From assembly GCA_013044165.1 (NCBI GenBank), contig JABEVB010000251.1:1-34159 (forward strand): 34,159 nucleotides of DNA. The letters are read 5' to 3'. How positions within the stretch are numbered: the stretch's first letter is position 1; each line of letters begins with the position of its first letter. Under the pieces are notes generated by a model. The model had not been told where the DNA came from, did no database searches, and saw only the letters and a program-made list of their open reading frames with translations. The translations under genes and the position numbers were made by a program. This DNA is from Phycisphaerales bacterium (GTDB taxonomy: Bacteria; Planctomycetota; Phycisphaerae; WQYP01). Below, in pieces: positions 1-34,159 of this stretch.

Positions 1-600
1 GCCCGGAAAACCGTTCTGCATGTCGGGGCTGTAATAGCGAAAGCGCACGCCGTAGTTGCCCCATTCTTCGACTTCTTCGGCCATCCACACCTGTTCGTCA
101 TAGGCATGCGGGCCACCGTGGAGCGCGTTGCCATGGTCGTTAACGGGTATCTGGTAGGTTTTGCCATCCAGGGTAAAACGTCCCTTACCAATACGATTGG
201 CATAGCGACCAATGGTGGCGCCAAAATAAGGGTCGGTTTTGTGATGCAGGTAGGGATTAAGCTCGTTAAAACCAAGTATGATGTCGCCAGGGGTGCCTTT
301 TTTGTCGGGGGTGACAAGCCGCGTCCAGCGGGCGCCAAAAGTAATCATCGAAAGCATCATGCCGTTGCCATTGGTTACTACATATTGGTCAATTTTTGCG
401 CCATTGGGCAACGTGCCGAAAGTACACTTTTGAATGCCGGCCTTACTTAGGTTGACCGCCGGACCGTTCATGGAACTGCAACCACCGAGCGTGCAGGCGG
501 CTGCAGCGGCACCCATCGCCGTTACAAAGCTGCGGCGAGACCAGCGGTTGCCGACGGCCTGTGAAAGGCTACCAGCAAAGTTCGAGGAAGTATTACCCAT
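1..600 (-). CDS. galM: Galactose mutarotase (aldose 1-epimerase), exported, N-terminal part
   Basis: The gene reads leftwards and runs off the window, so only the first 200 residues are visible. Aldose 1-epimerases interconvert alpha and beta anomers of galactose, glucose and related sugars. Visible family motifs are GRYANRIGKGRF and, about 25 residues later, NALHGGP, whose His is the expected active-site residue. The start is ATG at 598-600, preceded by a strong GGAGG site (about 608-612). The N-terminus carries twin arginines followed by an alanine-rich stretch and a lipobox-like LGGC (residues near 23-45), so it looks like a Tat-exported lipoprotein rather than the cytoplasmic enzyme of the Leloir pathway. 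That location is inferred. With the nearby GH2 glycosidase it suggests extracytoplasmic processing of galactose-containing sugars. Confidence 0.88.
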   Translation of the reverse strand, partial: MGNTSSNFAGSLSQAVGNRWSRRSFVTAMGAAAAACTLGGCSSMNGPAVNLSKAGIQKCTFGTLPNGAKIDQYVVTNGNGMMLSMITFGARWTRLVTPDKKGTPGDIILGFNELNPYLHHKTDPYFGATIGRYANRIGKGRFTLDGKTYQIPVNDHGNALHGGPHAYDEQVWMAEEVEEWGNYGVRFRYYSPDMQNGFPG

Positions 601-821
601 AAATGCGTGCCTCCAAAAAAGAATAACCGGCGACAAACGCCGAACACCGGGCAATATATGCTCGGTGGTTCACATAGGCAACAATAATCCTTCCGAACTC
701 AATGATCGCACAATGGCTTTTTGCGCAACGCACGCCGATATTTAAAACGTCGCGATTACCGGCGTTTCGGTTAAATTATGGCAATTGGATATGCCGAGTT
801 CGACCAAATAAAGGGTAAATC

Positions 822-1325
822 ATGGGCAAAAAGAGCAGCCTCGCACTGATGATCTTTCCGGCTGTGTTTTTGGTGGCCGTGCCTGTTTGTATCGGCCAAA
901 GAAGACCGCATGGTTCCGGACATTGTCAACGGTATGAGTCCGGCCACGGGTGCCAGATGTGACCTTGGTACCGTTGCCCACAGCTACTGGCATAGCACCA
1001 TTGATATTAATATCACTCGCCCCTGACTTACGCCGTAGTTTTAGCAATCGAAAACGCCTGGAACGCGTGACTGCCCCATCACTCTCGCCGCCATTAACTT
1101 GACTGGTTTTTTAGCGAGGCTTTATGGCCATCCGATCGCCGTGGCAATCGCCCTGCAAACCATGGCGGGCTATAATAAATGCAATACCCTGCGACCTGAT
1201 GCTCTCGTTAACATCAACTTTGGCACACGATAAATGCCTGTATAATGGCATCAATTGTGCCAACATGGCGTTAAGTTATGATGATATCAGCGGGGCGACC
1301 ACACATGAGCTTGAGGGTGCAAGCA
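822..1325 (+). pseudogene. Possible decayed gene for a secreted protein
   Basis: No intact gene is seen between the mutarotase and the Sel1-like protein, but the plus strand holds successive protein-like fragments in shifting frames. At 822 an ATG with an AAAGGG site (810-815) opens a good signal peptide (MGKKSSLALMIFPAVFLVAV). The reading then continues only if one moves to the next frame near 895 (through VPDIVNGMSPATG to a stop at 1024), back at 1023 (LTYAVVLAIENAWNA), again at 1069 (to a stop at 1231), and again near 1222 (through GINCANMALSYDD). I see these fragments directly; that they belonged to one gene is inference. I do not recognise a family. It could also be non-coding DNA that reads well by chance. 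Confidence 0.35.
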
Positions 1326-3323
1326 ATGCCACGGATGCAGTCAAAATTAAATTCTTGCAAACCACTAATGTGGCCGCTTGTGGTGTGCCTTGCCATTGGA
1401 GCAGGCTCTACAGGCGGCGACACCTCCGCAGCCACCCGGTCGAACTTGCAGATCGCCACCTGCCGTCTTGAGTCGCAAGGCCAAACGCTTTTGGCCGACG
1501 CATCAAATAACAGCGCCGGCCAAATTGATTCCGATATTTTTGATAACGCCCGCCATCTGCCCACGCACTTTGGCCAAACGACACAACCAGGCAACCCAAA
1601 CACCGCCCCCGGCACCCAACCGGCCTCCGATAAAGCCGGGCACTCAGATAGCTCTCCGCAACCCCATCAGCCGCCAGCAACGCCATCGTCTCAAGCCGGT
1701 GGCAACAGCACAACCGGAAATGCCGGTGGGCCAAGCAATTCTTTTACCACAGGAAGCGGCAATCAAGGCTCCGGCCCAAATCAAAGCAACCAGCAGACTC
1801 AACCGTCAACCCTTACCGGCAGAGCCAATGTCGGCGAGCAACCAAAAACTGGCAACGGACAGAACTCTGGCGGCGGTCAAGGCTCCACCCAACCATCGGC
1901 CCAGTCACAGGCGAGCAATCTGCCTCACCCCCCGGCAGAGCCAGCCGATGCGCGACTGCCCGCGCCGACAGCACATCAACAACGGCATGCCATCGCCGAG
2001 CTTAAAGCGCTCTATCGCGCTCGCTACAAGGGCGTGGTGAATGCGGCGACCATGTCAGACTTCGTCAGTTATTTGCTTGCTCACTTTGGCACTAACGCGC
2101 AGCGCCCGGTACATCGTTATGTAGCACTTAACATGGTCTGGAAGCTTGCGGCCCGCATAGGCGACAGCGATGACGCGCTTGGCTCCATTGCCCGACTGGC
2201 AAGGCACTACCAGATAAAATCAGGCCCTCTGTTTGTGCGGGCGGCCACCATGCTCGCCGGCGATGTGCCTTCATACAGCGCAGCTTTGGCACTCTACAAC
2301 GACCTGATGTCCGATGTCAGCCTAGTGGCGACTGAGCACGACTACGCCTCGGTCCGCGCCATGCTTGTGGTTGCAGCCAAAACCGCAGCAGCTCTACAGA
2401 TGCCCGCCAATGCACAAACCGCCGCCATCGAGGCTCGACACTTTGCAATCGAACAACAGGCTTATGCATCCGTTCCGGACGACATTAAAACGCTCAAAAC
2501 GCATCCGCATAGTTTGGGCGCAAATGCACGACTCGGCATTTACTACTGGCTGCTGGGCCATCATCCCGTGACCGGTCAAGCGTACCTGGCTTTTGCTTTT
2601 CAGGCCGATAAACATTTAATCATCCCACCCGGCCAGGCATTTGCGAGCACGCTGCAGGCATTTGATTACTTGCGTTGGCTTGATGCCGTTGCTGCCGCCG
2701 CCGGACGCCAGCCGTTCATAAATTTGGTAAAGCGCCAACAACAATTGGTGGCACGTTGGCTGCTACCCAACACGCCCCAAGCCATGATCGAGACCCTGCG
2801 CCGCAATGGATTTGCCTCCGCCCTTAAGCTGGAGAGGCGTGCCGCGCATCTTGCACGCGAATCGGGTACTGCCTCGGTGGAAACGCAAAGCGATAAGTGG
2901 AATCGCCTTGCAGAACGTCTGGTCAGCATACACTCCCGCTATGAAAGATCGCTGGCTACTTTAACCAAGAAGCCTGATGACGGCCCGGCAAATAAAGCCG
3001 TTGGCGAGTATTTGTGCTTCATAAAAGGTAACTGGCACGGAGGACTGTTGTATTTAGCATACAGCCACACGCCCGACCTGGTGGCCGCCGCAGTCGCCGA
3101 CAAAGCCTCGCCCACCAAGCCTGCCGCAGCTCTGCAGCTTGGTGATTTATGGTGGCACATCAGTAAAAGGTATGATCAGCCCATGCGCGGAGCGGTACGG
3201 CAGCGCGCCGTGTACTGGTATAAATGGGCCGCGAGCAATGAAACCACGCCTTTGCCGGCAACGGCCGTCTACCGCATCAAGCGCATGACTCACAAATTGT
3301 TTATACCAACCGCTGCACAATAA
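1326..3323 (+). CDS. Secreted protein with low-complexity linker and Sel1/TPR-like C-terminal helices
   Basis: Function unknown. I start at ATG 1326 because GAGGG (1313-1317) lies eight bases upstream and the first 35 residues then form a signal peptide (basic start, LMWPLVVCLAIGAG core). An upstream in-frame ATG at 1278 would spoil this. Residues about 85-217 are a disordered linker rich in Gln, Ser, Gly, Pro, Thr and Asn. The rest (about 220-665) is helical. Its tail contains AVGEYLCFIKGNWHGGLLYL, then LQLGDLWWHI and AVYWYKWA, a pattern I know from many planctomycete proteins: a Sel1-like region that often ends secreted or membrane proteins. This suggests a periplasmic or surface scaffold. 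The gene is monocistronic, with 235 bases to guaB. Confidence 0.75.
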   Translation: MPRMQSKLNSCKPLMWPLVVCLAIGAGSTGGDTSAATRSNLQIATCRLESQGQTLLADASNNSAGQIDSDIFDNARHLPTHFGQTTQPGNPNTAPGTQPASDKAGHSDSSPQPHQPPATPSSQAGGNSTTGNAGGPSNSFTTGSGNQGSGPNQSNQQTQPSTLTGRANVGEQPKTGNGQNSGGGQGSTQPSAQSQASNLPHPPAEPADARLPAPTAHQQRHAIAELKALYRARYKGVVNAATMSDFVSYLLAHFGTNAQRPVHRYVALNMVWKLAARIGDSDDALGSIARLARHYQIKSGPLFVRAATMLAGDVPSYSAALALYNDLMSDVSLVATEHDYASVRAMLVVAAKTAAALQMPANAQTAAIEARHFAIEQQAYASVPDDIKTLKTHPHSLGANARLGIYYWLLGHHPVTGQAYLAFAFQADKHLIIPPGQAFASTLQAFDYLRWLDAVAAAAGRQPFINLVKRQQQLVARWLLPNTPQAMIETLRRNGFASALKLERRAAHLARESGTASVETQSDKWNRLAERLVSIHSRYERSLATLTKKPDDGPANKAVGEYLCFIKGNWHGGLLYLAYSHTPDLVAAAVADKASPTKPAAALQLGDLWWHISKRYDQPMRGAVRQRAVYWYKWAASNETTPLPATAVYRIKRMTHKLFIPTAAQ

Positions 3324-3523
3324 TGACGCAAACACCCTCCTTTTTAGCTTTTGGATCGCATCCCCATCACTTTCGGCACGAGCGTAGAAACTGTTTTTCG
3401 CCAAGGCACAACGCATGTCTCTAAGAATACCGCCGCCGAATGGCCGACTGCCATCCGCCCGCCCGGCCGCAGCGTGGTAACGCCGGTGCCCATGAGGCCT
3501 GGCGCTGACCAAAACACGACTAT

Positions 3524-3552
3524 TTGACATACCGCCCCGCCGACGGCATCAT
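3524..3552 (+). promoter_or_regulatory. Sigma-70-type promoter placed for a leaderless guaB mRNA
   Basis: A perfect TTGACA (3524-3529) is followed, after exactly 17 bases, by CATCAT (3547-3552, four of six matches to TATAAT). Only six bases separate the -10 from the guaB ATG at 3559, so the expected start of transcription is at or next to the A of the ATG. There is no Shine-Dalgarno sequence in the preceding 15 bases, which fits a leaderless transcript. The assignment rests on sequence only. Confidence 0.5.
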
Positions 3553-3558
3553 TGCTCC

Positions 3559-5046
3559 ATGGAAAACCGCATAAAAATTATTGGCGAAGGCATCACGTTT
3601 GATGATGTGCTGCTGGTTCCCAACCGCAGCGACTTTGTTCCGTCCGAGGCAGACGTCAAAACGCGCATTACGCGAACTATCGAGCTGACGCTTCCCTTGG
3701 TTTCGGCACCGATGGACACCGTTACAGAAGCGGCCTTGGCCATTGCCTTGGCTCAGGAAGGTGGCATCGGCTGCATTCACAAAAACATGAGCATTGAACA
3801 CCAGTGCCGCGAAGTGGAAAAGGTAAAGCGCTCCGCCAACGGCATTATCACGGACCCCGTAACGCTGCCGCCCGATGAAACCGTGGGCCGTGCCCGGCAG
3901 ATTATGAAGGAGCAGCACATCAGCGGCATTCCGATTGTGCTTGGCACCGGCGGCGAACTTGTCGGCATTTTAACCCGCCGCGACCTGAAGTTTCATGAAG
4001 GCGACGACCACAAGCCCATTCGCGAGCTTATGACCAAATCCAATCTGGTAACCGCCCCACCCGACACGTCGCTCGAAAATGCCGAGGTGGTTCTTAACAA
4101 TGCTCGCGTCGAAAAGCTGCTGCTTGTAGATGACAAACGCCGGCTTAAAGGCATGATTACCATGCGCGACATCGAAAAGACGCATCAGTTTCCACGTGCC
4201 AGCAAAGACGCTAGAGGTCGTCTGCGCGTAGGCGCTGCCGTGGGCGTGCGCCAGTACGATCGCGTGGAAGCACTTATTCAAAAAGGCGTGGACCTGGTGG
4301 TGGTGGATACGGCACACGGCCATTCCAGCAATGTCATTGATTCGGTACGCGAAATTAAACACCGCTTCGGCATAGATGTCGTCGCCGGCAACATTGCCAC
4401 CACCGACGCCGCCAACGATCTTATCGCCGCCGGAGCCGACGCTCTTAAGGTGGGCATTGGCCCGGGCAGCATTTGCACCACGCGCATTGTTTCAGGCGTA
4501 GGGGTCCCGCAGATCACGGCCATTATGAACGTGGTTGCAGCCGCGGCGCCGGCCGGCATCCCGGTTATTGCCGACGGCGGTATTCGCCACAGCGGCGACA
4601 TCACCAAGGCGCTGGCTGTGGGAGCCTCGGCGGTGATGATGGGGTCGCTTTTTGCCGGCCTCGACGAAAGCCCCGGCGATCTGGTTATTCGGCGCGGTCG
4701 TCGGTTCAAGAGCTATCGTGGTATGGGCTCGATGGGGGCCATGGTGCAAGGCTCTGCCGACCGCTACGGTCAGGCGGGCGTACGGCAAACCAGCAAACTG
4801 GTGCCGGAAGGGGTCGAGGGACTTGTGCACTACCGCGGTCCATTAGGTGATTTTGTTTATCAGATGATTGGCGGGCTTCGTGCCGGCATGGGGTACTGCG
4901 GCGCAAAAACAATTGACGAGTTGCACGCCAAGGCTCGGTTTGTCAAAGTATCGCACGCCAGCATGGTCGAAAGTCATCCTCACGACATCACCATCACGCG
5001 CGAAAGCCCCAACTATTACACCAGCGACACCGCTATGGATGAATAA
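3559..5046 (+). CDS. guaB: Inosine-5'-monophosphate dehydrogenase
   Basis: Oxidises IMP to XMP with NAD+, the committed step of guanine nucleotide synthesis, in the cytoplasm. The 495-residue length matches bacterial IMPDHs. The N-terminus has [13 protein letters not shown] and [12 protein letters not shown], typical of the family. Residues about 95-210 form the paired CBS (Bateman) domain, and the TIM barrel resumes after it. The catalytic loop GPGSICTTR holds Cys306, DGGIRHSGD is the phosphate-binding region, and [11 protein letters not shown] plus the flap near SADRYGQ are present. All key residues are in place, so it should be active. No ribosome site precedes ATG 3559; see the overlapping promoter entry. 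A short GC-rich hairpin follows the stop. A separate guaA was not seen in the window. Confidence 0.97.
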
Positions 5047-5050
5047 TCGT

Positions 5051-5067
5051 CCCGGAGCCGCTCCGGG
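5051..5067 (+). terminator. Hairpin after guaB, weak terminator candidate
   Basis: CCCGGAG (5051-5057) and CTCCGGG (5061-5067) pair perfectly around a three-base loop, four bases after the guaB stop codon. There is no T-run afterwards, so it may be a transcript-stabilising or weak termination structure. Confidence 0.4.
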
Positions 5068-5270
5068 TAATCGCCGCGAAGGCCCTGCGGTTGTGCAGCA
5101 TTACATAACAGGAGCACCACATCGCCGCAGGTATCGCGGCCCTTGAACCATGGCAAATCATCGCCGTTTGGCGCAGCTTTACTCCGCATTTGCACTGCCG
5201 AAACAAACTGTATACCCTACATGAGGGTTCGTTTATTCATGCAATTGAGCCTCTGCGCAGGAGACCACAC

Positions 5271-6752
5271 ATGAGCGTTACGATGCTTCCGGAAGTCAAA
5301 AAGTTTTTGTCCAATCAGCCACTGAAGTTTTTTGCCGGCGGCAAGCATGTCGCAGCAGCGGCTGGCGGCACCTTTGAAACGCGCGACCCCGGCACCGGCG
5401 AAGTGCTGGCGCAGGTATCGGCCGCTGACGCACAAGATGTGGATGCGGCCATTGGTGCAGCCGCGCATGCATTTGCCCACAGCCCATGGGCCACCATGCC
5501 CGCCAACGACCGCGCCGTTATACTGCATCGTCTTGCCGACCTTATAGACAAACACACCCCCACGCTCGCACAACTCGAATCGCTGGATGTGGGTAAACCG
5601 CTGGCACAGGCCGCAGGCTTCGATATTCCATTTGCCGCCAAGGCGTTTCGCTACTTTGCCGATTTGTCGGTTCATGCCCGGCGGCGCGAGCCGCTGGCCC
5701 TCCAAGGCATCGAAGCTCATACCTTGCGCAAACCGTACGGTGTTTGCGGGTTTGTATTGCCGTGGAACTTCCCCTTTCTGCTGCTGGGTTGGAACCTCGC
5801 GCCCGCTCTTGCCGCCGGCAACGCCGTGGTGCTCAAGCCCGCAGAAGATACGCCGCTCACAAGCCTTTACTTTGGCGAGCTGTGCCAGCAGGTCGGCATA
5901 CCGGCGGGTATCGTCAACATCATCACCGGTTTGGGCCATACAACGGGCGCGGCACTTTCCAAACATCCTGGCTTGGCTCGCATTGCTTTTACCGGCTCGC
6001 CCGAAGTGGGCCGGCTGGTGGCCGAGGCCGCCGGGCGCAACCTTATTCCGTGCAAGCTCGAACTCGGCGGCAAAGGCGCCGCGGTCATTTTTGACGATGT
6101 AGATGTTGCCGCCACCGCCAAACAACTCGCGGCAGCCGTTACCCTTAACAGCGGTCAGGTATGCTGCACCGCCACCCGCTGGCTGGTACATGAAAAGATA
6201 TTTGATCAGTTTGCCGCCCAAGCCAAGACCGAAATGCAATCGCTCAAGCTCGGACACGCCCTCGATACCCACACCCAGATGGGGCCAGTTGTTTCGGCCA
6301 AGCAAAAGCAGCGCGTGCTCGGTTATCTTGACAAAGGCCGCAGCCAGGGAGCCACCGCCGTACTCGAAGGCGGTCCCGACCCGAGCCTTCCCGGCTTTTT
6401 TGTGAAGCCCGCCCTGCTTCAAGGCCCACCCGAAAACATCTGTGCGAAGGAAGAAATTTTTGGGCCCGTGGCCTATTTGATGCGGTTTAAGGATGAAGCC
6501 CAAGCCCTGCAACTCGTCAATGCTTCACGCTATGGCTTAGCAAATTCCGTCTGGTCGGCTGATTTGGCCAGGGCGCAGCGCGTGGCCGAATCGCTTGTCG
6601 CCGGCAACTCTTGGATCAATGCCCATAACGTGTTTGCCTATGGCCTGCCGTATGGCGGCGTCAATCTCAGCGGTATGGGCGGCGGCGTCAACAGCCCCGA
6701 AACCTTTTACGACTACCTGCGGCCACAAACCATCGCTCGACCTTTGGGCTAA
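5271..6752 (+). CDS. NAD(P)-dependent aldehyde dehydrogenase family enzyme
   Basis: Oxidises an aldehyde to its carboxylate; the substrate cannot be read from sequence. The frame is open from 5190, but I choose ATG 5271 because GGAG (5259-5262) sits eight bases upstream and the family begins here; this gives 493 residues, a normal ALDH length. Motifs seen: PWNFP (Asn166), the cofactor-binding FTGSPEVGR, the general-base Glu264 in LELGGKG, and the catalytic Cys298 in NSGQVCC. The C-terminal INAHNVFAYGLPYGGVNLSG resembles betaine-aldehyde, gamma-aminobutyraldehyde and related aldehyde dehydrogenases. Monocistronic and convergent with the GH2 gene. In this sugar-rich setting a role in oxidising sugar-derived aldehydes is possible but unproven. 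Confidence 0.9.
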   Translation: MSVTMLPEVKKFLSNQPLKFFAGGKHVAAAAGGTFETRDPGTGEVLAQVSAADAQDVDAAIGAAAHAFAHSPWATMPANDRAVILHRLADLIDKHTPTLAQLESLDVGKPLAQAAGFDIPFAAKAFRYFADLSVHARRREPLALQGIEAHTLRKPYGVCGFVLPWNFPFLLLGWNLAPALAAGNAVVLKPAEDTPLTSLYFGELCQQVGIPAGIVNIITGLGHTTGAALSKHPGLARIAFTGSPEVGRLVAEAAGRNLIPCKLELGGKGAAVIFDDVDVAATAKQLAAAVTLNSGQVCCTATRWLVHEKIFDQFAAQAKTEMQSLKLGHALDTHTQMGPVVSAKQKQRVLGYLDKGRSQGATAVLEGGPDPSLPGFFVKPALLQGPPENICAKEEIFGPVAYLMRFKDEAQALQLVNASRYGLANSVWSADLARAQRVAESLVAGNSWINAHNVFAYGLPYGGVNLSGMGGGVNSPETFYDYLRPQTIARPLG

Positions 6753-6816
6753 AACCGCTGACTGCGCAGCGACGATGCATGCTAGCCGTTGATGCAACCG
6801 CCGGCTTTCAGCAATC

Positions 6817-9480
6817 TCAATCACTGCCCAGCACAACCAGTTCGCAAATGCCCGCCAAACACTGCCGCGGAACACTCTTAAGTGTCACGCGCAGATAGCG
6901 ACATCTTACGCCCCGCGCCACCGATAGCGAGATCATCTTGCCCGGCCGTACCCTCACCGTCCCGCCCAGAGGCCGCCAACCTGCCCCGTCATTGCAAGTC
7001 GCCACCACAAGCGCGTAGGAACCAACGCTGCCCTGTGCATTGGCCGGCACCGGTGGAACGGTAATTTCGATGCGGTGCAACACGTGTATGCCCTCAAGGT
7101 CCACCTGACACCACGGCACGGAGCTAGGCGTCTGCGCCTGCCACCAAGTAAGATCACTGCCATCATTGATCAGTCGCGATGGATGCCCGACAAGGCTGCT
7201 CGAGGCCTCCGTCGGACGATTGAGCGCGATATTCACCGCTTCCGAAGCCCGGGTGGCATAATTGTTTTGATTGGGGGTGATGTGCTTAATGTAGGCTCGC
7301 TCGGCCACCAGCGGCGTTTGGCCTGGCACAAAGGCGGGTTCGCCATGCGTTTCAATGCGAAGCGTAGCGGATTCGAGGCCCTTGGCGGTGGCCTGCAATA
7401 TTGTTTCGCCGCCGTAATACGATCTAAACTCAATGGCGGCCAGCCCATCTGCGATGGTAATGTCGGAATTGGGATGGAAGCGGATGGATCGCCCGGTTGG
7501 AAATTGCCCCGGCCCGGAACTAATTTTCAATTCGACCGGTAACGCGGCAGGCACGCGCTGCCCATCGGCATCAAGCACTTCCACGACAACCTGCGAATCT
7601 TCCAGCGAGCAAACGCCTTGAATAATCAGACGATCGGTGGACAGTCGCAGACGTGCCGGTTTGCCTGGCTTGCTCGTCGGCAATCGCCGAAAGCCCGCAA
7701 AGTGCGTGCGGTACCATTGCCACGAGCGCTTGGGCAAACGAAAATAATCTACGATGCCCATTTCGCCGGTAACGCCCACCCAAGTGCCATAATCGAAGCC
7801 GCACCAAATCGCCGCCCCGCTGCGCCAGGCAAATTGCGAGCTCTGCAGCAAACCCCAATTAGGCGAGTAGCGACCGGGCCGCTCAGCAACAACCGATCCA
7901 TACTCGGTTACCAAACTTGGGAAGCCGGGATTGAGGTACAGCGTAGCGCCATCGCCGTTATAACCGGCAATGTCACCCAGCCTGTCAATACCGCCGCGCT
8001 GCGCCCCACCGATGCCGGCCGGTCTGGTTTTGTCGAGCTTGTGCGTACGCGCCACCATGCGTCGCAAGAGGTTTTTCATTCTCTGAAATACCCGCTGATC
8101 GGTAAAAAACACCTCGTTACACATACTCCATGCGATAATGCACGGATGATTGCGATGCATGGCTATCATCTCCTGCAATTGCTGCAGGCAGCTTGCTTCA
8201 AAACCGTTCCAATGCGCCGGCTGCACGGGGTAAGCGGATGCCCGCCAGTTGCCATCCGGCCCAAAACCACCCACGCCCCAAAAACACATTTCGCTCCACA
8301 CCAGAATGCCGTAGTAGTCGCAGGCCTGCATAAAAGCCCGGCTATGCGGATAGTGCGATGTACGAATAAAGTTAAAGCCAGCCTCTTTTATGAGCCGAAC
8401 GTCCCGCCATGCCCCTGCATCGGTGCCGCCGGATGCCCAGCCCGCGCGGTCCTGATGCACATTGGCACCCCGCAACCACACATGCGAACCATTAAGAAAA
8501 AAACCCTGCTCGGCGGTCCATTTGAAGCAGCGCAATCCCAGCGGAGCCGAATCGCCATCCACTGGGTGACCGTCTTCAAGGAGTGTGGCAACCACCCGAT
8601 ATAGTTGCGGCGAATCCGGATGCCACAATTCGGGATGAGCGATATGAAATTCATGCGTAACGTTTGTGCTCATGCCCGCCGAGACATCAATGCTGCCGAT
8701 TGCGCTGACCACCTCCTTGCCGGAAGGGCTTATCACAGTGCTCCGCACGGTGGCGTGCCGGCGCTGGCCTCCACGATTTTCTATCAACAGTGCGATGGCA
8801 ACACTTGCCAAGCGCCGACTTACTCTGGGCGTGGTCACCTGCAGGCCCTGAAAGCCAATGCGCAGCGTATCGGTCACAACGAGCCATACATTGCGGTACA
8901 GGCCGCCATCAAATATGTGATCGCCGGCACGTGGGGCGAGTTGCGGATTCCATAGATTGTTGACTCGCACCGCGAGGAGATTTTCGCCCGGTGCTAGATG
9001 ATGCGTAATATCCACTTCAAAGCTGGTGTAACCACCCTTGTGAGAGCCGACCTGTCGCCCATTAACATAAACCTCCGCGTCCTGAAAGGCAGCCTCAAAC
9101 TCAAGCGAAACACTTTTGCCAGCCCATTCGCTGCGCCACGCAATGCTCTTGCGGTACCAGCCGAAACCGACATAAAAGTCGTTCCCGCGAAAGTAAGGCA
9201 GGCTGAACGAATGCGGCAGCCCCACAACTTGCCAGTCGCCGTCCGACAAACTTTGCTCCGCGGCCTGCGGGTTATCGCCCAGCAAAAACTTCCAGTCGCG
9301 GTTTATGCACTCACGCCTGCGGGCCGCAGGCGCCGCCAACCACTGGGTAACCTGCCCAGGTGGCAGTTCGGGTAGCGGCGCGGCCGTGGCAGATGGTGTA
9401 AGGCGCACGGCATCCGTCAACGCAATTGCGGAGGCGGCAAGTTGTACAAACTCTCGCCTACTGATTTGGCCTGCGGTCAT
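6817..9480 (-). CDS. Glycoside hydrolase family 2 (beta-galactosidase-like) with C-terminal F5/8-type domain, Tat signal
   Basis: An exported exo-glycosidase of 887 residues. ATG 9480 is chosen because AAGGA lies just upstream and the next residues form a Tat signal (QISRREFVQLAASA). Order: GH2 sugar-binding domain (about 50-200, with LEFEAAFQDAEVYVNG), Ig-like domain (about 210-310), TIM barrel (about 315-600), Ig-like region of the DUF4982 type (about 600-725), and a discoidin/F5/8 type C carbohydrate-binding domain (about 750-885, NIALNRPTEASSS to the end). The acid/base is Glu456 in MCNEVFF and the nucleophile Glu526 in LVTEYGS, both intact. Beta-galactosidase, beta-glucuronidase and beta-mannosidase all share this fold, so the sugar is not settled. 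It ends the minus-strand surface cluster that begins at 11468. Confidence 0.92.
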   Translation of the reverse strand: MTAGQISRREFVQLAASAIALTDAVRLTPSATAAPLPELPPGQVTQWLAAPAARRRECINRDWKFLLGDNPQAAEQSLSDGDWQVVGLPHSFSLPYFRGNDFYVGFGWYRKSIAWRSEWAGKSVSLEFEAAFQDAEVYVNGRQVGSHKGGYTSFEVDITHHLAPGENLLAVRVNNLWNPQLAPRAGDHIFDGGLYRNVWLVVTDTLRIGFQGLQVTTPRVSRRLASVAIALLIENRGGQRRHATVRSTVISPSGKEVVSAIGSIDVSAGMSTNVTHEFHIAHPELWHPDSPQLYRVVATLLEDGHPVDGDSAPLGLRCFKWTAEQGFFLNGSHVWLRGANVHQDRAGWASGGTDAGAWRDVRLIKEAGFNFIRTSHYPHSRAFMQACDYYGILVWSEMCFWGVGGFGPDGNWRASAYPVQPAHWNGFEASCLQQLQEMIAMHRNHPCIIAWSMCNEVFFTDQRVFQRMKNLLRRMVARTHKLDKTRPAGIGGAQRGGIDRLGDIAGYNGDGATLYLNPGFPSLVTEYGSVVAERPGRYSPNWGLLQSSQFAWRSGAAIWCGFDYGTWVGVTGEMGIVDYFRLPKRSWQWYRTHFAGFRRLPTSKPGKPARLRLSTDRLIIQGVCSLEDSQVVVEVLDADGQRVPAALPVELKISSGPGQFPTGRSIRFHPNSDITIADGLAAIEFRSYYGGETILQATAKGLESATLRIETHGEPAFVPGQTPLVAERAYIKHITPNQNNYATRASEAVNIALNRPTEASSSLVGHPSRLINDGSDLTWWQAQTPSSVPWCQVDLEGIHVLHRIEITVPPVPANAQGSVGSYALVVATCNDGAGWRPLGGTVRVRPGKMISLSVARGVRCRYLRVTLKSVPRQCLAGICELVVLGSD

Positions 9481-9646
9481 TAAAACAATCCTTCCGTAGT
9501 TCTTCTGTGCTAATGGCAACAATTTAACTTATGAGTTTACAGTCGGAATTCGTACTTGACACGTCGAACCCGCGAATGTGGAAAGCTTCAGTGCCACAGA
9601 ACTTTGTATGGAGCACCCGGCATCGGTGTTGATGCGGTTGGTGGGC

Positions 9647-10540
9647 CTAAGGATGCTGCATCGTACGCCGCCAATAAAATTGGTAGTAAGGTCCGCCATT
9701 GTTCTGTACGTTGCCGCCGTTATCCCATGGCAACCAATCAACATGGCCATCATTATAGAGTTCGTTGCCACCCGCAATGGCTCCGGTGGGAGTAAAGTGT
9801 GCACTGGGGCTGGCACTCCAGCCGCTGATGATATCGCTAGCAAGTGCCCAAGTCGGATTGCTGGCGGTAGAGAGCGGTGAATCAACTTGGCCATCCAGTT
9901 CACCGCTACCCGTCGGCCCGGGCCACCAGTAACTGCCGCCAAGGTAAAAGTAACCGATCTCCGCATAATAATACTGCGGTTGTGGCGGGCCTCGATAGAG
10001 CGGTCCTCCGCTGTGTTCGTAATAACCCGATTCGTTCGCCCAGTAAGTGTCGCGGTATAAAACAGAATAACCGCTGGAGAAGCTATTGAAAGGGATGGCT
10101 GTAGAGTTAATGTTGGTAGTGGGTGCAGGAACCGCAAACTCCGGACATGATAATATGTAGGCTGGCTCAGGCATTGGGTCGGTGGCCAGCTTGGGCTCCG
10201 TCATGACGCCCATGAGATCAAGCATCGCATTGAATTCTGCGCCAGGTAAGGAGTTTTCCTGAGGCCCATAGCCGCCTTGCATATAGTTTTCGGCCGTTAT
10301 CTCCGCTCCGTTGGAGCTGCGCTGTGCGGGGTAGGTTGCGTATTCGCTGCAATATTCAAAGAGCGTCTGGCCAAACTCACGCAAATTGCTGGCACATACC
10401 GTGCGTTTGGCAAGCTCACGTGCGGCCGCCAGCGCCGGCAGCAACAGTGCAATCAAGATAGCGATGATCGAAATGACCACCAGCAATTCCACCAGCGTAA
10501 ATGCGAGCGCCCGTTTGCCTGTGTTGAAGCGTCTAGACAT
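9647..10540 (-). CDS. Prepilin-like protein with N-terminal methylation motif (H-X9-DG type)
   Basis: A 297-residue type II secretion/pilin-like protein. The N-terminus has a short basic leader, then [16 protein letters not shown], the class III prepilin signal and hydrophobic helix. Residue -1 to the cleavage site is Ala (RALA then FTLVE) instead of the usual Gly, which may alter processing. The body is rich in Tyr, Gly, Pro and Ser, and the C-terminus has [10 protein letters not shown], the H-X9-DG-type motif that marks the planctomycete pseudopilin family (DUF1559-like). ATG 10540 is taken as start; an in-frame GTG lies one codon earlier. It sits between the PEP-CTERM gene (a terminator lies between them) and the GH2 gene, whose starts face the same way. 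A surface or secretion role alongside the glycosidase is inferred. Confidence 0.88.
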
Positions 10541-10565
10541 CACGTGTCACCCCGCAAGCCGCCGC

Positions 10566-10609
10566 TTTAAAAAGTCCGGCGGCAGAGCCTCTTAAGGTCT
10601 GCCGCCGGA
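10566..10609 (-). terminator. Rho-independent terminator after the PEP-CTERM gene
   Basis: On the minus strand a perfect 12-base inverted repeat (10598-10609 with 10575-10586) with an 11-base loop is followed by CTTTTTAAA (10566-10574). It lies 35 bases past the PEP-CTERM stop and just before the prepilin gene, so the surface protein can be expressed at a different level from the genes downstream. Confidence 0.88.
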
Positions 10610-10643
10610 GACTCTGTTACCTCGCACACGGGACACGCCGGCT

Positions 10644-11468
10644 TTACACAGTGTTCCCTTTACGCCGCGACGCGATAAGCAAGCCCATTGCCCCGGCCGC
10701 AAACATGCCCATCGTTGCAGGCTCAGGAACAGCCGTTGTGTCTACAATCTGAAGCCCGGCGATGCCAGAGTTATTGCCGCTGAGAGCGACGCCTTCCGGA
10801 GTCAGCGTGAGCGTAAAGCTGCTGCCGCTTAGGCCGGTGAATACGGCGTAGTCAGCAAGATCGCTGGAACTGGCAACACCCGGATCGGTCGTTGTTGTGG
10901 TCTGCCGGTATGGGCTGGGGCTGTAGTCAGCACTCACCGGCCCAATTGCCGTGTAATAATATTTTGTTGAGCCAATGCTGACATTGCCAAAAGCGGCGTT
11001 GGTGTTAGTGTTCAGGTGATCTGAGTTGAAGTACGCGATCACTTCGTACGAGGAATAGGTAAGCCCAGACACCGTAATCGTGGCAGGCGTTACCGTGTGG
11101 TTAGAACCCGTGTTGTGATTCGAATCGAGATAGCCATTGAGCAATTGCAAGTCGGCATTACTTTGCGAACTGCCAAAGGTGCCCCAGGTATCTGGGCCGC
11201 TCCAAGTTGCGGTTGCAGTTGTCGCAGCGCCGGTGCTGTCATGGAATGCCGATGACGGCGAAGTCTGCGAGTTGCCGCTCAAATCGTTCCAGTTGTCTTG
11301 AGCTACCACACCCGCGGTAAGGCCCGGCGGAGTCGCATCCAGATTGTATGGCCCACCATTGCCTCCTGATAAGTTCAGCCCGATGGAATTAGCATGTGCC
11401 ACACCACCGACGGCCACTGCGCTACACGCGGCCAAAACCGCCACGGCTACCTTACGATCTAACCACAT
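10644..11468 (-). CDS. PEP-CTERM-anchored secreted surface protein
   Basis: A 274-residue exported protein of unknown ligand. It opens with a signal peptide (MWLDRKVAVAVLAACSAVAV, cut probably after AHA) and ends with a PEP-CTERM sorting tag: VPEPA at about 247-251, a hydrophobic helix and the basic tail SRRKG. In bacteria with exosortase this tag is recognised and replaced during export, usually alongside exopolysaccharide production. The middle is a Ser/Thr/Asn/Gly-rich beta-type domain with runs of Thr. ATG 11468 has an excellent GGAGG site at 11476-11480. A 340-base leader region with hairpins separates it from the repeats that precede the divergent sigma gene. No exosortase gene is in the window. 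Confidence 0.9.
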   Translation of the reverse strand: MWLDRKVAVAVLAACSAVAVGGVAHANSIGLNLSGGNGGPYNLDATPPGLTAGVVAQDNWNDLSGNSQTSPSSAFHDSTGAATTATATWSGPDTWGTFGSSQSNADLQLLNGYLDSNHNTGSNHTVTPATITVSGLTYSSYEVIAYFNSDHLNTNTNAAFGNVSIGSTKYYYTAIGPVSADYSPSPYRQTTTTTDPGVASSSDLADYAVFTGLSGSSFTLTLTPEGVALSGNNSGIAGLQIVDTTAVPEPATMGMFAAGAMGLLIASRRKGNTV

Positions 11469-12010
11469 AGAAATACCTCCATAACGCTAAGCCCCTCTCC
11501 GAAAAATCAGAGCCTCGCACTTGCCAAGTGCCGCCACCAAAGCAGCACGGGCCATCACTACTTCAACGAAGGGGAACACCCCCCTCGCATGTTCGGACTT
11601 GGCCGAGGCTCGGTTAGAACCGAGCCATATCCTTGGGGCGAAAAACCAGCTCCAACGCGCTAGAGCCATGGCAGAACCCCGACAATGGCCATACGGGCCA
11701 TAGCGGCTGGCAGTGCGCTGGCGTATTGGCCATCATTGGGCAGCCCCGCCTCTATCAGCAGACGCGCGGATAGGCAAAATCTCTACACACAAAATCTCTA
11801 ATTTTCGGCTTTTTCATCAGGACGCTGTAAAGATTTCGGGTTTTTTGGCGTCGGTTATTAGGAGATCACATAAAGGACGGGCACTATGAGCCGGTCCGGG
11901 CGACTGCCGGGCCAACCCATCTGTTGCCGCTCCCTTGCAATTGTCGTAGCCTGTTGGCCGACCTAAAGAGGGATCGCTAGAGTTGTTCCTGCTGCGAAAG
12001 GAAATGTGCA
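11469..12010. other. Divergent intergenic region with hairpins and a direct repeat
   Basis: No convincing gene lies between the divergent PEP-CTERM and sigma-factor genes. It holds a hairpin at 11607-11626 (GGCTCGGT and ACCGAGCC arms), a second palindrome GCACTTG-C-CAAGTGC at 11517-11531, and a perfect 11-base direct repeat at 11775-11785 and 11790-11800. The hairpins lie in what would be the leader of the minus-strand surface-gene transcript; the repeat lies further up, where promoters and operators for both directions would be expected. I did not match any known riboswitch. Confidence 0.6.
11775..11800. repeat. 11-base direct repeat, possible operator
   Basis: CAAAATCTCTA occurs at 11775-11785 and again at 11790-11800, a 15-base period in an AT-rich patch of a GC-rich region. 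Paired direct repeats in a divergent promoter region are typical of regulator binding or of tandem -35 elements. The bound factor, possibly the adjacent sigma factor's target or an unlinked regulator, is unknown. Confidence 0.5.
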
Positions 12011-12532
12011 ATGCCGATTAGCCAGGATATGCTTGTGCGAGTAATTGTCCGGGATCACGACAAGCTTTATACGCTCTGCTGGGCCATCCTGCGCGATGAC
12101 AATCTTGCGGAGGATGTTTTACAGGACATATGTGCGCTGGCCGTGCAAAAACGTGAAGGCATCGCCAACGAAGATCACCTTACCGGCTGGCTGCGGGTGG
12201 CCGCGCGGCGGCAGGCTCTTGCGGCTTTGCGCAGCCGTTCGCACGAGCCAATCTTGTTTGACCAAGCCCTTCTGGACCTTCTCGAAACAAGCTGGCGAAG
12301 CTGGGACCAGCGTGTGGGGGATTCGCTACGCGAGGCCCTGCGCTACTGCCTTGGCAAGCTTGACGCCCGCGGCCGAGACCTGATGAGCATGCGGTACGAA
12401 CTGGGCCTTAAGTCCCGGCAAATAGCCGAGCAGCTCGGCTGCAAGGTCGAAACAGTATATATGGCCACCCTGCGCACCCATGCCAAGTTGCGGGACTGCG
12501 TACGTGCCAAACTGGAGGCCGCCGAGCAGTAA
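12011..12532 (+). CDS. ECF-type RNA polymerase sigma factor (Rhodopirellula/Verrucomicrobium family)
   Basis: A 173-residue alternative sigma factor that would direct RNA polymerase to its own promoter set. Region 2 (about 14-75) includes AEDVLQDICALAVQKREGI and the DNA-melting tract ending in AARRQALAALR; region 4 (about 112-165) has the helix-turn-helix SRQIAEQLGCKVETVYMATLR. Start ATG 12011 has AAGGA eight bases before it. The FecR-like gene begins 23 bases downstream, so the two form an operon: the membrane protein is the likely partner or regulator of this sigma factor. Divergent from the PEP-CTERM/prepilin/GH2 genes, which are the natural candidate targets. Confidence 0.9.
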   Translation: MPISQDMLVRVIVRDHDKLYTLCWAILRDDNLAEDVLQDICALAVQKREGIANEDHLTGWLRVAARRQALAALRSRSHEPILFDQALLDLLETSWRSWDQRVGDSLREALRYCLGKLDARGRDLMSMRYELGLKSRQIAEQLGCKVETVYMATLRTHAKLRDCVRAKLEAAEQ

Positions 12533-12555
12533 CGGCCGCCAGAGGAATATCTGAT

Positions 12556-14103
12556 ATGGAACCACATTCCACGCCCCTAACGCAGGTTGATGATGCCGAA
12601 TTTTCGCGGCTGACCACGCTCTTTATTGAAAACGACCTTTCCGCAGCGGACATCGGAAGATTACGCGCCATCCTGATGGAAAATGACGCACGCCGCACTG
12701 AGTTCGCCGACTTTACCATCGTCCGCTGTGTGGCAAAACACCTCTTTAAAAGTGGCGGGCCAGAGGTAAAGGCGCCGGTCACTTCGGCGGGGCATCGTGC
12801 ATTGAGACTTACTCCACTGCTGCTCGTGTGGGCCCTGGCCGCCATGGTGGCTTTTGGGCTTTTTCTGGCCCAGTGGTTCTACACGAAGCCAGCCCCTACG
12901 ACGGCCGGGCAAACGGATGGTCTTGTCATGCGACAGGTCGGCGCACAGTGGGCGACGGCGCCGCGCCGCCATCGCGTGGTTGCGGGGGTTGTGTACCGGT
13001 TAAATGCCGGCTTCGCCCAGATTAGGCTTCAATCGGGCGTGCAACTGCTGATCAATGGGCCAGCGCGGTTCAAATTAAGCGCACATCGAGAAATGTTCCT
13101 CGATGCCGGTCGAGTCGTCGCCAAAGCTCATGGCGGACGCTTTACCATTAAAACTCCATCAGCCGTAATCAAAGACCTGGGTACATGGTTTGCGGTGTGG
13201 CAACGTCAGCGAGCGAACACGGTGGTCGGCGTTTACGAGGGACGTGTTCTCGTTGCATCCGCCGCACCTGGCGCAATGGCCCGCGCTCATTTGCTTACCA
13301 CGGGACAGGCATCCGAGGTGTCGACTGCTGGTGTGCGGCCAGTCGCAGCCAGTGCGTGGACACAGTATTTCGCTCAGAGCATTGATCCCAAATCGCAAAC
13401 ATTGAGCGTTGCGGATTTGCTGTGTGGCGGAAACGGCCTGACAAACCATGCAGGCTGCGGCATTGACGTCGCTACGGGTGTGGTTGGGCATCTTCCACAA
13501 ATCGCGCGCTACCAGAGCGACGGATTATTTCACCGCATAAACAGCATACCCGCACTGGACGGCTCTTTTGTGCCGCAAGGCAACTTACCGATCAAAATTG
13601 ATTCGGCCGGCAATCGCTGTACGTTTGCCAGCGGTAGCAACCAAGGCTATTTCCTGCTGTGGTTGGGCGGAGCCTTTCCAAAACCAAGCTGGCCCAACGC
13701 GCAAGCCATGTCGCCCGTACTCGCGTCGGTGAACTATTCCGCCGTGGGCCATAGCATCATGTACCTGCACCCCAACAAAGGTATTACGATCAATCTTGAC
13801 GCCGTGCGCCGCATGTACCCCGCTGATCGCCTCACGAGTTTTCAAGCGATGCTCGGCGACACATACACGCCGAGGTCGCAACACATACCGAAGGCATCGG
13901 AGGCCAACTTCTGGATTCTCGTCAATGGCAAACGCCGCTTTGTAAAGCATGGATTAACTCCTGCCGCCAGCGCTGTGCCGTTGAGCCTACCATTGCGTCC
14001 AAGCGACCACTTTCTGACTATTGCCGATACCGCTGCGACCCGACACATCAGCCGCGACTGGATTATTCTCGGTGATCCTACACTTCAACTCGCCCCACGG
14101 TGA
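12556..14103 (+). CDS. FecR-family membrane protein with C-terminal NPCBM-like carbohydrate-binding domain
   Basis: A 515-residue transmembrane protein paired with the sigma factor. The cytoplasmic N-terminus (1-80; EFSRLTTLFIENDLSAAD) resembles anti-sigma/FecR leaders. A single membrane helix follows at about 85-108. The external FecR domain (about 125-265) has the family pattern around FTIKTPSAVIKDLGTWFAVW and VGVYEGRVLVA. The C-terminal third (about 390-515), with KGITINLDAVRR, FWILVNGKRRF and SRDWIILGDPTLQL, looks like the NPCBM/NEW2 carbohydrate-binding module that planctomycete FecR proteins often carry. Likely role, inferred: sense glycan outside the cell and adjust the sigma factor. 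No TonB receptor gene follows, so the classical FecIR/FecA arrangement is not shown here. Starts at ATG 12556; a weak GAGG lies upstream. Confidence 0.85.
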   Translation: MEPHSTPLTQVDDAEFSRLTTLFIENDLSAADIGRLRAILMENDARRTEFADFTIVRCVAKHLFKSGGPEVKAPVTSAGHRALRLTPLLLVWALAAMVAFGLFLAQWFYTKPAPTTAGQTDGLVMRQVGAQWATAPRRHRVVAGVVYRLNAGFAQIRLQSGVQLLINGPARFKLSAHREMFLDAGRVVAKAHGGRFTIKTPSAVIKDLGTWFAVWQRQRANTVVGVYEGRVLVASAAPGAMARAHLLTTGQASEVSTAGVRPVAASAWTQYFAQSIDPKSQTLSVADLLCGGNGLTNHAGCGIDVATGVVGHLPQIARYQSDGLFHRINSIPALDGSFVPQGNLPIKIDSAGNRCTFASGSNQGYFLLWLGGAFPKPSWPNAQAMSPVLASVNYSAVGHSIMYLHPNKGITINLDAVRRMYPADRLTSFQAMLGDTYTPRSQHIPKASEANFWILVNGKRRFVKHGLTPAASAVPLSLPLRPSDHFLTIADTAATRHISRDWIILGDPTLQLAPR

Positions 14104-14124
14104 AGAACGCTCTGGCCGGGTATT

Positions 14125-14664
14125 TCACTGGTCTATGGCCGCTTTGCGCTGTAGTACCTTGGATCGTATGGCCTGGGTCCGCAGATAAATCAAGTACGCC
14201 ACGATGGCAAGGTTGCCCGCAAGCAGTAGCACCTTTACCCAACTGGGCTTTTTAATAAGCTCAAACACTTCCACCGGCACCAACAAAAAGGTGTTCACGA
14301 TCACGAGGTATTCGGCCCAGGGTTTTTCAAAGTAAAGGCCAAAGCCCTCAACCATGAACATGGCGGCATACATAAAACTGCCCACGGCGAGCATCTCAAG
14401 CTGATGGGCATGAACATTTGCCAACCGATGAATCACACCATTAATAAAGTGGTTGTTCGGATCCATCCGGAAGTAGTTAACCCACTGCCGAAACGCTTTG
14501 GCGAGGTCCGCATTGCGAAAAACAATGGCCGTTACACCGGCGGTAGCCACGGCGGAAGCTTTAAGAAGCTTAAATATCGCAATGATCAGCAGCACTTTGT
14601 TATGGTGGCGGTGATGCGGTTTGGATTGCCCTGTGTATGGCGCAGTTGACGATTGGTTGTTCAT
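14125..14664 (-). CDS. DUF2127 family integral membrane protein
   Basis: A 179-residue membrane protein with four predicted helices (LLIIAIFKLLKASAVATAGV, LAVGSFMYAAMFMVEGFGLY, YLVIVNTFLLVPVEVFELI, LLLAGNLAIVAYLIYL), a pattern I associate with DUF2127, of unknown function. The frame opens upstream at 14766, but the start is ATG 14664: GGGGGAGG lies just before it. This ATG overlaps the stop of the SGNH gene as ATGA, so the two are translationally coupled. The N-terminal 25 residues are hydrophilic with HHRHH. Confidence 0.8.
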   Translation of the reverse strand: MNNQSSTAPYTGQSKPHHRHHNKVLLIIAIFKLLKASAVATAGVTAIVFRNADLAKAFRQWVNYFRMDPNNHFINGVIHRLANVHAHQLEMLAVGSFMYAAMFMVEGFGLYFEKPWAEYLVIVNTFLLVPVEVFELIKKPSWVKVLLLAGNLAIVAYLIYLRTQAIRSKVLQRKAAIDQ

Positions 14665-15338
14665 AGAGCCTCCCCCGGCGAAAGGCGGACAACCTCGCGG
14701 GCGATTTGAGTGGAAATCAGTTCCACCCCCATCGCGTTGGGGTGTACGCCATCGGCGGCGATCCAATGCGAACGAGGCACGCCCTGCGCTTCATACTCAT
14801 GCACCTTGCGTCGCAGGTCTACCAAAGGCAGGCTGCGGTGTACGGCCCAGTCGGCAAATGCCTGCTGATAAACAACGCGCCAGTGGTGCCGCAGAGCGAA
14901 TATCTCAGCGCCCGCATGATAAAAGAGCCTGTTGGCCCGTTCGTCAGGCTTATGCGGCGAAGATGGTATCGTCAGGCATGCCAGCAGCAATGCCTTGGGC
15001 GCCAGTTCGCGGCAGTCGGCGATAATTTCGTCCCATATTCGGATAAAGTTGTCCAGCCCTGCCTGTTGATCGCTGGAGTTATTGAATGCACAGGACTCGA
15101 GCACCAGCACATCAGGCTTTAAAATATTCAGCGGAGCCATACGCTCGCGGCCGTACCAGTATTCGTAGCGCAGGCGATACAGCACCAACTCGGCCCGGGT
15201 GGCGCCAATGCCATAATTAAATAATTCAAACTCGCGTCCGGGGGCCTCATTGGCCAGCGCCTGCGCCAGCGCACGCGGCGGACGGTGGAGGTATTCAGTC
15301 ATAGAATCGCCATACAGGCTTATGCGAATTGCCGCCAC
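14661..15338 (-). CDS. SGNH-fold (GDSL-like) hydrolase
   Basis: A 225-residue hydrolase of the SGNH superfamily, whose members act on acyl, acetyl or sugar ester bonds. Block I GDSMTE (nucleophile Ser in GDS) opens the protein, the block III Asn may be in CAFNNSSD, and the block V Asp/His pair is in DGVHPNAMG. No signal peptide, so probably cytoplasmic. The start is GTG 15338, with GGAG (15346-15349) upstream. It lies 32 bases after rex and overlaps the DUF2127 gene by the ATGA quartet, making the middle of a three-gene operon. Possible role, inferred: lipid or acetylated-sugar ester hydrolysis. Confidence 0.85.
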   Translation of the reverse strand: MAAIRISLYGDSMTEYLHRPPRALAQALANEAPGREFELFNYGIGATRAELVLYRLRYEYWYGRERMAPLNILKPDVLVLESCAFNNSSDQQAGLDNFIRIWDEIIADCRELAPKALLLACLTIPSSPHKPDERANRLFYHAGAEIFALRHHWRVVYQQAFADWAVHRSLPLVDLRRKVHEYEAQGVPRSHWIAADGVHPNAMGVELISTQIAREVVRLSPGEAL

Positions 15339-15370
15339 GAAACACTCCGAACATCACAGGTACTTTGGTT

Positions 15371-16024
15371 TTACGACAGCCCAAACGGTTCCGCCAAGCG
15401 CCCCAGGCTCATGCGGAATGAAAGCTGCTCAAGCTGCAAGGCCAGATCTACGCTTTGCACGACAACATCCGCGGGCACGTTAAGCGACACGGGCGCAAAA
15501 TTAAGAATGCCACGTATGCCCGCTGCGGCCATCTGTGCGGCAACATCCTGGGCCGCTTCGGGCGGCACCGCCACAATGGCCATGCGAATTTGCTTTTCCT
15601 GTACCGTTTGCGGCAACGCCGCCATAGGCTGAATTTCGAGTTCGCCAAATTTGCGGCCCACTTTGGCCGCATCGGTATCGAACACCGCCGCAAGGCGAAA
15701 GCCTTTGCGCAAAAATCCACGATAAGTTGTCAGAGCGCGGCCGAGGTTGCCCACGCCCACCAAGGCCACGTCCCAGACTTTGTCGGTGCCGAGGATTTTT
15801 CGCAGTTGACTTATCAATTCCTCCACCCGATAGCCAATTCCGGGATGACCAAACTGTCCAAAATAGGCCAAATCGCGCCGTACCTGCGCATCGGTGTAGC
15901 CGAGTGATTCGCCAAGTTGGCGGCTGCTGATGGTATGCCGATCCAGCCGCTGCAGCGTCTCGAGTTGCCGCAGGTAAAAGCTAAGGCGATGAACGGCAGG
16001 GCTGGGTATGTCGTCGGATTTCAT
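15371..16024 (-). CDS. rex: Redox-sensing transcriptional repressor Rex
   Basis: Rex represses fermentation and alternative respiration genes when NADH/NAD+ is low and lets go of DNA when NADH is high. The frame opens at 16456, but I start at ATG 16024, giving 217 residues, the usual Rex length; the longer N-terminus is not Rex-like. Residues 1-80 form the winged helix, with TISSRQLGESLGYTDAQVRRD and FGQFGHPGIGY typical of Rex. The Rossmann region has GVGNLGRAL and FDTD. The C-terminal helix has LQLEQLSFRM. The ribosome site is weak. First gene of an operon with SGNH hydrolase and DUF2127, divergent from the secreted protein at 16263. Confidence 0.95.
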   Translation of the reverse strand: MKSDDIPSPAVHRLSFYLRQLETLQRLDRHTISSRQLGESLGYTDAQVRRDLAYFGQFGHPGIGYRVEELISQLRKILGTDKVWDVALVGVGNLGRALTTYRGFLRKGFRLAAVFDTDAAKVGRKFGELEIQPMAALPQTVQEKQIRMAIVAVPPEAAQDVAAQMAAAGIRGILNFAPVSLNVPADVVVQSVDLALQLEQLSFRMSLGRLAEPFGLS

Positions 16025-16145
16025 GGCGGCAGGTTCCAAGGCAAGGCCCAGGCGCAGCGCCGGGGCGATGGCAATAGTGTAATCAAGCCCTCGCGGCAGA
16101 CGAAATGTACGTTGCCTTACGCCATGGGTCAAGCATTGGGCAGTG

Positions 16146-16183
16146 TTTACACGTACGGCTCCGGGCATGTTACAATTCGAATT
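16146..16183 (+). promoter_or_regulatory. Promoter and palindrome upstream of the 16263 gene
   Basis: TTTACA (16146-16151) and TACAAT (16171-16176) are separated by 19 bases, a little long. The perfect palindrome AATTCGAATT (16174-16183) overlaps the -10. It resembles an operator, but differs from the Rex consensus (TTGTGAA-type arms), so control by Rex is uncertain. Confidence 0.35.
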
Positions 16184-16262
16184 ATCGGATGTTGGTGGCG
16201 ACAGCTTGCTGAAACGTTGTAGGCTTGGCGGTTCGCCCCCACAAGTTGTGTTGGAGACACCC

Positions 16263-18107
16263 ATGAAGCGCAGCACCATTAATGGTTTGCATTGGATGAG
16301 AAAATCGGTTCGCTGGATGACGGCAGCGGCCGCGGCACTATCGCTGGTGGCAGGTGCTGCTGGCAGCGTCCATGCGGCCGCACCTGATGTGCTGTCGCAG
16401 GTGCCCGGCGATGCAATGGGGTTTGTGGTACTCAACAACCTGCAGGGATTCAGCAAGAAGATTCAACACATTGAATCACGCCTGCAGATACCAAGCTCCG
16501 CCAATCCGCTTAGCACTATGGAGATGCAAGTCGGCATTGATGGCGGCCTCGACCCGCACGGCTCGATGGCGATGGTCTTTTTGCGTGCACCCGCTGGCTT
16601 TGCGCAGCGTCACCCCGGCCAACCCGCCGCCGTGATCTTGCTGCCCGGCACCGACACAAAAACCATGTTCGCCCAGGACAACCCGTCTGTGCCGGCCAAC
16701 GGCGTCATCACCTTCACGGACCCCAGCGGCACCACCAATTATGCCACCGTGCACGGCAGCTACACGGCTGTGGCGCAAAGTAAGGCGGTACTCAGCGAGT
16801 ATCTAGCTGCAACAACCTGGGGCATGCCCATAGAAACATCACCCCACACGCTGGCTGCACTGCATACAGATGACATTGCCGCATACCTTAACAGTGCAGT
16901 CGCCCACCCCCTGGCCGAAAAGCAGCTCGAATCTATACGCACCAAAATGGATCAATCCGGTCAGCAGGCTCAACAAATTGTTGCTGGTGATATGGCCATA
17001 AGCCTCGCAGAAGATTTGCTTGCCCAGACACACGCGATGATGCTGGGGCTTAACATGGATGATAGCGGTATTGCGCTTAACGGCCATTTAGATATCGTGG
17101 CAGGGAGTCCTCTGGCCCAGGCGCTGACCTCCGGCAAGCCGCTGGGGCCCAAACCGTTTATGGGTCTGCCCGCCGGCGATAATCTCGGCCTGTTCAGCTA
17201 CAATGGCAGTACGGCTCCGATCGTGGGGCTTCTTCGTACCGCACTTACCGAGGGAGCTGCGAAAAATCCACAATCCAATCAGCCAGATTACCAGTTGGCG
17301 CTCAAGAACGCCCGCGGAAGATTTAAACATGTTTATGCGGGTGCGATGGCAACCGCGTCGGTACTGCTGGCCCCTCGCGGGGACGAGCCGATTTTAAGGT
17401 TGCTGGCTGTTACGCAGAGCCAGTCTGCACAAGCCATAGAACATCAGACTTTGGAAGGTCTTAAAACCTCGCTGGGACAAATTGTGGCCAATCCCGGCAT
17501 TGCTGATGCGGGCCTTAAGGCCACTTATGCCGAAAACCCCGATGCGTTTGAACTCGCGGATGGCACTCATGTAGCGAGCGCCACGGTTAACCTTGAGCCA
17601 ACCCGCAAGGCGCTCTCACCGGTAATGCAGCACGTGCGGCAGATGATGCTTAAGGGTGAGCGAATGATGTGGCTTGGTAACCATGGCGCTGAAATCAATA
17701 TGGCCCCCGTAGGCCAATCGCTGATCTCCGGCCTTAACGTAAGCCACAAGAAATTTTCTCAAACCGCCGCGGATCTAAAGGCCGGGACCGATACCATCAG
17801 CAGCGAGAAAGATGTCATTACCGCAGGCAAACATCTGTTGCCCAACCCATCCGCGGTCGCCTACCTGCCCATTGATCGCTGGATTATTGTAGCGTTGGAT
17901 AAATTACGTGCGATGAATGGCTTTCCGCCAGGCGGACCGCAACCCGTAACCGCCACGCCGGCCAGCATCAGTGCCGCCGCGAGCGGCAATTCGGCGAACG
18001 TCCGCTTCTTCCTCCCGGAGGACCAGCTTGAAAGCATCGTCACGCAGGGCAAGCAGGTTTTCCCGCTCATTATGATGATGGAGATGAACGCGCAGCAGGG
18101 CGGCTGA
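16263..18107 (+). CDS. Large secreted protein of unknown function (DUF3352-like region)
   Basis: A 614-residue exported protein. ATG 16263 is chosen because GGAG lies ten bases upstream and a signal peptide follows (basic, then MTAAAAALSLVAG, probable cut after SVHA near residue 38). The body starts with PDVLSQVPGDAMGFVVLNNL, which resembles the opening of DUF3352-like proteins that begin with protein-stability repeats. It contains alternating amphipathic helices and strands, an acidic C-terminal tail with MMMMEMNAQQGG-like runs, and no catalytic motif I can name. Ends before a perfect bidirectional terminator. I did not find a specific function. Confidence 0.8.
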   Translation: MKRSTINGLHWMRKSVRWMTAAAAALSLVAGAAGSVHAAAPDVLSQVPGDAMGFVVLNNLQGFSKKIQHIESRLQIPSSANPLSTMEMQVGIDGGLDPHGSMAMVFLRAPAGFAQRHPGQPAAVILLPGTDTKTMFAQDNPSVPANGVITFTDPSGTTNYATVHGSYTAVAQSKAVLSEYLAATTWGMPIETSPHTLAALHTDDIAAYLNSAVAHPLAEKQLESIRTKMDQSGQQAQQIVAGDMAISLAEDLLAQTHAMMLGLNMDDSGIALNGHLDIVAGSPLAQALTSGKPLGPKPFMGLPAGDNLGLFSYNGSTAPIVGLLRTALTEGAAKNPQSNQPDYQLALKNARGRFKHVYAGAMATASVLLAPRGDEPILRLLAVTQSQSAQAIEHQTLEGLKTSLGQIVANPGIADAGLKATYAENPDAFELADGTHVASATVNLEPTRKALSPVMQHVRQMMLKGERMMWLGNHGAEINMAPVGQSLISGLNVSHKKFSQTAADLKAGTDTISSEKDVITAGKHLLPNPSAVAYLPIDRWIIVALDKLRAMNGFPPGGPQPVTATPASISAAASGNSANVRFFLPEDQLESIVTQGKQVFPLIMMMEMNAQQGG

Positions 18108-18146
18108 TTCAGATGGGGCAAAACTACTTGCCGACGCAAAGCATAC

Positions 18147-18178
18147 CGGGGCGATCCACATGTTTATGGATCGCCCCG
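18147..18178. terminator. Terminator between convergent genes
   Basis: A perfect 12-base stem, CGGGGCGATCCA (18147-18158) with TGGATCGCCCCG (18167-18178), and an eight-base loop lie between the plus gene ending at 18107 and the minus gene ending at 18210. It is followed by a short T-containing tract on the plus strand. It can serve both directions. Confidence 0.75.
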
Positions 18179-18209
18179 TTGCGTTTGCAGCATTGTGTGC
18201 TTTTGAGAC

Positions 18210-19502
18210 TTATTCGCCGGCTGCCTGGGCGGCCGTCTCGATTTCCACTTCGGCAATACCGTCAGGGGTTGCCAGAAACAATTTATCTGAAAGCGGGTGC
18301 GTCGCCTGCGAAAACTTTACCTCCACCTGACGACGCAGCCAGTTGAGCGTGGCGGCATCTTTGGTGGAGAACGCGGTGAGCGACGCTCGGTCGGGTATGG
18401 CGATAAAAAATGTGGTGCCCAGGTGTTGCCGCAGATTTTTGTAAACAATTGGCAGCAGGACGCGAGCGGCATTGTTTGCATCGGCTCCACTGAAATTGAA
18501 CATGGTGTACTGGCCGTATTTGCCGCCGGTCATGCTCATATTGCGCGTGGCCCGAAGCAGGTTTTCCAGGGCGTGCTGATGCAGGGCTTGCTGATCTATT
18601 TCCCACAGGCCAAGGTCGGTATGCGTGATTGGTGCAGTACGGCCCGGCGCCTCGTAGAAAATGGTAAGCCCACTAAGCCATTCCTCCTTCACAACATCGC
18701 CCTCAAGACGCTCGGCCAGCGTGGTGGGCAGAAGCACCGGCAAAACGCGCAGGCTAATTTCATCCCAATCGGCGGCCGGCGAAGTATCACCGGGATGGCG
18801 TACCAAAAGCTTTTCAAAAAAGTCTTTGACGCTTTCGGCAAGTTTGTCGGGCCGCTTGAGATAGTCCTCCCGCAGCGAGACCACTTTTATTTTTACGCCG
18901 CCGACATTGAGTGTGTCGGCATCCAGAGCACTGATCTGTTCCGGCGGCAGATGTTCGCGGGCCAGGTCCACCACCATTTGAATAAACGGACGTTGACCGC
19001 CAATGGCCGCGGTTGCAATCCGCAATGATGCCACAATAGCATCCTGCACAGCGCGGAAGAACTGCATTTCTTCGATGCCGCCGTGACAGCTTACCAATAC
19101 AGCGCGGCACTGGCTCAGTATTGCCCAGAAGCGATAGTCCACCAGGCGCTGGGGGCGACGCAACAGTTTACGCAAACCACCGCTGCTGATAACGCCCTCG
19201 GTTGTGCAGGTCATGTGCGACGTACCAGGCACCTGCTTGACCGGCTGGGACAGACGCACTTCGGGGAACTGCTTCACGAGGCCGCGAAGGGCGGTGCGTG
19301 CTTCTTCGGGCGTAACATCGTCGCTGAATCCCGCGATGCGTGCGGGAGCGTCCGCAGGCGCTTCGCGCAGCTTCAGCACCATGGAAATGCTGCTCGATGG
19401 ATCGTGCAGCACCAACTCGCCATCGGTGCGAGTGTCGGCGAGCCAGTTTTCCGGTGCTAGAATCGAGAACGATTCCGTGGTAATGGTTTTCCAGCCTTGC
19501 AT
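18210..19502 (-). CDS. DUF1444-like protein with N-terminal DUF1795-like region
   Basis: A 430-residue protein without a signal peptide or membrane segment. ATG 19502 is supported by GGAGGGA (19508-19514). The first 150 residues (SFSILAPENWLADTRTDGEL onwards) resemble the DUF1795/PsbP-like fold seen in lipid or surface-associated proteins. From about 180 to the end the order and motifs match DUF1444 (YtpQ family): VVSLREDYLKRP, then THTDLGLWEID with HQHALENLLRATRN, then FFIAIPDRASLTAF and THPLSDKLFLATPDG. This is a rare-looking fusion; both halves are of unknown function. Monocistronic, with a terminator after it. Family assignment is from memory and moderately sure. Confidence 0.75.
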   Translation of the reverse strand: MQGWKTITTESFSILAPENWLADTRTDGELVLHDPSSSISMVLKLREAPADAPARIAGFSDDVTPEEARTALRGLVKQFPEVRLSQPVKQVPGTSHMTCTTEGVISSGGLRKLLRRPQRLVDYRFWAILSQCRAVLVSCHGGIEEMQFFRAVQDAIVASLRIATAAIGGQRPFIQMVVDLAREHLPPEQISALDADTLNVGGVKIKVVSLREDYLKRPDKLAESVKDFFEKLLVRHPGDTSPAADWDEISLRVLPVLLPTTLAERLEGDVVKEEWLSGLTIFYEAPGRTAPITHTDLGLWEIDQQALHQHALENLLRATRNMSMTGGKYGQYTMFNFSGADANNAARVLLPIVYKNLRQHLGTTFFIAIPDRASLTAFSTKDAATLNWLRRQVEVKFSQATHPLSDKLFLATPDGIAEVEIETAAQAAGE

Positions 19503-19572
19503 AATTCCCTCCGGATAAATATCCATCCAACCGCTGGATTGCGTTGCCAAACGACTGCCAAACAAACCAGAT

Positions 19573-19681
19573 GCGGCCCAGAAACGCTACCCTGCGGCAA
19601 ATGTGCCGGGCCGCTTGTACAGATTGTCCGAGTTCCCTCAGGCACAGCGGTCAGATAACGTGCTGCGGCGCTGTGCCTTTT
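19573..19681 (+). ncRNA. Candidate structured RNA ending in a terminator-like hairpin
   Basis: On the plus strand, GCGGCCC (19573-19579) pairs with GGGCCGC (19608-19614), with an internal CGGCA-AATG-TGCCG hairpin as alternative. Then GGCACAGCG (19641-19649) pairs with CGCTGTGCC (19669-19677), followed by TTTTA. This is an orphan terminator with no plus-strand gene upstream, which is what an independent small RNA would leave. No good promoter was found, so it may be only structural. Confidence 0.3.
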
Positions 19682-19766
19682 AGAATGTGTCAATGAGTGT
19701 ATCGCCAAGGTCACGTCATTTGATTGAACTATTTACAGGCAAATGTGCTTATAAGACGCAGCGATA

Positions 19767-20011
19767 ATGAATGTGCCGAACCAGGACGACGATCAGGTTT
19801 TCTATCGGGCGTTGGGCGACGATTTTTATCCGCACCGATCGGCGTGCGGCTGTCGTTTTCCAACGTTGTCGCCATCACGGTGATGCAGCCTGGATGAGTC
19901 GCTGCAATCTACCTGCGTTGCCGTATCGAGGGACTGGCCGGCGATGAGGCGAATTACAGAGGATTATGGGCCATCGAAATGGCGACCGGCTGCAAACGTT
20001 TAACCTCGTGA
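19767..20011 (+). pseudogene. Possible relic of a beta-propeller-like gene
   Basis: In one plus-strand frame, PIGVRLSFSNVVAITVMQPG is interrupted by TGA at 19895-19897, then the frame continues through VAAIYLRCRIEGLAGDEANY and GLWAIEMATGCKRLTS to TGA at 20009-20011. The ending resembles a TolB/PD40-type repeat (WAIEMATG...RLTS). It is too short for an intact gene and has no clear start. Chance resemblance is possible. Confidence 0.3.
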
Positions 20012-20029
20012 TGGCCGAGATGGCCACCG

Positions 20030-21286
20030 TCACGCCGACCTCGGAAATATCCTCTCCATGTGCCGGTGGAGAATATTGCCCGTAACGTTGCGTGCAATGA
20101 CCCCTTCAAACTCCGACAGAGCCCCCAGATATTCGTCGCCCAACTGCGCCGCAACTTTAAAACCCACATGAATAAGTTGCCGCATGTTGGCGTTGTATGC
20201 CGGGCACTTGGGATCGTGCTGCAGCGCCGCAACATACTCGGCGCTGCTCCAGTTGGCCACTTGCTGGCTGGTGGGTAGTTTGCTGCGGTCAATATCTATA
20301 ACCGTGGCGTAGGGTGCGCAGAGCTCATCGCAACGCTGTAGCGCCTGCGCATATATTTTTTTGGCGATCTGCAGGCCGCGTCCTTCCGCCATTGCCAGAC
20401 CAATCACCTCCTCGAGCCAGGTGGTACCGGCGGTTTTGATGTGCAGTCCGGCACCGGTGGCTGCAAGGGTTTGGCGAATCGGTTCGTAGATCGAAAACTT
20501 GTCACTGCCTGAATGAACACTCAGCTTGAGGTTTGTCGGCAGCCCCAGATGTTTTACCGCGTAAGCGATTACCGCCACGTCGTCGGCAAACTCTTTGGCA
20601 AACTGCGCTACATCCCCGTGGTAATCCACTCCTTTGTTGAAACGACCGGTAAACTTGGGGGCAATGGTTTGAATCGGAATCTGTTCAGCTGCAATAGCGG
20701 CCAAAATCAAAAACATTTCACGCGGGGTTTGTGGAGCGGACGTTTCGTCCATTGAAATTTCTGGGATAAAATTAGCGCCGCCGATTTTCCCGGCAATATG
20801 CCGATAAATGCGCCCCGCCTCTTTTACTGCCGCCAGATATTTTTGCGCAACAACGGCGACATCGGCTTGGGCAATGTGCACCGGTTCCGCAATGCCGCCG
20901 ATGCTCAGCGAGCCTATCAGCGGCCGCACCGCCAGCGAAAACGCATCTATCTCAGAGGCAGTGGCGGGCTTGCCAATCAGGTCCGCAACGTCCATTGTAA
21001 AAAAGTCGCTGCAGGCTAAAAATCGCTCCACTGTGGCAAGGCCAATATGGTCGGCATCCACATGGTACGCGCCCGTAAAGCCAAGAGCCTTTACCGCGGC
21101 ATCGGCTTCGATCCGGACGGACGGCGGCTCGGTATGCACAATGTTATGCTCGCGGTTGGACTTATTCCAAACCGGCGAGATGGCTGCGCCGCCGGCTTTT
21201 TGGTACTCCATAAACGCCGCCAGCTGCGCTTTGCCCTGCCGACCGAATCGGTCACCTATGCCAAAACTATATTTCGCTATTTGCAT
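20030..21286 (-). CDS. uxaE: Tagaturonate epimerase family protein
   Basis: A 418-residue protein that matches my knowledge of the UxaE family, enzymes that interconvert D-tagaturonate and D-fructuronate in hexuronate catabolism (typified by Thermotoga). Visible are the N-terminal YSFGIGDRFGRQGKAQLAAF, PVWNKSNREHNIVHTEPPSV, GAYHVDADHIGLATVERF, SDFFTMDVADLIG and, later, KLSVHSGSDKFSIYEPIRQ with AGTTWLEEVIGLA. The length is typical. A promoter-like TTGTCA and CATAAT pair lies upstream. It would let the cell use galacturonate from pectin or alginate-like uronates without the reductase-dehydratase detour. No uxaABC gene is in this window. Stands alone; no obvious operon partner. Confidence 0.8.
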   Translation of the reverse strand: MQIAKYSFGIGDRFGRQGKAQLAAFMEYQKAGGAAISPVWNKSNREHNIVHTEPPSVRIEADAAVKALGFTGAYHVDADHIGLATVERFLACSDFFTMDVADLIGKPATASEIDAFSLAVRPLIGSLSIGGIAEPVHIAQADVAVVAQKYLAAVKEAGRIYRHIAGKIGGANFIPEISMDETSAPQTPREMFLILAAIAAEQIPIQTIAPKFTGRFNKGVDYHGDVAQFAKEFADDVAVIAYAVKHLGLPTNLKLSVHSGSDKFSIYEPIRQTLAATGAGLHIKTAGTTWLEEVIGLAMAEGRGLQIAKKIYAQALQRCDELCAPYATVIDIDRSKLPTSQQVANWSSAEYVAALQHDPKCPAYNANMRQLIHVGFKVAAQLGDEYLGALSEFEGVIARNVTGNILHRHMERIFPRSA

Positions 21287-21487
21287 GCCAGATCACCCCA
21301 ATATTCAGACGCTGCACTGTGTTTCACTACATTATGGTGTCGCAGAAGAATTGACAAGACAGGAAATGTGCATCCAGCCCGACATATCTATACCGCGCGA
21401 TCCGCAGCGTGATGCCATGAAACCTTCGGAAAGTGATTTCGCTCCGGCAGGTTCATCAGCAGCCGCTCGCTGTTCAAGGCTTTGGGC

Positions 21488-21526
21488 AAAAATGGTCGGG
21501 CCGCGGAGGGTTGGTCCGCGGCCCGA
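21488..21526 (-). terminator. Rho-independent terminator of RNase P RNA
   Basis: A perfect 12-base inverted repeat (21496-21507 with 21515-21526, seven-base loop) lies immediately after the 3' end of the RNase P RNA, and on the minus strand it is followed by CCATTTTTG, so T5 (21488-21492). It marks the RNA's 3' boundary. Confidence 0.88.
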
Positions 21527-22019
21527 TTGCGGGATTGACCGATAAGCCGAATTCTGTACCGCTTGGCGGCGGCGGCCATTTATCTGGGAGCGGCATTGCT
21601 GCCGCCCTCGAGCGACCTACCCGGAGCCTTAAGTCCGCCCGTTGACTGATGCCGCGAGCGGCACTTCGCTACTAAGGTAGACAAACCTTCAGCACGCCGT
21701 GTGCAACCATTGACGGGGACTCACACGGTGGCGGTCGAAGGATGCGTCGGGTCAACGCGTCGGCTCCCTATTTGGTCTTGCACCCGGTGGGGTTTGCCTT
21801 GCCGATTCTGTCGCCAGAACCGCGGTGCGCTCTTACCGCACCATTGCACCCTTACCTGCCGCCAGAGGCGACATAGGCGGTATGTTTTCTGTGGCACTTT
21901 CCCGCGCCGCCGACTTTAACTCGACGGCGGGTGGGCGTTACCCACCACCGTACCCTGTGGAGTTCGGACTTTCCTCCCGGCTTTCGCCGAGCGGCCGCCT
22001 GGTCACTCCTGCACCCTCT
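21527..22019 (-). ncRNA. rnpB: RNase P RNA, bacterial class A
   Basis: This is the catalytic RNA of RNase P, which removes 5' leaders from tRNA precursors. On the minus strand it shows the universally conserved GAGGAAAGTCCGAACTCCAC (complement of 21957-21976), GGCAAACCCCACCGGGTGCA followed by AGACCAAATAGGGAGCC, GGCTCCGGGTAGGTCGC, and the 3' ACAGAATTCGGCTTATC (21541-21557). P1 pairs GGAGTGACC near 22010 with GGTCAATCC near 21537, eight of nine bases. At about 490 nucleotides it is longer than the usual 350-400; about 131 bases lie between the P11 flanks (21631-21761) where E. coli has about 25-40. All overlapping open frames are artefacts. Ends are estimated. Confidence 0.95.
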
Positions 22020-22099
22020 ATGCTACAAATTACGATCGGCAAATGCCAGCGGGCTTCATGCCGAATCGTGCGGGCTTGGCGGACCCAAAACAGCGCGTT

Positions 22100-22807
22100 C
22101 TACACGCCCAGCAAACGATTAAGCTGGTAAAGGTCCACCTCGGCAAGGCTGGCGACGGCCTGATCTGCCCATTGGCGAACGTCCCCAAGGCCACTCGTGG
22201 TAGCCACACCAATAACATGCAGGCCCGCAGCGTGCGCAGCGGCCGCGCCGCCGGCGGTATCCTCAAACACCACCGATCGCTGCCGGGCGAGCGATCCATC
22301 GGCACGTATATTCAGAAGATCAAAGGCCTTGTTATAACCTTCGGGTTCAGGCTTGCTGCGACGCACATCATCTATGGAAACAATTACCGGAAAGTGGCTC
22401 TCTAAACCAAAAGCGCTAAGCAGAGGAGTAATTTCATCGCGGCGGGCACCGCTGCAGATGCCTCGCTCTACACCACGCGCCTGCAGGTGCTCGACGAGTT
22501 CGCGAACGCCCGGCAATGGTGATAAAAACCCGCCAAGCTGCCCGGCAAAGATCTGATCTTTCTGGCGACACAGTTCCTCGATAAAGCTATTATCGGCCGC
22601 AAATCCGGCATCGGACAAAATATTCGCAAAAGCTTCGCGATTGCCATACACCATATAGCGCTGCAGGTACTGCTGCGGCGAGATATGAACAATGCGACCG
22701 ACGCGATCGGCGGCGGCGGCAAGCACACTGTTGTAGCATTCCAAATGTAAGGCTTCGGTGTCGGCAATAACGCCGTCAAAATCAAAAATCACGCAACCGG
22801 CGGCCAT
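22100..22807 (-). CDS. HAD-superfamily hydrolase, beta-phosphoglucomutase-like
   Basis: A 235-residue phosphatase or phosphoglucomutase-like enzyme. The frame opens far upstream, but ATG 22807 has GGAG nearby and is followed at once by HAD motif I, FDFDGVIADTEALH (nucleophile Asp9, Asp11). Motif II is in GICSGARRDEI, the Lys of motif III in RRSKPEPEGYNKA, and motif IV in VVFEDTAGGAAAAHAAG. The cap domain lies at about 20-90. Closest feel: beta-phosphoglucomutase or related sugar phosphatases, which fits the local sugar metabolism, but substrate is unproven. It lies about 80 bases before rnpB. Confidence 0.88.
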   Translation of the reverse strand: MAAGCVIFDFDGVIADTEALHLECYNSVLAAAADRVGRIVHISPQQYLQRYMVYGNREAFANILSDAGFAADNSFIEELCRQKDQIFAGQLGGFLSPLPGVRELVEHLQARGVERGICSGARRDEITPLLSAFGLESHFPVIVSIDDVRRSKPEPEGYNKAFDLLNIRADGSLARQRSVVFEDTAGGAAAAHAAGLHVIGVATTSGLGDVRQWADQAVASLAEVDLYQLNRLLGV

Positions 22808-22968
22808 GGCGTCTCCAAAGCGTTTTTTTCGCACCGGCAAACAGCGGGCCGGTCGCAATGGTTGCATCATGCCGCAGACACCAGCGATTGTCACGCAGAT
22901 GACGCCGCTGCGAGCAAAGGTTACAATGCAGGCATTGCGAATGGATTCGTAATCTATTGGAGCGCACG

Positions 22969-23769
22969 ATGGATTTTCTGCTCCCGCATTCGGTGACGTT
23001 TTCACTTATTATTGCGGCGCTTTTGGGCCTGCTGGTTGGACTTGCGCTATGGTTGCATGGTTATAAATCGGCACGATTGGTACTGACCGTACTGCTGACG
23101 GCGGCCGGCGCTTTTTGGGGATACATCGCGCCGCACTATTGGCATAACGCGCCTGTGGCCATTGTGTGTAGCGTGCTGGTGGGCGTTACCGGGGCTATTT
23201 TGGGCTATGTGGGCTTTCGGCTGATGCAGGCTGTCCTGGTGGCGCTGTTGGCGGTGCTATTGGTTGCCGGCGTGATGGCTCATAATGCCGGGGCCTTTGC
23301 CAAGCCGCCACCGCCGCATAAAAACGCCCCCGCCGAAAATCTTGCCGCCCACGCTTTGGACAAAACACAGCCGGCGGCACAAGACCGGGCATGGAAGTAT
23401 TGGCAGCAAGGCCACCATGAGGCGAGTTATCGCTGGCGTCAGTTTGATGCTCTGCCCGCGGCAACGCTTAAGCCGATTAAACGGACCGCGATTGCCACGG
23501 GCATTGTGGTGCTGGCATTAGGATTGTTTTTCGCCAAGCCGTGCAGCTTGGTGTCCACAAGTTGGATTGGCGGACTACTGGGTTTGTGGTCGCTGGGCGT
23601 TCTGGCAGAGTGGCTTAAGCCGGGTTCGCCCAAAATGGCATTTAAGTACATACCCGAATCGCAGTTAATAGTGGCGGTGGGCGTGCTTGGAACATTGATT
23701 CAGCTTGTTCAAGTCTGGATGAGCGGCCACAAAGCGAAGAAGAAGACGGTAGAAGAAAAAAAGGCATAA
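22969..23769 (+). CDS. Multispanning membrane protein (TMEM198/DUF4203-like)
   Basis: A 266-residue membrane protein. ATG 22969 is used because GGAG sits seven bases upstream; a TTG in frame at 22957 was ignored. Hydrophobic helices occur at about 12-33, 38-57, 62-78, 82-104, 172-192, 197-214 and 232-250. Between them is a polar loop with PPPPHKNAPAE and many charged or Gln-rich residues, and the tail is basic (KAKKKTVEEKKA). The Gly-rich helices resemble DUF4203/TMEM198-type proteins of unknown function. Divergent from the HAD gene, with 161 bases between them. Not part of an evident operon. Confidence 0.75.
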   Translation: MDFLLPHSVTFSLIIAALLGLLVGLALWLHGYKSARLVLTVLLTAAGAFWGYIAPHYWHNAPVAIVCSVLVGVTGAILGYVGFRLMQAVLVALLAVLLVAGVMAHNAGAFAKPPPPHKNAPAENLAAHALDKTQPAAQDRAWKYWQQGHHEASYRWRQFDALPAATLKPIKRTAIATGIVVLALGLFFAKPCSLVSTSWIGGLLGLWSLGVLAEWLKPGSPKMAFKYIPESQLIVAVGVLGTLIQLVQVWMSGHKAKKKTVEEKKA

Positions 23770-24243
23770 GGGTCACCATCGCAAGTGGCTGATATCGTAA
23801 CGGGCGCCTGTTTGCTGATAGCATCGAAATAAACAATGCCTCGCATCAAACGACATTGATTGTAAAAACGAGCATTTTGCCAAGACAATTCTCAGTGTGG
23901 CGCATAACGGCATATGCCTGTCAAATACGCAGGCGCTACCGACCAGTCTTCGTAAACCCTATGATACTTTCTTTAAGCAATTTATAGGTCGGATGTTTTG
24001 AAAGCAAACTCCTTTCCGTTAATGGTCTTTATGGCATAATATAGGTCAATATGAAGCATACGACACAAAGCAATGCTTCGGATGGCGCAGGGATAGTCAC
24101 CTGACCATTAAAAAAAGAGAGCAAGCTTGGCGGGGTTGTGGTGATTAATGTTGTGGCACCTGTTGATGTTCCCGCAGTCATCGGATGTTCGTTGTTTGTC
24201 ATGAGGCGCTGAGCCGAGTGATGGAACCGCTTGGAGTATACCC
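23770..24243. other. AT-rich upstream region of the DUF4159 gene
   Basis: A 474-base stretch with no supported gene. It is richer in A and T than its surroundings. A GCATAATATAGG segment near 24033 could be a -10 element for the gene at 24244, though no clear -35 was found. Its possible leader would be near 200 bases. Confidence 0.4.
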
Positions 24244-26610
24244 ATGCGCAGCAAGTTGGCCGGCAAACCATTTAGATTGGTGACTGCATTAAGTCTTTTT
24301 GTTGCGGCGCTGTTCGCTCAAGCACAAGTACTGCGGGCAGACCCACCGGTGAGCAGCGAGCAAGTAGTTAACGCCATACGCCGTGGTGTGGCCTACTTAT
24401 TGGCACATCAGAATCCGAAAACCTGCTGGGAGACTGGCGTTAAGGCCGGCAATCTTCGCCCGGCAGCCAACGCCAAGGCCATCCCTGTCAATCAGTACGG
24501 CGGCGAAACGGCCTTGGTCACAGAAGCGCTCCTTGATGTGGGCCAAAGCCTAAAAATGTCTGAACTCAACATCTTTCACCCGGCCATGCAAAATGCCCTG
24601 AAGTTTTTGACGAAATTGCGACCTTTAACTACCTATGCCGCTTCCTTCCAGGCCAACTGTATGACGCTATTGCCGCGAAAGGAGCGTTACAGAGCGTCAC
24701 TGCGCTATGACGCGCGTTTTCTGCTGGCAACTGTCCACTCCAACGGAGCATACTACTACGCTCACGAGCCGTTCTTGGGGCGGAACCCCGTTATCCCGGG
24801 CGAATGGGACAACTCCAACACACAATATGGAGTCTTGGGAATGTGGGCAGTGGCTCATGCTGGCATGGAAGTACCCACCAGCTACTGGCGCTTAGCGGCC
24901 CTGCATTGGCGCAAAACGCAATATCCCGACGGAGCATGGAATTACATGCAATGGGGCTTTCCCAACGGACCGATGCCTAAACCTGGACCAAAGGATTCGC
25001 CGAATGTCTTTTTGCGATGGCAGCCCTTTACCCCGGCCGGCGTTGCCAGCTTGTTTATTTGCGATGAATACCTGTTTGAAAGCCCTCGACTCCATGCCGT
25101 GGCAGACCCTAACATTCTTCGCGGCTTGGCGTACATTAATGCAAATTTTCGACCCGATACCAAAAATCTATATGCCATGTACGGCATCGAGCGCGTCGGC
25201 CTGGCCAGCGGCCTGAAAACGTTTGGCAACAATGATTGGTATCTCGATTTCGCCAATACCTTGGTTCATAACCAGAAGGGCGATGGGAGCTGGGGCGGAA
25301 ACCTTGGTTTTGTCGGCATGGACGACAACATCGGCACCGCTTATGCCCTGCTAATATTAGACCGCGGCCTCAACCCGGTGCTTATCAACAAACTCTGGTA
25401 TGGCAACAACTATTACGGCCAATGGAACAGCCGCCAGCGCGATGCCGCCAACTTCGTCAGTTGGGTCAGTACCACCTTTGAAGCCCCGCTGAACTGGCAG
25501 GCGGTAAGCATCAGCACCCCGGCGCATGATTGGCTCGACTCGCCGCTGCTGTACATCGCCGGGCACAAAGACCCTAAATTCTCCAAGGATGACATCGCCA
25601 AAATTGGCCGCTATATGGATGATGGCGGCCTTGTATTGGCCAACTGCGACCAGCAATCCCAACGATTTAAGCGGGCCATGATGAAATTGGGCGAGGCGGC
25701 CGTGAACAACCAATATTCCTTCAAGCCGCTCCACCGCACCAGTTTGATTTACCACATGCAGCCCTGGTATCACCCGCAAACCTACGGCAAATTGATGGGC
25801 CTTTGGAATGGCGTTCGGTATCTTATGATTATCAGCACCACCGATTGGGGCTCCGCGTGGCAGGCACACCGCTTTAACGAGCGTGACCGCTGGGAGTTGC
25901 CCGCCAATATTTATTTTTATGCCACCGGCAATAGTTCGCTCACCGACCGGCTCCATTCGCTGGCGGTAAGCCCCGGCGCCGGCGGAAACGTACACATGGC
26001 GATGGGCCAATTGCAATATGCCGGCAACTGGAACCCCGAGCCAGCCGCATGGCAGCGGTTCAGCAACATCGCATCGAGCCAGTATGGCATGTCGGTCAGT
26101 CTGCAGAACATTCAAGCCGGCCAACTGCAACCCAAACACGCCTGCCCGCTGATGCACATGCTGGGAACCGGCAAGTTTACACTTACATCGTCGCAGATTG
26201 CGGATATCAAATCTTACCTGAATGCCGGCGGCATACTGTTTGGCGAGGCGGCTGGCGGAAATCCTGAGTTTACCAACAGTTTTTCAACGCTGGTACAAAA
26301 ACTGTATCCGGGGCAGCATCTGCAACATGTACCCGATGCTTCCAGCCTCTTTACCGGCCACAACCCCGGCGGTACCGATGCCACGCACGTTACTTACCGC
26401 AAATATTTTGTTAACCAGCATGGCATTAAACGTACACCCTCACTGCTGGGCATATCACAAAATGGACGCTGGGTTGTCATTTTTTCGCAGTATGACATTA
26501 CCAGCGGCCTGCTGGGAACCAACACCTGGGGCATAGACGGTTACGCACCAAGCTCGGCGCAGGCGCTGGCCCGCAATATAGTTGCCTACGCCGCCGCTCA
26601 CGCGCATTGA
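24244..26610 (+). CDS. Secreted protein with prenyltransferase-like repeats and two DUF4159 modules
   Basis: A 788-residue exported protein. Signal peptide at 1-32 (LVTALSLFVAALFAQAQVLRA). Residues about 35-385 look like an alpha/alpha-toroid of the squalene-cyclase/prenyltransferase type (AIRRGVAYLLAHQ near the start, the QW-like KGDGSWGGN at about 345). The C-terminal half carries two DUF4159-like Rossmann-like modules, about 415-575 (KDDIAKIGRYMDDGGLVLAN and then RYLMIISTTDWGSAW) and about 582-785 (SSQIADIKSYLNAGGILFGE). This architecture is known in planctomycetes, but its biochemical role is unclear to me. GGAG eight bases before ATG 24244 supports the start. Monocistronic. Probably acts outside the cytoplasmic membrane. 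Confidence 0.85.
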   Translation: MRSKLAGKPFRLVTALSLFVAALFAQAQVLRADPPVSSEQVVNAIRRGVAYLLAHQNPKTCWETGVKAGNLRPAANAKAIPVNQYGGETALVTEALLDVGQSLKMSELNIFHPAMQNALKFLTKLRPLTTYAASFQANCMTLLPRKERYRASLRYDARFLLATVHSNGAYYYAHEPFLGRNPVIPGEWDNSNTQYGVLGMWAVAHAGMEVPTSYWRLAALHWRKTQYPDGAWNYMQWGFPNGPMPKPGPKDSPNVFLRWQPFTPAGVASLFICDEYLFESPRLHAVADPNILRGLAYINANFRPDTKNLYAMYGIERVGLASGLKTFGNNDWYLDFANTLVHNQKGDGSWGGNLGFVGMDDNIGTAYALLILDRGLNPVLINKLWYGNNYYGQWNSRQRDAANFVSWVSTTFEAPLNWQAVSISTPAHDWLDSPLLYIAGHKDPKFSKDDIAKIGRYMDDGGLVLANCDQQSQRFKRAMMKLGEAAVNNQYSFKPLHRTSLIYHMQPWYHPQTYGKLMGLWNGVRYLMIISTTDWGSAWQAHRFNERDRWELPANIYFYATGNSSLTDRLHSLAVSPGAGGNVHMAMGQLQYAGNWNPEPAAWQRFSNIASSQYGMSVSLQNIQAGQLQPKHACPLMHMLGTGKFTLTSSQIADIKSYLNAGGILFGEAAGGNPEFTNSFSTLVQKLYPGQHLQHVPDASSLFTGHNPGGTDATHVTYRKYFVNQHGIKRTPSLLGISQNGRWVVIFSQYDITSGLLGTNTWGIDGYAPSSAQALARNIVAYAAAHAH

Positions 26611-26684
26611 CACGGCCGAGGCACACAGCCCGCCCTCCTTACCAACGACTGCGTCGGTCAGCCGTGGCAGGCTTCGCTGACACC

Positions 26685-27188
26685 TCATGGCAATATCTCG
26701 ACCGGAGTGCCCACGCCCACAAGCGAATAGATTTCGGTTATGTCTGCATTACTCACCGCTACGCAACCGGCGGTGCTGGTGCGTCCTTCGGCACAGCCAT
26801 GAATAAATATTTCACCGCCCAGCGGCGTTTTCCACACGCGGTTCTGTACCGTTTCGTCACTCATGTCGGCTGTGATTAAATCATCCACCAGTTGCTGGTA
26901 CTGCGACGGATTCAGCAGCCCGCGCTTAAGCCCGCGCAGGGCATGGGCCAGGTTGGGGTAATTAAGCCCCAGTGAAAGATGAAATTTGCTCTGCGGATTT
27001 TTGAACACAACATAAAACAGTCCCAGCGGCGTGATGCGGTCGCCCTCCACTTGTTTATCGCCGGGGTTGGTGCCGGTGATGCAGGCATAGCTGCGCCATC
27101 TTCTGGGTCCATCAAAAAGGTCCAGCCGTCCAGCGGCTTTATGTACAATAATTCGCGGTTGGGCCGGCGGCACTGATGCTTCAGTCAT
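26685..27188 (-). CDS. L,D-transpeptidase (YkuD) family protein
   Basis: A 167-residue YkuD-domain enzyme. L,D-transpeptidases form 3-3 peptidoglycan crosslinks or attach proteins to it. The catalytic motif is complete: His130 in EIFIHGCAEG and Cys142 in STAGCVAVSN. The earlier part has the usual beta strands (RLDLFDG, LGLFYVVFK). There is no signal peptide or membrane anchor, which is unusual since these enzymes act in the periplasm; a missed start or different role is possible. ATG 27188 overlaps the DUF218 stop as ATGA. Part of the lipA-DUF218-LDT minus cluster. Confidence 0.88.
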   Translation of the reverse strand: MTEASVPPAQPRIIVHKAAGRLDLFDGPRRWRSYACITGTNPGDKQVEGDRITPLGLFYVVFKNPQSKFHLSLGLNYPNLAHALRGLKRGLLNPSQYQQLVDDLITADMSDETVQNRVWKTPLGGEIFIHGCAEGRTSTAGCVAVSNADITEIYSLVGVGTPVEILP

Positions 27189-28336
27189 GGCTGCCTCATA
27201 ACCGGATGATGATAGTTGCGGTCAAAGTAATAAACAGCGTAACCCACCAGTTCATGCACCACCGCAAAGATGCTGGTTTGCCGCCACACATGATGCCGCG
27301 ATGCCACCGTATAAACTTTCATACCAAACTGTCGGTAGGCCAGCCGCGCTCGCGGCAAATGGTAATCGGAACTGACAACGACAATGGTTTTCCAGTGATA
27401 CTGTTGCTTCAACTGCAGCGTATCCCAGGCGCTGTAGCGGGTGTTGTCGCCATAAAAATCGAGCACCAGTTTTCGTTGCGGCACGTCGGCGGCGCGGCAT
27501 AGTTTTTCCATCGCGAGCGGGGCATTTTGCCGCGGGTTGCTTATGCCATATGGAGCATTGGCGCTAAGCATAATCATGCGAACCCGGCCTTGCTTATATA
27601 GATCAATGGCCTTACGCGTGCGGGCGGCGGCGGTCCAGCCGCAGACGTCGTGTGGCAGCGTAGCATTACCCAGCACCACCGCTACATCACACACCATGGA
27701 TCGCGGCGGTGGATTGGCCCGAAACAAAAAGCAGAAAATCACCACCACCAGTGCTGCCCACAGCGTAACAATGACGCGATCAGCCCATCGCGGCTTAAGC
27801 AATCGCATGCCCGGCACCGGCGGCGGCAGCAGTTCCGGCTCAAAGCCGGTGACGTTCCAGGGTTTGGTGCTAAGCCAGGCCGCTAGAATCATCGCCACCA
27901 GCAGGCACATGGGTATTTGGAAGGTGGTATTCACGCGGCCGCTATGCAGGAGGTTATAAAACTGATGAGCATTGTAGAGTAGCGCCGCGAGCAACATCCA
28001 GCTTGGCAGGCTCAGAACCAGGGACAGATGGCGTCGCCAGGTAAGCCGTTCCAGCGAAAGAGGTTTTGGACTGACGCGCCACGGGTACCGCAGCCAATAT
28101 AGGACAAGCAACGAAACAAGCCACAGCGGTGGAAATATCGCCTGCATGGCATGGCCGCCTGCAAAACGCAAATCTACCCAGCGCCACGCCTGGCCGGTAA
28201 GTATGCTTACCGCCCCACCCCAATAAACCATGCCATCGAGCACGCGAAAAGCAACCCCCGCCTGTGACCAGCCAGCCGCAGCCGACACTACTGCGTCCGG
28301 TGGCATCTTGTGGGGAGCCATCACTGAAGCATCCAT
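27185..28336 (-). CDS. Membrane protein with DUF218 (YdcF/ElyC-like) domain
   Basis: A 383-residue membrane protein. I start at ATG 28336 with GGGA seven bases upstream; a GTG at 28342 and an ATG at 28321 are alternatives. Four membrane helices occupy roughly 60-215 (LWLVSLLVLYWL, SLPSWMLLAALLY, CLLVAMILAAWL, LWAALVVVIFCFLF). The DUF218 domain is at about 230-370, with DVAVVLGNATL, AIDLYKQGRVRMIMLSANAP, YGDNTRYSAWDTL and VVSSDYHLPRARLAYRQFGMKV. ElyC, SanA and YdcF of this group act on envelope biogenesis or antibiotic tolerance. Coupled to the L,D-transpeptidase gene by ATGA, which supports an envelope role. Confidence 0.88.
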   Translation of the reverse strand: MDASVMAPHKMPPDAVVSAAAGWSQAGVAFRVLDGMVYWGGAVSILTGQAWRWVDLRFAGGHAMQAIFPPLWLVSLLVLYWLRYPWRVSPKPLSLERLTWRRHLSLVLSLPSWMLLAALLYNAHQFYNLLHSGRVNTTFQIPMCLLVAMILAAWLSTKPWNVTGFEPELLPPPVPGMRLLKPRWADRVIVTLWAALVVVIFCFLFRANPPPRSMVCDVAVVLGNATLPHDVCGWTAAARTRKAIDLYKQGRVRMIMLSANAPYGISNPRQNAPLAMEKLCRAADVPQRKLVLDFYGDNTRYSAWDTLQLKQQYHWKTIVVVSSDYHLPRARLAYRQFGMKVYTVASRHHVWRQTSIFAVVHELVGYAVYYFDRNYHHPVMRQP

Positions 28337-28407
28337 GCACACGTCCCACTACACGATGAAATAACAGATCATGCCCCAACATCGGTTATGCCGCGCATGG
28401 TCTTGCG

Positions 28408-29355
28408 CTAACTCTGCCCGCTGGCTGCCTGTTGCTGCCAGTTTAACTGTGCCTGCTCGTCGGCATGATAGCTTGAGCGCACCAGCGGCCCCGATTCAAC
28501 AACAGAAAAGCCAATCTCCAGACCGAATGCTTTCCATCGGGCAAACTCTTCGGGCGTTACCCAGCGGTCTATGGGAAGATGTTCGCGGGTGGGCTGCAGG
28601 TACTGCCCCAGCGTCAGAATGTCCACACAGGCAGCGCGAATGTCAACGAGTGTTTGCCGCAGTTCTTCATCTGTTTCGCCGATACCGAGCATAAGACCTG
28701 TTTTGGTGGTAAAGCCCCGATCTTTGGCTCGCTTTAAAAGTTCCAGGGAGCGATGGTATTTGGCCTGCGGCCGCACGCGACGGTACTGGCTGGGAACCGT
28801 TTCCACATTGTGGTTAAGAATATCTGGCTTTGAATCAAGCACACGATCAAGATCGCCCCAATGCCCGCAGAAGTCCGGAATAAGAACTTCAATGGTGGTG
28901 CCGGGAGAGGCTGCGCGTATGCTGGTGATAGTCTCAGCCCAAATTGCCGAGCCGCCATCGGGTAGCTCGTCGCGATTGACCGATGTAATAACAATATGTT
29001 TGAGTCGCATGCGGGCGGCAGCGTCGGCCACGCGGCGCGGCTCATCCAAATCGAGCACTGGCGGGCGGCCGGTGGCAATGTGACAAAAGCCACAACTACG
29101 CGTGCAGACGTCGCCTAAAATCATGAGCGTGGCGGTGCCACGGCTCCAGCATTCGCCCATATTGGGACACTTGGCCGACTCGCATACCGTGTGGAGTTTA
29201 TTATCGTCCACGATGCCGCGCATGTGCGTGTAGCCCGGCCCGGCAGGCAGCTTAACCCGCAGCCAGGGCGGCTTGCGACCGGGCAGGGTATGGTCGGGGC
29301 GCAATGCCGCATCGGAAGCGACCGGCAAACTAACAATACTTGGCTGGCTGGCCAT
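28408..29355 (-). CDS. lipA: Lipoyl synthase
   Basis: Radical-SAM enzyme that inserts two sulfurs into protein-bound octanoate to make lipoate. ATG 29355 is used, with AGGGA upstream, giving 315 residues. The auxiliary cluster motif [12 protein letters not shown] (Cys58, 63, 69) and the radical-SAM motif CTRSCGFC (Cys84, 88, 91) are complete. Further family features are [38 protein letters not shown] and the C-terminal [10 protein letters not shown] with the conserved serine. The frame could be opened further at 29409 but those residues are not LipA-like. Gap of 71 bases to DUF218. LipB is not in the window. Confidence 0.97.
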
Positions 29356-29637
29356 GAGGTCCCTGTAGAGGTTGGCGGCCGCGCCATGGCCACCACGGCC
29401 GTGGCGCAAGCCCGCATTACTTTAGGCCACTGTGTTCGAGCGGCCCTGTCACTTCAATAGTATACCAAACCTGCCTGCCGTGCGTGGACCTGCAGTGATC
29501 GGCCATTGCCGGGCAATTCAAGATGCCTGGCAGAGGGCCTCGAGGTAATTTTGATCTTCAGCGGCATGATTCCATCGCGTTTTTATCGCTGTGCCGCCCC
29601 AAACAACGACTTCCCGCAATATCTGGCGGCTTAGGCT

Positions 29638-30018
29638 CTACCCCTCGGCAATGGCGCTGGCAATGGCCACAGTGTCGGTATGGCTTAGCGAAAGGTGCCA
29701 TTGCTTAATGCCCTGCCCAAGGGCCAGTCGCCGCGCCTCACCAGAAAGCTCCACATACGGCTTGCCGGCGGCGTCACGGCGCACTTCCACATCCGTCCAT
29801 GTGATCGCACCCCGCCAGCCAGTGCCCAAGGCCTTGAGCACCGCCTCTTTGGCGGCAAAACGCGCCGCATAGTGCATGGCCGGGCATTTATGATCGCGGC
29901 AATAAGACTGCTCTACAAGCGTGAAGCAGCGGTTTAAAAAGTGCTCGCCATGGCGATCCATCATATCTGCAATGCGAGCAACTTCGGCAATATCCACACC
30001 ATGGCCAATAATCACCAT
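29638..30018 (-). CDS. acpS: Holo-[acyl-carrier-protein] synthase
   Basis: Transfers 4'-phosphopantetheine from coenzyme A to acyl carrier protein, needed for fatty acid synthesis. The 126-residue length and motifs match AcpS: HGVDIAEVARI at the start with metal-binding Asp9, RFAAKEAVLKALGTG with Glu58, and SLSHTDTVAIASA at the end. ATG 30018 has no strong Shine-Dalgarno sequence. It follows the rhodanese gene by 62 bases on the same strand. Confidence 0.97.
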   Translation of the reverse strand: MVIIGHGVDIAEVARIADMMDRHGEHFLNRCFTLVEQSYCRDHKCPAMHYAARFAAKEAVLKALGTGWRGAITWTDVEVRRDAAGKPYVELSGEARRLALGQGIKQWHLSLSHTDTVAIASAIAEG

Positions 30019-30080
30019 GAAAGCACTTTATTCCCAAATGTCCAGCACAAATTGTTTAGTATGCTCTTATCGTGACACCA

Positions 30081-30479
30081 TCAATATCGCTTGACTGCGG
30101 GATCTATCAGCAGGCTCCAGCTATCTATACCACCCGCCAGCGAGTGCACATGCTTAAAGCCCGCATGCCGCAAAAATGCTGTTGCTCGCAGCGACCGACT
30201 GCCATGATGGCAATGTACGATAATTCGTTTATCGGCATGCTGCTTCAACTCTTCAATCTTGTGCGGCAACTGATCTAACGGCACCAACACCGCCCCTTGA
30301 ATATTGGCTGCTTCATGCTCGCGCGGCGTGCGAACGTCCAGCAATACATGCGGATGCTGCCGACTGCGCAGTTCGTGCAGCTCGTGCGGATGAATTTCCC
30401 ATTCCGGATCGTGCTGCAGCTGATGCTTGCTCGATGCCGCCTTATGCCCGGAAGCCTCCGGCTTATTGGATGCCGACAT
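30081..30479 (-). CDS. Single-domain rhodanese-like sulfurtransferase
   Basis: Carries sulfane sulfur as a cysteine persulfide. The frame opens at 30743, but ATG 30479 has a strong GAGGAGG site and gives a sensible 132-residue protein: polar N-terminus (1-22) then the rhodanese fold. LLDVRTPREHEAANI and the active loop CHHGSRS (Cys90) with GGIDSW near the end are intact. The CHHG loop is like that of rhodaneses fused or paired to MoeB/ThiF-type systems. Divergent from the JAMM peptidase gene, 113 bases apart. Confidence 0.9.
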   Translation of the reverse strand: MSASNKPEASGHKAASSKHQLQHDPEWEIHPHELHELRSRQHPHVLLDVRTPREHEAANIQGAVLVPLDQLPHKIEELKQHADKRIIVHCHHGSRSLRATAFLRHAGFKHVHSLAGGIDSWSLLIDPAVKRY

Positions 30480-30592
30480 GTATAACCTCCTCAAACAAGA
30501 ACATACCACAACCGTCGCGATGGTAGTATATAAGAAAGGCATCGCCGGCCGCCATGCAGCGTTTGATAGATGCCCCGAGCCAACGGACAACC

Positions 30593-31081
30593 ATGATGAA
30601 CAAAAAGCCAACGCAACATCCAACCGACGTCCCACCCCGCATCTACCTGCCTGCGAGCCTGCGCCAGCCAATCGAAGAGCATCTTGGCGCCGCGTATCCG
30701 CAGGAGGCGTGCGGGCTGCTGTTGACCGAGCCCAATCAGCCACTGATGCAACCCGAAAGGGAGATACATATTGCGGCGGTTTGGCCCATGGCCAACGAAG
30801 CGCCGGAGGCCGAACGATTCAATCGCTATGCCATTGCTCCGGCCGCCATGCACCAGGCGCAAAACCAGGCCTCGGCCGCCGGACTGGATATTGTGGGCGT
30901 TTACCACAGCCACCCTGATGCACCCGCGCAGCCCAGCGCAACAGATTTAACCGCTGCGTGGCCAGTTTACATTTATATCATTGTGCACACCGGCAGCACT
31001 GGAGCCACCGAATGGCAGGCCTGGCGATTAAGCGAGGATGGCCCCCACCGAGTCTTTGTGCAGGTGGCGCTTGAGACATAA
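30593..31081 (+). CDS. JAMM/MPN+ metallopeptidase (Mov34/Mec-like)
   Basis: A 162-residue zinc peptidase of the JAB1/MPN family. ATG 30593 (or the ATG at 30596) is chosen over the weak start at 30554. Residues: Glu38 in PQEACGLLL, then the JAMM motif His105-Ser-His107 (GVYHSHPDA), Ser115 and Asp118, all conserved. Bacterial members release cargo from small ubiquitin-like sulfur carriers, for instance Mec acting on CysO-cysteine. Sitting next to a rhodanese and before an SQR-like enzyme, it fits a sulfur-carrier processing role, though no ThiS/MoaD-like protein was seen here. The shine-dalgarno is weak. Confidence 0.88.
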   Translation: MMNKKPTQHPTDVPPRIYLPASLRQPIEEHLGAAYPQEACGLLLTEPNQPLMQPEREIHIAAVWPMANEAPEAERFNRYAIAPAAMHQAQNQASAAGLDIVGVYHSHPDAPAQPSATDLTAAWPVYIYIIVHTGSTGATEWQAWRLSEDGPHRVFVQVALET

Positions 31082-31327
31082 AGCCTCTGCAACAAGGGAG
31101 CAACCGTAACCTGCGGAGCTTTCACGCCATGGCGTGCATATTCACCCTGAAACCATCCCTCCAACTGCATGAGGCAACTCACAGCCAAATGGCTGCTTCA
31201 TAGTGGAGAATAACCGACGCGAAGCGCAAAAAGAGCCGGTTTGCAAATAATTACGTAGTTTCGTATCCTGATGTATGTTGTCGCGGGGCTTTCGGCAGGC
31301 GACGCGTTCTTTTTGAAGGAGCGTGTA

Positions 31328-32782
31328 ATGGCCAACATCGTCGTACTTGGCGCTGGAATTGCCGGGCACACAGCGGCGCTTTTTCTGCGCCGTCGCCTCC
31401 CGAAAGAACATCAGGTGATCGTCGTTTCTCCCAAGGATGTGTACAACTGGATTCCATCCAACATCTGGGTGGGCGTTGGGGTCATGTCCGCCAAAGATGT
31501 GGTGGTGCCTCTGCAACCCGTTTATCAGCGAATGAACATTGCCTTTGTTCAGGGACGCGCGGTAGAAATTCATCCACAGGGATCCGCCAGTCGTGCATCG
31601 CCGTATGTCGTGGCTGAACAAACCGGCAGCCAACGCACCGGCCAACGGCAGGAAATACCATACGATTATCTGATCAACGCGTCGGGGCCTAAACTCAATT
31701 TCGCCGCCACGCCGGGGCTTGGCCCTGATGGCTTTTCGCAGTCGGTATGCACCTTCGAACATGCGGAGCGGGCGGCAACCGCTTTCCTGCAATGCGTAGA
31801 GCGCATGCGCAGCGGCCAGTCGCAGACGATGCTCATCGGCGTGGGCCACGGCACCTGCACCTGCGAAGGGGCTGCATTTGAGTATGTGCTAAACGTTGAG
31901 TTTGAATTGCGACGACACAATGTGCGCGACAAGGCCCGCGTTATTTACATAACCAACGAGGCCGAAATAGGCGACTTTGGCGTTGGAGGCCTGCACCTTA
32001 AGCGCGGGGGCTATGTGGTCTCAAGCCGCATTTTCGCCGAGTCGCTGTTTGCGGAGCGCGGCGTTGAGTGGATTACCGGCGCTCATGTTAAACAAGTTGA
32101 AGCCGCACGCGTAACCTACGAAACGCTCGATGGCCAAACGCATGAACAGGGCTTCGACTACGCGATGCTCCTGCCACCATTTACCGGCGTTGGCATCAAG
32201 GCATTTGACCGCCAGGGAGTCGACATCACTTCAGAAATGTTTGCGCCAAATGGTTTTATGAAGGTAGATGCCGATTACACAAAAAAGCCCTATGCACAAT
32301 GGAAAGCGTCTGACTGGCCGCGCTTTTATCAAAATCCGCAATATCAAAATATTTATGCGGTAGGTATTGCGTTTGCGCCGCCCCACCCGATTTCGGAACC
32401 GCGGCTAAGCGCGTCAGGCACGCAGATTTCGCCTGCGCCGCCGCGCACCGGCATGCCTTCGGCCATCATGGGGCGCGTGGTTGCCAACAACATCGCCGAC
32501 CTGGTGCTGAACCGGCAACATCCACCGCGCACCGCTTCGCTGGCAGAGCTTGGCGCCGCCTGCGTGGCTTCCGCCGGAGCCAACTGGTTCTCAGGCACCG
32601 CCGCATCCATGACCATGTACCCGGTGGTACCCGACTTTGAACGTTTCGGCGATTATGGCCGCGACTTAAAATTCACCTTTGGTGATATAGGCTCCGCCGG
32701 TCACTGGATCAAAAAACTGCTGCATTATATGTTTATTTACAAGGCCAAGGCTCGGCCATTGTGGTGGATGATTCCGGAGTAA
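31328..32782 (+). CDS. FAD-dependent sulfide:quinone oxidoreductase-like enzyme
   Basis: A 484-residue flavoprotein. ATG 31328 has AAGGAG seven bases upstream. The N-terminus VVLGAGIAGHTAALFLR binds FAD, VVSPKDVYNWIPSNIWVGVG is typical of sulfide:quinone reductases, and INASGP is a second flavin motif. Cysteines at 141, 177, 179 (GHGTCTCEG) and 412 (GAACVASAG) are candidates for the sulfide-handling set; SQRs use two or three Cys. The C-terminal LKFTFGDIGSAGHWIKKLLH looks amphipathic for membrane association. It may oxidise sulfide to polysulfide with quinone as acceptor. It could also be a related flavocytochrome or NADH dehydrogenase; the precise type is inferred. A 44-codon gene follows six bases after the stop. 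Confidence 0.85.
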   Translation: MANIVVLGAGIAGHTAALFLRRRLPKEHQVIVVSPKDVYNWIPSNIWVGVGVMSAKDVVVPLQPVYQRMNIAFVQGRAVEIHPQGSASRASPYVVAEQTGSQRTGQRQEIPYDYLINASGPKLNFAATPGLGPDGFSQSVCTFEHAERAATAFLQCVERMRSGQSQTMLIGVGHGTCTCEGAAFEYVLNVEFELRRHNVRDKARVIYITNEAEIGDFGVGGLHLKRGGYVVSSRIFAESLFAERGVEWITGAHVKQVEAARVTYETLDGQTHEQGFDYAMLLPPFTGVGIKAFDRQGVDITSEMFAPNGFMKVDADYTKKPYAQWKASDWPRFYQNPQYQNIYAVGIAFAPPHPISEPRLSASGTQISPAPPRTGMPSAIMGRVVANNIADLVLNRQHPPRTASLAELGAACVASAGANWFSGTAASMTMYPVVPDFERFGDYGRDLKFTFGDIGSAGHWIKKLLHYMFIYKAKARPLWWMIPE

Positions 32783-32788
32783 ACACCC

Positions 32789-32923
32789 ATGAACTCAGGC
32801 CAACGTCACGCACCCATGCCAACAACCACAACGCGATTTTTTCGCACGTTTGTGCCGTGGCAACTCATCAAGTTCATCAGCATCAATCTTAAAATGATTC
32901 GGATGATCAGGCGCTCGCATTGA
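32789..32923 (+). CDS. Small basic membrane-associated protein downstream of SQR-like gene
   Basis: A 44-residue open frame starts six bases after the SQR-like stop. Its Shine-Dalgarno is the GGAG at 32776-32779 inside the end of the upstream gene, nine bases from ATG 32789. Residues 17-44 are rich in Phe, Ile, Leu, Met, Lys and Arg (FFRTFVPWQLIKF, then INLKMIRMIRRSH) and form a likely amphipathic or membrane helix. Small companions to SQR genes exist and it may help assembly or membrane attachment. Frame position and spacing favour a real gene, but it is short. Confidence 0.6.
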   Translation: MNSGQRHAPMPTTTTRFFRTFVPWQLIKFISINLKMIRMIRRSH

Positions 32924-33099
32924 CGCGGCGCAGGTTGATGGCTTTTCTGCCGCCGCGTGCTGCAACAACAGCGGAAATGCCGACATCTGCAATCCTGCAA
33001 AATACCACCGGCTCTGACATTGTGCTCCGCCCGTCGCACCTATTACACATGGGCTATTTTTACGGGCGTTGCCATCCACCGTGCGGCAAGTTCCTCCCC

Positions 33100-33279
33100 C
33101 TATTTGCCCATGAAGTGCAGCACCACCAACATGGTGAGAGCGGTGATGACGGGCAGCAACACGCAAGCGAGCAGAATAATGCTGGTGAGCCGGTCATCCG
33201 AATCGTCCGGCTGATTTTTCTGCCTGCGATGCCGCTCCTCTTCGCTGGCGGCGAGATATAAAAGCAGCCAATCGTCCAT
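33100..33279 (-). CDS. Small single-pass membrane protein
   Basis: A 59-residue protein starting at ATG 33279, without a Shine-Dalgarno site but with a perfect TATAAT six bases before the ATG. It has a charged N-terminal region (MDDWLLLYLAASEEERHRRQ, then QPDDSDD) and a C-terminal helix (IILLACVLLPVITALTMLVV). A longer frame to 33378 looks like upstream read-through. Family unknown. Small planctomycete membrane proteins of this type are common. Confidence 0.55.
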   Translation of the reverse strand: MDDWLLLYLAASEEERHRRQKNQPDDSDDRLTSIILLACVLLPVITALTMLVVLHFMGK

Positions 33280-33285
33280 TACCAA

Positions 33286-33291
33286 ATTATA
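33286..33291 (-). promoter_or_regulatory. TATAAT -10 placed six bases before a start codon
   Basis: On the minus strand a perfect TATAAT (33286-33291) is followed by six bases and then ATG 33279. A -35 is poor (TTGCCT 19 bases upstream). The geometry predicts transcription starting at the initiation codon, as for guaB. Confidence 0.4.
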
Positions 33292-33484
33292 CCATCGCGG
33301 CCGTCGGCAAAGGCAAGCCTCGGGCATCCCTGCGGCTGCTGGCGCCGCATCAAATTCAATGTTGAAGCTTTGAAACACGTCGGTCTTGGAAAGCGTTTAC
33401 TCTGATGCGACCAACACGCAAAGGAAATTAGGTCTCCGCGTGGGAGTTAAGACTAGCGCAAAGACATAACGATGAGGGCCAGAT

Positions 33485-33557
33485 GGGCGGTGAGGGACTC
33501 GAACCCCCGACATCCGCGGTGTAAACACGGCGCTCTAACCAACTGAGCTAACCGCCC
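33485..33557 (-). tRNA. tRNA-Val, anticodon TAC
   Basis: On the minus strand the 73 bases fold as a tRNA: acceptor GGGCGGT pairs with ACCGCCC, D arm GCTC...GAGC, anticodon stem CCGTG with CGCGG around loop TTTACAC, and T arm GGGGG-TTCGAGT-CCCTC. The anticodon TAC decodes GTA and GTG. No CCA is encoded. There is room for an independent promoter upstream. Confidence 0.97.
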
Positions 33558-33572
33558 GATTCGGCGCCCCTT

Positions 33573-33601
33573 ACAATACCGCACATTGACCGGCGGGTCG
33601 A
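33573..33601 (-). promoter_or_regulatory. Promoter for tRNA-Val
   Basis: TCGACC (complement of 33596-33601) and TATTGT (complement of 33573-33578) are separated by 17 bases, 15 bases before the tRNA. Each matches four of six consensus bases. Confidence 0.45.
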
Positions 33602-33715
33602 GCGCGGGCGGGCAATCCATTTGGGGGTCTCTGCTGGATCAAAGCCGCGGCAACATTCCACCATAACGATGATATACATCGCACAAAGTAACTATTGAGC
33701 TACGCGATTGCAAAT

Positions 33716-33760
33716 CAATAAAAAAATAGGCCGCCAACTGTCGCATCACAGTGGGCGGCC
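33716..33760 (-). terminator. Strong intrinsic terminator upstream of tRNA-Val
   Basis: Stem GGCCGCCCACTGT with ACAGTTGGCGGCC (33748-33760 and 33729-33741; one mismatch, six-base loop), then TATTTTTTTATTG on the minus strand. No minus-strand protein gene reads into it within the window, which points to the small RNA candidate as its transcript. Confidence 0.8.
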
Positions 33761-33817
33761 CAGGTTATGGGAGGAATCTTATGGTCTCTTTCTGCCACTA
33801 TCATCGGCAGAACCTTC
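33718..33817 (-). ncRNA. Candidate small regulatory RNA with exposed CCUCCC and intrinsic terminator
   Basis: Reading the minus strand: a promoter-like TTGCAA (33847-33852), 17-base spacer, TAAAGT (33824-33829), then about seven bases to a start near 33817. Next comes a perfect seven-base hairpin (33806-33812 with 33790-33796), an unpaired stretch with TCCTCCC (33769-33775), and a strong terminator (33748-33760 with 33729-33741, twelve of thirteen pairs) ending in T7 (33720-33726). That is the standard layout of a trans-acting bacterial small RNA, about 100 nucleotides. The CCUCCC can pair with Shine-Dalgarno sites. An alternative is a plus-strand reading frame (33781-34032) with GGGAGGA as its ribosome site. 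Confidence 0.5.
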
Positions 33818-34024
33818 AATACAACTTTACTTTTTTTTCAACTCCATTGCAAGCGGTTTGCAAACCAACACCAAATCCTTTGCCAGCACACCCTAAAACG
33901 TGCCATCTTAGCGTTGGGCAGGCCCACAAAAATCGGCTAAAATATGCCGAAGGCCTCATCAGAACAACGCCCGGTAGGCCAGATTGTTGCACGGCGGCAA
34001 CAAAATTTATATTTTGGAGCGGAA

Positions 34025-34159
34025 ATGACTAATACTTCGCATATGCGAACCATTTTGCCACCCGCTACCGTCTACCTCGTTGGAGCCGGGCCGGGCGATG
34101 CCGGGCTGGCCACCACAGCGGCCGTTGAGGCATTAAAAACAGCCGCCTGTGTCATATAC
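34025..34159 (+). CDS. cobA: Uroporphyrinogen-III C-methyltransferase, N-terminal part
   Basis: The gene runs off the right end; only 45 residues are visible. VYLVGAGPGDAGLATTAAVE is the glycine-rich SAM-binding start of the tetrapyrrole methylase family, and the spacing to CVIY fits SUMT, the step that makes precorrin-2 for siroheme and cobalamin. Other methylases (CobI, CobM) share this fold. ATG 34025 has GGAG five bases upstream. A full-length HemD fusion cannot be excluded. Confidence 0.85.
   Translation, partial: MTNTSHMRTILPPATVYLVGAGPGDAGLATTAAVEALKTAACVIY

Follow-up and report, generated by a model that had tools for sequence, protein, structure and literature searches.

A predicted intergenic small RNA gene with an invariant CCUCCC-centred seed in one family of Phycisphaerae

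Which kind of gene, if any, occupies the minus strand between the tRNA-Val and cobA-hemD genes of a planctomycete from an acid mine drainage? The question arises from a stretch of 34,159 nucleotides (hereafter the window) near whose end a first-pass annotation proposed a small RNA, made up of a promoter, a hairpin, an unpaired CCUCCC stretch and an intrinsic terminator, that would block ribosome binding. The source is MAG 19 from the Cabin Branch acid mine drainage, where the pool has a pH of 2.97 (Planctomycetota; Phycisphaerae; order UBA1161) (PMC8357290). The genome carrying the window comprises 3,578,576 bases in 255 contigs.

The predicted sRNA gene covers about 99 nt of the minus strand (33720..33818), its 3′ end being set by the T-tract and its 5′ end, near 33818, being uncertain. 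Read on that strand, the order of elements is a 7-bp hairpin, a linker, the stretch UUCCUCCCAUAACC, a 14-pair stem-loop and a T7 tract. The 5′ hairpin, UUCUGCC-GAUGAUAGU-GGCAGAA (33790..33812), comes from folding prediction, while the single-stranded seed UUCCUCCCAUAACC (33763..33776) is defined by two alignments of relatives, A1 and A2. The terminator proposed earlier is confirmed on this strand as a stem-loop (33728..33761) in which 33761-33748 pairs with 33741-33728 around a loop at 33747-33742, with one C.U mismatch among the 14 pairs in the window genome, followed by seven T (33726-33720). The folding energy of the segment, -37.0 kcal/mol, is better than that of 200/200 dinucleotide shuffles, whose mean is -24.0 (z -3.9). 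The layout first described thus holds for the hairpin, the unpaired stretch, the stem and the T7 tract, but the CCUCCC does not lie in a hairpin loop: UUCCUCCC is present once in the element, in the linker between both hairpins.

Upstream, the candidate promoter (33824..33852, minus strand) consists of TTGCAA (33852-33847), a 17-base spacer and TAAAGT (33829-33824). The hexamers and the spacing exist as previously noted, but a match at 8/12 consensus positions is no better than chance, since shuffles of the same stretch did equally well in 87/200 cases; nor is the pair among the matches listed by a promoter scan of the window. Both hexamers are identical in the sole other genome of the genus, and the similarity between the two genomes falls off just upstream of them. 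Upstream of the seed, conservation is also seen in an (A/T)TTCAA box and in a CGAU that does not vary (A2 columns 22-32 and 50-53; window 33829-33803), two blocks that may represent promoter, operator or RNA motifs. The CGAU lies inside the 5′ hairpin and is invariant in A2, though the helix itself is devoid of covariation.

Conservation in relatives is concentrated in the seed. Its first 12 bases, UUCCUCCCAUAA, unpaired and including the CCUCCC, are identical in 19/19 copies of the first alignment, and mean identity reaches 0.99 in the seed versus 0.56 in the neighbouring linker. The two stems, for which compensatory changes had been sought, behave differently. In the terminator stem two-sided changes affect 9/14 pairs, 97% of positions being paired (99% in the second alignment), and its covariation score was reached by 0/500 shuffles. 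The 5′ stem shows none: in the window register it is 63% paired, the other register that was tried has no two-sided change, and no covarying helix across genera emerged, so that a covarying 5′ hairpin was discarded as unsupported by the relatives' alignment. The stem also informs on the strand. Read on the minus strand it contains 15 G-U pairs versus a single A-C mismatch, and a T-tract follows it on that strand only; this polarity, together with the minus-only T-tract, places the RNA on the minus strand.

When 60 relatives were searched at the DNA level, most of those in the same family proved to hold the element, and a covariance model built on its 59-base core leaves a gap between true copies, at 69-85 bits, and all other matches, at 36 bits or less. 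Strong copies occur in 18/28 genomes of the GTDB family, distributed over five of its 11 genera (here g1, g2, g3, g5 and g11), and the model found no strong copy in genera g4 and g6-g10, nor any element in the other families among 397 sampled genomes of the class or in the phylum sample. The matches outside the family, at 36 bits or less, are terminators lacking the seed and were rejected. In 84,980 species genomes an exact-pattern scan matched 18 stretches, every one of them in a Planctomycetota MAG and none outside the GTDB family. A search with a 13-base seed agrees in 17 genomes; the 18th, G022, carries CTCCTCCCATAAC, one base off the pattern. As far as these searches reach, the sRNA family is restricted to one family of Phycisphaerae, planctomycetes of acid mine drainage, and has almost certainly long been kept there.

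The genomic context is variable. In the window, a separate tRNA-Val(UAC) gene lies downstream (33484..33557, minus strand), and the 5′ part of a cobA-hemD fusion (uroporphyrinogen-III C-methyltransferase / synthase) diverges from the element as an open frame on the plus strand (33944..34159) that runs off the window; the ATG at about 34026 is the more probable start of the gene, and an orthologue (L112) matches PF00590 and PF02602. With a divergent gene on one side and a tRNA gene on the other, no protein gene would use the terminator, as had been stated. In g3, g5 and g11 the sRNA gene is typically flanked by cobA-hemD, which is divergent, and by a convergent hydrolase of the metallo-beta-lactamase fold, which we take to be of the UPF0173 type; some g5 genomes show just one of these neighbours beside it. 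In g1, cobA-hemD is the sole remaining one of both neighbours, with tRNA-Val downstream; in g2 only the hydrolase is found. Judged by gene order, the sRNA gene is not tied to either neighbour and survives the loss of each.

Several loci deserve mention in their own right. The g2 genomes have two copies in tandem, which have diverged but share the seed (L102:3289 and 3671; L113:7360 and 7748; L111:3013 and 3414); the first copy is preceded, at a distance of about 120 bases, by a -10-like TACTATAAA/TAATATAAA and has an additional, large 5′ hairpin. G018 has two sRNA loci (G018:C105 and G018:C25; L100, L108), and a separate cobA-hemD and hydrolase copy accompanies each of them; either the bin is mixed or the region is duplicated. 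A natural empty site exists in g6, where a cobA-type gene directly adjoins the UPF0173-type hydrolase with no sRNA between them (G006:C105 near 2969, L122). In a hydrolase tree g6 and g8, both lacking the sRNA, are placed among carriers, which suggests loss of the sRNA, the root of the tree being uncertain. A putative second sibling sRNA in g11 (L060, with TTCCTCCCAACC before a terminator) was set aside because a reading frame ends ahead of it, and its match in G016 is an unrelated locus.

Could the element be something other than an independent RNA gene? It might be the 3′ end of a short protein gene, or a leader or antisense part of cobA-hemD, and indeed a 34-codon frame on the minus strand covers it in the window genome, while cobA-hemD is its divergent neighbour in four genera. 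This reading is nevertheless very improbable: the minus-strand frame is interrupted by stops in relatives of g2, g3, g5 and g11; the plus-strand frame at 33781-34032 meets stops in most relatives and lacks its ATG outside the genus; g2 holds the element twice, about 390 bases apart, with no cobA-hemD nearby; and on the plus strand no T-tract follows the stem, whose G-U polarity is that of the minus strand. The codon-like conservation of the plus frame that would have spoken against an RNA is hence not seen, and the description of the region as non-coding stands on both strands. That the parts came together by chance, or that they form a mobile repeat, has a negligible probability; the promoter, taken by itself, is chance-like, but a genome holds one or two copies of the element, whose position is conserved and whose stem covaries, and no copy was found in plasmids or viral contigs. 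Taken together, conservation across genera, covariation, strand polarity, independence from neighbours and broken coding frames back the small RNA originally claimed, and the minus strand from 33818 to 33720 is very probably the gene of an intergenic sRNA of roughly 100 nt. By sequence it belongs to the generic kind of intergenic trans-encoded sRNA genes, being free-standing, non-coding, provided with its own terminator and conserved as RNA.

To which of the known systems is it related? No match reached the Rfam 15 gathering score over the element, either in the window or in the loci of nine relatives, and no report of it was found in open-licence papers. The nearest sub-threshold sRNA match, suhB / mmgR (RF00519), is a weak likeness over the C-rich stretch and terminator whose 17.2 bits (E 0.47) fall far short of the gathering score, 41 bits; the element is not a member. 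In Firmicutes, C-rich sRNAs of the UCCC type such as RsaE/RoxS pair through unpaired C-rich stretches with Shine-Dalgarno (SD) regions, largely without Hfq; their architecture and clade are different, and the sRNA described here has no Rfam match. The Hfq- or ProQ-dependent class does not suit the hosts, since each protein was detected in 0/28 family genomes by searches with positive controls, these MAGs being incomplete and 17 of them at least 90% complete. There is also a resemblance to the rhizobial alpha-r14 RNAs or 'cuckoo RNA', among them NfeR1, a 123-nt Hfq-independent molecule in which CCUCCUCCC remains unpaired while the stems diverge and which is reported to act on the ribosome-binding site of ntrB (PMC10746234). 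An ultraconserved unpaired CCUCC-type anti-SD sequence, diverging stems and a similar length are common to both (PMC10746234, PMC3927594), as is the setting, alpha-r14 / NfeR1 being Hfq-independent and the present genomes having no detected Hfq. However, alpha-r14 RNAs have three (or four) hairpins with CCUCCUCCC in every loop, whereas here a single UUCCUCCCAUAA is found in the linker before the terminator; given one linker seed instead of three loop motifs, the sRNA is not an alpha-r14 RNA, and it comes from a different phylum and has no match in Rfam. It does have the unpaired, conserved CCUCC-type seed that characterizes anti-SD sRNAs, and the most fitting place for it is a new family within a known kind, the intergenic trans-acting sRNAs, the leading hypothesis being that it acts as an anti-SD.

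The anti-SD of the 16S rRNA has CCUCC as its core (PMC6288834). The CCUCCC-centred seed would pair in trans with G-rich ribosome-binding sites on a restricted number of mRNAs and compete with the 16S anti-SD, thereby repressing translation, and would do so without Hfq or ProQ; the action would probably be like that of the rhizobial anti-SD sRNAs, to go by analogy. We assign a probability of about 0.5 to such anti-SD repression, through seed-mRNA pairing free of both chaperones, as the main action of the sRNA, an estimate drawn from sequence features.

The target side was searched within the genomes themselves. GGAGG occurs near 13/306 crudely called starts in 424 kb of the window genome (the window plus L220-L259), that is, 12% of its approximately 3.6 Mb, and SD use there looks weak from these sequences. 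Since strong GGAGG is rare at starts, the seed would pick a small set of strong-SD genes and not all genes. The expectation that several genes of the window have GGAGG or GGGAGGA sites did not hold, these motifs being found at 2/26 and 0/26 predicted starts respectively; one GGGAGGA site falls inside the RNase P RNA. The latter (21527-22010, minus strand) holds GGGAGGAAAGUCC at 21971-21978, an 8-base perfect complement of the seed, which is probably a chance match, this portion of the molecule being universal. MAG 19 has a single copy of the extended complement UAUGGGAGGA, that of the sRNA gene; across all 18 carriers, sRNA copies excluded, 32 sites were counted versus 44 for a reversed control, those fetched being almost all away from gene starts. 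As a long perfect target the 13-base complement was rejected, its two non-sRNA sites, both in G025, being the interior of a 607-codon frame and a short palindrome. Duplex energies below -12 kcal/mol, compared as counts under thresholds, were hardly better at starts (13) than inside genes (10). The best single candidate target in the 424 kb is a gene for a secreted-type protein with GCGGAGGAAUUUUUAUG (L239), whose leader GGAGGAAUUUUUAUG would form about 11 pairs with the sRNA. The invariant unpaired CCUCCC makes the anti-SD action first proposed plausible, but no enrichment of its complements was found at the crudely called gene starts.

Two other readings of a real sRNA were weighed. In one of them, UUCCUCCCAUAA would bind an RNA-binding protein, for instance of the KH-domain or cold-shock type, and the molecule would serve as a protein sponge or scaffold. 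The contiguous 12-base invariant block is compatible with this, for it extends past CCUCCC into an invariant CAUAA that SD pairing does not explain and that leaves room for a protein partner, as is the lack of enrichment at starts; against it, no candidate protein was identified and CCUCC fits the best-known type of RNA seed, so that we regard a protein-binding role as rather unlikely. In the other, the sRNA would pair mainly outside SD regions, with a few mRNAs or another RNA, through interrupted or G-U-rich duplexes. An invariant seed in a genome where GGAGG is so seldom found at starts would be understandable in these terms, and besides the sRNA gene the genome offers 51 further ATGGGAGG and 28 further GGGAGGAA sites; yet such sites are close to control frequency (52 vs 46 and 29 vs 19, the gene itself included), none stands out and no other GGGAGGAA site lies at a convincing gene start, which leaves partners of this sort a doubtful option. 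Anti-SD repression in trans is retained as the preferred reading.

Going further, the sRNA could be a clade-specific global regulator that reads SD strength in bacteria with few strong SD sites, in which the 12-base seed would amount to a 16S anti-SD in mobile form, silencing the few SD-led genes of acid-living planctomycetes without Hfq or ProQ; this view is speculative, and its probability is low. Very few sRNA families have been recorded for the planctomycete group, and a survey listed eight for the whole PVC group (PMC9029176). In the family described here, conservation extends across genera, seed and terminator are defined and the locus is conserved, while neither Hfq nor ProQ was detected in the genomes. 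In such genomes, it would make testable how an sRNA finds its mRNAs without a chaperone, and which role an anti-SD seed may play where the use of SD sequences is weak.
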